From contig NC_073313.1 in the NCBI RefSeq assembly GCF_027595985.1, forward strand, positions 85,232,899 through 85,296,898: 64,000 nt of DNA, read 5' to 3'. How positions within the stretch are numbered: the stretch's first letter is position 1; every line of letters begins with the position of its first letter. Position numbers and translations under genes: made by a program. Source of the stretch: Sorex araneus. Taxonomy: Eukaryota; Chordata; Mammalia; Eulipotyphla; Soricidae. The notes under the pieces are model-generated. The model was given only the letters and a program-made list of their open reading frames with translations. It had not been told where the DNA came from and did no database searches. Of this stretch, positions 1 through 64,000 are shown in pieces.

Positions 1-110
1 ATCTCCAGCAGCTCACATGGTCCACCAAGCTTGCCAGGAGTGATCCCTGAGGAGCACAGAGTAAGCCCTGAACACCCGTAGCTGTGGCCCAAAAACAAAG
101 AAAAGGAAAA
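1..110 (+). mobile_element. Shrew-type SINE, 3' part
   Basis: The copy is cut by the window start. It shows the body sequence (CATGGTCC, CCAGGAGTGATCCCTGAG) and ends in a decayed GTGGCCCAAAAACAAAG tail. Divergent, therefore old. Confidence 0.8.
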
Positions 111-379
111 ACTGATAAAAGAAAAATGTCAAAAGTCCCATAAAACAAACAGAAATATGTTCTGTTCCTACCCTTAGAAATCATATTTTCACACATTTCA
201 AGGTTTACACTTTTCAGCAATCCAGGCAAGATTTCTTAGTTGAGAACTTCTAGTGATATTTCTCTATCCCTCATCCCATCATTTCCCTTTAGCAGTTTTG
301 CTGTTAACTTTGTTACTTAACCCTAATCTTCATCCCTCCCTAACTGGCTACTCTATTTAAACCATACCATTCTATTTAT

Positions 380-870
380 TCAGTTATAGACATGGCCCTT
401 TATTCCATTCTACTCCCTTATTCTATCTCACTCAATCCCTTTATTCTCCATCACCCTTCCCCTATATTCCATGAGACTTCTCCCATCTATCCCTAACCAC
501 GTGATTCCCTACATTTCACATGCCTCCAACCCTCTATTCCCTATAATGCATTCCCCTTTATTCCAGGAGTCCCCCCTCCTTTACTGCTTTTGGTGCATTT
601 CCCTTCAGTCCCCTCAGTCCTGCCCTTAATTCTCTATCATGGGCCTCCCTTTATTTCACTATTCTATATCATCTCTCATTTCTTTCCCCCATCAAATGTT
701 CCCTTTTATTACTCAACACCATCACCCCCTTTATTCTTTCACATTCCTATTTATTTTCTCTCATGTGTTCCTTTCTATTCCACATCATTTGTCTGTTACA
801 TGCCCCACCATGTGTGCACTTTATTCTATGTCTCCTCTCAAACCCTTCCCTTTTCATTTTTACAAGGTTA
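380..870. repeat. Degenerate tandem array (CCCTTTATTCC units), left arm
   Basis: Pyrimidine-rich DNA in which CCCTTTATTCC or a close variant recurs at irregular spacing of roughly 20-30 bp, often followed by CATCACC or CATGAG. On the opposite strand each unit reads GGAATAAAGG and so carries an AATAAA hexamer in the sense orientation of ARHGAP36. The short ORFs in this stretch are a by-product of stop-poor pyrimidine repeats. Confidence 0.7.
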
Positions 871-879
871 TGGAAAAGG

Positions 880-1290
880 TTATGGCAGAGTCTCTTGCCT
901 CTGTGCCTGGCTGTCTTCACTGGGGCCTCTCGGAGGATGTGGATTGAGTCTCCCTCCCCACCCCGAGCAGAGCTCCAGCTGCTGAAGACTTCCAGAACTC
1001 AGCCACAGTCATGCTCTAGGCTACTCTCCACATGCTTGGACGAGCCTCACGCATGAAGGAACTGGCAGAGGAACCGAGGTGTGCAGGATCCGGGGCTGAG
1101 ATCTCCAAGCCTGCTCAGATCAGGACTGGGCCTCTTCCACCCAGATCCCCCATTTTCCAGTAGCTAGGCGGTCACACCCAGAAACTGCCCCTGGCACCCT
1201 GTAATCCCATCAACGGCCAACTACAAAATCAACTATAAAATCAATACCATAAACTATAAAACCAAGCTCCTGGAAGACATCTTATAGCTT
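880..1290 (+). repeat. Unclassified dispersed repeat, copy 1
   Basis: About 360 bp match a second copy at 45530-45905 in the same orientation, at roughly 80 percent identity by eye. Shared blocks include CTCCACATGCTTGGACGAGC, AAGCCTGCTCAGAT, TTTTCCAGTAGCT and TGTAATCCCATCAA. I see no coding potential. It interrupts the pyrimidine array. It could be an LTR or a lineage-specific non-autonomous element; I do not recognise the family. Confidence 0.65.
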
Positions 1291-1309
1291 AATTCTCCCT
1301 CTCAGAGAA

Positions 1310-1548
1310 CCTGGAAAACTACCAAGATTTTCCTGCCTTCATGGGAGAGCCTGAAAAGCTCCCAGTGGCATATTTATATGCCAAATACAGTAACTCATTC
1401 TCCTGGCCCTGAAAGAGCCTCTAATGCGGCACCATTGGGAAGGAAGAGTGAAGAAAAGCTACTAAAATCTCTGCCCTAGGACTAATGGAGACGTTACTGG
1501 GCCAGCTCAAGCAAATTGACGATCAACAGGATGATAGTGATAGTGATA
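1310..1548 (+). mobile_element. Long-body SINE variant
   Basis: It contains the second SINE body seen at 30.6, 38.4, 55.7 and 56.3 kb (GAGAGCCTG, CATATGCCAAA, GGAGACGTTACTGG, AGCAAATTGACGATCAACAG). It ends in a GATAGTGATAGTG microsatellite rather than an A-tail. The tRNA-like head is missing or unrecognisable. Confidence 0.7.
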
Positions 1549-1789
1549 GTGAAGGTTACGATAGTTGTTTTTAGGTATAATGTTCTAGCACTAATCCCAC
1601 CACTAGTGTCTACTTCCCTCCACCACGGGTTCCCCAGTTTCCCCCCATGCCCCATCCCAGCCACCTCAATAGGCACATTATGAAGTTTGGTGGTGGCAGT
1701 TTGTATCTCATGTTTTCCGTGCTGTTGAGTCTGTGCTTTAAATATATAGCTATACCACTCCTCATATTAACAATATACTTGAGGTCCCT

Positions 1790-2450
1790 GACCTTTATTC
1801 CCCCTTTGCTTTGTTTTCTCATCTTCCTTGCTCCCTCAATTTCTTTCCTTCTGTGCCCCATTTCTCCCTGTACTTTAAAGTCAAGTCAAAAAATAACCTC
1901 TATTCCCCACAACATGTTCCCCTTCATTCCCCTCATTCTTGCCCTTGAGTCCCTATCATGAGTCCCCTTTATTCCACATCACCCTCCCTCTATCCCTACC
2001 ACATGTCCCCCTTTATTCTGCATCATTCTTTCTCTTTATTTCATGTCACCCCCTTCCCCCTTCCCCTTTTCCCATTATGAGTTTCTTTTTACTCCATGGC
2101 ATCCTGTTCCTTTAATTCCAAATCACCTTTCCCTTTATTTTCTATCACCTTCTCTTTATTTCCCACCACCCTATTTAATTTATTCCAGGCAAATTCCCCC
2201 TTTGTACTCCCTCATTACCTGTTTCCTTTATTCCATATTCTCCATAACACTTTTGCAAAGGTGTCTCTCCTCTTTTGTTGCAACTGACTCCTCCCCTTTG
2301 TTCAATTTCTTAACAGCCCTTCATCACTCTCCCCTTTATTCCACTCCATTCTTTTACACATTTTCACTCCTCCCTTTATCCCACATCACATTTCCCCTTT
2401 CTTTTAACCTTTCCCCCTTGAGCCCACTCAGAGCTACCCAACTAATCAAT
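1790..2450. repeat. Degenerate tandem array (CCCTTTATTCC units), right arm
   Basis: Same unit and strand as 380-870, continuing to within about 50 bp of the proposed ARHGAP36 poly(A) site. The two arms look like one array split by the insertions at 880-1550. The stretch 1550-1790 between them holds nothing I can name. Confidence 0.7.
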
Positions 2451-2515
2451 AAAAATTTCAAGTAAAAAATAAACACACAGCAAACCATGAATATGCAGCT
2501 ATCACAATACAGAGG

Positions 2516-2521
2516 TTTATT
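2516..2521 (-). promoter_or_regulatory. ARHGAP36: Candidate ARHGAP36 poly(A) signal
   Basis: The minus strand reads AATAAA here, followed about 35 nt downstream by a TGTGTGTTTATTTTT-like GT/T-rich stretch, the usual layout of a cleavage site. It would give a 3' UTR of about 1.05 kb after the stop at 3552. The next AATAAA motifs downstream belong to the tandem array. Confidence 0.5.
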
Positions 2522-3551
2522 AATGATTACATGCCAGAGAAGTTTTAAAAATCACAAATCTTTGAGCTCTGTAGATCTAACCCATTGAGTAATGAATTTC
2601 CATCCCTCAATACAATGCGTTACTCGTTCTACAGACCATAACAGTTTTTACCCATCAATATCAGCTACAATTTTAGTTGTCATTCACAGCACATATCTGT
2701 GTGTTATGAGAAAATGTCCTACAAATTTGTGCCATCCTGAAGGGAGGCGCTACCAATGTTGATAGGTAAGAACAATTGTAGTCAGATTACTTTGACTACT
2801 TGTAACTAGGTGTCCATACCTAGGTAGGTGTTTTGCTGACAATGGTGTGTGCATGCCAGCTCTCTGTGAAAGAGGTCCAGGTAATAAAAGTCAAATTGAT
2901 CCTCTTAACTTTTGACTCTAAAAAAGTTAATTAGATTTACACTTGTGCTTTCCTTGTACAAAATTTTGGGAGTGGCTGCTTGAGAGACCATTGGTCTAAG
3001 TAATTTGGAAAAAATATCCTGAGGTGGCAGAGTTGTTGTGGTGATAGATCTATGAATACATATTACATGGTTTAGCATTAATTGTCAGCTGTCAGAGGAC
3101 TGACCTAACACCCTACTGTGCCTCTTGAAGGCCTTTCCAATGGAGCTCTTGGGAGGAAGTTAGAAAAACATGCAATCCCCTTTGATGGAGGGAAAGCACC
3201 TAGAGATTTGTGAGCTTCTCTGGGACAGGTGTTTACCACAAATGTTACATCAATTAAAGGAAAGGCTGTAGCGATAAAGCCAGGATCAGGGATAAAAGAG
3301 AAAGGCAATGTAGCACCAGGGAGACTAGAAATGACACAGAAACAACTCTGCTTTTACCAGCTGAAGAGACCAAGCAGCCCTTGTGAAGGGGCTGATGTTC
3401 GTTTGGAATTCTCAACCTGACTGGAGCATCAGGTGGAAGTCCTTCTCATCCTCAAATATTTACATTCAAGGCTTTCCTTAATGTTTCCTGTGACATCTCA
3501 GGTCTACTCCTGCCCTTTCTCCCTGTCCGGCACCATATAAAAGGAAAACAT
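2522..3551 (-). other. ARHGAP36: Presumed ARHGAP36 3' UTR
   Basis: Single-copy DNA between the stop codon and the candidate poly(A) signal. Short ORFs on both strands look random. No repeat recognised. Assignment as 3' UTR rests only on position and the signal at 2516. Confidence 0.45.
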
Positions 3552-3709
3552 CTAAGCAAACAAGGAACCGATGCCAGTTTTGGCCTCCTTCTCCGGGGGC
3601 ATATGGAGCAATGGGCGCTCTTGCTCCAGAATGAGGGGTTTGCCCACTCCTTCCTCATCGTCATGGGAATGGGCAGTGCCGGGAGGCACAGCGGGCTCCT
3701 CAGAGGAAC
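3552..3709 (-). CDS. ARHGAP36: ARHGAP36 terminal coding exon
   Basis: The acceptor is TTTTCCAG before GTTCCTCTGAGG. It encodes SSEEPAVPPGTAHSHDDEEG and then a short tail ending in GIGSLFA and TAG. The acidic SHDDEEG and EKEAKTG blocks match the known C terminus of the protein. It enters in phase 1, completing the Gly codon begun in the previous exon. Confidence 0.95.
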
Positions 3710-6700
3710 CTGGAAAATAGTAACAATGTTAACTCCTTGTGTTTTTAGATTTTACAATTTGCACAGTACCTAAAGGACTAAAGACCTAAATTTGAACTTT
3801 GAACACCGCATAAGTCAAGAAGATAGTCCCATTTGACAGGTTAGAAAAGCAAATTCTAACATTAGAAAATAAAGGTGCAAGTCCAGGCCCACTGTGTTAG
3901 CTAGGAGAGAAGTAGGTTAGAAAGCAGAAAGAGTGCTGACAGTGCTTAGAGCAAACGGACAATACCACTATCAAGGCAGGGAAGCGGCTGACCTCCTAAC
4001 AACCACCACCACCCTACTACTAACCTAACTAATTTTACTAAGAAAATGAGTAACAAAGGTGGAGCCAGAATCTTACAGAATGTCATGAAGGGGAGAAAGC
4101 AGCTGCCACTCTTCAATGACTCTGGAAAGGACTTGTAGTCCATGACTTGACCAGGCTGAGACTTGTTTTTAAGGATGATGGTATTTTCAGGAAACATAAC
4201 ATCTGTATCTTCTTTATAGAACTGGATTGATTTTGGATTCTGAACTTCTTTAGGATCAACATCATCAGGCACTGGGACTGATTCCATATTCATGATTTCT
4301 TCAAGATTGATGGCCAAGTATGGTTGAAGGTCTGGAATTGTGTTGAGAATGGAGACATCTTCAGATTCTGGAGTCACATTGTTACCTGCATCTTCCTCAG
4401 AAACATTAACTTGGTCTTTCTGAGGATCTACAACTTCACTGTGATTTTCAGCATCCTCAGGCTCTGAAACCATGTTGTGTACTGAATTTTCTTTATGATT
4501 AGGGCTTTCTTCAGAGCTGTGGACTTCACTGGCATCCGAGGTTTCTTCATCTGCTGAGGTGTCTTCATAATCTGAGACTTCTTCACTACTTGAGACCTCA
4601 CTGACCTCTGAGGAATCTTGCTGGTAATTAATATCATTAAAATCTAGAACAGCTTCAGGGTTTATCACAAGGAGAGCTGAAATCACTTCCGGGCTGGAGT
4701 CTTCTTCAGAGCTTGCAACTGCATTGACTACTGGCACTCCTTCGTGATTTGTATTTTCTGAAGCATCATTAGAGACTTCAGGAGTTGGGACCTCATCAAA
4801 ATTAGGATCTTCATCAGCATACAAAAGTCCATTAATTTCTGGATATTCTTCATGATTTGGGGTATCAAGACCACCAGCAGGAATACCTGGAATATTTTCA
4901 GATTCTGGACTATCATCGACCACTGGGGCTGCTTCATGGTCTGGAACTTCTTCAGCATTTGAGGCTTCATCATTCAAGATTTCATCATTTGGAACATTAT
5001 CACTTGGAATCTCGTCATTTAGGACCTCATCATTTGGAACATCATCAAGAGCTGGCACTTCTTCAAGATTGGGGTCCTCTTGAAAATTTAGATGTTCATC
5101 ATCTGAGGCATCTGCATGCTCCTCATCATTATCTGAACTTTCATTACCATTTGGGATGACATCAAGATAGGGAACTTCTGCAAGGTCAGGATTTTGATCA
5201 TTTACAAAAGCTGGCCCTTCCTCAAGATTTTGGTCTTGGTGCGCGTCAGGATTTGGGATTTCTTGCAATTCTGGGATTTCTTCAGGTTCTGGGTCAGGAA
5301 CCATATGAAAATATGGCACTTCTTCAAATCTTGGAGTTTCAATGAAATCTGGATTTTCAAGATCAGGCCCCAGAATATCTTCAAGAGGAGGAAGATCATC
5401 AAAGTTCAGAATTTCATCATCATCATCATCATCATCATCAACATCTTCTTCATCAAGCTCTGGTATGCCTTCAAGATGTGGAACTTGAATCTCAAGATCA
5501 TTTGATATCTCAAGATTTTGGAATTCCCCAAAGACTACTCCTAGATTGAGATATTCAAATTCTTGCTCTTCATTGACTGCGACATCTTGAAAAAATTCAT
5601 CTTCATCAAAGACCTGGCCTTCGGGAAGGGCCTGACCATCACCACAGGACTGACCATCACCAAGTGCCTGACCTCCGGCAGGAAACTGACCTTCATCCAA
5701 AGGAGTGCTTTGACCTAGAACAGCAGCCCGAATTTCAGCAGAATTTTCCACAGGGTCAGAAAGTAAAGAATCCTCTTCCATCTTAATCTGAGCACTCCTG
5801 ATTAAAAATAAATGAGAAAAGTAAGTTAATTTGTATACTTGTGTTAATTAATAGGAGGGTGGTCAGGCTATAGAAGCTCTCATAGGCTAAGAGTAAATAA
5901 ACCAAGAAAATACTCACTGAATTTTCCTCAGTTTCCTGCGTCTGATAAAATCAATGGCTTCAGGACTGGATTTCCACACACGTTTAGCAACCTGCCTCTG
6001 AATATGGGGAGGCACCTGCAGGAAAATTAATAATGTTAGCCTTTATCAAATATTTTAAATGTATATTCATCTCTCTCAATTACCAAGGACTATGACTCTC
6101 TAATAAGTGAGGGCCAGCTCGAGGGTGAGAAATTTTGTGACTACTTTGATCACCCTCAAGAATGCACACAATTCAACCCTGTCTTAAAAACTGAGATCTG
6201 TGAAACAAATGTGTCTGGACATCCCACCTACCTGGAACAGAACATCCCAGTTATCAATCATGGCACGGACCACATTGACAGAAGCAACATAGTGGTCAAT
6301 CCCCAGTTTTGTCTTCCTTGACTCTCTCTTGCCAAATCTTCCCTTCTTTAGAAGAGCAGATCCAAACACCAAGGCCAAATTAGTGGAAGTCATACGGTTG
6401 CCAAAAACCTAGAAAACATAAAGCAGAAATGAATTTAATTTGAGGCAACAATAGAAGTGGGCCAAATATAAATATGTCCCTTAAAACCCCCCATCCTTTT
6501 CCCAAAGATACTCACCAGTTGCCCATCCATGCCAATCACATCCTCACAATGCTCAGTGACACTATGGAGTGCCTTTAAAAGGCGCTCAAGGGTGTCACTG
6601 TGGCATGGAGGCATGAGATAAACTAGCAACTGGAGGGCAGAAAGCTGGTCTTGTGGCCTCAGAGCTGCAGAAACAAAAACAAAAACAAAAACTCTCTTTA

Positions 6701-9700
6701 ATGAGCTTGCCTTTGCAGCAGTCATATACCAAAAGAGATGCAGTTCTTTTTCAAAATGACTGGGAATTTTGAAAAAAGTGTACGGGCAGCTTGTATTTTC
6801 TCATATCACTGGAACTTAGGAAGTTCTTCTATCAAAAAGAAACAGATCCCCACCCTTTACAGAACCTGGGTTCTGTAGAGGATACCCAGAGTTTCAAGTA
6901 GCTGTATAGAGATTCCCACACAACAAATGTATAATGCTCAAAGGTAACAGATAGTATAATATTCAGAGAGAAAAGGAAGCAATCTGGTAAGGAGGGGGGT
7001 TCATTTCCCACTATTTATTCTCTCTTTCTTCTTGGGAGTCCCGTAGTTTTAGACTTCTGACCCTAACCCCATACATTGCATGAGTTTATCTCTGTTTTTC
7101 TTGCCATGTCTGACAAAGGGGAGAAGACTCACTGGCTGTCATGAGGAAGGACATGTGCAAATCATCTGGTATCAGAGAGTCTTTCATGTCGCGAAAAAAC
7201 TCCGTAAGGAGTGCTGCCACATCGTGCACATTCTGAGAGTCATCCAGCACTACATCCAGACCTCGATCAAATTCTTCACGGAGCTAGAAAAATAGAGAGA
7301 TAACATGTATTTTCTGCTCTCCTTACCACAGGGGTCCTCCTCCCCATTCTTTCAATATGTCTCAAGCTTCAGTGAAGTTATCTGGAAATATGCTGAGGCA
7401 GAATGGGTAAGAGTCTAGAAAGAAAATATTGCTCTTCCCACCAACCTTGACACCCTCCTCAGATCAACAGACCAATCTTCCCCTCCCCCTTCTTTTTCTT
7501 ACCCAAAGAAGAAAAGTGTAGTTAAAGTCTACTCACCTCCTGCACTCTCTCCTCAGAGTACTCTTCTGTGAAAATTCCCACTGCCCTTAATCCTGAAGTT
7601 GAAAAAAATAGGAGGGTGCTAAGCAAATCCAGCTTCCTTTCTCCTCACAAGTCCACCCTCCTCCCCCTCAACATCTTCATCCTAACTTCCAACTCCTGGA
7701 GGGTGGGGGGGAGAGGAGGAGGGAGGGAATGTTGCCTTCCCTACATACTTCCATTCCCATTCCCCATCCCTCTCCTCCCTTTTCCCCACTTCTGCTCTTC
7801 CTTTTGATTCCCCCCACCCTGATTTGCCTTTGAAGTGCTTCCCATCACTTTTTACCCCCTTACCATGTTTTTCAATGAAACTGCAGCAAACCTCCACAAT
7901 CTGGGGGATTTGTTTTGCAATAGGATTGAGACTCATCTTCCTCTTGGACCCCAGCAGGCGTTGGCCAATTGGAAAGGAATTCTTGGAAAGTTGCAGGGTC
8001 TGCAGCAGCAGAGCCCCATCTTCCAGCTCAGCCAGGCTATCCACAGATATAGCACCCTGTGAAGCAAACCAGACTATCTTACAATGGGAGAACAAGAGGT
8101 GCCACGTTGTCGCTTTTTAACAGGAGATTTTCCCTCCCTGACAAGCCCATTAAAATGCCCCACCATTACCCCAAACCTGTTCTTTCCTTCACTACCTCCC
8201 CTGGCCTCCAGACACAGGCCATGACTCTCTGGCCCCACTTCAAGAAAGACCCACCCACCTTAGAAATGTGGCGGACTCGAAGCAACAGTATTGCTGACCT
8301 GGGTTTCATCCCAGGCACTCCACATGGTCATACACACACCCCGCCCCCCAGCCTCCTAGAGTAATCCCTGAGAGCAGAGCCAGGAGCAACCTTGAGTACC
8401 TTGCAGTGTGCCTCCCCCCATAAAATGGAAGGTTTTACTCACTCGACGACCCCGGCGAGTGAACTCCTGGGGCAACGTGGCCCTGGCCCAACGACGACTG
8501 AAAAAGCGCCGAAGATTTCCAAACATTCTTTGCACCACGTTTCCCCGACGACGACGGCGGCCTGAAATCTGACGGTTCTCTTCTTCCACCTGCATGGCAG
8601 CGATTAGTTCCAGATGCTTGCGTCGGGTGAGCTCGTTCACCAGCACCTCTTTCAGCGAGACGCCAAACGTCTTGAGCGAAAGGTCTGGGGAGTCAAGGAC
8701 AGAAAGTATAAAAAATGGCAAAGCTCCACTGCACTGACAGCAGGAGGAACTGCAGGGCCTGTAACTCGCTAAGCCACCACTCTCAGTCAGCCCCTCCCGC
8801 TACAGAGAGGCTGTGTCCCTCCCCCAGGGCGCGATTCCAAAAGACCCTGCCAGGTTTTGGCAGGACTCAACTGCACTCAACTACCTAGAGAGATCCCGGG
8901 TCTTTAATTTCTATCAGGGGTGACCTCCTTTAAAGTTCATTTTTAAGTGAGAGCACCCACCCCAAAGTGATTCAGACAGATTTGATGGAACTGTCGCTAT
9001 GCTTGCCAGCAGCAAGTTCGACATTTCCTGAAATCATCCTTTAAGATGTTTTGGAGGGCAATGGACACCACCCAGTTTCGAGGAGTCAGGGATACCTTAT
9101 ACGAAGGGTGCATCATTCCCTTTCTTCACTAAAGAAAGCATAAGAACCCCTCACCTCTCTCTTGTCCTCTTAGAAGCTGAATCCACTTCTCCAAAGTGTT
9201 TGGACGGTCAACGGGCAACGCTTTGGAAAGAGAAAAAGAATACATGCATTCACCCACACAGGATTTGATAAGTGACTAAAGCATGACAGTACATAGATCT
9301 GCAGAGATGGGGGAGTGTAGAGGTAAACAACTCATTTCAGCCCAGGGAGAATGTTTGCTTTCTCCCAGCCTCAGTTTCCCCATTTGGAGAACGACCGATC
9401 CTCTCATCTCCCACCTATAACCAAACACGGAACCGAATCAGGCAACCTAAGATTCCTCGTGCGCATGGTGCCTCTTGTTATGCAGCAGTAATAGCTCAGC
9501 CCAAGACTTAAGACAAACATTTCCAGGGCTGTTTGGTACGCGAACTCTGCAACAGGCATGGGGAGGAGTTCTGCCTACTGTGTTGCTGTGAGTTGGGGGT
9601 CGCCAAGTTACTGCGTGCGCGCGCGCACTAGCGCTAGGTCTGCCGTCGGCTCCCCGCGCTGCGGCGGGAGAAGACGCGACACCGCAGTCCCTGCGCTCCG

Positions 9701-10694
9701 ACCCCCCACAGCCTCCGTCTTTCTCTTCGGCGTCCGCTGCGCCGACCTAGAACACCCCCCACCCTATCCATTTGCATTCATTGCCTCAGAGACGACCTTC
9801 CGCTTGCGCGACCCCTTCCTACTCCCCAGCTCTCCTTTCCAATTTGATCAGCGACCCAATTTGATCAGCGACGCACTCCGGAAACCTCTCCTGGACACAC
9901 TCCACCCAGCTTGAGAGCGGAGTCCCGCTGGCTTCCGTACGAACAGCCCAGGTGGGCACAGCACACCGCTCACCTCCCGCAGCCGCCCCAGGAGCCCACA
10001 CAGACCTCCCGCTCTCCACCGGGGATTTGGCGCGTGTCTCTCAAACCAGCTGGTTAGTTCCTCTGTTCCCGTCCTCTATCAGAGTGTCCCTCTGCTCCAT
10101 CTAAGTGGTTCTCTCGTACCTCAGTGAACGCATCTTCACCTGTCCTCTATCCACTTGTCTGTCCCCGACCATCTGCTTGTTTTCGTTCTGCCCCTCAAAC
10201 ACCCCCCTCCCCCAAATATTCAATTCAATGCAACTAACTAATCTTTTACCTCTTCCACAATTCAGTATAACCTTCAACTTACACTTGCTCAATTCCCCAG
10301 GCACCCGGAGTATCTGATCAAGTCCTAGGTTAGGCACTAGCCTCACCCACTCTTCTGGACCCCCAACTTTTCCCGTCCCGCCTCGCCTCGGGGGGTCCCC
10401 TCGCCCGAAAACGAGGACTCCACACCCGGGACACTCCTCACCTCTCTCAGGTCTGAATTCGGAGAGGAAACGTCTGGCCACGAGTTCTTGGTAAGCTGTC
10501 TCTTGCAGTTTCAGGCGCTCCAGTTCCGAGAGATTGTGTATTGATACCATCATCGCCCCGCCGTCTGGATTCTGTCCCGGGGCTCCTCCCAGGACATTTA
10601 CTAAAAACATGAAGGCAGAAAATAAGACCAAAAAGAGCATGAATGTGGTCCATAATACACCTTCTACCCTCCAAAAAGGAGAGCGATCACCCAT
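3552..10694 (-). CDS. ARHGAP36: ARHGAP36, Rho GTPase-activating protein 36 (proximal-start form, ten exons shown separately)
   Basis: Joining the ten exons 10442-10694, 9155-9220, 8443-8684, 7864-8056, 7537-7592, 7133-7283, 6516-6664, 6232-6408, 5918-6015, 5691-5797 and the terminal exon 3552-3709 (eleven segments counting the terminal one) gives 1650 nt, or 549 residues plus stop, against about 547 in human. Every junction is GT-AG and phases agree. Layout: N-terminal hydrophobic segment (about 19-37), basic Arg-rich stretch and RRGAI motif (186-190), RhoGAP-like domain (about 225-430), then a basic helix and an acidic tail. Thr260 sits where active RhoGAPs carry the arginine finger, so GAP activity is not expected. 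Known role of the family: it binds and inhibits the PKA catalytic subunit and so activates Gli transcription factors in Hedgehog signalling. Identification is by recognition of the protein across all exons. Confidence 0.95.
3710..3945 (-). other. ARHGAP36: 3' remainder of last ARHGAP36 intron
   Basis: Lies between the stop of the read-through frame and the terminal-exon acceptor. It has stops in the read-through frame, and no repeat or AATAAA on the gene strand. It looks like ordinary intron, unlike the adjacent 1.75 kb. Confidence 0.6.
3946..5690 (-). CDS. Acidic read-through extension of ARHGAP36 within the last intron (candidate retained-intron isoform)
   Basis: From the exon 10 donor the ARHGAP36 frame stays open for 581 codons plus a stop, which would make residues 498-1078 of a 1078-residue isoform. 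The product is dominated by Asp and Glu. It has many NPDLEEVP-like elements, a 5-residue tandem block (NDEVLNDEIPSDNVPNDEIL), an uninterrupted poly-Asp run coded by the GAT tract at 5413-5440, and a Ser/Glu-rich stretch with many CK2-type sites (SSEEVSDYEDTSADEETSD). It ends in a long hydrophobic segment. The other five frames carry stops at ordinary spacing. No human counterpart is known to me. It could be a genuine isoform, a separate product, or an in-frame repeat expansion that is never translated. Confidence 0.55.
3988..4098 (-). other. Hydrophobic tail segment of the read-through frame
   Basis: Encodes roughly residues 1028-1064 of the hypothetical long isoform, with PPLLLIFLVKLVRLVVGWWW at its core. 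It is followed by only about 14 residues, as in tail-anchored membrane proteins. Two basic residues inside the segment weaken it as a simple single-pass helix. Confidence 0.5.
4964..5053. repeat. 15-bp in-frame tandem repeat, about six units
   Basis: Successive 15-mers such as ATTTCATCATTTGGA and ACCTCATCATTTGGA differ from each other at several positions. Being five codons long, they add residues without shifting frame. On the minus strand they encode the NDE(I/V)(L/P) repeat. Confidence 0.85.
5413..5440. repeat. Trinucleotide (ATC/GAT) microsatellite coding poly-Asp
   Basis: About nine ATC units on the plus strand. In the read-through frame on the minus strand they give a run of Asp. A likely length-polymorphic site. 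Confidence 0.9.
5691..5797 (-). CDS. ARHGAP36: ARHGAP36 exon 10 (penultimate coding exon)
   Basis: The acceptor is TTAATCAG before GAGTGCTC. It encodes SAQIKMEEDSLLSDPVENSA and on to STPLDE. The donor is GATGAAG followed by GTCAGT, less close to consensus than the GTGAGT used by most other exons of this gene, so read-through into the intron is plausible. Phase 2 in, phase 1 out. Confidence 0.95.
5918..6015 (-). CDS. ARHGAP36: ARHGAP36 exon 9
   Basis: Encodes VPPHIQRQVAKRVWKSSPEA and the basic IDFIRRRKLRKI segment just after the RhoGAP-like domain. The acceptor is TCCTGCAG, the donor GTGAGT. Phase 0 in, phase 2 out. Confidence 0.95.
6232..6408 (-). CDS. ARHGAP36: ARHGAP36 exon 8, end of RhoGAP-like domain
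   Basis: 59 codons, phase 0 at both ends. It begins VFGNRMTSTNLALVFGSALL, containing the conserved N(x)MTSxNLAxVF helix typical of RhoGAP folds, and ends at NWDVLFQ. The donor is GTAGGT. Confidence 0.96.
6516..6664 (-). CDS. ARHGAP36: ARHGAP36 exon 7, RhoGAP-like domain
   Basis: Encodes LRPQDQLSALQLLVYLMPPC through MDGQL. The LxxLxxYLxPxHxxTLxxLLxxL pattern is the middle of a RhoGAP fold. The acceptor follows an A/T-rich stretch with a short polypyrimidine run (TTTCTGCAG). Phase 1 in, phase 0 out. Confidence 0.96.
7133..7283 (-). CDS. ARHGAP36: ARHGAP36 exon 6, RhoGAP-like domain
   Basis: Encodes LREEFDRGLDVVLDDSQNVH, then DVAALLTEFFRDMKDSLIPD and DLHMSFLMTA. This contains the DVxxLLKxFxRxLPxPLxP-like helix of RhoGAPs, with DMKDSLIP in place of the usual LPEPLIP. 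Phase 0 in, phase 1 out. Confidence 0.96.
7537..7592 (-). CDS. ARHGAP36: ARHGAP36 exon 5, arginine-finger loop (Thr instead)
   Basis: A 56-nt micro-exon encoding the end of GLRAVGIFTEEYSEERVQE. In catalytically active RhoGAPs the GIFR/GIYR loop supplies the catalytic Arg. Here it is GIFT (Thr260 in the 549-residue form), as in the known family member, so the domain probably works as a scaffold. The donor is CAGGAG then GTGAGT. Confidence 0.95.
7864..8056 (-). CDS. ARHGAP36: ARHGAP36 exon 4, start of RhoGAP-like domain
   Basis: Begins GAISVDSLAELEDGALLLQT and runs to CCSFIEKHG. Its first codons complete the RR|GAI pseudosubstrate-like motif started by exon 3. IPQIVEVCCSFIEKHG is the first helix of the RhoGAP fold. 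Phase 0 in, phase 1 out; donor GTAAGG. Confidence 0.96.
8285..8398 (+). mobile_element. SINE fragment in ARHGAP36 intron
   Basis: GACCTGGGTTTCATCCCAGGCACTCC, then GAGTAATCCCTGAGAGCAGAGCCAGGAGCAACC: middle and 3' body of the shrew SINE, antisense to the gene. It lies about 45 bp from the exon 3 donor. Confidence 0.7.
8443..8684 (-). CDS. ARHGAP36: ARHGAP36 exon 3, basic region with PKA-inhibitory motif
   Basis: Encodes DLSLKTFGVSLKEVLVNELT and continues through RRKHLELIAAMQVEEENR to an Arg-rich block (SGRRRRRGNVVQRMFGNLRR and FFSRR) and EFTRRGRR. In the known protein this region binds and inhibits the PKA catalytic subunit. The exon ends exactly at the two Arg of the pseudosubstrate. Donor GTGAGT; phase 1 in, phase 0 out. 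Confidence 0.95.
9155..9220 (-). CDS. ARHGAP36: ARHGAP36 exon 2
   Basis: A 66-nt exon, phase 1 at both ends, so skipping it would keep the frame. It encodes LPVDRPNTLEKWIQLLRGQE. The acceptor CTTTCCAAAG has a weak pyrimidine tract; donor GTGAGG. Confidence 0.93.
9590..10010. promoter_or_regulatory. CpG-rich block between ARHGAP36 exons 1 and 2
   Basis: Dense CpG including GTGCGCGCGCGCACTAGCGC near 9617 and many CGAC/GCGG motifs, within an otherwise AT-leaning locus. CpG is normally lost outside islands, so this may be a methylation-free island and an internal promoter. No start site can be proven here. Confidence 0.4.
10442..10694 (-). CDS. ARHGAP36: ARHGAP36 exon 1 (proximal start), hydrophobic N terminus
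   Basis: ATG at 10694 has A at -3 and G at +4, a strong start context. It encodes MGDRSPFWRVEGVLWTTFML, then FLVLFSAFMFLVNVLGG (a membrane or signal-anchor-like segment) and VSIHNLSELERLKLQETAYQ. It aligns without gaps to the known long form. A splice acceptor (CCCTGCAG) lies just upstream, giving an exon start at 10718, and a second acceptor lies inside the coding sequence at 10600/10601. The exon can therefore be internal and is used in two lengths. Confidence 0.93.
10601..10640 (-). promoter_or_regulatory. ARHGAP36: Internal alternative splice acceptor inside exon 1
   Basis: The minus strand reads a long T-rich tract ending CATGTTTTTAG, then TAAATGTCCTGGG. Joined to the distal exon's final G it gives GTA AAT GTC, restoring VNVLGGAPG in frame. 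The same tract codes the hydrophobic segment in the other isoform. Confidence 0.75.
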
Positions 10695-10718
10695 TCTGGA
10701 CCCGGGTGAGAATCAAGA

Positions 10719-11319
10719 CTGCAGGGTGAGAAGACTGAATTGTCACTGGACCTAGTGGAGGGAACTCTGAGGGGAGGGTGATAAAGAGGGAGGGAAAACT
10801 GGGAGGTGGCTTCACCCTCTAGCAGAGCTGCCTCTGGTTGCTCGTTAAAAAGAAAAAAATTCAACTTAAAAAAAAAAAAAAGGTCCAGCCCAGAAACTAC
10901 AGTCCAGGAAAGAAAAAAAAAATCTGGAAGAAAAGTAAGAACGCAAAGAAAATGGTGAGGGAAAAATAAGCAACCACATTTTTATCACAAGTTAAAATGA
11001 ATATTGAGACAAAAATAAGATAATATTTTTCCATGACTTAGAGTATTTGTGGGTCTTATATTTATTTTCAGTGATAAATCTCACTACCCAAGTTAGGTAA
11101 AAATGTGCACTTTCCTCACTAGTTAAGTTAGGTCAGTAACACTGTAAATTTGTACTACTCTTCCAGAAAGGAACTGGCCACATGAAATTGATCCAAAAAT
11201 GTTCCTCGTGTCTTTTTACCCAGGATTTCATCTCTTAGAAATCTATTCTAATGAAATTATCTTACAGAAAAAACATCCACGAGCCATACAGTAAAAAATT
11301 AAAGAGGAAAAAACTAGTC
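10719..11319. other. ARHGAP36: Intron 1 (distal first exon to exon 1): start, no gene seen
   Basis: A-rich runs near 10850-10925; otherwise single-copy sequence without recognisable repeats. Confidence 0.5.
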
Positions 11320-11322
11320 CAG

Positions 11323-11398
11323 CAAGTTATACCCATTATGGACTAGTTATACCCATTATGACTAGTTATACTCATTATGACTAGTTATACCCATTATG
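11323..11398. repeat. 19-bp tandem repeat, three full units plus a degenerate one
   Basis: Unit ACTAGTTATACCCATTATG at 11342, 11361 (one change) and 11380, preceded by a partial unit. No CRISPR-like spacers: the units abut directly. Confidence 0.9.
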
Positions 11399-11824
11399 AA
11401 ATGGCCACTGTATTGAAGTGCAGTCAATCAAGTGATGTTTGTAGAGAGTTTTTAAGCAACAAATACAATGGCAACATATATTTTTAAAACTGAAAGAAAT
11501 GCACCCAAATATCAACCATATCTGCATTGCGTTTGACTTTTTGTCTACTACCAGAAATTTCACAACTTGATTGTATTATTTTTCAGGGAAATAACATCAT
11601 ATTGTACCAAAACAAGAATTATTCCTGGGCCATTTCCAGTAAGACTTCCCATGTAAAAATTGATGGTCAGTGTGAAAATTAACTTATTGTACTGACAAAC
11701 CTGTTTTATGTGTCCCTTCTTCCATGGCGCTTAATAAGTAATACAGCTGCCAGACCACACATAAATCCCCAATGGAAATCTCCCTGAACCTCACCTAGCA
11801 TCTTTTACTGCACATCCTGACACT

Positions 11825-12640
11825 TATTATTCATTTCTTCTCTCATTCATTCATTCATTTTCAAAAAGAGAATACTGTTCAAATTCCCATTTTTTGTGCC
11901 AAGAACTAGAGATTCAACTATGAGCAAAATAACAGTAGTCTTTTCATAAAAGATTTAACAATGCAGTGGAGGAGATACACAGGTTAGCAACAAATTAGAA
12001 AACTGTGTGATAAGTCAATCGGCCAAGATATAAACAAAGTACAGTGAGAGGAGAAAGGATGAAACATCTAAGTCTGCCTGGAGATAGTGAAGTTGGGGGT
12101 GGAGGGAACTCACAGAAAGAGAACAGCTTGTGCAAAGACAAAGAGAGGGTGTTATATTCTTAAAGCTGTATAAAGGGGATGGAAGGAGATCAAGCTGGAT
12201 AGGCATGGATGAGGTCATGAATGGCCCCATAAGCCGTGTTAAGAAGCCAGACTTTCTTCTAAAGGCATAGGGAACTACTGCAGTGTTTTAAGCAGGGAAT
12301 GACAGAATCAAAGCTGCAGCTTGCAAAAATCACAGAGAACAGTGAAAAGCCTGTTTTGGGTAGAGAACCTAAAGGAGGTAGATTGTCTAAGAGGCAAGAG
12401 AAGCTGACATGAGTCAGTGTCACTTGGGCTGGATAGGGAGAAGATTTTGGAGTAAAACCAAGAGAATTCAGGGAGAAATTAGTTTTTGTAATAGGAAGGA
12501 AAGAACTTAAGATAGCGTCAAAATTTATGATTTGGATGAGTGCGTGTATACTGATTCCTGACAGGCAAGATTATTTGGGACACAGAGAATTTAAAAAGAA
12601 GGGAGGTGGTCACATGCCACTTTTCTGAGTTTCCTATAGT
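11825..12640. repeat. Ancient mammalian interspersed repeat (family uncertain)
   Basis: Recognisable by phrases such as ATTCATTCATTCATT, GAACAGCTTGTGCAAAGAC, CATGAATGGCCCCATAAGC, TTAAGCAGGGAATGACAGAA and GGAGGTAGATTG, which are common in old, low-copy mammalian repeats. Too diverged to place without a library search. Confidence 0.5.
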
Positions 12641-12825
12641 CTTAAAGATATTCTGCGTATCTTGAGAGGGGTGCTTAAGTTCCAAAGATCAGATAGTGTG
12701 ACTGTAAGAGTGAGGATAGGTGGAAATTTATCATTCAAAACTCCATGTAAATGAGCTTTTCCCCAAAAATCCTTTTATCTTCCAAAGTTATATTTTGCTC
12801 AATTTACTTAATGGCCAAAGTAACA

Positions 12826-12905
12826 CACACACGTAAATAAGCATAAAGTCAACACAAATAAGCATTAATGTCAACACACATAAATAAGCATAAAGTCAAC
12901 ACAAA
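12826..12905. repeat. Local tandem duplication (AAATAAGCATAAAGTCAACAC)
   Basis: AAATAAGCATAAAGTCAACA occurs twice and a variant, AAATAAGCATTAATGTCAAC, lies between them. Simple local duplications in intronic DNA. Confidence 0.8.
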
Positions 12906-14015
12906 TGACAGATAACTGAAGTGCAGTTATCTGTGCATAAAGTGCAGAAAGAATAAGGAATCTTTCTTGAAAATATTTAACATGGATTTTCTAAAACTCT
13001 TTAAACTTCAAAACATTATTCCCTGAAAGAGAAGTGAATGCCTAAGCCCACCCACCAAATCACATCCACAAAGTGACCATTTTAACCAAAGGTAGTTACC
13101 CAACACCAAACCATAGTTCTAAGTCTCTCCCAACCCATCATTTCAGGAAATCAGTCCAAAATCTATTGGCTTAGGGTTTTATCCTGATACACACAATATA
13201 GTTCTGGCCTAATTTTCAAACATTGATCCCTACTTCCCTTTACCTGAATTCACACATGTTGAAAACCAGTGTTAGAACTATAACTATTTTGTCTAATTGA
13301 ATTACCTCATCTGATTATCCAAAGATATACCTGGTTCTTCTGGTTCTTTAAAGCAAAGATCAAGATGAAAATCAATCCTCCACCCTCCAATAAAATAAGG
13401 TAAGAGCAAGAAAACCTCAAAACTGCAGCAAAAAGAGAAAAGCCTTTGAGAAATGAGTCAGCCTACATGCTTAGAATTTCGAAGGAAATCAAAGTCCTTA
13501 GAATAAATAGTTTGTCATTGCCTCATGCTTAGAGATACAGTGCTAAAGTTAAGAGTAATCATATGCTTCAGTTCTGTCAACAAAATTTACATTGTTTTAC
13601 TTGTCTTAAACCCTCTAAAGGCACCAGTAAAATGTACAACAGAGGAAGGCCAGTGTGCTCAGAAAAGAAACAGGTAGGCTGAGTGAGGAGGGGGCATAAG
13701 TTGGCAGTTTCAGCACTACTAATGAAATATATAACAAGTTCTTGAGAGGGTTAATATCTCAACCTGACTACAATAAGAGGCTCTTCACAGAACAATGTAC
13801 AAAGACATCTCTGACTTCTATGTTTCTTCTCCCCCTTCTCCCCATTGCAGCATGCCACAGTGTTGCCCCAAAGTAACCATTGCCATAATAATGATACCCA
13901 AGAAGTAATCAGAAAGTAAGGTCTTGATTTTCAATCTAGAATGCTGTATATTTGCAAAAATAATATCATTTGACAAATATCTGTAGTAATCATTGCAGGT
14001 AAAGAGGGTAGAACT
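12906..14015. other. Intron 1, single-copy stretch
   Basis: No gene, RNA or repeat recognised. Short ORFs only. Confidence 0.5.
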
Positions 14016-14017
14016 GA

Positions 14018-14155
14018 ATTCCAACCCAGGTTCAATTCCCGGCATCCCATATGGTCCCCCGAGCACCGCCAGGAGTAATTCCTGAGTGCATGAGCCAGGA
14101 GTAACCCCTGTGCATCACCGGGTGTGACCCCAAAAGCAAAAAAAGAAAAATATGT
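14018..14155 (+). mobile_element. Shrew-type SINE (head degraded)
   Basis: CCCAGGTTCAATTCCCGGCATCCC, CATATGGTCCCCCGAGCACCGCC and CATCACCGGGTGTGACCCC with an A-rich tail: close to the young consensus from the B box onward. Confidence 0.9.
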
Positions 14156-14277
14156 GAACTTGGTGACAACCTCTATAAAATGCGAAATTACATGGTGCCC
14201 ATTCAATTGTTTGTGTAGGAATTAAACAAATAAGACATGTGTGATAATTAGCTTTGACTTTTTTTAAATAAACATGT

Positions 14278-14462
14278 TGGGGACCCAAGCGATAGTAAAA
14301 TGTGTAGAGCACTTGCCTTGCATGTGTTTGACCTGGATTCAATCCCTGGTACATACGATTTACCAAGGACTACCAGGAGTGACCCCTGAGTCCAGAGTCA
14401 GAAGTAAGCTCTTGAGCACTTCCAGGTACGATCAAAGAAATGAAACCAAAAACAAATCCAAA
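14278..14462 (+). mobile_element. Shrew-type SINE, diverged
   Basis: Full-length layout: GAGCACTTGCCTTGCATG, GACCTGGATTCAATCC, CCAGGAGTGACCCCTGAG and an A-rich tail. Many substitutions. Confidence 0.8.
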
Positions 14463-14557
14463 GTAGCATGTTGATTGAACGGCTCTTTGCAAAAGACCTG
14501 AGTTTATCAGCAAATACCAGACTTCAAAAGTAATTACATAAGATTAGATTTTGTAAG

Positions 14558-14735
14558 CCTGAAGAGATAATCTAGTGTGCGGGTTGCTTACCTTGTACAT
14601 GGCTAACCTGGATTTGGTACACAGTATTTCATATGATCACCTGAGCAGCACCAGGAGTGATCCTTGATTGCAGAGGCAGGAGCAAGCCCTGAACACATCC
14701 AGGAATGATACATAAACTGTGGCTGTGTGTGTGTG
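14558..14735 (+). mobile_element. Shrew-type SINE, diverged
   Basis: AACCTGGATTTGG, CATATGATCACCTGAGCAGC and CACCAGGAGTGATCC are visible. A short TG tract follows the end. Confidence 0.75.
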
Positions 14736-14787
14736 ATTTGTATAAACACTTCTCAAAACTATTTGTTCAATATCAACTAAAATTTTA

Positions 14788-14945
14788 TTTTATTTGAGGG
14801 TTTGGGCCACACCCACTGATGTTCAAGACTTACTCCTGGCTCTATTCTTAGGGATCACTCCTGGTTACCTCCAGGAGCCATATGGAATGCCAGGGATCGA
14901 ACTTGCATTGACCTCATTCAAGGTAAGTGCTCGACTATGCTATCA
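14788..14945 (-). mobile_element. Shrew-type SINE, diverged, reverse
   Basis: Reverse complement of the body: GGGCCACACCCACTGATG, TCACTCCTGG, CCATATGGAATGCCAGGGAT. Together with three plus-strand copies it forms a SINE cluster between 14.0 and 14.95 kb. Confidence 0.8.
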
Positions 14946-15950
14946 TTCAAATTAGTGAAATGCCTATATATCTCAAAATGACTCCTTTCAAGACATGCAA
15001 TTTTACATTGTAATTAGGAAAAAGTGTAATTTCACTTGTATCAATAAGACAACTAGTATATTAGCTTATACCAAGAGAGAAATTTTTGAAAAATAGCAGA
15101 GGGACCCCAAAAATCAAGTTTCCAGCAACTCAGAAAGGGGGAATACGTATGAATATCATCAAGCTTGTTGCTCATGTCCTCTCTAAATGCACAGTACAGA
15201 TGGAGAAACAAATTAACATCAGAAAGGTCACCTACTCAAACATTGTAAGGATAAAAATGCTTTCAACTAAACAATAAATCCTTACCCTTCACAATTTGGA
15301 GGACTTATTTTTTTCTATCATCACCATCAAACAGATAGGGATGAATAATACAGTGTTCAAAAGTAAACACGTATGAGAAAAAAATGAGACTTTAATGGTA
15401 CCATCATTTGAATTTTTCTAAAATGGGAACTTGATGGTACTATCCAAATTTTGCTCTAATCTTCTCAAGATCTCCCGAGGGATTAAGAAATGCATAGTGG
15501 ACAATATTTGGCACCCAGAAATCATTGCATCTATGTCATTCTAATGTCTACAGGTATTGACAATACATAAAGGCATCCCCATTTATATATCACAACATGG
15601 GGAGGAAATAAGGCTCTAGATAAAAACACTTGGACACCAATTTGGTGTGCTGGCACATTGCCTCATTCATTGCTGAGCATTAATGTGTTAGCCTTTAAGT
15701 TGTTATCTCATAACCTCCATTTCACAAAGCTGCAGCAGCAATGAAGTAAATGGATTATTTTATCCTAAGCAATTGTGATGTCATAAGATAATTAAATTTG
15801 AGGACTGCATTCTTCAATACATGGAATCACTTCATCATGCCAGAGTAGAAGACCATAAACTAGAAGTAAATAGTACTGTTAAAATAATTTGAGAAAACTG
15901 GCTTCTAAATATTTTAGGAAATTCTTGGAATATTAGAATAGGGCACATAA
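14946..15950. other. Intron 1, single-copy stretch
   Basis: AT-rich; nothing recognised. Confidence 0.5.
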
Positions 15951-15954
15951 AGAT

Positions 15955-16115
15955 AAAACAGGACGAGAGCACTTACCTTACATGTGGCCAACCCCAGTCT
16001 GATCCCTGATACCACACATGTGGTCCCTTAATAATTGCTAGAAAAACTTCCTGAGCACCAGTCCAGGAGTAATACATGAAAACACTCAGGTGTGACTCAA
16101 ACCATACCTCCGAAA
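15955..16115 (+). mobile_element. Shrew-type SINE, old
   Basis: GAGCACTTACCTTACATGTG, TGATCCCTGATACCACACAT and CAGGTGTGACTCAAACC remain. Confidence 0.65.
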
Positions 16116-16494
16116 AAAGAATATCATGAGCTGGAGATAAAATGGAAATTTTCAAGTAGTCTAAACAATTCATTCAGAAAACTAGGATAAAGATATGGTC
16201 AGGGCCCAAGACCACACAGCAATTTGTTCGAAGAAACTAGAGAAGAACCTATTTCTTCATGGTTCTTTGGTCCTTTTCACGATCCCAGCTTTGCTCTTAA
16301 TAGCTGAAAAATAATAAATAACTAAATAATAAAATCAAAATAATGGACACAAAATCAACACCTGATTGGAAAAACTAGAGAAGATCATAGCTGAAGGAAG
16401 ACAGTCACCAAAATTGATAACTTTTGTTAAAGAAACAGTCATTATTCTATAGAACATATGATACCTCTTTAAAATTATATTGGTTGAGAAAACA

Positions 16495-16650
16495 ACCCTG
16501 ACAAGAAAGATAGTTCAATGGATTGAGTACATCCTTTCCATGCCGGATGCCAAGATTCTAACTTCATTGCTCCCCAAGCACTGCCAGGAGCAATGTTGAA
16601 CACAGAAATAGCCCCCAAAGCACCACCAGGTGTACCCACCAAAAGACTAT
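16495..16650 (+). mobile_element. Shrew-type SINE, old
   Basis: CCCCAAGCACTGCCAGGAGCA and CACCACCAGGTGTACCCACC are visible; the head is very diverged. Confidence 0.6.
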
Positions 16651-16939
16651 AAAATAAACAAACTAGATCCCCATATAGTGAAAGGTAATCATTATGCTAT
16701 AAATGGCATAAGATTAGGGTAAAGAAGTTATTGTGATATCAAATAAAGATACAGATATTGCCACTATTATCTTAGTATGTGTTGATATGTATGAGAGCAT
16801 AGGTATCACAAGCTGTATCATCACTTATCTTTGAAGTATTTTTCTTTTTCTTTCTATTGCTATTTCTACTACTACTTTGTGCTGAAAACATATTCTATTA
16901 ATAGGTGACAATTTTAAAAAATATACAGTATGCTTTTCA

Positions 16940-17015
16940 GTTTCTAAATATTTTTCTCTATGTCAAGTATTTCCATTTCCTGGTACATAGGAGATGCTTA
17001 ATATGTTTGTTGAGA
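16940..17015 (+). repeat. L2-like 3' fragment
   Basis: CCTGGTACATAGGAGATGCTTAATATGTTTGTTGA resembles the conserved L2 3' end (overlap of short matching blocks). The remainder of 16650-17405 shows no feature. Confidence 0.5.
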
Positions 17016-17407
17016 TCATTCATATTCATAGGATTATAAACATAAAGGCTATAGAGAAAATATATAGGCCTCATCATTGAAACAGCTAATCGTGATTCTA
17101 ATAAATGAATTATGCCATTAACCATCCTTGAGAAGGAGATAGGTGGAAATTATATTTCCCCATTTTATAGAAAACTACAAACTAGGACTCTGGAGAAGCT
17201 GTGACTTTCCTGAATTTGTACATAAATACCATGGAGGAATATAATTGAGAAGAGTGCTGTTCCTCAGGTCAGACTTCACCCTTCCCACAAATTCAAGGCA
17301 TTTACATTTTTGTGTTCATCACCAATGTATGGTACCTGGAACTGGGACTAAATAAGTGGAGGTTATCATATTTCCAAAAGATGTGGCTAGATTCTTGAGT
17401 TCTTTTG

Positions 17408-17582
17408 CATTTGGGTTTGGTTTCGGACCATACCTGGAAATGCTTAGGGGTTATTCCTAGCTCTGCGCTCAGGAATTACTCATGGTGGTACACAGGAAAC
17501 CATATTGGATGCCAGGGATCAAAACCAGGTCAGGTACATGCAAGGCAGATGCCCTACCCACCATACTATCTTTCCAGCCCCA
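17408..17582 (-). mobile_element. Shrew-type SINE, reverse
   Basis: Reads GGACCATACCTGGAAATGC, GCGCTCAGGAATTACTC, ATGCAAGGCAGATGCCC and ends TTTCCAGCCCC, the complement of the SINE head. Confidence 0.85.
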
Positions 17583-17829
17583 GATTCTTGAGTTTCTATT
17601 TGTATACATTTTATTGGTAAATCTGAGTAAAGATAGATGGTTGATTTATTAATTATAATCATTATTCATAGAAAATATTTGTATGGTATATGCATTTATA
17701 TAATTATAGACTTTGAAGAGAAAATGGGAATACAGAGGAGAAGGTGGATTAAAACAGAAAGGCACCAAACACCTTATGTATCCCTTGCACCATATGTGTC
17801 ATCCTAGCTAACCCCCGAGTTGCCATTCT

Positions 17830-18005
17830 TAAAAGTGCTTGAATGAAACGTGGGTTTAAATCCCAGCTTCACCATATATAAGTTCATGCAATCATCAACT
17901 ACATGACTTAGAGCAAATTAACTCACTTGTCTTATACTTAGCTCCATCATCTTACAAAATAAAAATTCCTATTAGGTATATCAGTAGTTATGATGAATAA
18001 AATAA
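17830..18005 (+). repeat. MIR-like fragment
   Basis: GGTTTAAATCCCAGCTTCACC, then ACATGACTTAGAGCAAATTAACTC and a following T-rich CTCCATCATCTTACAAAAT: order of blocks as in MIR. Confidence 0.55.
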
Positions 18006-18027
18006 TTTTTTATAAAATTGTTTCATT

Positions 18028-18192
18028 TAGGGGCCAGAGAGATAATTACGCAGGTAGGATATTTGCTTTATATGCAGCTGACCCAGGTTCAATTCCCAGC
18101 ATCCTATATGGTTCTGCAAGCACCTCTAGGAGTAATTTCTGAGTGCAGAGCCAGGAATGACCTCTGAGAACAACTGGGTGTGGCAAAAAAAA
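18028..18192 (+). mobile_element. Shrew-type SINE
   Basis: GGGGCCAGAGAGATAATTAC head, GACCCAGGTTCAATTCCCAG B box, and a GGGTGTGGC(A)n tail. Confidence 0.85.
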
Positions 18193-18289
18193 TAGTTTCA
18201 TCAACAGGGTGTAATGAAACAATTCTCTAAAGGGTGCTTTTTCAAGGTGAGGAACAATACACAAATATAAAATTTGGAGGGAAATTTTT

Positions 18290-18560
18290 TCCGTCTCTCT
18301 CCCTGTCTCTGTGTGCATGTATCCCCATCTCTGCATGCGTGTATGAGTGTGTGTGAATGGGAGAGGACATACATATAAAAAACATGGAGATGTAAGTGTG
18401 TTGGGGGGGTGTGTGTATATTCATGGATGTCTGTGAGAGAAAATGTGTATTTGAATTGGAGTGTGCCCTTCTGATGGGAGCAGGGCTTGAGTTGAGATGT
18501 GGTAGATGAATCAGACATGTGGATACATGCACCCAGAAACAGGGAGAGAGACAGAGACAG
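18290..18560. repeat. TG/GA-rich low-complexity stretch
   Basis: Runs of TGTGTG, GTGTGTGTAT and GAGAGAGACAGAGACAG. ORFs here on the minus strand are by-products of the CA/TC composition. Confidence 0.75.
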
Positions 18561-18634
18561 TGACAGGAAGGCTAGTTCTTTATTCATTACAAGTGAGAAA
18601 ATGAAAGAAAGGAGATTCTGAATTAAAGGCTGAG

Positions 18635-18810
18635 GGGCTGGAGTGATAGCACAGCGGGTAGGGCTTTTGCCTTGCACGCAGTTGACCCGGGTTCGATTCC
18701 CAGCATCCCATATGATCCCCCTAGCACTGCCAGGAGTAATTGCTGAGTGCATGAGCCAGGAGTAACCCCTGTGCATCGCTGGGTGTGACCCAGAAAGCAA
18801 AAAAAAAAAA
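18635..18810 (+). mobile_element. Young full-length shrew SINE with target-site duplication
   Basis: An intact head (GGGGCTGGAGTGATAGCACA), an intact B box (GGGTTCGATTCCC), full body and an A15-like tail. It is flanked by the direct repeat AAAGGCTGAG at 18625-18634 and 18811-18820. It is the best consensus-like copy in the window. Confidence 0.95.
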
Positions 18811-18820
18811 AAAGGCTGAG

Positions 18821-21040
18821 AGGGTCATCAAGTTTTTGCCCCTCCAACATTTCAGCTGGGACTTCCATAGAGTGGGTATGAGAGAAAAGACCAAAGGGGA
18901 TATTTACCCCATACCATACCATCTGTGCTGATCAAGGAGCTCTTCCGAGAAAAGTTCTCAGAGCCTATGCTGTGTGGTTCCTCTCTTCCATCTTTGTTCA
19001 CCCGCCCCCATAAGCTTCTCATTCATTGAACCTTTCCCAACACTGACAGCTTTGCTAGTTTTCAAAATCCTGTTGGAACCACTGTCATAGAAGCTTAAGA
19101 CTGTGGAAAACTGTTTTCTTGAGGTAATTTTCATTATACGAAGATAATTTAAAAATATATTTAAATAGACTTAAAAACCATTATAAGCTTAACTTTTTTC
19201 ACCTCAAAATTGAGTATCTTTGCTATGATGCAGAAGAAAACGTCCTAAACTAGGACTGAGAAGGCCCATCTAGTTACTTACTTAGCAGCTCAGTGACTTG
19301 AGTACTTAGAGAATGACAGACATTCTCTAAACCTAAAATATAACTAGCATAATTTATGATTTTCCTATTAATCTAAGAACTCAAGAGAAACATAACCCTT
19401 GTGTTTGTAGATACCTTGATTTTTCTGAATTTAGCCAGGTCCAGGACCAACTGCTGCTTGCTATTAGAGAGAGACCTCGCCGCCCACTTCCCTTTACACT
19501 CCCCCAGCAGTCTAAGGGAACCACATACAGCTCTCCCTCTTCCCCACTCCTGAAACCCTAGCTAGGCAGCCTGCCCTATACATAGAGTTAAATGATGGCA
19601 GAAGGGATGAAAAGTAGGGCAGAAGGACCAGACAGTCCACAGACAACTTTGTACCTTCCAGTTCTCAGGATTATTGGGTCCTGCCAGGCTTTTTACCCCT
19701 ATGTGGCTGAACCCACAAAGTTAAAAAAACCCCATGGCATGCAAATGCCACTCCCCTCCAGAGCCCCCTCTGAGAATTCCAAAAACTCTATCTTGTTTGC
19801 TTGCTCTGGGTTTGAGGGAAGGGACATGAAAACAATTTGCTCAGCACTTACTGGCCACTTTCCCTCCCCCTTCTCTGGATTTCTTCTCAGAGCTCCCTCA
19901 TCCTTCACTTTGTTCCCAAGATGTTGCACACAAGTCCTGAAAGGCCTGTCCCTGAACTCACTAAGGAATTCATCTGGGTCCCAGGATGTGACTGGTCCCC
20001 TGGTCAGTCCTGCTGCCCGACACACTAAGGCTGGACCTTGACCTGTGCCACTGGCCTGGGGAGAGCTTCTTGGAGCTTAATTCTGCTGCTCACATCCCCC
20101 TCTCGTTGTATGTCTTTCCTTGGTGAGAAAGGGGCTGATGCACTGCAGTTTTCCAGCTACAGAAAGCTCAATGACTTATGCAAACCTGTTTGCTAAGTTC
20201 CCAAGGCTACTCCCACTGTTTCTCCTTGCACCCCACAAATGCCATTCCATTTATTAAAAGCTAATCTCTTCTTCAAGATTTCACCCAAAAGCCCCTCCTG
20301 CTGGGTGTTGTGTATTTCTCCTCTCCTGGCCATGTGACATGATTTCCCCTTGCAGGTGAAGGAGTGTTAGGTTCAGATGGTTAGGAATAGGGGGTGAAAT
20401 AATCATAGCGCCAAGTAGAAAAGCCTGAACTCCTTGATAACAGCACACCAGATTATTTGCTACCCTTCATTTTTCCCTTCTGCCCTGATTTGCATGACTT
20501 GGGTGCAAAGAATGATACTTTTGCTAGCTGTGGGCATACAAGGACTTCAAAGAGAATTCCTCCTCTCTTCTTTGCCTTACACTATTCCAGCTCCTTGTTT
20601 CCAGTCCTTGAAAGGACCCCTCTATTCCAAACTTAGAGACAAAGAGATCATTTTGTTCAAAGTTTAATGAACAGCAAAAGCAAACATGCAAACCTTACAA
20701 GGGCCTCTACTTCTCTGGATGAGAATAGTCTCAGTAATGTCTCCCACTCCCACCCACTCTATTTCCTTTGCATATCTTGGCACCTTGAGAAATCAGAAGG
20801 CTATGCATCTGCCTAAACCATCTTACCTTCAGTCTCTCTTATAAAAATGCACTCTAGTCTGCCATTATATATACAGGGCACTATTCACTTAAGCAAAACT
20901 ACCTTATACACAGGTGCTAAATATCTTCATTTGATGCAAAGAAGGGAGTTTGGTGACAATTCGAGACAACATGTAGGAGACATTAAATACACAATTATAC
21001 TCCTTTCCCATTGAATTTTTCCTCTCCTGGATTAAATAAA
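18821..21040. other. Intron 1, single-copy stretch
   Basis: No recognisable gene or repeat. A 149-codon plus-strand ORF at 19592-20041 matches nothing I know and overlaps an equally long antisense ORF, so I treat it as chance. Confidence 0.5.
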
Positions 21041-21044
21041 TGAA

Positions 21045-21215
21045 CAAACAGGGAGTGTGGAGGATACATTAAAAGAGCAATGGGGAGAAAAGAGAAGAGA
21101 AAAATGGAATATTTTAGACACTGGTGATGGAGGTGTGAACAAGAGAAAGGGAAATCTCAAGGCATGGAGAGAAAGAAGAAAGAGGAAGGGAGAAGTGAGA
21201 GGGAAACTACTGACT
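21045..21215 (+). repeat. Polypurine stretch
   Basis: Strongly G/A-rich (GGGGAGAAAAGAGAAGAGAA, GAGAGAAAGAAGAAAGAGG). Low complexity. Confidence 0.7.
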
Positions 21216-22089
21216 CCAGGCACACATAGGTGCTGTACAGTGGTGCTGTTTTCATTTTAAGTACAGCTCACTACAATCACTCTTTCCCTCCCCTTCCCTC
21301 TTCTTAATCCTCAGTAATTAGATGCACCTTAACCAACAAAAGAATGTTATTTGTGGTGGTTTTCCCTTACACTGAAAAAGAGGATCTTTTTCTTCCCTCT
21401 TGCTGAAAATGAGCTTAGGTGCAGCATTTTTACCTTCCAGACAGAGCACCAGAGCAGGAGAGGGGGAGAAAAGGAGGGAGCGGTTGTTTGAGGCTGGTCC
21501 AGTTTGTCCTTGGCATTCTTTCTTTTTATCTGGTTTCTGTGAGACCCCTTTTTCTATCTCTGGCCGCTCTGTTCCTCTCCCACTGCAGCATCCTGCAGCC
21601 AATTCCTCCTCCTCTGTGATAAGGGGCTGTTACCAACGTTCATTTCTCCCATAATGTTTCTTTTCTAATGAAATTTTGTGTTGATTTCTAAGAACAAAAA
21701 TTTTAGACTGATATGCCAGGGATCAATTTCAGTTGAAGGTGGAGGGGAATGAATTGTTAGAAAACGTACAAAGAGAAACCCTTGCAAGTGACCAAACTGC
21801 TGCCTTGACAAGCAAATGAATACAGGGTGGCCTTGGGGGGAGGGGTGTGTATCTGGGAGATATGAATTGAACTTGAGTATATAGGGAGCCTATTTATGCA
21901 GAGCACTGACAGCTTGTTCGCGTAGGTTACAGTGATTGCCTTGGTAACATACATGCATAAAAACTGAAAGATGTATTAGATGGTAGATCACTGAATATCA
22001 TTCAACCTCAGCTTTTTCTGGAATAACAATGCTCACCTCAGAACATTGTAGGGAAAGTGGGTAAAGTAACTTTGGTAGCATGTTTAGTG

Positions 22090-22210
22090 CAAGTCTCTAT
22101 TCAGAGCCTTTTGATCCCTTAACTTCTCAGCTGAAGTTGGGACACAAGATGGCAAAAGATTTACTTGACATCACACAGTATATGGCAGTCAGGACTGGAA
22201 CTCCTCTCCC
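22090..22210 (+). repeat. MIR-like fragment
   Basis: CATCACACAGTATATGGCAGTCAGGACTGGAACTCC is the MIR 3' block. The rest of 21.2-23.28 kb is single copy, with nothing recognised. Confidence 0.55.
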
Positions 22211-23284
22211 AAACACATACACATGCTCGCTTTAGAAGAGTCCCTACTCTAATTCTTCCTCGAAGGATAGCATGGAATATCCTTTAGACATGGCAGGGAG
22301 GGAAGTGGGGAAGTGCGTTAGGAGCAGATTCTAAGTATATGTATAGAAATGTTCTATCCCTTAAATACCAGTTTCTCTGGGCTTGGTTTTCTACCCCATC
22401 CTCCTTCTCATCAACACTCAGGTAGTCTCCCCAAGTCATCTTGAGGACTGATTCATCACCACTTTTCGCACCACCTCTGCTGTTCAAGGCTGAGACAGTG
22501 ACTCACCCCATAGTTGGCCAGGACCTCTGCCCTCCAGGAAAGAAGCTTTCATTTTAATTGACTGCAGACACTGCAGTGAAGATAAAACCCTTCCAGACAG
22601 ACTTTAGAGCTGGAGAGCTTTGAGAAGAAATGACAGCTGCCCCTCCATGCAAAAATTCATTGCCTTCCATCCCTACAGTGCCTGGGGTGTCACTATGGAG
22701 TTCTTGTCTTTGGATGCCTTATAATAATACCTTACATGCTTGCGAGTCACTGATTTTACCCAGTGCATCTCTTTGCCACAAGTACATAACCTGTGCTATG
22801 TCTGTCTGACACTGCTGAGATATAAGGTAGGAGATGTCCCTGGACCCCAGCGAGTGAGTGCTCACAACAATTTAACAAGTTAAATTGGTAACCTGGAAAG
22901 AAAGAAAGAAAAAATGCAGGTAAGGAGAGTGAAATAGGAAAATCCTGCAAGGGCCACACCTGATGAACTAAAAGTCCTCTCCACAGTTTCATCGACTAAG
23001 TTATGATCTGAAATTTTTTGTGGCTAGTGAGTAACGTCACTAGAACCACCTGTGCAGTTTGTTTTCCCTTTAAACACAAGATATAGCTTAAGAAAGGGGG
23101 CTCACTTGATCTGCAGTCCATTGTCTACCTTTCTGATCTGGCTTGGGGAGCATCTAAAGTATCTCCTTTACTCAGACTCCCAAACATTTATCACCAGTGA
23201 CAGAAGAAAGATAACGAGGAAAGAGTATCTGGGATTTTAACTTGGAGAAGCACTTTGCACACAATTTCTACTGTAAACTCTGCA

Positions 23285-23365
23285 AATACCCCCATCGCCT
23301 AAGCCAGGGACTTGACAGTAGCCAAACTGGGATTCGAACTCCTGCCTCCTCTAAACTCCGATGCT
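23285..23365 (+). repeat. MIR 3' fragment
   Basis: CCAAACTGGGATTCGAACTCC then CTCC and GATGCTTGTGCACTTGCC: the MIR B-box-proximal block. Confidence 0.6.
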
Positions 23366-23854
23366 TGTGCACTTGCCGTGGTGAGCACTTAATACAAGGA
23401 GCTGCAATAGGGCATGGAGGTTAGAGTGCAGTCCCTCAGTATCTCACCTTCACCTCCTGTCCTCTGCAAAAATAAGAGGGGGGGAGACTAGACAAGGACC
23501 CGAACCTGGTACTCCTCCGGCCACGGACTGTTCTAGAGTAGCCTCTGTAACGCAGTACAGTGGGAAAGGAACTTAGAGCTTCCCTAACGGGTCTATGCCT
23601 GCAGAAAGACAAACCGCCCTGGCGACTTCTACCCCCTTGCCTCCCTGCCTCCCAGGTCCAGGACGCTGTAAGCAGAAGCGCTCCTGCGCTAAGAAAAAGC
23701 TCACTGATTGCCTGAGAACTGTCGCGGTCCGGTGCGAGGCTGCAGAGCAAGTGTAGTATATCTGGTAGCAAACACCGATGGAATGAATACTAATAATGCC
23801 CTACTATGCATATAGGATTGGCTCTTGGCTAGGTGGCTTATAACAACCCCTGCT

Positions 23855-24022
23855 TTTTGTTTGTTTGTTTTGGAGCCACACACGGCGGTGCTCAGGGCTT
23901 AGTTTTAGCTCTGTGCTCAGGAATCGTTCCGAGTCGGGCTTGGGGACTATATGGGTTGCTGAGGATTGAACCTGGGTCAGCGGTGATGGGCAAGCGCCGT
24001 ATAGTATCCCTCCGACCCCAGC
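23855..24022 (-). mobile_element. Shrew-type SINE, reverse
   Basis: Begins with a TTTGTTTG tail complement, then GGAGCCACACACGGCGGTGC, TGTGCTCAGGAATCG and ends CCCTCCGACCCCAG. Confidence 0.85.
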
Positions 24023-24589
24023 CGTGGCCTTTTAAAAAAATCAGAAAAGTGTTGCTTTGCAAAAGCAAGTCCCCATTAAGAGAAGTCTTCAAGCTAGAAG
24101 CACTCGCACAAAAAGCTCGTCTGTAGTTCTAAAATCGTTACTTCTTGAAACCCAGAAAGCTTTAGAGCCCGGTTTGTTGACTAAGCTCCTTTGAAGAGAA
24201 CATCCCCGGGTCCCCACTCCCCAGTAGGGCAGGAATTTAGGCAATGAAGGGGAGTGGGGGAAGGGTACAGCAAAGTCAGCCTTTCCTGGGGCCAGCTGTC
24301 CTTGGAATCGGTCCCCACAGAGATCTGGAGCCTGCCACCCACCGGCAGAGTCCCGGACCTTCCCATTTTCCTGGGAAGGTCTTACTGAAACCCGCCAGAA
24401 TTCAATTCATTCACATCTTTTGTTTAGAGATCAGGAGAGGGAGTGTTAATGAGGGCAGCATCCCGGGTCAAAGAGAAAAGCTCCTGGTTGTCAGGGAACC
24501 GCCTCTCTGCCTTCCCTGCCCATCCCCCTCCTTCTTTCCCCTCCTCCCCTCATCGCCCCCTTCTCTTCCGCCCAAAGGGAAGGAGGGGC

Positions 24590-24598
24590 GGGCTGTGT

Positions 24599-24639
<41 letters not shown>

Positions 24640-25270
24640 CGTGCATGCATGCATGTGCGCGTGTGTATGGGAGCTCCAGGGTGCGGCAACTCGGGGCGTG
24701 TGCTTGATGCAGGGTATGTGTGCACAGGGCATGGTTTAGCCCTAGCGATGAGTGTGGAGTTGATTTGATTTGCATCCGGTCGTGAAGTGTGCCGTTTGTG
24801 CGGTGTTGGTGCTGGTGCAGTCATGCTTGCAGGGTGTGTGTCTCTGCCTGGTTATTACAGTGTAACTGTGTCAGTCCAGCCTGAATGTGGGTGTGTTCAA
24901 TGTAGGTTTCTGTCCGGATTTGTGGTCCTGCTGTGGTGAGTGTGTATAGATGTCTATGTCTACAATGTATGTGTGTATGTGCCCCTTGGTCCTTGTATGC
25001 CTGTGTTTGTGTGGGAGGGGGAGGGGTGTCACCCTTAGATGTGCTGACAAGGTGGGTTTATAAGTGGGGTTCGTTGTGGTGGGTAGTGTGTGTGTGGTGA
25101 GCAAGGTTGATTTGTGTGATAGCGTAAGGTGTATTCACAAGTGGGGTGGAAATTCATGTGGACTGTGTGCTTGGATGGAGTGCTCAATGGAAGTATGCAG
25201 CCTAGTGAATGGAAGGGTGTGCTAGTGTGAGAGCATGGGGTTCACTAAAAGCACCCAGGGCAGTGTGCTT
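24590..25270 (+). repeat. TG-rich region with pure (TG)n microsatellite
   Basis: A pure (TG)n run at about 24594-24636, then GTGCATGCATGCATGTGCGC, then about 600 bp of looser TG-rich DNA. Minus-strand ORFs rich in His/Thr here are the CA complement. Alternating purine-pyrimidine DNA of this kind can adopt Z-form. Confidence 0.85.
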
Positions 25271-25274
25271 GGGT

Positions 25275-25880
25275 GTTTCTGTGAGTGATAAGCTTTCAAG
25301 CACCAGGACTGGGACGGACAAGAAGGAAAGTAGGAGCCTGCGACCTGGGCAGGGTCCCCTGCTGTCTTGGTACTCCTCAGTCCACCTGAGACAAGGTGTG
25401 AACTTACCTGGATGCTTAGAGGAAAGAAGAGGAGGGCGCTACTCCTAATTGCCCAGGTAGGGCCCCTAGGGCATGTTTCAGGGGCTGGTGGGAGTTGACT
25501 TGAAAGATTCTTTGTCAATTATCCAGACAACACCCCATCAAGGAGATCCCAATTCTGCCCAGCTAAGCCCTAACTCTTCCCCCCCTCCACCTCCCATGAG
25601 TCACACTTCCTTGGCTTTGTGGGGGCAGACCTAGTTGCCTGAAATCCTTCCTCCATGCTGCCCCCGCTCCTGACAAACTCCTTCTTACTGTTAAGATTTA
25701 ATTCAATCAGAAAACTTTCTCTGCTTTTCTGTAGCATTCCTTCCCTATGAGGGCTCCCTCCCTGGAACCACCATAGTTAAATTCTTTCTATTTACAGTGC
25801 CATGATTTTACCTAACTGCAATTATTTCTTTCCTTTAAAATTGGATTTTTGTGGAGAATGCCTGCTGTATAGTAAGAATA
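25275..25880. other. Intron 1, single-copy stretch
   Basis: No gene recognised. Possibly a very diverged L2 around 25690-25830. Confidence 0.4.
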
Positions 25881-25884
25881 ATAG

Positions 25885-26115
25885 AATGGTGATAGCAACA
25901 TAATAATGTTACCAGTTATGAAGCACTTAATTGTAGCACTGTGCAAAGTGCTCTTACCTGTACTCTCTCCTTGGGTGTACACAGTGATGCTGAGATAGAC
26001 CGTGCTATATTATTCCTGATTTACATATTACAAAACAAGCTCAGAGTAGCTAAGAAATCTTGCCAATGTCGCACAGCCAGAGCTGATATCTAAACTTAGG
26101 TATGTCAGGTGTCCT
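25885..26115 (+). repeat. MIR, near full length
   Basis: TTATGAAGCACTTAATTGTAGCACTGTGC, then a TTACATATTACAAAACAAGCTCAGAG block, CTAAGAAATCTTGCCAATGTCGCACAGCCAGAGC: the standard MIR order. Confidence 0.75.
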
Positions 26116-26119
26116 AGAC

Positions 26120-27425
26120 ATTTTTTTTATCAGATAGTGTCACCAAGAAAAGTCCCTTGATTCTGGATAGCCACTGAAGTCACTATCACAGTATTGTTTC
26201 CAAACAAATCTTTCCTTTAAATTTACCGTCAGCTCCAAGAAAGTGCAGCATGATTGTTTTCTTTGTCTCTCCGACATCTGATACCTTCCCTACCTAATTA
26301 CCTGCTTTGTTGACACTTCAAAATCTTTAATTACTCTAGGCTCATAAGTAAAGTACCTCATCAGCTTCAATTCTGGGAGCTCTCCTCAGGCTGGTGCTGA
26401 AGACAAAGTACAGAATGAACAAATATTTTCTAACCATATTTTCAGGGGAATTGGATGTGGAATGAAATAGAGGAAAGGGATGCCGATGGAGTAAATGAAT
26501 GATTTCATAGCTTCCCCAGACCCATTTCTTACATCTTTACCACCGAAAAGTTGCATGAAGTATACTTCAAATAAAACAGGCCATCTCCATATCAAACAGA
26601 ACATCGAGAAATAAGCAGGGGCTTCCTGGGAAAAGATTCTTGAATGGGACACACTTGGTATAATTCCTGATTTTGAGGGAGCACTGTGTTTGCTTAATAG
26701 GATTCATGCTGCTCTAATGCCTTCCAAGCAGCTTTATCTGAGAAACTCAAATTAAAACTATCTATCACATATGGGGGAAAATATTTTGGGGGTTATCAGG
26801 CGAATCATAGCTAAAGGACTTCTAGAAGCACTGGCTTCTAACTCAGCCCCTGGGGAATCAGCTTTTATTGTTGCAAAGAGGTTAGGGGGTGGAGAGAGTG
26901 GGACAATTCAGTGGTGGTGAGTCACTTTGCTACTTTTCAGGGGGCAAACAAGGAGCACTCTTAAATTGCTACTGTTAATACTCTGACCTTTCAACTGGCA
27001 GAAATAAGCCTGGTGTGAGGAGAAGCAGCTAGAAAGTCCATAAAGCTTTCCTTTACCCCTTAGCTGGCTCTGCGCTCAACCCCCTCATCCTGGGTGAGCA
27101 GGTGAAGCATTGCTTAAACTGCTGTGTAATCAGAAAACCTCCTTTGAGAAAAATTGGCGGGTGAGGGTGTTAGCGTCGAGAGTGGCCGGCCAGTCCAATC
27201 CACACAGGACACAGACTAGCTAAAGCCCCTTGGTAAATCCATACGGGGAGTTTTATGCGAAGTTTGTTGTATACCAAAATTTGGTGTCAGGCTCTTGCCT
27301 ATCCTGCTACTGTGCAGCTGTGGGAACAGTCTGACACCTCACCTCCTCTGAATATACCAATGGCACTTTTACTCGCTCTTAGTCACACTGTGATACTTCC
27401 TTGCTTCCTTTGAAGACTCCTGCCT
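26120..27425. other. Intron 1, single-copy stretch
   Basis: No gene recognised. 26940-27250 is GC-richer and repeat-free, so it could be a conserved element; not testable here. Confidence 0.4.
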
Positions 27426-27429
27426 CCCA

Positions 27430-27500
27430 CTCTAGTATGCACATGCATGCGTGCACAAGCACACATGCGTGCACACATACACACACATACACACACCACT
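27430..27500. repeat. (CA)n-rich microsatellite
   Basis: CACATACACACACATACACACACC with CATGCATGCGTG upstream. Confidence 0.85.
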
Positions 27501-27681
27501 TGACTACCTATCTGAATCTTATTGTGAAAATCTCACCTGGATGCTTGCAGACTGTTTCACTATACATCAATTATCCTATCTGTGAAATGGGGCACACCTT
27601 CAACTTTGAGGGAACCCAGATATTCAACCCTTACCTCCAAAAATGTAGCCCAGAACCACAGGTTGTAAACTACTTTAAGTT

Positions 27682-27722
27682 TCTCTTCTCTCTCTCTCTC
27701 TCCCCCCCTTCTCTCCGCCCCT
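27682..27722. repeat. (TC)n / C-rich tract
   Basis: TCTTCTCTCTCTCTCTCTCC then CCCCCCTT. A mirror-type polypyrimidine run. Confidence 0.85.
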
Positions 27723-27959
27723 CTTATCCGCATAATATCATAATATGAGAATTGTTTGGAGATTTGTAAATGTTGAAAACATTTTAATAGCCCCATTATT
27801 GGCAAGTGAAAATAGAGACTCTCTTCCCTCCCCTCCCCAACACCACCAGACCCCACCTTAAAACATGAGCCAGTAGGGGAAGCGTGCAAAAATAAGATGT
27901 TTATTAAGGAGAAAGCACTTGATTTCTCTGTATGCCCTTTAAAGATCAAGACCTTGGCA

Positions 27960-28150
27960 TTTTCCATAGGATCAGAAGGAGAATGTAGGTTTTGGATCGA
28001 GACAGCTTTGAATTTGTATTTCAGTTCCATCACTTACTGTATGCTCTTGGGAATGTTACTTCATCTTTGAATCTCACTCAGTTTTCTCATTTGTGAATTG
28101 GTGATGGTAACACCTGCCTTAGAAATACTCAGATGACTGTCTGAGATAAA
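27960..28150 (+). repeat. MIR-like element
   Basis: CAGTTCCATCACTTACTGTATGCTCTTGGGAATGTTACTTCATC, TCAGTTTTCTCATTTGTGAA and TGGTGATGGTAACACCTGCC follow MIR order (read as short blocks). Confidence 0.65.
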
Positions 28151-29885
28151 AACAGGGAAAGGACTAGCCACATATATTCATTTCCACCCTCACTTTATCT
28201 CCACCGCTCTCCTCATATAACGCAAAATGTCTCAACCAAGAAAAGTGTTCAGATCCACCAACTGAAATGTCATTTTTCCTCATTTCTTGCTTGTCTAACT
28301 CTTAAAATAGCCCCTATTCTTATAGGGTGATGTTTTAATCTGCCTTAATGCAATAACAGAAGAACTGGACCTGAGGTCCAATTCTCACTCTGCGGTTTGT
28401 CCTGGCAGTGCTAATGAGACCAAGGTATCAAGTGTAAAACTTCACACAAGAAAGTCTCAAACTACCTGCCCTGTGTCTAGACAATGTCCCTCCCACACAC
28501 ACCCCAGCAATGGCACTACAGACCCAGCACCATTGGCTTTCCTATATATCTGCATTGTGCTACAGAATATGACAGAATATTTCCTGAACAAACTGCACTA
28601 TATAACGCCAGGTGTTTTTGTTTACTTGCTTGTTTTTCACTTCTACCTAGAACTTTACAAGGGTCCCCAAGGCCACCTTTTATCTAGCCACCATCAGGGT
28701 TGAAAAGAAGGTGGGATGATTAGGTAAGAGGTTATGGATCACTGAGATATGCTTTGCAGAACTCAAAGTACAGCTCCAAATGCTTTTTATTTATCTGCTC
28801 ACAATTAAATGAAAATAAAATGTACCCTTTCCTATAAAAGGAAAAGTATGAGATCCCATTCTGGGCCCTTTCCTCCTGGTGCTGTTGCCTCCCTCTAGAG
28901 ACAGAAGCATGTCACTGCATGCTAAAACTGAATTTACGTATGGAGCAAAGGAAATTAAGAAGTCGGAGGTACATAAGTTAAAAAGTTAAGAAATTGGAGG
29001 TGGAGATGATCCCAACAAGGACAAAGAGGCTACAAAGTTGAGAAGTATTTGAAATTTGTGGCAGTAAAAGCTTTGGCATGCTGGGCTATAAATGTTCCCA
29101 GTTATTAAATATTCTCACATCCTTCCTCTCCTTATACCCTTTTATTCATTCTGTTTCATACTCCTCAGTGATCCTATATTCCATGTACAAGACTATCTAC
29201 TAGTTATTCCCCCTGAGGACTTTGGAAATAATCCCTGCCATCTGTCTCTGATGCGGTCCTGAAGTCTCTGTTTTGAGGAGGGGAGTGGGAGAGCGTTACA
29301 ATCAAGGGTCAGCCAGATCAACAGAGTTTATAGTTAAAACTGAATTTCAGGATAGACTTAAAATACTCAATAAACTTCTCTGAGCACAGAGACCTACAGG
29401 GTGCTGGGACTCGTTGCCAATCCAGAGAAATCTCCTTGGTTTCTCTGAGATGTGACAGTAGTTGCCAAGGCTTATCAGATATGCCATTTACCTACTTCTC
29501 TTGATGCATGGGAGAACAAATGACACTGCCAGAAGGAGACAGAAATTGTTTCCTAGTGACTCAGAGTCCTAGCTACGAGGCCACAGACAGCATATGTATT
29601 GCAGCTTCCTGTTGAAATGTATACCTTTTTACAGATGGAAATCTCAAAATAATCAAAAAGCAGAATTTGGAATCTGGGCAAGAAAACATCAACATCATTA
29701 ATGGCCACCTGGCGATATGTCTGCTGTATGTCACCACCCTGCTAGGAGCTTTGCAAATGTGATCTCTTTTAATCTCAATAAGCTTGCAAGTCATACCAAA
29801 AGGGGTTGTATTCCATTAGCCACTGTGTAGCAGTAAGCTAATGACTAAACTTCTCTGAGCCTTTGTCTTCATTCACTTTTTTTTG
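28151..29885. other. Intron 1, single-copy stretch
   Basis: No gene recognised. A weak MIR resemblance near 29700-29830. Confidence 0.4.
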
Positions 29886-29889
29886 TTTT

Positions 29890-30040
29890 AAAAAATTATT
29901 GAGACCTAAATAACACGTAACATTATAGTCATTTCAGGTGTGTACTATAATAACCTGATATTTGACTGCATTGTGAAATTATTACTGCAACCAGTTTAGT
30001 TACTATTAGTTACCAAATTTAAATTTTAAGATTCACTTTC
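29890..30040 (-). repeat. Ancient L1 3' UTR fragment
   Basis: AACATTATAGTCATTTCAGGTGTGTACTATAATAACCTGATATTTG matches in antisense the old mammalian L1 3' end (short blocks). Confidence 0.6.
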
Positions 30041-30059
30041 TTGGCTCTCTTGACAACTT

Positions 30060-30385
30060 GATCTGTTGTCTTTAAAATGAACATAAAATGAACATAATAC
30101 TTACCTCAAAGTGTTGTCAGAAAAATTAAATCAGATTTTTTTATGCAGTGATGGTTACATGATAAACATTTGGAAAGTAAGTGAAGCATATCTTCTAAGA
30201 CCTGATCCATAGAAGGCATTTAATATAGTAGCTATATTAATAGTTATTATTAACTACTTAATGACTTATAAGTATTTGAAACCTAGAAATGTAAGCATCA
30301 TTATATCATTTAAAGGGAGATTAAATAACATGCTCACTGAAACACTCTAAGGCAGGCTTAGGAATTCAAACCAGTTCTGCCTCCC
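30060..30385 (+). repeat. MIR-like fragments
   Basis: AATACTTACCTCAAAGTGTTGTCAG and GAAGGCATTTAATATAG resemble a MIR 3' end; AGGAATTCAAACCAGTTCTGCC further on a second one. Confidence 0.5.
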
Positions 30386-30557
30386 CATGCCTTGTGTTAG
30401 GGAACGTTTTAAGGTTAGGGAGATCCCATTTGACTTACCTGACTTGGGTATTGCATTTAAATTAAAATTTGAAGGAAAAAAATCCCCTTTAGACTAAACA
30501 ATGTGTTGTGCAATTCTAGGTCATTTTGTGAGCTATTTACACATCATAGGCCCACAT

Positions 30558-30806
30558 TGTCACTGTCATCCCTCATTCTGTTGCTCATCGATTTGTTCGA
30601 GTGGCCACCAATAACATCTCTCATTGAGAGACTTATTGTTACTGTTTTAGGCATATCCAATACGCACAGGTAGCTTGCCAGGCTCTGCCATGCGGGCTAC
30701 ATTCTCTCCGTAGCTTGCCGGGCTCTCTGAGAAAGACAGAGGAATCAAATACGGGTCGGCCGAGTGAAAGGCAAAAGCCCAACCGCTGTGCTATCACTCC
30801 AGCCTC
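30558..30806 (-). mobile_element. Long-body SINE variant, full length
   Basis: On the minus strand it starts GGCTGGAGTGATAGCACAGC and then switches to a distinct body (GAGAGCCCGGCAAGCTACGG, GATATGCCTAAAACAG, CAATGAGAGATGTTATTGG). It ends GGGATGACAGTGACAATG with no A-tail. Confidence 0.85.
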
Positions 30807-30954
30807 ACATTAGCCTTTAAAAAAATCTTTCATCATTTTCAGAGTAATTGAAAAAAGAACATAAAAAATTTTAAGAACCAAAAAAATAACTATTATGCCA
30901 CCAACTTAATGCAATCTCTTCATACTGTTGCTGAATTTGCTTCCAATATTTAAA

Positions 30955-31160
30955 AATTCATGCTTGACACAGTTAAAATTATACTATTTTTCCATACTGC
31001 TACATATTTTTCTATAAGCATTATTTTTTAGGTAGTAGACTAGTCTATCAAGTGAATTGGTCATATAGTTTATTTAACCATTCCATTGTTGAACATTTAA
31101 GTTGTCTTAGTAGGTAAGTGTGAGAAAAGGAATAATGTTGCTTTCACCATTGCCATAATC
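30955..31160 (-). repeat. Possible ancient L1 fragment
   Basis: TTTATTTAACCATTCCATTGTTGAACATTTAAGTTGTCTTAG resembles a common antisense L1 block (short matches). Confidence 0.4.
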
Positions 31161-32335
31161 ACCCTCAGGGACCTTGTGTCCTGCTTTATCAGTGCCCAGT
31201 ATCTTTCTGTCATTTGATATTTAAGCTTGATGAATGTCAGTTCCATTGCTGGAGCCGAGGTCCATTTGCAGGAGTATTCTTTTCTGCCAGTTTTCATCAT
31301 GCAGACTGCATTTTTATTCTCATGGTGGGTCAAGTGTGGGCTAAGTTAGAAACCTAAGCTTTCAAGTGTCACAATTTTTCCTGATGAACATGCATCAGTG
31401 GGGGTGATCCTTTGATTCCATGACCAGGGAATGAGGAGTCTCACTGGTAAACTTGGCCAGCTCTGGAAAATGATCCTGTTGCAATTCAGTCCAGACTGGC
31501 CTCAGCAAATTGACTGGGTCCCACCTCCAAGAGAATACAAATTTGTATATAAAATGGGCCTCAGAGTGCCTTCAGCTTTAGTTTTGGCTGCTTCACATAA
31601 GTACAATCATTTGAGCCTAAATCCCAAGCCAAGAGTGAACTGAAGAGAGAAATAAAATTGGGCCAATTGTGCTGTCCAGTTCCCTGGGAAAGAAGACCTT
31701 TCTGGGGACCCATTTTTTCAAGACCTCAATGAAACCCTCCCAAATGCCTTCATATGGTTGCCTAATGCACACTGTCACTTCAAAGGGTTGCTCTGATATA
31801 ACAACCATCCCCTTGAGTAGGCATGGCAAGTAGATGAGGAAATATTTAAAGTACCAGCCCCCAACCTTCCCTGCACAGTCAGCATCCAGTTACCTCTGAC
31901 CTGAGAATTTCTGAAAGGCCTTTGAAGGGAGATAGCAAGGGCAATTCGAGCCCCCCAGAATATCAATAGCTATCCACAAGGGTTATTTGTGTAACCTTCC
32001 ATGTTACACAAAATTTCTCTGGAAGGCATTGAGTGGGTTCTCATCTGATCAACAACAGCAACAAAAAATATGCCTAAAGATGGATGACATATTTCAAAGT
32101 GATATTGTAAAACTTGTAAGATCATCCGTAGGAAGGACTGAATCTAGGGCCCAGCCACTGGGAATTACTTGGCATATATCAACTGCTGTTATAAGTAAAC
32201 ATAAATGGTATAGGCAGTGGTATGCCATTGGTGTGTGGGATAGAGGCCTTACCAGATGGGAAATGTGGTAGCTATCTTGCAAATGGCTTCCAAACAACAA
32301 TCAAATATAGACTAGACACTCCAAAAAGAACCAGG
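31161..32335. other. Intron 1, single-copy stretch
   Basis: Nothing recognised. Short ORFs on both strands. Confidence 0.45.
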
Positions 32336-32339
32336 ATTT

Positions 32340-32505
32340 TTTTTTCTTTTTGGGTCACACCTGGTGACACACAAGGGTTATTCCTGGCTCTGCACTCAGG
32401 AATTACTCTTGGCAGTGGTCAGGGGACCATATAGAATGCTGGGAATCGAACCCGGGTCGCTGCATGCAAGGCAAATGCCCTAACCGCTATGCTATCACTC
32501 CAGCC
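32340..32505 (-). mobile_element. Young shrew SINE, reverse, with target-site duplication
   Basis: Intact complement of tail (CTTTTTGGGTCACACC), B box (GGGAATCGAACCCGG) and head (GCTATCACTCCAGCCCC). Flanked by CCAGGATTT at 32331-32339 and 32506-32514. Confidence 0.93.
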
Positions 32506-32589
32506 CCAGGATTTATTTTTTTAAAGAGTGACTTCAGCAGAAAGTAATCCCAGTATAAATAAGTTTTTGTGTGAACTCATTGGTACCAA

Positions 32590-32750
32590 CCCTATTTGTG
32601 TGTGGTGTATACCTGTGTGATGTAGATATAGTGTGTTGTGTATGAAAGTATATAATGCATGTGAAGTATTTGTGTTTAAGTGTGCATGGAGCTTTCTATT
32701 TAGGTATATGTATGTGTGAGTATATGTGTATTTCTGGTTATGTATCTATA
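32590..32750 (+). repeat. TG-rich low-complexity stretch
   Basis: GTGTGTGGTGTATACC, ATAGTGTGTTGTGTATG and ATGTATGTGTGAGTATATG. Low complexity. Confidence 0.65.
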
Positions 32751-34325
32751 TACCATGGGCATGACATGGACTTCCAAAAGAGGGAAAGTCAGTTATCCTG
32801 GACTATATTTACAAGGACACAGCTGGAAATCCTCTTTTTAGCCAGGTCTTTGGGCAGTGAAGCTTGGAACATGTTCAAAGAGGAGCAGCTAGATGAGGGT
32901 AGGAGACTTGTAGCCATGTCACATGTTAAACAGATGAAGGAACTGTGGAGGTTTACCCTGGATAAGAACAGGAGGGAGGGAAGAGGAGGGGTGGGCTGTC
33001 ACTGTTCCCTTGGAAGAATCATGAAGGTCAGTGCCAGGTCCAGAAAGAGATTTGGAATCAGTTTAATTAAAAGTCCTAATATTTTATTAATCATGGCTAT
33101 CATTTGATAAGGATGGGCTTACTTCTGTGATTCTGACCCTCCTCCCCAAAGGGTTATTCATAAAGGAGTTTTCCCTATTGTTCTCATTGAAGCCCACACC
33201 ACAGTTTGAAAAACCAGGCAGGGTTCCCTAAATCCTTCCCTTGCTTTTATTTTTGACAATAAAGTGTTTAAGCTGTAAAGCCTTAAAAGGCATTTTTATA
33301 AAAATTCCCTTACTATTTTCAAGTTACCAGAATATAAAAATCTTGGCCATAACTGTATACAAAACAATGAGATAGATATTAAGCTCTCTGTGTAAGCAGA
33401 TCTTATTCCCTCTCAGAGACCTGGTAGCCTATCAGAAACTGTATTTGAACTTGCTAAACAGGCAGCAGTTCCTTAGCATTAGATTAGAACTCCTAGGATG
33501 GTTCTTTGGAGTATGCTGGGGCTGGCCAAAAGGAAAAATTGGTTTCTGCTGAATTAAGTTACTGAGTCCTCTCCTCTCCCTGCCTCTTCGCTCCAGACTA
33601 TGAGGGGGCAGAGGAAAGAGGAGACAACCCCAGGTCTGGTCTTTGGCTGGTAACCAATGACGCACTCTCACCAATATAGATTTTGGAGGTGGAGACTATG
33701 GGAAAACAGGTGGCAGTGGGGGCAGGTGGCAGTCTGGAACGGGTAGGGTCTGCCAAGGGGAAGTGAAGGACATTGTGGGCAGGGGTCTTGGGAAATTCTG
33801 AAAAGCCCCGCTCTGTTTCCTGGAACTTTTAAGAGAACAAAAGAGCATTTCCCAAACGTGCCTTGTCAAAGCAGCTCCAGGAAGGTGGTGGCCTGCTAGC
33901 CACATAATTGAACCCATGTTGTGGTCTTTGCACATCTATGCCCTCCACAACACAGGGACAGGGCAACCAAACATTGACCTCAAGCACAAAGCAGGAACCC
34001 GAAGAAAGCCCCTTTCAGCCCTCCACAACTGGCAGTGAGGGGCAGTGGGCAGTGAGTAGAACCTCAACTAAAGCAGATTTGCTGCCAACAACCTTGTATA
34101 ACCTTGAGCAGGCCGTTTCCGTCTTCAGACTTGTGTCAGCATCTCTTAAAGGAAGGGGTTGAATTTGAAGACCCTAAGGGGCCCCTGCTGATGCGTTGAT
34201 GGGACAAGCCAGGCAGACTTTCAGGCAAAAGAACCAACACTCAGTCCCCCCTCCCACCCTCCACGCGTCTTTCCCCAAGCGACCCTGTGTACCCTGCAGG
34301 GAATATTCATCCTTGAGCCTTCAGG
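32751..34325. other. Intron 1, single-copy stretch next to the distal promoter
   Basis: No gene or young repeat recognised. The 150-codon plus-strand ORF at 32655-33107 has no recognisable motif. Confidence 0.45.
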
Positions 34326-34329
34326 GACT

Positions 34330-34900
34330 TTGGGTTGACAGGCGGTGCCCAGGGCGGCCGGCCCCAAACTCTGGCCGTCTCTGCGGGCGCCTGAGCCAGC
34401 GACTCCGCCTCCACGCTCGCCCAGCGTCCGCTGAGCCCATAGCGCGATTGCCTGGCGCTAAGGGCAGAGCTGGTGCTTTAAGCGCGGCTTCGACGGGGCA
34501 GTCTCGGGAATCGGGAACAATTAACTAAAAGCCTACGGAAAGGAAGGTGGAGAGACTGGGGGACTGCAAGCCAACCCTCAGGGTGCCCTACCGGGGCCAG
34601 AGCCCACGGAGATCCACCCATTCCCCCAATCTCCAGGATCAAAGCCCCCTCCAAGACCCTCCAACTCGGGGCTCCCCACTCACCACGGCGGGGGCGGGGC
34701 ACAAAGGCAGAGGCGAAAAGGCAGTCCAGAACCCACGCCATGACCCGCGCTGATTGTCCCGCTGCGTCCCAGCTGGATTCCGCGCCGTCCCCTGCACTAG
34801 CGGCCCTAAGTAGCCCCCAGTGACCACGCCCTGAGCCGCACCCTGCACCCAACTGAGCGTGTCTCGGTCACCGGACACCTCCAGCTTGTCACAAAGGGGG
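34330..34900 (-). promoter_or_regulatory. ARHGAP36: CpG-rich block around the distal ARHGAP36 first exon
   Basis: Dense CpG (GGCGGCCGGCCCC, GCGCGATTGCCTGGCGC, GGCGGGGGCGGGGCAC), including GGGCGGGGC Sp1-type sites just inside the intron. It contains the distal coding exon. Layout fits a CpG-island promoter; no TATA box is evident. Confidence 0.65.
34684..34741 (-). CDS. ARHGAP36: ARHGAP36 distal alternative first coding exon
   Basis: Encodes MAWVLDCLFASAFVPRPRR, then G and the donor GTGAGT. Joined to the acceptor at 10600 it gives PRPRR-VNVLGGAPG in frame, matching a known alternative N terminus of the protein, for a 537-residue product lacking the hydrophobic segment. ATG context is GTCATGG with G at -3 and G at +4. 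The frame stays open upstream to another ATG at 34852 (37 more codons), so the true start is not settled. The ORF running past the donor is unspliced intron. Confidence 0.85.
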
Positions 34901-35790
34901 CAGGGCCTTAGAAGAGCCCCCTCCCTCCTTCCAGCCGGAGGAGAAGCGGCCAGTCCCACAGCCCCTTCCCCCGGTTCCGAGGAAGGCCGGGACACCGTTT
35001 CCCACCGGGGAAGCTGTGACACTGAGTTCAGAACCTTGCCCCTTCCCCCAGGAAGCTCCATCTCAAGGAAGACGTCATTTCAGTCCCAGCGAACCCCAAA
35101 TCTCAGAGGAAGGGAGCGTGCCTGCGCCCCAAGAGCCCTTCATCGGGCACACTAAAGCAATCTCCCCACAAGTTGGAATTTGAAGGAGATGGGGTGCACC
35201 TGATTCAGGGAGCCTCATCCCTAAAAAGTCTCTTCTGAGAGGAGACATGATCTCAGCCCACAGAAGGCCTAATAAAGACCGGAAGGGGTTTCTGCCCCAG
35301 GAAGCCTGAACGCTTTAAGGAGACACTTGCTTCCGTCTGTGGAAACCCAAGACTTTATAGAAGGCATCCCTTCAGTCCTGGATAGCTCAAAATCCGATTT
35401 TAGGTCACTGCCAACGTCCAGAGGACTGGATTTGTTTTGCCCACACCCTTCCCTCCAAGAAGTCCACAAACTGAGTTACTTTCCTGAACTTACCCCAAAG
35501 ATCCAGCAGGGAATAAGTGGGTTTTGGGGGGGCCTGGGAATCTCTGTTTTGAGGGGATGGAGCCTCATCTGAGGTAAAGGTACACATAGACAAGTATGTG
35601 TAATTGCAGGGTTCCCCCTTCAGTAAGTATTGGCTTAAGGATTCTATTGTCTGAGCTGTTGCTCAAGGTACTCACATAGGAGTGGGCATCGCCATTTATT
35701 TGGAGAAAGAATTGGATATTTGACCTTCCAGTGGGAGTGGCACTGTATAAAATTTCATTTCACTTTTTTCAGGGCTTTGTGTTGTAAATG
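34901..35790. other. Region upstream of the distal first exon
   Basis: Single copy, moderately GC-rich with scattered CpG up to about 35150. It could hold 5' UTR and core promoter of the distal ARHGAP36 transcript. No second gene recognised. Confidence 0.45.
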
Positions 35791-35792
35791 TG

Positions 35793-35952
35793 TTTTTGGT
35801 TTGGGGGCCACACCCAGCAGTGTTTACTCCTGGCTTTGTGCTCATGGATCACTTCCGACAGTGCTGGGGGACCATATACAATGCTGGTGATGGAGCCTGG
35901 GTCAGCCACATACAGTGTAAGCACTTTTACCCCGCCATATCTTTCCAGCCCT
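35793..35952 (-). mobile_element. Shrew-type SINE, reverse
   Basis: GGGGGCCACACCCAGCAGTG, GGGGGACCATATACAATGC and CATATCTTTCCAGCCC. Confidence 0.8.
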
Positions 35953-36700
35953 TGTATTTTTTAATGCTTAAATACAGATGGGAGACACCATAATAAGTTG
36001 AGTTGGGAGCATCTTGTAGTGGTAAAATATGAACCATGTTGAGCAAGAAAAGCTTCTGAATGGAATTTCCTTTTCTATTCAAGTGGAGTGGGGTGGAAGG
36101 TGCATTTATTTCTCCCTGAATTTGTATACATTGGCATTTGCATAGATTGCATATATTGAAATCTGTATACATTAGCATTTGTGTAGACATGTCCTATGCC
36201 TTGTTACTCTCAACCAAAATGTTAGTGAAGAGGTAAAAAGAAATAAGAAAACTCTTCTTCCATAGCTATATTGTAGATCTGAGGAATAGAAGCAGCAATT
36301 ACAGGTCATCTGAGGAGAACAGTTATTACATTTGCTAACAACAGATACTAACACATTAACTCTGAGAAGGGGTGCATAAAATTGGAAGATTGAAACTTTC
36401 TTTCCCATGAAGTTTATAGCAAATTAGAACTGTGGTGAAAGTTTAAATGTGCTTTCACTGTCAAAGGATGGCATTTTCCATTTTTTTCTGGGAAACATGA
36501 TATCTATTTGTCTTTCCACCAACTTCTAAATTATTCCCAATTTTATGCTTTATATTTTTCTGACAATTGTATGCTTTTGCTTTCTAACAACAACCCCAAA
36601 AAAGCATTCAACAAACCTTCTGTTTTAGTAATTTCTACTTTCCAAATACCTGGTCACCCAATCCTCACAAGTTTAATATCTAGAAATGTCCATTTTGGAA
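35953..36700. other. Upstream intergenic, nothing recognised
   Basis: AT-rich single-copy sequence. A short local duplication (TTGGCATTTGCATAGA / TTAGCATTTGTGTAGA) near 36130-36190. Confidence 0.5.
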
Positions 36701-36701
36701 G

Positions 36702-36868
36702 CCTGTAGGGATAGTACAGTAGTTAAGGCACTTGTATTGCACCCAGTTAACCTGGGTTTGATCCCGGCACATCACATGGACCCCTGAGTCCATCAGGGGT
36801 GGCCCCTGAGTGCAGAGCCAAGAGTAAGCTTGAGCATAGCCAGGAGTGACCCAAAAACTAAAAAAGAA
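36702..36868 (+). mobile_element. Shrew-type SINE
   Basis: TAACCTGGGTTTGATCCC, GGCCCCTGAGTGCAGAGCC and CAGGAGTGACCCAAAAAC. Confidence 0.85.
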
Positions 36869-37459
36869 AATGTCAAATTTTAGTCTCTGGATACTGAAAT
36901 CACAGTCTTACCTTTTCCCATGAGTTTATCCAACACCAGCTTTGTAATTAGCTTTTATTCCAATTGAATGAGGGCTTTTTGCATCACTTTTTTGGCTCTC
37001 AAAATCTGTCTTCATGGTTCAATCCAAGGGTCACCAGTAGCTCAAGTGGCTCTGCTGCTTGGGGGACTCAACTTGAGATACAAACTCATGCACAACTATT
37101 CTTTGTTGCCTTTCCCTTTAAGAAATGCATTTTGGTTTTTTAAAAAATAAGCTAAGGATTCTCTAGACATAGATTGGAAGCCCAATTAAAGCTATTTGAT
37201 TTGGGGACAATTATTGAACTTCTCTGAGGTTTGGTTTTTCTTTTCTGTGAAGTGGGGATATTAATAAAACCAAAGGATATTCTTTTGAAGAATGAAAGAA
37301 AGGGGAAAAAAGCAGGCAGAGTTCAAAATTCTTCAAAAAATCATGCACTAGCAGTTCTCCTTCTTCCTTTGCTTTGATATACCTCTTCTGCAAGTTAATT
37401 AGTATTCTGTTCCCTTTGAAAATACTTACCCTTAACTAAAGTTTATGTAACAGAGAAAT

Positions 37460-37535
37460 TCATTCATTCACCAATACAACCATTTATTCAACAAATGTTT
37501 ATTAAATATCTTCTGTGGGCAAGATATTATACCAT
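37460..37535. repeat. L2/MIR-type fragment
   Basis: CATTCATTCACC, ATTTATTCAACAAATGTTTATTAAATATCTTCTG, an old conserved mammalian repeat motif. 36870-37460 and 37535-38370 hold nothing else recognised. Confidence 0.55.
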
Positions 37536-38374
37536 GTAAGTAGTGTTAATTCATTCAATGAATTATTTTAGTTCATTTAAAATTATTTTCAATGTATAAT
37601 TTGTATGATTAATTTGAAAATATACTTTTGACTATCCTAAATAAAAAAGATAAGGTGCAAAATGTATGCACACTATAGTAAAGAAAGTGCAAATAAATAA
37701 TTATCTTGTGCATTGAAAGAAAAAAGTCTAGGAGGAAACATATCAGCATTTTACTAGTAATTGTATTTAAGCAATGTAGTTATAGGCAATTTTTAACTTT
37801 TATCATTTCTATATTAGTATCTTCCAAGTTTTCTTTAATAAATACATATTATTTCCTGGAGTAAGAAAAAACTGCTTAGAGAGAGAAATTCTGCAATTGT
37901 ACTGAATAAAATATGAGCTAGGCTAGAGAAGGGAATCACAGGCAAATATTTGAGCTGGAGTTGTGCCACTGTACAGGGCATCCGGATAGGTTTTGGAGAT
38001 TCAGAACAAGCTGAAACTTGACCTGTGAGTAAAATTCTCGACTCCCTTCTTGTGCGAAGGTACATAGGTAAACAGCCATGTCTTCTCCTTTTCGCTGATC
38101 TATAAGTTCGAAGCATGCTGCTGAGTAGCCAGGAGCCTGCTATCCTGGACTACTAGCACACTTACCCTAGTCTATACACTCAAAAACACACATTTTGCAT
38201 ATTCTCACTGAGACAGTCCAAGTTCTATACCTTGACACACATTGCTGCCTTTAAAAGGTCTGTCATTGTAATTGCAACTAAAAAAAAATCAAGCACCTTT
38301 CCTTTTACCTAGGTCATTGTTTTACTGAGGTCTTGTACAGGAAGAAATAAGTTCTAACTAAGAAGTCAACATCA

Positions 38375-38578
38375 GTATCACTATCATCATCACTATCATC
38401 CCGTTGATGGTCGATTTGCTTGAGCAGACCCAGTAATATCTCCATTCGTCCTAGCCCTTAGATTTTAGAAGCCTCTCTTTACTCATCCTTCCCAATGGTG
38501 CCCGTGCCACATTGGAGCCTCTTTCAGAGCCTGGCAAGCTCCCCATGGCGTATTCATATGCCAAAACCAGTAACTAAG
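38375..38578 (-). mobile_element. Long-body SINE variant
   Basis: Plus strand starts ATCATCACTATCATCCCGTT (complement of the microsatellite end), then GATTTGCTTGAGCAG, GAGCCTGGCAAGCTCCCC and CATATGCCAAAACCAG. Head missing. Confidence 0.75.
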
Positions 38579-38579
38579 A

Positions 38580-39465
38580 AGTCACAACAATAAAAGCAAG
38601 TTTGAAAACCTTTTGACTATGAGGAAAAGAAGGATCCAAATCTTACAATTTTCTTAGAAGCACAACAGTGCTTGGCACCCAGGCAAAAAGTTGACTAATC
38701 AAATGGGATGCCAGGAATCAAAGGCCCATAAACCTTGCTATAGGTCAAGGTTTTCTGAAGTAAGATCCATTTGCATAGGACACAACAGAATCATCTGACA
38801 TAGTCTGTAACACTGAAAATTCTCTGGTTCCATTCCACACCTACCATGCAATAATTTCTAGGCATGGGAACCAAAATATATCACTTTTTACAAACTCACC
38901 CTTGGGTGCTCTTATAGCCAATACAGAATCTTGAATATAGAAGAATGAAATATTCTCCTGAACCCCCCCCCTCCGCTGTTTCTTCTATTGCATGCCAGCT
39001 GCGGAGAACTCTGAGACAGTGTTCTCAGTCTTCTAGAAAAATTCATTACTTTTTTTTTAAATTTTCCACACCAGGCACATTTCATTTCATTTTATTAAGT
39101 TGATCGACAGGAATTCACTGGTTTCCTCAAAAATAATCAGAGTTAACATCTTTCATTGACTTTCTAGTTAAAACAGGGGGAGGGAAGAGCTTTTTATATG
39201 TGATTGTGTTGAATACTAACATAAAGGAAAGGAAGTAGGTAATGCTGCTTCTTTATTTTTAATACCATTCGACTTGCTCTGAGTATGTAAAATATAGTAT
39301 AGATTGAGATTGAGCAAATCTTAAGATTTGACTTCTAAAGTGAGTCTGGTTAAATTCAAAATAAACACATTCCAATTGTTGATGTTTTCTAAGAATCCTT
39401 ATGTATGTCTATATAGCATTTTCACAGTCATGCTCTAAACTGGATCTATACTTATTTGTGCTTTT
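38580..39465. other. Upstream intergenic, nothing recognised
   Basis: Single-copy, AT-rich, with a C9 run near 38964. Confidence 0.5.
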
Positions 39466-39469
39466 TAAA

Positions 39470-39712
39470 AATTGAATTACCGTGAAATACATTCACAAAG
39501 TTTTCATTATTGAGTTTCAGTCATACAATGTTCCAACACCCATCCCTCCACCAGTGTACATTTCCCTTTACCAATATACCCCCCCATCCCTCCTGCCATC
39601 CTCACTCCTGCTCAGCCTGCCTCTATGGAAGCACTTTCTTCCCTCTGTCTCTCTCTCTCCTTCTCCCTTTCCTTTTGGGCATTATGGTTTGCAACACAGA
39701 TACTGAAAGGCC
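39470..39712 (-). mobile_element. L1 3' end, reverse
   Basis: TTGAATTACCGTGAAATAC, GTTTCAGTCATACAATGTTCC, CCATCCCTCCACCAGTG and GGGCATTATGGTTTGC recur at 41.6, 44.5, 51.8 and (sense) 57.2 kb. It is the shrew L1 3' UTR in antisense. Confidence 0.75.
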
Positions 39713-39714
39713 AT

Positions 39715-41390
39715 CATGTGGGTCTTTACTTCTTAAGGGAGATTCCTTATATTAGATGGGAGGCTGCTGAAATACAGTGAAAAGAAGATGTCATTTAAAT
39801 TTAAAATTATCTGGAGTGATTGCTGAATTACTGGTTGAATGAAAGTATGGTTTTCTGGACCTGAGTCCCAGACTCTTCCTCAAGAAAATGGGAATCCCAG
39901 TACCCCTGCATGCTTCCCTCAACAGGTTTCTATGAAGGTCTCTGATAATTAAACAGTAACATTTAAAAGAACTCTATCCCATTCGGGAATAACATTTAAA
40001 AAAACCTCTATCCCCATCCCATGGAGGAAATTACCGTTATCCTCATTTTAGCAACTGTCTTCATAGTTGCTTTTTGAGAAGTCTTATCAGAATGTCCACA
40101 CATTGTGTGCAGGGATTCCATGTTCCCTTAAAGGTGCTATAAGCATAAGGATCTCAAGACCCTATATCTTTGCATCCTTATTTTTCTTTGGGAAAGATTT
40201 GCCTAGGTTAACAATGGTATCTGTACAGAAATGAAGGGGGACTTCATTTTACCTCTTTTAATCTCAAAAGGGTCCACAGGTTCTCATTTCTCAAATGAGA
40301 ATGCAAAAGAGACACATGACAGTCCTTCAAAACTCTTTAGTATTCTTAGAAAACATTGATTTTGTATTTCTTGCTTGATTGCTCTGTTTTGTTTGTGCTA
40401 CCAAGGATCAAATGCAGGACCTCACACATGCAAATCAAACACTCTATCATTGAGCTACATCCCTGGCCCCAGGGGGCATTACATTTACATTGGACTCTAC
40501 AGTCCAGTCCTATTACTTGCAAAGATTCCTTTTCACCAAACCTGAAAAGGTTCCATGTTTGTGAAGTAGAAAGGGGAGACAATTATCCCAAATTTTAAGT
40601 TAGAAAACCTGAAGCTAAATGCAATGAGCTAGTCCAAAGTCCTGCGGGAGGGGAGGGGTGAGGTGAGTTGAGACCAACCACCACATCTTTCACTGCCCCC
40701 ACCAGCCAGTTCTTTCCAATACTCTTGACTATATCCCAGGGCTGCCTGTCAGTGTTCTGACACCACTCAGGAAAATGCAAGTTTCATCCTGACACCGGGA
40801 TGACAGAGCAACGATTATGCTTCGGTCCCCAAGGAGGCAGAAAAATTGCTTTTAGTTGACAAGTGGATCTCCCACACACCTACCCCTCTGGTTGAAGGAA
40901 AAGATAAAATCGAGTGAAAAATCCCAAATGCTCGCTTAATTTTGTAAAGTATTTTTGCTCTTTGAGGTTTGGGATAGGAAGGATGAGAGAGTTTTCCAAC
41001 CCTAGACGTCTCCCAGGGAGTGGGGGAGGAAATAGTAGTTAATAAGGAGAAACACAGAAGGAAATATTAGAAAGAGAAAAATTAGAGGTCATCTTTTAGT
41101 TTTGTGTATAATAAATAATATAAAATGGAATTACTGAAAGGAAAGAAGGCTATAAGTAACAAATATATGTCTATCCCTTAGAAAAACTGTAAGAGACACA
41201 GGACACTGAGATTTACATTATAGATAAAAATTATGTAACTTCCAGTAACAAATATTTAGGGGACCATCTACTTCCACATGTTCCCAGATATATGCAGGCA
41301 CGAAGTCATAGAAATATTGCTTCTGAGATACTAGTGCTGAAGGTCATCTCTGCAAATCACTTGCCAATGTATGTTAAATTATAGAAACTC
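39715..41390. other. Upstream intergenic, mostly single copy
   Basis: Apart from the tRNA-like element at 40385-40468 I see no gene or repeat. Confidence 0.5.
40385..40468 (-). mobile_element. tRNA-Ala-like SINE or tRNA pseudogene
   Basis: The minus strand reads GGGGCCAGGGATGTAGCTCA, ATGATAGAGTG, and a B-box-like ATTTGATCC: a tRNA-derived head close to tRNA-Ala/ID-type elements and different from the shrew SINE head. No A-tail is obvious. Too diverged to be a working tRNA. Confidence 0.55.
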
Positions 41391-41394
41391 CCAG

Positions 41395-41543
41395 CGTGTT
41401 CTTAGATCATTTTCACATGTGAACCTCATACAACTTTAGGAGGCTGTCATGACAGAAATGAGCACAACTCCCATCTTAGAGATGAAAAAGGTGAAGCTTG
41501 AAAAAGGGAAATGACTTGCCCAGGCTTATTCTAATGCTTTATT
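41395..41543 (+). repeat. MIR
   Basis: Ends GAGATGAAAAAGGTGAAGC, GAAATGACTTGCCCAGGC. The twin-primed L1 starts just downstream. Confidence 0.65.
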
Positions 41544-42775
41544 TTACTTTAGTTTTTTATTTATTATTATTAGTGAATCACCGTGAGGGTACAGTTACAG
41601 ATTTACATATTTTGGTGCTTGTGTTTCACTCATACAATGCTCAAGTACCCATCCCTCCACTAGTGCCCATTCTCAACCACTGATGATCCCAGTATCCCTC
41701 CCACCCCCACACCTCACCCCCCCCACCCCACCCCGCCTCTGTGGCAGGGCATTCCATTTTGTTCTCTCTCTCCTTTTGGGAATTGTGGTTTGCAATAGAG
41801 GCCATCATGTTCAATCTATAGTCTACTTTCAGCACTCATCTCCCATCCTGAGCGGATCCTCCAACCACATTTTACTTGGTGTTCCCTTCTCTATCTCATC
41901 TGCCCCTTCCCAGCATGTGAGGCCGGCTCCCAAGCTGTGGAGCCAACCTCCTGGTACTTATCTCTACTCTTCTTTGGTGTTAGTCTCCCATTCTATTATT
42001 TTATATGAGTGAAATCTTTCTATGTCTGTCTCTGTCTTTCTGATTTATTTCACTTAGCATGATACTTTCCATATTTATCCACTTTGCCATCTGATAAGGG
42101 GTTGATATCATATAAGGCACTGGTTGAACTCTACAAGAAGAAAACATCCAACCCTATCAGAAAATGGGGCAAAGAAATGAACAGAAACTTTCTCAAGGAT
42201 GAAATACGAATGGCCAAAAGGCACATGAAAAAATGCTCTTCATCACTAATCATCAGGGAGATGCAGATCAAAACAACTATGAGATACCACCTCACACCAC
42301 AGAGACTGGCACACATCCAAGAGAACCAAAGCAACCACTGTTGGCGTGGATGTGGGGAGAAAGGGACCCTCCTACACTGCTAGTGGGAATGCTGACTGGT
42401 TCATCCATTTTGGAAAACAATATGGATGCTTCTCAAAAAAATAAAAATTGAGCTCCTATTTGACCCAGCAATACCACTTCTGGGAATATGTCCTGGAGAG
42501 GAAAAAAGGTATAGTCAAAATGACATCTGCATTTGTTTGTTCATTGCAGCACTGTTAACAACAGCCAGAATCTGGAAAAAAGGTATGTTCATGGCAGCAC
42601 ACTATTTACAATAGCCAGAATCTGGAAAAAAAAACCGGGTGCCCAAGAACAAATGACAGGTTAAGGAAACTTTGGTACATCTACACAATGGAATAATATG
42701 CAGCTGTTAGAAAAGATGAAGTCATGAACTTTGCATATAAGTGGATCAACATGGAAAGTATCTTACTTTAGTTTT
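41544..42775. mobile_element. Twin-primed (5'-inverted) L1 insertion with 13-bp TSD
   Basis: TTACTTTAGTTTT occurs at 41544-41556 and 42763-42775. Between them, 41557 to about 42085 is the L1 3' end in antisense, and from about 42086 to 42762 is upstream L1 sequence in sense orientation. The sense part encodes the end of ORF2 ([43 protein letters not shown]), broken by stops and frameshifts. This arrangement is the signature of twin-priming retrotransposition. Not functional. Confidence 0.88.
42581..42625 (+). repeat. 45-bp inverted repeat, left arm
   Basis: AGGTATGTTCATGGCAGCAC through AGCCAGAATCTGG, a perfect reverse complement of 42979-43023. Inside the L1, and itself a partial tandem copy of the preceding L1 sequence. 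Confidence 0.95.
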
Positions 42776-42877
42776 GTTTTGTGCTTGAACCAATACTTAT
42801 ATCGCCTTTTCTTATGCTTGGCTTCTTCTTCTGTTTCCCATACCCAGACTGAAATCTGTTCTTTTTTTGTTATTTGG

Positions 42878-43105
42878 GGGAGACTTTTGGGTCACACCCA
42901 GTAGTGCTCAGTGGTGCTCATGGGATACTCATGGCTCTGTGCTCAGAAAGCATGAATGTCCCCGGGGCATGATACTTTCCAGATTCTGGCTATTGTAAAT
43001 AGTGTGCTGCCATGAACATACCTAAGGTGCAGGAGATCAAACCATGGTTGGTCTCGTGCAAGGCAAGTACCTTAAACTCTATTCTACTTCTTTGACCCTG
43101 AAATC
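42878..43105 (-). mobile_element. Shrew SINE interrupted by an L1-derived segment
   Basis: GGGTCACACCCAGTAGTGC and GTGCTCAGAAAGCATGAATG begin the reverse SINE and GCAAGGCAAGTACC ends it. Between about 42968 and 43025 lies antisense L1 sequence. Confidence 0.75.
42979..43023 (-). repeat. 45-bp inverted repeat, right arm
   Basis: Perfect reverse complement of 42581-42625, located inside the reverse SINE. Confidence 0.95.
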
Positions 43106-43425
43106 TGGTCCCCTTTGAATTCCAGATACTGAGGACTTTCCTGTATCTGAGACTTTCAAAGCCCTTAAAAGTTTCCTACATAGAGTATCCTCATTTTTAG
43201 GAGAAGCATGACGAGGCATTTAAGAGTGAAGTGTCATAATGTCTGCAATATACATTCAATAAGTGAAAATAGATAGGGAGAGAGAGAACGTGGAAATGTG
43301 GCAAATTGCTGATGAGGGTACACACAAGTATTTTTTCTGCTTCTCTTTCTATTTTATTGTATGTTAAGTTTGAAAATATAAAACCTTAGGGAAATATCCT
43401 CATATAAGCAGCCACTTCACATTCT

Positions 43426-43599
43426 TTTTTTTTTCTTTTTGGGTCACACCCGGCGATGCACAGGGGTCACTCCTGGCTCTGCACTCAGGAATTACCCCTG
43501 GTGCTGCTCAGGGGATCATATGGGATGCTGGGAATCGAACCCAGGTCGGCCACGTGCAAGGCAAACGCCATACCCGCTGTGCTACCACTCCAGCTCCAA
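43426..43599 (-). mobile_element. Young shrew SINE, reverse, with target-site duplication
   Basis: T-rich start, GGGTCACACCCGGCGATGC, GGGAATCGAACCCAGG and GCTACCACTCCAGCTCC. Flanked by ACATTCTT at 43419-43426 and 43600-43607. Confidence 0.92.
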
Positions 43600-43929
43600 A
43601 CATTCTTATACTAAAATATGGGACCAAGGGTATAGCACCTCCTCCACTGTTCCACAAAACAAATCACTAATTCAGCAAGAGAAACCAGATGGAACCTACC
43701 ATGTACCATTTGGATGTCTCAGATGGAGCTTGAATGTTGAGATATGGCTGCATGCACTGAGTGAGATTGTGTGTGTGTGTGTGTGGAGGGAGGGTTACAG
43801 TCAGAAGGCAAGTGGGGACCCCAAAGAAGTTCCTTAAATTCTAGTCAAAGCTGCAATATTTCTAGAAAGAATATTTTTAATTTTAGGATTCTTTGATCAG
43901 GGTAATAAATTTCATTGGAGAGAGTTTGG

Positions 43930-44060
43930 CCTCTACATTCCAAGGTGGCATTACGTTCTAGGGAGAGGAAGTGATTTACCTAACATCGCCCAGCACATTA
44001 GTAGTCAAAATGGGACTAGAAGCTGAGTATCCAACCTACTGGTTTGAGGTTTGCTCCACT
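43930..44060 (+). repeat. MIR-like fragment
   Basis: GAAGTGATTTACCTAACATCGCCCAGCAC is the MIR 3' block. 43600-43930 and 44060-44505 hold nothing else, except a short TG run near 43770. Confidence 0.5.
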
Positions 44061-44509
44061 ATCTCATTCTGTCAAGGTGGGAACCTTGATTTATGGGTGT
44101 TGGAAAGGTCACCTACCCACCCTAGGGCTTTTGCTCTTCAGCTGAACATGGTACTTGGGGAATTTGTTGTCAGTGAGACTCCATGCCTCTGGGAGCAGAG
44201 CACTGGAATATGGGATCTGTCACATCCCATTGGGATGAATGACCTCATGCTGAAATTGTGACAACTGGATCAGTAGAATCTGAGAGTGCCACCTGTAGAG
44301 TCCATCCTGGTTCACTTGGCTTATGCACCGTGGATGGTCAAGGAAGAGGCAGCCATGAAAAATGTCCTGAACACTAGTTGTAGGAGACTTTTCCACCTCT
44401 CTCAGACCCTAAGTGATTTATTTATATACTCGGTCAGACACTCACAGGATTGGGTCATAACTTAGCTTGGCTGGACTCTCCTGAAGGATAAATGGCAATG
44501 TTTTGTAGT

Positions 44510-44765
44510 TTTTTTAATTGGATCACCATGAGACACATGGTTACAAAATTGATCATGATTGAGTTTCAGTCATACAATGTTTCAACACCATTCCATTCAC
44601 CAGTGTACATTTCCCACACCAGTGTCTCCAGCTTCCCTCCTATCCCCACTTCTCTTCCCTCCTCCAAGATCACACCTCTATGGCGGACACTTCCCGCTCC
44701 CCTTTCTCATTTTTCCTTTTGGGCACTGTGGTTTGCAATATTGTTACTGAAAGGGTGTCATGCCT
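44510..44765 (-). mobile_element. L1 3' end, reverse
   Basis: TTGGATCACCATGAGACAC, TGAGTTTCAGTCATACAATG and GGGCACTGTGGTTTGC: same 3' UTR as at 39.5 and 41.6 kb. Confidence 0.75.
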
Positions 44766-44984
44766 ACCCCTTTACCTCCTTTCAGGACTCAATTCTTGTC
44801 CAGAGTGATCATTTCCAACTATCATTGTCATAGTGGTCCCTTCTCTGTCCTAACTGCACTCCTCCCTTTGTGGCAAGCTTCCTATCATGAACCCAGTGAG
44901 AATGCCAACTGGTCTAGCCTTTTGTGGAATAGGGACATTTTACTATGAAGATTGATAAATCACATTAGTAGCTGTGGGTGGAAG

Positions 44985-45070
44985 CAGACAGAGCAAGCAG
45001 GGAGAGGGCAAAGGGAAGGGAGAAAAGCAAAGGGTAGGAGAGGTAAGAAAAAGGGAAAAAGAAGATGCAA
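44985..45070 (+). repeat. Polypurine tract
   Basis: GGGAGAGGGCAAAGGGAAGG and AAGAAAAAGGGAAAAAGAAG. Low complexity. Confidence 0.8.
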
Positions 45071-45529
45071 TGAAGGAATTTTCTTGCACACTGCTGAAAT
45101 CTCTGAACCTTCATTTTCTCTTTCTTTTAATCACTCTCTATATTAATTGCCATTTGTCAATGCAAGGAAGTCTTTCTTCACTGTGACTCAATCTTGGAAC
45201 AACCAAAACCCTAAACAGGGAAGGAATCAGAACTCTACCTAGATACCCGTTTTTACCTCAGTGCTGAGTTGTGCTTCTCCCCTGAAGTCTTACATCTCAG
45301 GTATGGTGGATGCCCATGTATAAACACTAAAAACCAAGGGCAAACGATGCTAAGGATTAACTATCTGCCAAACTACTTTGGACCTGACACTCACACCCCT
45401 GACTTCCGGGGTTCAGCCTTCTCTCTTACTTTCAAGAGCCTTGGATTTATGTCTGTGCCACTCTATTCTACAGTTTCCAGGAGATTTGTCAAATTTATTG
45501 CAAACCAAGGTACAAAGTAAGGGGGGAGC

Positions 45530-45905
45530 AGAATCTCCTGACCCCACACTAGGCTGTCTTCACCGGGGCACCTAGAAGGGGGGGTTGAGTTTCCCGCCCC
45601 GCCCCAAGCAGAACCCTGGCAGCCAAAATCCTCCAGAACCCAGCTGCAGCCATGCTCAAGTGCTCAACGCCACTCTCCACATGCTTGGACGAGCCTCACC
45701 CATGAAAGAACAGGCAGAGGAACCCAGGTATGTGGGACCTGTGGCTGATATCTCGAAGCCTGCTCAGATTGGGACTGGCTCTCCTCCACCCAGTTGCCCA
45801 GTTTTCCAGTAGCTTGGCAGTCACACCCACAAACTGCCCCCAGTGCTATGTAATCCCATCAATGGCCAAGATCCAGAGACTGTAAAATAAAGCTCCCAGA
45901 GGAGA
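45530..45905 (+). repeat. Unclassified dispersed repeat, copy 2
   Basis: Second copy of the element at 880-1290. This copy retains TGTAAAATAAAGCTCCCAGA near its end, which includes an AATAAA. Flanks differ between copies, so the shared unit is about 360-400 bp. Confidence 0.65.
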
Positions 45906-47120
45906 GCGATGCAGTATTTCCTGGAGTATGTGGTTGCATTCACGGCAGTGTGACCGCTTATACTCTAGCCCACTGATGTACCTAACATAGCATACATTTG
46001 TTTGGTTTTAACATACTTCCTTGCATTCTCTTATATATGGTCCTAAATGTCTCCAGAATCAAATACAACAACATTTACACACTTCCCTCTTATTGTGGTC
46101 GAAAGATGCTTGCTGGTGGGGTGGGTGTTTGAATATTATCTGTAATGAACTATTGTGATCTACTTTATGAAAATAAAATATATAAAAATAGCAAAAATAA
46201 CAAAGTATGTGGGAGGGGTGCTACCAGAGACAGAAGTTGCTACCTAGAACCAAAGAGCAGCCATACCAGAGAGGAAGGATGGCAGCTCTCATATCAGGTG
46301 TAGCAAAGGCATTTAATGCATTCAACAGGCTAAGTTTGCATGTCAAATTGAAGATTAGGATATAGCCAGAAAGTTGTTCTTTTGCCCTCTATGAAAGAAA
46401 CTTGGCTAGATGACCACTATCTGGGTCAGCTCTACCTTAACAAAATAGAGGACAATTTGAGTTTCTGAGTGACTGTGGATCCTTACTTTGTTTTAAGAAG
46501 GGGAACTTGGAACTTCTTCCAGAAGAGGATTACACTGTGGAGTCTGCATACGGGTGTTAAATTATAAGTTCTTCTAGATAGCCAAAATCTGGGACCCAGT
46601 ATCCTAGGATATGAATCACAGCTCTCTCCAACCTTCAAAGGGAATATAGTCATGACTATGCCCACCCCAGATCACAATGTTGCTGTTCTCAGACACTGGC
46701 CTGAAGGATAGAGTCAGGAGGAGTGGGGATATTAGGGCCCAGAGCCAAGTTCAAGTACTGAATACAAAATTTTAGTTTCTCTGGGGGATTTTCCCCTTTG
46801 CTCTACACTGAAAAGAAGAAAGGACTGTTTCTGTTACCCTCCTCACTGAGTAACTGAGCTTAGCCCCTCCTGCTGCTGTCATGAGCTCAGAGAACAAGTG
46901 GCCTCTCATCCTGTCTATCCTAACTTTATTTGTCTTCTTTGCAGAACTCGACATTGCAATTGCCTCTGTTTACTCCCCGTTTATTGAAACACTCTATGTT
47001 TTGGCTTGAGAACACTCTGCTATATTTGTTTTCATATCTCCTATTTTTTTGCTGTGCTGCATTCTCCTCTGGTACCCTACATGGAAGTCTCCTTCTAGTT
47101 CCTATCATTCATGTCCTATC
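45906..47120. other. Upstream intergenic, nothing recognised
   Basis: Single copy. The first few hundred bases may belong to the preceding element but are unmatched here. Confidence 0.45.
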
Positions 47121-47124
47121 CTAG

Positions 47125-47270
47125 CATGGAAGAGCTCATTCCTTATCCCTCAGAATCATCCACAGCACCCAAAACAATATCCTGAGCTAGTAGACAATGT
47201 TTACCTAGTTGGTTAATATTTGTCAATTGCACAGATCCTGGTACATAAAAAAATGTTTATACAAAGGCTA
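47125..47270 (+). repeat. Possible L2 3' fragment
   Basis: Weak: CCACAGCACCCAAAACAATA, then GTTGGTTAATATTTGTC. Confidence 0.35.
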
Positions 47271-47392
47271 TTATGTGCATCCTCCAGTTTCCAAACATGT
47301 CCTTTATATTTACCTGATTCCATCTTCATAAATAATATTTTGAAAATGATTCTTTATTATTCATATTCTTATACGAGTGAGTAGAGGAATGG

Positions 47393-47755
47393 AGCTAATA
47401 TTTGCTTTCTGCATATTCTGCACAAAGTGCTTTATAAACATTTAAATATTCACCAAGGCCCTGTGAAGTAGGTGTTCTTAGCCACATTTTACAGATAAGA
47501 AAACTGAGGCGGGGCTGGAATGATAGCACAGCAGGGAGAGCGTTTGCCTTGCACGCAGCAGACATGGATTCGATTCCCAGCATCCCATATGGTCCCCTGA
47601 GTACTGCCAGGAGTGATTCTTGAGTGCAAAGCCAGGAGTAACCCCTGTGCAACTCCGGGTGTGACCCAAAAAGCAAATATAAATAAATAAATTTTTTAAA
47701 AAAGAAAACTGAAGCACAGAGAGATGCCCGGGATCACTAAGACACTCTAATTTAC
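47393..47755 (+). repeat. MIR split by a young SINE
   Basis: MIR from 47393 (GCACAAAGTGCTTTATAAAC, ACAGATAAGAAAACTGAGGC) resumes at 47702 with AAGAAAACTGAAGCACAGAG. The SINE sits in between. Confidence 0.85.
47511..47701 (+). mobile_element. Young shrew SINE inserted in MIR, with TSD
   Basis: GGGGCTGGAATGATAGCACA head and GGGTGTGACCCAAAAAGC tail. Flanking repeats are AAGAAAACTGAGGC (47497-47510) and AAGAAAACTGAAGC (47702-47715). Confidence 0.93.
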
Positions 47756-48004
47756 CTCCTCTGCTTCTTCATTGTTCTGTAAAGTTGAGCATATCCAATT
47801 CAGTGAGGAATATTGGAGAAGCATATGAAAAGCATAACAAAGTGATATTGTAATTATTGTTTACATCTATGCATTCGAGGGGGGATTATTCCTATGAAAT
47901 TTAATGGCAGGCTGACAAAGAGCTGAAGAAGAAAATAAAGCCCTTCTATTTCCAACTATTCTTTGCTTCCCCATTTCATGTTAAAAATAATAGGAAATAA
48001 TTGC

Positions 48005-48195
48005 TTAGTTACTAACTGTGGGCCAGCACACACTATACTTGTTTAATACTCTAAACTTGTTAATACTCTAAACAAGTATAGTTCATGCTTTCTTATCCTT
48101 GTCACCACCCTAGGCCATAGGGGCTGATTATTATAGCTTAATTTACATGTAAAGTAATTACATCTCACAGAGTTAAGTAATTCGTTCAATAACCG
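48005..48195 (+). repeat. MIR-like element with a small internal duplication
   Basis: TTACTAACTGTGGGCCAGC, GTCACCACCCTAGG and ACATCTCACAGAGTTAAGTAATTCG. ACTTGTTTAATACTCTAAAC is partly duplicated inside. Confidence 0.55.
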
Positions 48196-48199
48196 CTGT

Positions 48200-49415
48200 T
48201 TTGACTCCACAGCTAATGTTCTCTCAACATGACTGGGATGCTTTTCCAAGGCAAGAGGGAACCTCCATTCAGAGAGATAATGTGATGTCATATCTCCTGT
48301 CTCTGTATCTTACTTGTTTTTTTTTTTTTTTTACTCTGGGCCTGCTGCTTGCCTCTCTTTGAGGATGGGACTGCTCTATATTATCAGAAATCTTTCTATC
48401 TGTGCTCTATATCCTCAAGCACAATATAGGTTCTGCCAAACTTCTTTAGACCCCCCACAGAGAGTTCTCGTTAAAACCTTGTGTGATAAGCACAAGGCAC
48501 TCCTCAGTGGAGAGAATTATTAATAAACCATCAGGCAAAGCCCTTTTCGTCTCCAAATGAGTTGAGCCTTCGGTGCTTAGGAGATGTATCAATTTCTCGC
48601 TTTCCCACAGCTTGAAGTCATGAGCCCACACTCCCCGCCTCCACATGGCATCCATTCTCCTGGGAGGTTCAGTAACGTCAGAATTTTTTCACTGAAAGGT
48701 TGAATTATGTGTGTGACTTTAGGAGGATGAGGTCTCAGTAAAGGGGAAGAAGTATTCAGGCTGTGATTTTTGCATGCAGGTGGACCCTTGGGATGTTTCT
48801 TGCCATGGGAGATAATGTCTCTATCTCTAGCAGCCACACAATATGCTCTAAAGATTGCTAGTGTTATTATTAGAAATATTAACACTCACTCTTAGAAATA
48901 TTAGCACTCATTTGTATAACAAAATTCCATTTATGCATAAGGCTCTGGCAAAGAATTTATGCATAATGCCTCTTGCAGTATTCTGACTTTAATATTCACC
49001 CCCCAAAACCATCTTCTGTTCATATTTTGAGGAAAAGAGCTTTCCCAAAGGAAGCTATCAGTTGAAATCCTGAAAAGAAAATGTTAGCTAGCTAGAATAG
49101 AAGGCCAGCAATGATCCTGCTGAAAAAACATGCCTTTGAGTTTATTTAGAACTTGAATGTAAATCCTTCTCTTTACCTGCTTCCAGAAACAGCAGGGCCC
49201 TCCTTGTTCAAAGAGAAACCTCAGCTCCTCTTACCAATAGGAGAAGGAAAGAAATCGGAGTGCAGGGGGTAAGAAGAGGTGGACTGGAAGTAATGGAGGG
49301 AGGGTGGGCAGGGATTAAGGGCCTTTGGTACATAGATGGTGTCGAGGAGTGGAATAGCTAAATATCCTGTATGCCAGAGTCAATGCTTTTAAGCAGGAGA
49401 TCCAAACCACAACAG
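48200..49415. other. Upstream intergenic, nothing recognised
   Basis: T16 run near 48317; short duplication TTAGAAATATTA(A/G)CACTCA at 48868-48912. No gene. Confidence 0.5.
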
Positions 49416-49419
49416 CCAA

Positions 49420-49600
49420 ACTTAAAATTGTGCCTGTCAAAGAGGTAGGCTGGGGCTTGTGGTAGATGTAAGGGAACCTGGGGACACTGTTGGAGGGAAG
49501 TTGACACTAGCGGTGGGACTGGTGCTGGAACATTGTATACTAAAATTAATTATGATTAACTTTGTAAATCAGAGTATCTTAATAAAAAATAAAAATAAAT
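49420..49600 (+). mobile_element. L1 3' end with A-rich tail
   Basis: GGGACACTGTTGGAGGGAAG, TGCTGGAACATTGTATAC and AACTTTGTAAATCAGAG followed by AATAAAAAATAAAAAT. Confidence 0.65.
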
Positions 49601-49689
49601 GAAAATAAAATAATCTGGATCAACGATACCTCTGATACATTACATTAAAATGATTTGAATATTTTGAAAAGTAATTTTAAAAAGTTTCA

Positions 49690-49860
49690 TCTTTGGGACC
49701 AGAGTGCTACGAAAGCTGGGAGAGCATTTGCCTTGCATGCAGCCGACCTGTATGGCATCCTATATGGTCCCCTGAGCACTGCCAGGAGAATCTGCTGACT
49801 GCAGAACCAGGAATAATCCCGTAGCATCATCAAGCATACCTCCCCCCACAAAAAACAGTT
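49690..49860 (+). mobile_element. Shrew-type SINE
   Basis: GCATTTGCCTTGCATGCAGC, CCTATATGGTCCCCTGAGCA and an A-rich end. Confidence 0.82.
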
Positions 49861-49865
49861 CACCT

Positions 49866-50062
49866 TCCAGGACCCAGAGAGATAGTACAGCAAGTAGGGT
49901 GCTTGCTTCCCTTGCATGTAGCTGACACTGGTTCCATCCCTGGTGTCAAATAAGGTTCCCCAAGCGCTGGCAGGAGTGACCCCTGAGCTGAGAGATCCCT
50001 GAGCCAGCAGTAAGGCCTGAGCGCTGCCTGCCAGGTGCGGCATAAAAAACAAAACAAAATAT
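49866..50062 (+). mobile_element. Shrew-type SINE, tandem neighbour of the previous copy
   Basis: GGACCCAGAGAGATAGTACA head, GCAGGAGTGACCCCTGAGCT, and a GGTGCGGCATAAAAAACAAA tail. Confidence 0.82.
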
Positions 50063-50199
50063 TCACTTTCCAGGTCTCTTTTCCCCATTGATGGTCTCAA
50101 GGACATCTCTTGTGGAAACTGGCTCAACAATAGTCTCTGCCCCTCCCCCACCAATTTTCTCATGCATTTGTATGAGTTCCCTCTGCAGCCTGCAGAAAG

Positions 50200-50440
50200 G
50201 CAGTAGGAATAATCATAGCTGCAACTCATGGAGCTTTTACTATGAGTCAAGCACTAAATTATGCACTTTACGTACATGATTTCTTTCATACCCATAATAG
50301 TCCTTTGAGAAAGTTTTAGTAGGATCTGCACTTTACGGAGGAGGACATTGAGGTTCTGGGTGAGGAAGAAATCTGCCAAAACCCACACAGGTAGATAATG
50401 CAGTGTCAGCATTCAAACCCGAGTCTACCAGACAGTGAAA
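50200..50440 (+). repeat. MIR
   Basis: GAGCTTTTACTATGAGTCAAGCACTAAATTATGC, CACTTTACGGAGGAGGACATTGAGG and CAAACCCGAGTCTACCAGAC in MIR order. Confidence 0.7.
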
Positions 50441-51705
50441 TTCTGTGAGATACTGTCTCTCCGTATTGACTTCTGTTTCCTAGATGGGCACAGTGAGATT
50501 CCTCAAACAGAAAGCAGTCAAAGGAAAGACTCTCAGGGAGACAGAAAAGGAGAGTTTTCCTCCCCATTCTGCCTGTAACAGGCGACATGATTCTGGGTGA
50601 GTCACTTAAAAGATCCTGCTTCTGAATTTGCAAACAGGGTCCAGAGTGTGGGAGACTCAAAAATGATGAGCTGTGGAAGGTTATTCCTGAAAAATTTATG
50701 TTTTAAAAGCACCATGCAAATGTGAAGTGCTCCTCATCATAATCCTTAACATTATTATTCCAGTTATTCATCTACCAATGAACCTGGGATAGAGTCCTGG
50801 CTCTGCCCCTGAATCCGGGTGCTCTTTAGGTGCAGAGACAAATGGTCTCAGGGAGTCAAGGTGATCCATTATCCGGATATGGATTATTTCTCAGAAGTAA
50901 ATCGTTAGCCCTGTCGGGCGGCTGATGAATTCTCCCACTGCACCTTGGGGGCTCATCGCTCTGCATGGGACGTGCAGGGAATACAAACAGTGACTGGAGT
51001 TGCAGTGGAACTGCAGACAGGGTCCTGGGGGCAGGGAACAAGTAGGTTCAGGTTAGATTCCAAGGAGCAGTACTGATCCCAATCATAGTGACATGACAGA
51101 TAGTGATCCCTACCTATAGCACTATCCAAAGCAGAAAATGGGTAGTTTCTCTCCCAAAGCCTGAAGCATCCTTAAGGCAAACAAAGCACATAAAAGTCAA
51201 CAGATTCGTATATAGAAACAACTGACGGATTAATAAGAAGAACAGGGAAAAACAACATAAATAGGAAAACTGAAATGGAGAAAGGCAGGTAGGGATAAAA
51301 ACAAGGACAAGTACACACATATACAGAGAGAGAGAAAGGAGAGAGAAATAAATTAAAGGTCATAGATATTAGATACCTGGATTAGGAGGAATCTAGTAAA
51401 TAGGAAAAAAACAGAAGAAAGAGCTATGAGGAAAGGGAGAAAGTAAAGAGAAGGTGAGAGTAAATCTTTAAAAAAAACACCAAGATTCAAAAAAAATTCC
51501 TAAAAGTAAAAATATACACAGAAAGAATTAAATAAAGTAAAATGTATTGATAAATCTATGGATTCCTAGAAAAACTTTGTAACAGTTTGTAGTAAGTAAA
51601 TAAAAATATCATGTCACTCCTGTTAATCAGTCTGTGGGTTAGTGGGCCATCCTTCCCAGAAAACAGACATATGTTTCTAGTTAGTTTAAGTGATTATATT
51701 CAAAG
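50441..51705. other. Upstream intergenic, A/G-rich in the second half
   Basis: 51230-51560 is A/G-rich low-complexity DNA. No gene. Confidence 0.5.
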
Positions 51706-51710
51706 GACCC

Positions 51711-52404
51711 TTCAGGCAAGAGCTTATTTCGTTGTTTTTTTGTTTTTTGTTTTTGTTTTGTTTTAAATTTTTTTTATTAGAGAATCACTGTGATGTGCAG
51801 TTTCAAACTTATGAACTTTTGTGTTTGCATTTCACTCATACAGTGATCGTTTACCCATCCCTCCACCTGTGCCCATTCACCTCCACCAATGATCCCAGTA
51901 TCCTTCTCACCACCAAGCCCCCATCCACCACCACCCCACCCTGCCTCTGCAGCAGGGCATTCCCCTTTGTTCTCTCTCCTTTTGGGTGTTGAGGTATTGA
52001 GTAGCCTTCATGTTCGGTCTATAGTCTCCTTTTAGTTCGCATCTTCCAAACTGAATGGGTTCTCCCAACATCCTCTACTTCGTATTCCCTTCTCTATCTG
52101 AGTTGCCTTTTCCCTCAGCATGTGAGGCCAGTTTCCAAGCTGTGGGGCATACCTTCTGGTCCTTATCTAATACTCTTATATGTTAGTCTCCCACTCTGTT
52201 ATTTTATATTCCACAGATGAGTGCAATCTTTCTGTCTATCTCTCTCTTTCTGACTCATTTCACTCAACATGATACTTTCCATGTTGATCCACTTATATGC
52301 AAATTTCGTGACTTCATCTTTTCTAACAGCTGCATAGTATTCCATTCTGTAGATGTACCAAAGTTTCTTTGGGCATTCTGGTTTTTTCCAGATTCAGGCA
52401 AGAG
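51711..52404 (-). mobile_element. L1 3' end, reverse, with 12-bp TSD
   Basis: TTCAGGCAAGAG flanks the element at 51711-51722 and 52393-52404. Starts with a T-rich tail (about 51730-51780), AGAATCACTGTGATG, CATCCCTCCACCTGTGCCC and continues to the antisense of the ORF2 end (TGCATAGTATTCCATTCTG). A 5'-truncated, uninverted insertion. Confidence 0.88.
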
Positions 52405-52639
52405 TTTAAATGATGAAATATCAGGTCCTCTGTGGTTAAGACACATTTCAGATCTGTTTTGACTCCTACTTTAGGACTTGGGCTCCCTCACCTATTCCAG
52501 CATCCTTTTTACCTCACCAAACATTCTTTATCTCCTCTTCAATTTGAGGCAAATGAGAAGGAAAGACTGAGCAATGAGTTCCAATAACTATACCCTCAAT
52601 TGAATGAGACAAGCACATATGATTTTTACTGTATAAGAA

Positions 52640-52735
52640 GTGTTCCAACATCCAGACTGAAATGAAATCAGGAACAACTTTGTAACTATGTACCTCACAA
52701 TGAGTCAATTTAAAATGTAAAAATAAAATAAAAGA
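52640..52735 (+). mobile_element. L1 3' terminal fragment
   Basis: GTTCCAACATCCAGACTGAAATG, GGAACAACTTTGTAACTATG and an AAAATAAAATAAAA tail. Confidence 0.6.
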
Positions 52736-52739
52736 AGTG

Positions 52740-53275
52740 TTCCTTGCAAAAGCAATTTGAAAACCTCCGGTTATACAAGGACAGATGATCTTTAAGGGTC
52801 CTGCCCAGGAGTGCATGACTAAGAGCTAATTTGTTCAAATATAGACCCTCAGTAATTGGACAGACCTTGATTAAATTTTCTGAGCCAAATGTGACGTCAC
52901 TGTCGGCCCCAATAATATTTATCTGTGGCCGCAGTCTATTGATTTTGTATAGTATCAATATTTCTTGGCACAGTTTCCAGTGCTGACTATAGACTCATGA
53001 TTATGTGAAATATTCAAGATTGAGATGCCCTCCCAGTTAAGCCACAGATGGTTGATGGTGTGTTTATCTGCCTTGGGCAATATGTATCAGTCCCTTTGGC
53101 TTGTGCTGGAACATGGAGAGTGAAACAATTACCTCTAAAAGGAATATGATGCTTGGGTAGTAGATCAAGTTGGCTCAAAGCTAACAGATCACAAAAAAAA
53201 GCCTGAGTGTATGAGTTTTGCTTTGCTCAGCTCTACTTGGATGCTATAATATATGCCTTAGGGCTCCTGTCTCAT
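52740..53275. other. Upstream intergenic, nothing recognised
   Basis: Single copy. No gene. Confidence 0.45.
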
Positions 53276-53279
53276 TTCA

Positions 53280-54185
53280 TATTCATTCATTCATTTATTC
53301 TATAGTGAGTTCTTTTACTGTGCCAAGCTGTGTGCCAATGCTAGAAGGGATACAAAGATAAACAGATACAGTCAGGAGAGAAATAACAAATATCTCTCAA
53401 TAACAAAAATCTCTCAAATATCTCATTTGTGAATCAGAATTCTGGTATAGTTACGGGCATTATAAGGGCTAAAGCCAAGAAATACTTATGATGTTCAGCA
53501 TCAACAAATAGGCTATGAATAAATATTTATGAGAAGAAATAGTTTTATTGGAATATTACTGTATATGCATGCTTTTAATTATTCCCACTGGCAAAACTGA
53601 TGAATCAGAAACTCTTTTGTATTCAATATTCAAGATGCATAGCATTATTATTATTAGTTCAGGTAAAATAATCTGATTTTTAAAGTACAATTCTAAGCAG
53701 TACAAGTTACCCTAATAGTTTTTATTTCTCTTTTAGTTACACTTTCTTGGTGATAGAGTTTGTTGCTAATGGTCTGAGAACACTGGTTATTTTTTTTTAG
53801 ATAATTAAGGTGTTTACTGCAAGAGAATGGAAGATTCATCACACTCCTTGATGCTGCCATGACACTGACCCTGTTATTCTCAAGTAGAAATATACTTGTA
53901 TAAATTTGTTTTCTTAGTCATCCATCCTTTTATTTAAAATTTTATCCATCTAACAGTACACCATGTCCCTTATTTGAAGTATATACAGAAGCAGATATGG
54001 GGACATGGAGAAATTTAGACATAGACCTTGCCCTTGAAGGGCATATGCTTCAGGAGAGAAATAACAAATAACTTGAGATATTTATGATGAATGCTGTAAC
54101 AAAGGTGTGGGCAAAGAAATGCTTCAAAAAACCAGGACTAAAAGTTGAAAGTAGCTAGAGAAGCTTTAAGAAACATATCACCATA
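53280..54185. repeat. Old interspersed repeat fragments
   Basis: ATTCATTCATTCATTTATTC then GATACAAAGATAAACAGATAC near 53280-53395; CTTGCCCTTGAAGGGCATATGC near 54026. Same ancient class as 11825-12640. Sequence between is unrecognised. Confidence 0.45.
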
Positions 54186-54420
54186 GCGGGGGTGGGGAGG
54201 TATGAAGGTCAGTCCAATTAATCACTGTGAAGGTGTTCAAAGCCAACCTAAAAAAGTTCTGTGTTTTTTTTTTAAATCAAGAGCATGCATTAGTCAGAAC
54301 CACAGCCAACTTCGCTACAGCAAGAAATCAGTTTGTGTCTGGGTTTAACCAAGAAAGAATTACATAAGTTTAACTCCTTCCATTTAAGATGAAATATACT
54401 CACTCCTTAAAAAACACTAT

Positions 54421-54600
54421 CATGACTGGAGAGATAGTGCAGCAGGTAGGGTACTTGCTTTCCATGTGGCTGACTGAGGTTTCAATCCTTGACATCCCAT
54501 ATGGTCCCCCAGGTCCCACCAGTAGAGATGCCTGAATGTTGAGCCAGGAGTAACTTATGGACATCACTAAGTGTGGCCCCCAAATCAAACAATTTTTTAA
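54421..54600 (+). mobile_element. Shrew-type SINE
   Basis: GACTGGAGAGATAGTGCAGC, CATCCCATATGGTCCCCCAG and GAGCCAGGAGTAAC. Confidence 0.85.
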
Positions 54601-55280
54601 AAATGCAGTAAAAGGTATGGTCAGAAATCAGTTATGGTGCACTAAATCTAGCTTCTCAAAATCAGACTTTCCTTGCCCACTTTATAAGCCTAACAAAGTG
54701 CTTCTCTCAAAAGGACAAAATAATTTTAGTATTACTGGGTACCATGGAGGCTTTCAAATTATTCACATTCCAAAGGAGACTTAATGATTTCCAAGATAAT
54801 TGGTTGTAAGAATAAGACCTTCTAAAAACCCAGCAATAGAATATTCGTGATGCCATGGGATGATTCAGAGCATTTGGCTTTAATTACTTTGATTTTCCGC
54901 CAGGATTTAATATATGAATATTATATTGCTATCTTCAATTTAATTTCTTGTGTAAATGGATTGTGGCAGAATCTCGTAGTACTGGAACTGAAACATAATT
55001 CAGCATGGGAGACACTATCTTAACTCATCTCATTAGTTGGGCCACTTGTTGTCCTTCAGGCTTTGACAGCCAGGAGATAGGAAAGTAGCAGAAGTGATGT
55101 GATATCTAAACCTGGGTCCAGACAGACATGAGCCATAGTGTCTATTTGATTACATTGTTGCATAGACATAGATAGAACTGAATTTTCAGGAGAAGTAAAA
55201 CACCCACTCTAGCCAATATGCAGATTCATTTCCAGGTCTTTTTTAACATACTGTAGTGCAGAAAGATTGAACACACATGG
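54601..55280. other. Upstream intergenic, nothing recognised
   Basis: Single copy, no gene. Confidence 0.45.
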
Positions 55281-55284
55281 AAAA

Positions 55285-55425
55285 GACTAAGTTCTAGTTC
55301 TAAATTGGCCGCTAACTTCCAATATGATCTTGAGCAAGTCCTTTAACTTCTTGGAATTTTAATTTCCTCATCATTAAAGAGAGAATTATGTTATCTCAAA
55401 ATTCTTTTAAGGGTGAAGTTTTTTG
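55285..55425 (+). repeat. MIR-like fragment
   Basis: CCAATATGATCTTGAGCAAGTCC, TTAATTTCCTCATCATTAAAG in MIR order. Confidence 0.55.
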
Positions 55426-55697
55426 ACCTATAAGTAGCACAAGACAAATCCAACAATCTTGGCAACATGGTTGGAATAAGGTTTTTCTATCCAATCTGTG
55501 AGTACTACGCAGTTCCCTAATGATAGGCAAAGTTCAGCAGAAGAAAAGAGACATAGTGAATATCATTGGGGGGAGATGGTAAAAGAAGGATTGGTAAAGG
55601 AAGTAGCCCTGCCACATTATTGAAGTATTATCTAAGACCTGGATGAGCTTATTTAGACCTTAACATTTGGGCTTGAGGAATGGGATAAAAACTCATG

Positions 55698-55942
55698 GTA
55701 TCACTGTCATCCCATTGTTTATCGATTTGCTCGATCGAGCACCAGTAAAGTCTCCACTGTAAGATTTGTTGTTACTGCTTTTGGCATATCAAATACGCTA
55801 CAGTAGCTTGGCAGGCTCTGCTGTGCAGGCGAGATATTCTCGGTAGTTTGCCAGGCTCTCCGAGAGAGGCGGAGGAATAGAACTCGGGTCGGCCATGTGC
55901 AAGGCAAATGCCCTACCTGCTGTGCTGTCGCTCCAGCTCACT
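55698..55942 (-). mobile_element. Long-body SINE variant, full length
   Basis: Plus strand begins ATCACTGTCATCCCATTG and ends CGGGTCGGCCATGTGCAAGG, TGTGCTGTCGCTCCAGC (head complement). Confidence 0.85.
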
Positions 55943-56254
55943 GAAAGGATAAAAATTAGAGGAAGAAATTGGGACTCAAAAAGTATTAAATGGGAATTAG
56001 CATAATAAGGAATGCATTTGTAAATAACAGACAAAAAGTCTGCATGTAAAATGTACAATAAGCTGCAAATATGTAAGAAAACAAGGGAAAAAGATTTAAA
56101 TGCTTTAATAGGAATTGTAGAAAAGAGCCTATGCAAAAGACCAATAACTGTATGAAAATGTGATCAACCTTAAGACTCAACAGCAAAATACAATAAGTCA
56201 CAACAAGATATCACTAAACACCCACCAGAATAATTGTGACTTTAAAAACTGACG

Positions 56255-56503
56255 TTATGGACTGGAGCAATAGCACAGTGAGTAGGGCGCTTGCCTGGCA
56301 CATGGCTGAACCAGGCTTGATTCCTCAGTCCCTCTTAGAGAGCCCAGCAAGCTACCGAGAGTATCCCACCCCCACAGCAGAGCCTGGCAAGCTACCCGTG
56401 GCATATTCTATATGCCAGAAACAGTAACAACAAGTCTCACAATGGAGATGTTACTGGTGCCCGATCGAGCAAATAGATGAACAATGGGATGATGGTGACA
56501 GTG
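56255..56503 (+). mobile_element. Long-body SINE variant, full length
   Basis: GGACTGGAGCAATAGCACAG head, AGCCCAGCAAGCTACCGAGA body, GGGATGATGGTGACAGTG end without A-tail. Confidence 0.85.
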
Positions 56504-56507
56504 TTAT

Positions 56508-56680
56508 TCTGAGGGTGAATAGTGGTAGTAGAGCGTGTAGGGTATTTTCCTTGCACATAGCCAATTTGGATTTAATCTCCAGCATCCCATATGGTTTCCC
56601 AGCACCACCAGGAGTAATTCCTGAGCACAGAGCCAGGAGTAACCCCTGAGAATCACTGGGTGTGGCCCAACCTCCCAAAT
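56508..56680 (+). mobile_element. Shrew-type SINE directly after the long-body copy
   Basis: CATCCCATATGGTTTCCCAG, CCACCAGGAGTAATTCCTGA and CTGGGTGTGGCCC. Confidence 0.85.
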
Positions 56681-57104
56681 AATTAAATTAAGAATAAAAA
56701 CTGACAGTATGAAGTATTGATAATAATAATGAAAGAATTCAAATTGGTGAACTGTTTAGCAGCAACTACCAAAATGGTTGAATTCATCTTCCACAACAAA
56801 TATTCAGATTTCAGTGACTATGTATCTCTAGTTTAGTGTAGAACTAGATGTTTTTACTTCCAGTCACCCCAGGGTAAAGGCTACTAAATCTTGTGTTGTG
56901 ATGCCTGTGGGGCTAATCAGAGCGTTCCAGAAAAGGCAAGCAAGGGAACAGAGTTTGAGTCAAATCAAACTTTCAGGTTCCTGAACCGAGAAGATGCCAA
57001 AGAATCTTGGGAAAATTCAGCGGAAGAAAAACCATACAACGATGTATAGTACAAATACCTAGAGAGGAATCTCCCTGGGAAAGGGGCATTTGAAAGAGTT
57101 TAAA

Positions 57105-57372
57105 AGGATCAACCACCAAAGTACGTAAAGGAATACACATGATAAATTTTCAGTGCCTGTATTGCAAACCATAACGCCCAAAAGGAAAGAGAGAATGAGA
57201 GAGAGAATAACAGTGCCTGCCATAGAGGCAAGCAAGGGGAAAGGGGGAAAACTGGGGACACTGGTGGTGGGACACTGGTGAGGGGATGGTGTTGGAACAT
57301 TATATGACTGAAACCAAATCATGAACAACTTTGCAGCTGTATATCTCATGATGATTCAATTTTTAAAAAAGA
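57105..57372 (+). mobile_element. L1 3' end, sense
   Basis: Sense copy of the 3' UTR: GTATTGCAAACCATAACGCC, GGGGACACTGGTGGTGGGAC, GGAACATTATATGACTGAAA and a TTTTTAAAAAAGAA tail. A possible TSD is AAGGATCA (left near 57103, right near 57373). Confidence 0.75.
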
Positions 57373-57569
57373 AGGATCAGTCTCAAAGCTTCAGGGACAC
57401 TGGGCTGTTTGGTCTTAGTTGGTACTGTGACTTAGAAGTTTGTTAGCTCCCTCAGAAATGACCCAGGCTTTTCAATCTTAGAAAATGTGGCTGATATATC
57501 TAAGTCTCTTTTAGCTCTAATTATCATTACCACTGAACCTATGATTTTCTTTTTAAAATATTTTTCTTT

Positions 57570-57742
57570 GGGGGAAGGTAGGTTATTTGGGCCATATCTG
57601 ACAGTGTTCAGGTACTACTCTCAGCTTATTGCTCAGGGACCACTAGGTGATACTCAGAGACAATTTAATACCAGGGTTTCCACCTGAAACTTCTATATCA
57701 AAGCATGTATTCTGGTTCTTTGAGCTATCTCTCCATCTTCAT
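57570..57742 (-). mobile_element. Shrew-type SINE, reverse, old
   Basis: GGGCCATATCTGACAGTGTTC, TTGCTCAGGGACCAC and GAGCTATCTCTCC remain. Confidence 0.6.
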
Positions 57743-57952
57743 TTTGCTCATTACATTTCTAGAAGCAATTAATACATGTTTCTTGCTGACAATTTGGAAA
57801 ATCATATAAAAACATGAATGTTTACACTTACCTGTCATTCAATTTTCTGCAAGCTTGAGTTTATTTTCATTACTTATTAAATATTCCTTCCTTTAATTTT
57901 TCATCTTGGCTTTAGCATTATTCATACTTTTGAATTATTAGTTTATTGAAGT

Positions 57953-57974
57953 ACTCTTGAGTACTTCACACGAA
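57953..57974. repeat. Short near-perfect palindrome
   Basis: TGAAGTACTC, then TT, then GAGTACTTCA; a related GAAGTACTACA follows. Possible cruciform or protein-binding site; probably incidental. Confidence 0.8.
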
Positions 57975-58214
57975 GTACTACATACTTCTCACAAGAGTAT
58001 AGATTTTATATGTTTTAGGGGTCAATTTTACCACCACTACAAAAAAGTGCCAGTAAACCTCCATAACAATCTATAACACCTTTCTCTTTATAAAATTGTT
58101 ATCATAGAGTTTTGTATTCTGAGTGATATACATATATATAGAGAGTGAACATTTCCAAGTCATTTCAAAAGCTATGATTCTGTCTGATTTGAATATTTAC
58201 AAAAAGTATAAAAT

Positions 58215-58400
58215 GGAATCCCTTGCCTTATGAAATTTACATCTGGTTAAAGAAGATTTATACAAAACCAATATTATAAATTGAAATAAAACGAAGTGTC
58301 ATTTCTTTGGAAAAGCTAGGAGAATAGCAAGAATTCAAAGGAGGAAGATATTGCTATGGAAAACCATAGCAAGGGAAAGCTCTCAGGGAAAGTAGGACTT
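58215..58400. repeat. Old interspersed repeat fragment
   Basis: Weak resemblance to the class at 11825-12640 (CTTATGAAATTTACATCTGG, AGGGAAAGTAGGAC). Confidence 0.35.
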
Positions 58401-59380
58401 AAATTCACCTTGAAAAAATTACTGAAGGGTAATATCATTTTATATCATTTTATAAATAAATACTTTGGGGAAAGCTGGACTAAGAAATCAGATGCAGTTA
58501 TGCTTTCTGGTGTTCTGAATTCCTCTGGCCAGGATTTCACCATTCTCCAGTGGCTAATCTTACCTATGAGTCCACAAACCCAGGTTTCTAACCTAAAAGA
58601 AATTTGGAGAATGAATGTGTGAAAAATGAAGCACTTAGATCAATGTATCATAGCTTAGGCTCAGATTTTTTTCAGTTTAGCAATTGACTTGTTTCTTTTT
58701 GCATCTTAAACACAGGTGTTTCAAATGTTATGGTACTAATGGTTAGAGTTGCCAATTGGACAACTATGTATATTGCTCACTACCTGACTCTAGTGCTGTG
58801 GTAACAGTAAATTCATTTCTGTGGCATGGTGATCACAATAAAAGAAGAATTAGATAATGCTTATGGTACAACCCTCCTTTATCCACTGAAAACATAGTTG
58901 AAAATTCATAAAGTTCACTAAACCACATATATATTCTGAAAAGTATACCTGTGAAACAAGGAAGAAAAACAAGCTTGAAGAAACTTGTAGAAAGATATCT
59001 CTATATGACATATACCACAGCTAAAAATTCAGTTGTGATGTATCTTAAAGTTCTTTGCCTATATTCAGGACATTTGGTAACAAATAGTTTTATTGACCTT
59101 CAACCGAATTCTACTCTGAGTTCAACCTCAGTCTTGTTGCTCTGTAAAATGGGAAGCATCCAAGGTTTCCTTTTAGCAAAATCCATGTTTGGTCTATGAA
59201 TTCTTTGAACCTTCACAGCCTTTCTGATTTCAGGAATCCCCTGTAAATGTGTAAGCAACACTAAGAAAAGTACATCTTACCCTTTTTTGCCAGTCATCAC
59301 CATACCCAGGAATCCAAGTCCTTTAGGGAATGAAACCAGGAGAAAGATCAGGCCCAGCCCAAGAAAAGAAACACAAAGAG
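58400..59380. other. Upstream intergenic, nothing recognised
   Basis: Single copy; short ORFs without motifs. Confidence 0.45.
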
Positions 59381-59384
59381 GTGA

Positions 59385-59700
59385 AGTGGGTGGGTCCCCA
59401 TGAGGAGACACCAATTTAGCAGAGGGAGGATCTTGATACCTCCTCCTCTATCTGCTTCTCCCCCAAGTGTTCAGCTGCAGGTTATACTTGAGTGCGTGTC
59501 TATGGAGATGCCTGCTCACAACAATCTACATGGCTGCCAGCTTGCTATTTCAAACCAATTGGAGAACTCGAAGTGAGGTGAGGTACCCTGAGGCCAATCA
59601 TAGTGGAAGTGTCTCTTTAATGATCACAGAGACTGCATATTTGGCTTCTCCTCATTGGTTCAGGCCAACTGAAGTCTGTCTGGACTCTCAGCCAATGCTG
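59385..59700 (+). promoter_or_regulatory. Candidate regulatory element with clustered CCAAT boxes
   Basis: AACCAATTGG (about 59556), GGCCAATCAT (about 59592), CATTGGTTCAGGCCAA (about 59654) and CAGCCAATGC (about 59690) lie within 150 bp, in repeat-free DNA of higher GC than the surroundings. Orientation of any promoter is uncertain. Confidence 0.3.
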
Positions 59701-59933
59701 AGCTACCAGTGAACAGGAATAGATTCAGCTGCTGGATGCTGTTTTCTTCTGAGGCTGATGGGTAGCCCTGACTCAAGGAATCTCTCTTTCTGTCTATCTG
59801 TCTCACCCTTGTCACCTCTGACTGAAAACTTTTGCTCTGAAGCACAGAAGGTATGAATAATGGGGCCTAATTAAGGCAGCCTGATGAGAGATAGGAATGT
59901 GGGAGACCAAGGGCCATGCCCAGATTCAGTCCC

Positions 59934-59946
59934 TGCAGGTAAGTGA
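59934..59946 (+). other. Strong cryptic or real splice donor
   Basis: CCTGCAGGTAAGTGA, a full consensus CAG/GTAAGT about 240 bp after the CCAAT cluster. It could end a first exon of an unannotated non-coding RNA. Confidence 0.25.
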
Positions 59947-59949
59947 AGG

Positions 59950-61640
59950 TGAACTGCTAAAGGGAGATAAAAAGCATGTAGAACTGGAGGGAGTGGGCAT
60001 TGTAGGCTAGAAGTCCAGGGAAGATTCTAACAGATCCAAATTATTACTTTATTCCCTTAAGCCATTAATAGTAAAGTGATTTGTCTATAAACTTATAGTG
60101 CCTTCTCTATTCTTACTTAGTCTGGAAAGAGTTATTTCCAAGAGAATGAAAGAAGTTTGTTGAGTGTATGCAAGATCCCAATTGGTACCAGCTATATTCC
60201 TTACTTCAGAATGCCCACAGTGCTGGAGATAGATTTAACAGCTCTGGACTCCAAGGATCTATGTGTCCCATGATTTTTGCATCCTGTATCTCAGACTCCA
60301 ATTTGACTATTTCTGATATGCTTCGAGAAATGCAGAGGCTGTAGGGTGAGCCCTGAGTAGACTGAGTAGTTGCTGCTTTTTTCCCTGACCACTGACATTA
60401 ATGCAAGGGCAAAATTCTGAACCTTAGCAGCCATTTAAGTAATGCATACATAAAAGAAACGTAATAGACTACGAGTTTCAGGCAAAGTCTTCAGGCAAAT
60501 ATTTCTATTCCAAGAAACTTTCAGTCATTTATCAAACATTTTCTGAGTCTACAGAGAAGTACTCTGCAAGATGCAAAAGTGAGCAAAGAGGAGTAAGACA
60601 CATAGACTTTTAGATAATACAACTAAGACAAGGCTAAGGGAGGAGTGTGTTTTGATCACTGGGATATACTGGTTTATGTCCTTCAGTGATTGCTGTTATA
60701 AATGGCTTTAGAATGATCCAGAACTGGTCCTCGATAAAACCAATCAGAAAATGTCTGTCACTGATGACCTTAAGGTGCTCCCCTTTAACAACTTTCATAA
60801 AACAATTCTGCTACAAAATTGCTATAAGACCTTGGGTGAGTCTATTGTAAATTTCCTCTTCCTAATAAGTAGCTTTGGCTAGAGGCTGTGAAACTCTGTT
60901 CAAATCTGATAGAACAACAACACTTAAGAGTCTTTAGTAATAGTCATTTACTCCTTAGTACACCTTTAAGTATTTATGTTACTTCCCCCTGGGTTTAAGT
61001 ACATTTTACACAAAAAACCCTTTAAATTAATTTTTTTCTCCAATTGTAGAATGAAACTCTACCAATTGGTAAAGGAATTTCAAGGATATACCTACAATGG
61101 GGACCAGAATTCGGGGAAGAGGAAAGGGGTATAATGAACCTCCCTAATATCCGGACATTCTATTTCCCTCAGAGTGTAGAGCTTTGTGTTCCATGAAGGC
61201 TAATTCCAAATGATAGCTACTGATTAAAAAGAATTATTTGAATAATAAAGTCTTCTTTGAGGTTTGTAATACTTTAACACCAAGCAGCTTTCTGACTACA
61301 TATTATACAGGACTAAGATGTAGAAATAACAGAATTATTTCCCATTAAATTACTCTTCCTTCCTGTCTATTTCATGTTCTTTTGTAGTCTAGATATCAAG
61401 TCTATTGGGCAAACATATTTTGAATGATATAAGGACAGTAAAAGAGTGATTGAAATGTGCATCATTCCCTAAATACATTTGATTTTGAAAGATATCTAAT
61501 CAATCAATCTTGCTCCCTGTCTAATCAAGGTAGCTAGAAGAGGCAAAGTAAAACTTTTGCATTTCACTTCAAACCAAAATAGAAAGCCAAAGGAAAAGTG
61601 GAAAGGGGTGGAATCAATGACTCCAATCAATGTTCTATAT
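59950..61640. other. Upstream intergenic, mostly single copy
   Basis: Old repeat traces near 60510-60640 (TCATTTATCAAACATTTTCTGAG). No gene recognised. Confidence 0.4.
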
Positions 61641-61649
61641 TAATATTTT

Positions 61650-61870
61650 TATATGATAGCGTTGATTTGCAGCTGACCATGTGCCAATTGGCATCTGGAA
61701 AATATTACTCAATCTACCCAATTGATGTAATAATTGGATTGCATATATGGCTCCTCTTCACTCACTGCCAGCTCAAGAGATAAATGTTATTGGTGAGCCA
61801 ATCAATCTTTTCCCCCGTTAAAGTTTCAATCTGCATCAGCAATTATATTATGGAGATAAAAAGTCACCCA
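61650..61870. promoter_or_regulatory. Candidate conserved non-coding element with homeodomain-type sites
   Basis: GTGCCAATTGGCAT palindrome, CCCAATTGATG, TAATAATTGGATTG, GAGCCAATCAATC (PBX-like TGATTGAT in reverse) and GCAATTATATTATGG, with no repeat signature. Conservation cannot be tested here. Confidence 0.25.
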
Positions 61871-63240
61871 AATGAGAGAAAACTAGCAAAAATGAATTTG
61901 GGAGAGGATTATACCGCACTATTTTCCCAGCAGAATTTATATGATTAAGATCTGGGCAAGTAAATAAAAGGATCCAACTAGACATCTTATTTTGGGTCAA
62001 AAAACTGAAAAATACTGGAGACATAGTCTACAAGGTTTAGCATTCTCTAATATAGTTATATGTTTCATGCATAAACCAGTTAATTAAAGTGAAAAAATTA
62101 TAAGAAAGGAAAGACTTATTAATATGATGCTTATCTTTCTAATAGGCAGAATTATGTTTTATCTCCAATAATCCATGTCCTATTACTCAGATCCTGTGAA
62201 TATTACCTTGGGTGGACTTTAGTGATTAACTTGGGGATGTTGAGATATTATTTGGGTTTTCTGTATAGTCCTGAATGCAACCATAAGAATCCCTATGAAC
62301 ATGGAACTTGAGTCAGAGGAAAATTATAAACAGAAGAAAATAAGGCCATATATTCAGGTATGCTGAGACTGAGAGCCACCATAAACTGGAAGAGACAAAA
62401 TACATATTCTCCTAGAGCCTCTGGGAGGAATATGGTCTTACCAACACCTAGGTCTTGGCACAATGAAACTGATACTGAACTTCTAATCCCTAGACTGTGA
62501 GATGATATATTTATATTGCATTAAACTTCATAGATTGTGGAAATTTGTTACATTAACCATAGGAAACTAAGATACTCCTCTTTTACTAAGCTCAGTTCAC
62601 AGGTAGAATGATAAAACAAAACCTTCCTGTTGTAGTAGGAAAGGTATCAAAATCTTCCTCCACCAAAAATATGAGTTCCATTTATCACAATGCAGTATTA
62701 AACACTAGGAATCCAAAGTTCACATATACATGTAGATATTTATGCTTTGGGTATAACTATTTTTGCTACTATATTACAAATAGTGCACATAATCCCTTGT
62801 TTTCCATTAATTGTTTTTCATGTAATTTTTGTATCCAACTACTTCTAGCCACCAACAGGTTTTAGAAGTACAGAGAGGAACACTGAGTAGGTAAGAAAAT
62901 AGAGTGAACATGTATTTGAAGCCACAATTGGGATCAAATCAAATTTGTTTTAGTAATAAAACTAAGTAGAGCCCTTACAAATACAAGACAGAGTAAAACC
63001 AATTTAATTTACTCTTCTGATAAAGTCACAAGGCATGTGGATCGGGAGAATGTTATAAACAGGATATATATGGATTTTAACAAGACTTTTGACTGGCTCA
63101 CATGATTCTTTCCCATGAATAGATGATGTGAAAAGAACAGTCTGCAGGTGAGACATAAGAGCCAGGAAGATGGTGCTGCTATGTGAATAGGGGTGTCTAG
63201 CATCCGATTATATATCTCTTACGTAAGTTCCAGTCAAGCC
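61871..63240. other. Upstream intergenic, nothing recognised
   Basis: AT-rich single-copy sequence. No gene. Confidence 0.45.
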
Positions 63241-63244
63241 ACCA

Positions 63245-63540
63245 TTGCATTTAAAAATTGTAGTTGAGGTAACATGGTTACAATGGTATGGTGTTTACAT
63301 GTATGATTTTGATGTGCAAGTTTTCTACTCCCCTACCACCAGCAAAGTGCCCAACACCCTTCACCACTGGCCTATTGTCACTTCTACATTCACTTTTCCT
63401 CTTCTCCCTTTCTCTCCCTCTGTACCACTCAGTAGTATCATTTCTGCAATCAAAATCCAAGGGTTTTTGTCATACTGTCAATTTACTTGCTTTCTTTACA
63501 TACCATATATGAGTAAGATCGTCACCATTCTTAATTAAGG
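63245..63540 (-). mobile_element. L1 3' end, reverse, diverged
   Basis: GGTAACATGGTTACAATGG, CTCCCCTACCACCAGC, CAACACCCTTCACCACTGG then a pyrimidine-rich stretch and CCATATATGAGTAAGATCG: same layout as the other antisense L1 3' ends, different subfamily. Confidence 0.6.
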
Positions 63541-64000
63541 TTCAGATGGAGATCAAGGTAGCATGTTTTCTGAGAGGATACTGAAACTGGAGGGTTCAGC
63601 TGACAGACCGGTTGTTTGGAATTAGGATACAAAGCAATAGCAGCAGCTGAGACTGACTTACGGTGACCTCCATGGAATGCAATGTCCAGAACTAAGAATC
63701 CGAAGTTCACTTGCACAAAGACAGGTTTATATACAGAACAGGAATCAGTACAAAAGGTAGAGAGGTCAGCAAGTGGGCAGCATGATGAGTCAGAAGAACA
63801 TGATGATGTTCAGAAGGCTGGGGGAAAAAAGATAAATGTAGCCATGTAGCCAGAGTGTGTCTCTACAAAAACAGAAAAATGTGGTCCCACTTACATATTA
63901 CTGTTTTCCTGAGACTATTTAGAGTGGAATGCTGTGAAATATTTTTTTATCTCCAAGATATATTTTTCTTAAAAAGAAAAAAAATAAAACTTTTTATTTT
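63541..64000. other. End of window, nothing recognised
   Basis: Single copy, A-rich at the very end. Confidence 0.45.

Follow-up and report, generated by a model that had tools for sequence, protein, structure and literature searches.

The last intron of ARHGAP36 in Sorex araneus contains, directly after exon 10, a long stop-free acidic block which, judged from its sequence and from its homologues, is protein-coding and belongs to this gene. It was analysed within a DNA stretch of 64,000 nucleotides (contig NC_073313.1, positions 85,232,899 to 85,296,898), here called the window. In our view, exon 10 probably has an optional 3' extension formed by this block, which is joined to the last exon from an in-phase donor at position 4076 and likely masks the PKA-binding segment of the protein. 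A spliceosome acting at the donor at 5690 would produce the canonical protein, and skipping of this donor in favour of that at 4076 would place approximately 538 acidic disordered residues between the RhoGAP-like domain and the last exon. We infer that this species uses the extension. As an explanation of the block, an alternative donor appears more likely than a retained intron.

ARHGAP36 gene model

The minus strand of the window carries ARHGAP36, for which ten coding exons and the last exon were rebuilt by an exon search guided by the human protein (Table 1). All ten introns of the model are of the GT-AG type and the frame is kept throughout. The coding exons span 7.1 kb, and the canonical product, spliced from the donor at 5690 to the last exon, has 549 residues. 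In the first-pass annotation, the exon 10 donor had been described as weaker than the GTGAGT donors used elsewhere in the gene; its sequence, GTCAGT, is indeed not GTGAGT, but by overall score it ranks seventh of the ten donors of the gene and so is not the weakest. The RhoGAP-like part is 84-88% identical to that of eight mammalian ARHGAP36 proteins over 341-347 residues. A Pfam RhoGAP domain was found in the relative P0001, the query being the relative's protein; the arginine finger is described as missing in ARHGAP36 (PMC8128262, excerpt). The model also contains RRGRRGAISV, in which the arginine-rich PKA pseudosubstrate motif RRGAV of ARHGAP36 (PMC5059767, excerpt) is present with V replaced by I; the resulting RRGAI straddles the junction of exon 8443..8684 with exon 8056-7864. 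A DNA search of the species' own 2.4 Gb assembly gave a single match, which was the locus itself, and a related-locus search of genome contigs and viral contigs gave no relative, as expected for a mammalian sequence.

Two observations concern the 5' part of the gene. The first coding exon (10442-10694) begins MGDRSPFWRVEGVLW.. and by eye little resembles the MGGCIPFLKAARTLCP.. start of other mammals; the residues after this divergent start do align to them. Upstream of this exon, at 11325-11399, a 19-bp unit is repeated in tandem 3.9 times with 94% matches.

Table 1 Features of ARHGAP36 in the window and the basis of their assignment
Feature	Position	Strand	Basis
Exon with arginine-rich segment	8443..8684	-	Gene model; motif as defined in PMC5059767 (excerpt)
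Exon 10 (coding)	5691..5797	-	Gene model; donor aag/GTCAGT, phase 1
Last intron	5690-3710	-	Gene model
Acidic extension, putative optional 3' part of exon 10	4077..5690	-	Open frame, homologues, composition
Candidate cassette-exon counterpart, 141 nt	5148..5288	-	In-frame test; acceptor cccag/AA, donor atg/GTAATG at 5147
Candidate alternative donor tct/GTAAGA	4071..4076	-	Same phase (1) as exon 10 donor
Tail of open frame, TAA at 3948-3946	3946..4076	-	Hydrophobic C-terminus if the intron is retained; TTAG-rich
Last coding exon, 51 whole residues	3552..3709	-	Gene model; acceptor ctattttccag

Open frame in the last intron

Beyond the exon 10 donor, the ARHGAP36 frame continues on the minus strand without a stop as far as the TAA codon given in Table 1, and the protein read through from exon 10 into the open frame has 1078 amino acids, as had been claimed at first pass. 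Over positions 5688-3949 (580 codons), the minus frames contain 0, 24 and 104 stops and the plus frames 24, 23 and 24. Markov sequences of orders 1 to 5, trained on the window's own DNA of that region, had on average 37-43 stops per frame, and any open frame on the minus strand was generated in none of the 2000 sequences of each order. The open frame is thus even less probable by chance than the e^-28 estimated in the first-pass annotation.

The composition of the region is low in complexity and partly repetitive, as would be expected of a non-coding artefact in which triplet-repeat DNA was stop-free by chance and the models of other species copied mispredictions; most of the homologous proteins are automatic predictions, possibly copied from each other. 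We find this explanation scarcely credible, since the frame is kept at approximately 56% amino-acid identity. When the window's block was evolved neutrally to 56% identity (200 runs, substitutions only, without indels), 8.9 stops arose on average and at least three in each run, so that stops appeared in all 200 runs. Moreover, a contig of transcript size (P0028) bears an acidic cassette from the block, and residue 590 of a mouse antigen requires this cassette (see below). The internal repeat pairs of the block are all in frame (21 of 21); their mismatches amount to 26, 31 and 38% at the three codon positions, a mild rise which is weak evidence.

After the split codon, the block has 537 residues, of which 150 are D or E and 10 are K or R, giving a net charge of -140; in eight other species the net charge of the extension ranges from -113 to -162. 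In an AlphaFold2 model of exon 10 with the open frame, the mean pLDDT was 44.6 and 510 of the 616 residues scored below 50, and the acidic block is therefore predicted to be disordered. Homologues, composition and AlphaFold2 together support the view that the block is a coding, acidic and presumably disordered part of ARHGAP36. The acidic character holds for 4077..5690; the last 43 codons of the frame (4077-3949), which had been counted in the same acidic domain, are hydrophobic. The presumed richness in CK2 sites proved to be an effect of composition (the block has 18 S/T-x-x-D/E sites, and shuffled sequences have 14.8 ± 3.0).

The islands PHLEGIPELDEE (0.92), KNKSQPGQVMDY (0.89), LNFDDLPPLEDI and LAEVPYLDVIPN are conserved within the block and may be docking motifs. 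They were scored in an alignment from which four rows had been removed (a duplicate window row, the second cattle model, the tamarin and the naked mole rat); two further high-scoring islands rest on few aligned rows. Pfam families and PDB sequences gave no match to the block at E values up to 1.

Homologues in placental mammals

Protein searches yielded 39 distinct proteins, 37 of them ARHGAP36 and two myosin-9-type proteins with a RhoGAP domain. The search results were clustered at 90% identity, so that some species are hidden, and counts among the 37 models exclude proteins of canonical length (below approximately 593 residues) and do not give the share of ARHGAP36 models without the block. 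Homologues of the extension, whole or partial, are widespread. It aligns over its full length in four models (Oryx, Kogia, cattle P0004 and Cervus), nearly so in Loxodonta and, minus one block, in Camelus; it is shortened or partial in dog, fox, cat, Ovis, Myotis, Marmota and Heterocephalus and occurs in pieces in a tamarin. In eight models the extension is 47-59% identical to that of the window, compared with 84-88% in the RhoGAP-like part, which means that it evolves 3-8 times faster (ratio of -ln identity). A search for frameshifts and stops in relatives had been proposed at first pass. At the level of protein models, the block is present in most of them, but not always intact: the model of the tamarin looks broken, omits stretches and has its end out of register, that of the elephant stops early and that of the cat is truncated. 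In a long model of Cricetulus griseus (P0029), a 23-residue acidic repeat within the block is greatly expanded in tandem, and the end is different.

No block-bearing protein from marsupials or other vertebrates was found within the length limits and the best 8000 candidates, a result which is weak evidence of absence because of these limits. If the models are right, the block would be older than the split of elephants from other placentals. The first-pass statement that no counterpart had been described thus needs to be divided: the predicted proteins of many placentals have the block, and the extension is already annotated by prediction there, but no description of a C-terminal acidic extension was found in the titles and abstract openings of the ARHGAP36 literature among the matches listed. 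A literature query combining ARHGAP36 with intron retention gave no match.

Splicing of the acidic block

The extension comprises 538 codons including the split first codon, and splicing from 4076 is predicted to give a protein of 1087 residues with the last exon unchanged. The site at 4076 was proposed from the window alone, before the comparison with homologues. Scored by donor frequencies, it reached 3.65, compared with 8.43 for the site at 5690, and ranked 15th of the 18 GT sites scoring at least 3 between exon 10 and the last exon. Its phase match is not special either, as 14 of these 18 sites have phase 1. Codon periodicity is high (19-55) over 5688-4249 and then low (background 95th percentile 9.4), with values of 7.1 and 6.0 immediately before and after 4076, respectively. 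It was dropped as a marker of the exon end, since both sides of 4076 are alike and 7 of 13 canonical coding windows also fall below 9.4. With a weak donor score and a periodicity that cannot place the exon end, the case for 4076 is that of the homologous models: an equivalent junction (..C/SSEEP) occurs in 8 of the 37 proteins (Oryx, Kogia, Ovis, Camelus, Myotis brandtii, Vulpes, one cattle model and Heterocephalus). The remaining 29 comprise 20 with a short cassette, one composite (dingo P0018), two using other donors (Cervus and Marmota) and six without the last exon, including the dog model and the cattle model that keep the intron tail. P0018 was classified as composite by inspection and left out of the 20, in which P0017 was counted. 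The block has 93 phase-1 AG dinucleotides in 537 codons, which may be why the models splice it so variously.

The 20 cassette models (rodents, bats and one further) carry just 56-84 acidic residues from the block, and internal splice sites would trim it to this size in rodents and bats. The mouse cassette has 58 residues, 21 of them D or E and none K or R, and it brings the mouse model P0027, which would otherwise have 544 residues, to a length of 602. Given the alternative N-terminus of related rodents, P0027 would have exactly 590 residues. The mouse ARHGAP36 antigen comprises residues 201-590 (PMC6658197, excerpt) and hence needs residue 590, so that the mouse protein of that study, as an experimentally used form, very probably contains the cassette. 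The 602-residue cassette form P0028, identical to P0027 except for two residues, is carried by a contig of 2922 nt. As this is shorter than the 7.1 kb span of the coding exons, the simplest explanation of the contig is that it represents a spliced transcript or was copied from one.

The cassette models raise the question whether just an exon of the mouse type (approximately 5288-5148) is functional in the window, the rest of the block being a relic in the process of loss. More than half of the homologues (20 of 37) would fit, and an in-frame counterpart of 141 nt, a candidate equivalent of the rodent and bat exon, is present (Table 1); the truncated or broken models of the tamarin, cat and elephant point the same way. 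We nevertheless judge it improbable, as the block beyond the cassette is open here and includes conserved islands such as the two whose values are given above. Furthermore, the acceptor of the rodent junction is absent from the window, which has CCT GAC instead of CCA GAC, so that splicing would need to rely on an adjacent AG, from which the exon would begin at 5288.

Tail of the open frame

The first-pass annotation had ascribed the open frame to a retained-intron isoform. In its present form, this reading assumes a transcript which spans the whole intron and a protein terminating at 3946, whose hydrophobic C-terminal helix could serve as a membrane anchor. The dog model and one cattle model do end in the tail, with the stop in the same place, and the tail is better conserved among these species than the acidic block (33/42 identical positions between window and dog, 30/42 between window and cattle, 35/42 between dog and cattle). 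AlphaFold2 predicted one confident helix there (residues 579-599, pLDDT near 88), and hydropathy reaches a maximum of 2.1-2.4. However, retention is found in these two of the 37 models only, compared with 8 for the 4076-type junction and 20 for the cassette, the cattle tail has an arginine inside the predicted helix, and a tail evolved neutrally at the observed identity stayed stop-free in 90 of 200 runs, so that its openness needs no selection. The isoform as originally stated was consequently not upheld, and we regard retention as unlikely.

The conservation of the tail could instead stem from a splicing element. The 131 nt after 4076 contain five TTAG and eight TAG motifs, counts equalled or exceeded in 0.1% of 983 window stretches. 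Motifs of the TTAG/TAG type bind splicing factors of the hnRNP A1/D type. In view of this cluster, the conservation may be regulatory; the tail may thus be a splicing regulator, or else the end of a membrane-anchored retained-intron form.

Possible action on PKA

In development and in tumours, ARHGAP36 acts as an inhibitor of PKA and an activator of Gli (PMC8128262, excerpt), and its arginine-rich pseudosubstrate docks into the acidic cleft of PKA (PMC5059767, excerpt). In the window, the arginine-rich PKA-binding segment has a net charge of +15 over 50 residues. Returning to the extension spliced from 4076, our best guess is that the block masks this segment electrostatically; intramolecular masking seems likeliest because a tail with a net charge of -140 and an arginine-rich segment share one protein. 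The strongly negative tail would fold back onto the segment and compete for it with both the membrane and PKA's acidic cleft, and splicing would tune the strength and the place of PKA inhibition and Gli activation by ARHGAP36. The C-terminal domain, called enigmatic, was reported to offset N-terminal autoinhibition and to promote cilium trafficking, and in the human protein to promote the activity of isoform 2 (PMC8128262, excerpt), so that an inserted block could act in either direction. The long, spliceable acidic domain that other placentals have at the same position offers a specific regulator of PKA binding and localisation that can be put to the test.

A bolder version, which we hold to be rather unlikely, is that ARHGAP36 of many placentals contains a splice-controlled built-in antagonist, a disordered domain of some 540 residues with a charge of -140, which mimics the acidic cleft of PKA and holds the arginine-rich pseudosubstrate shut. 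Human isoforms were described as proteins of 46-61 kDa differing only at the extreme N-terminus (PMC5059767, excerpt), and those isoforms would accordingly be without a block of 540 residues; studies of the human protein would then have missed such an antagonist. If it were true, splicing could give rise to species differences in cilium and Gli phenotypes.

Comparison with known ARHGAP36 isoforms

Human isoforms 1-5 are products of the same gene, and the block would fall within their C-terminal domain. The predicted long isoforms of Oryx dammah (X2), Kogia breviceps (X1), Loxodonta africana (X1), cattle, deer, sheep and others have a homologous acidic extension in the same place; they differ from the window by gains and losses of repeats, several have shortened starts or ends, and all are known as database predictions only. 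Mouse isoform X1 (602 aa) and rat isoform 3 (599 aa) likewise have an acidic cassette between exon 10 and the last exon, which is homologous to the block of the window including the LAEVPYLDVIPN stretch. The mouse and human proteins used in experiments apparently differ by an acidic exon from the block, which bears on the comparison of their data. The mouse cassette has 58 residues, whereas the extension in the window has approximately 538. The boundaries of the cassette are internal splice sites; in the window, one of these, the acceptor, is altered.
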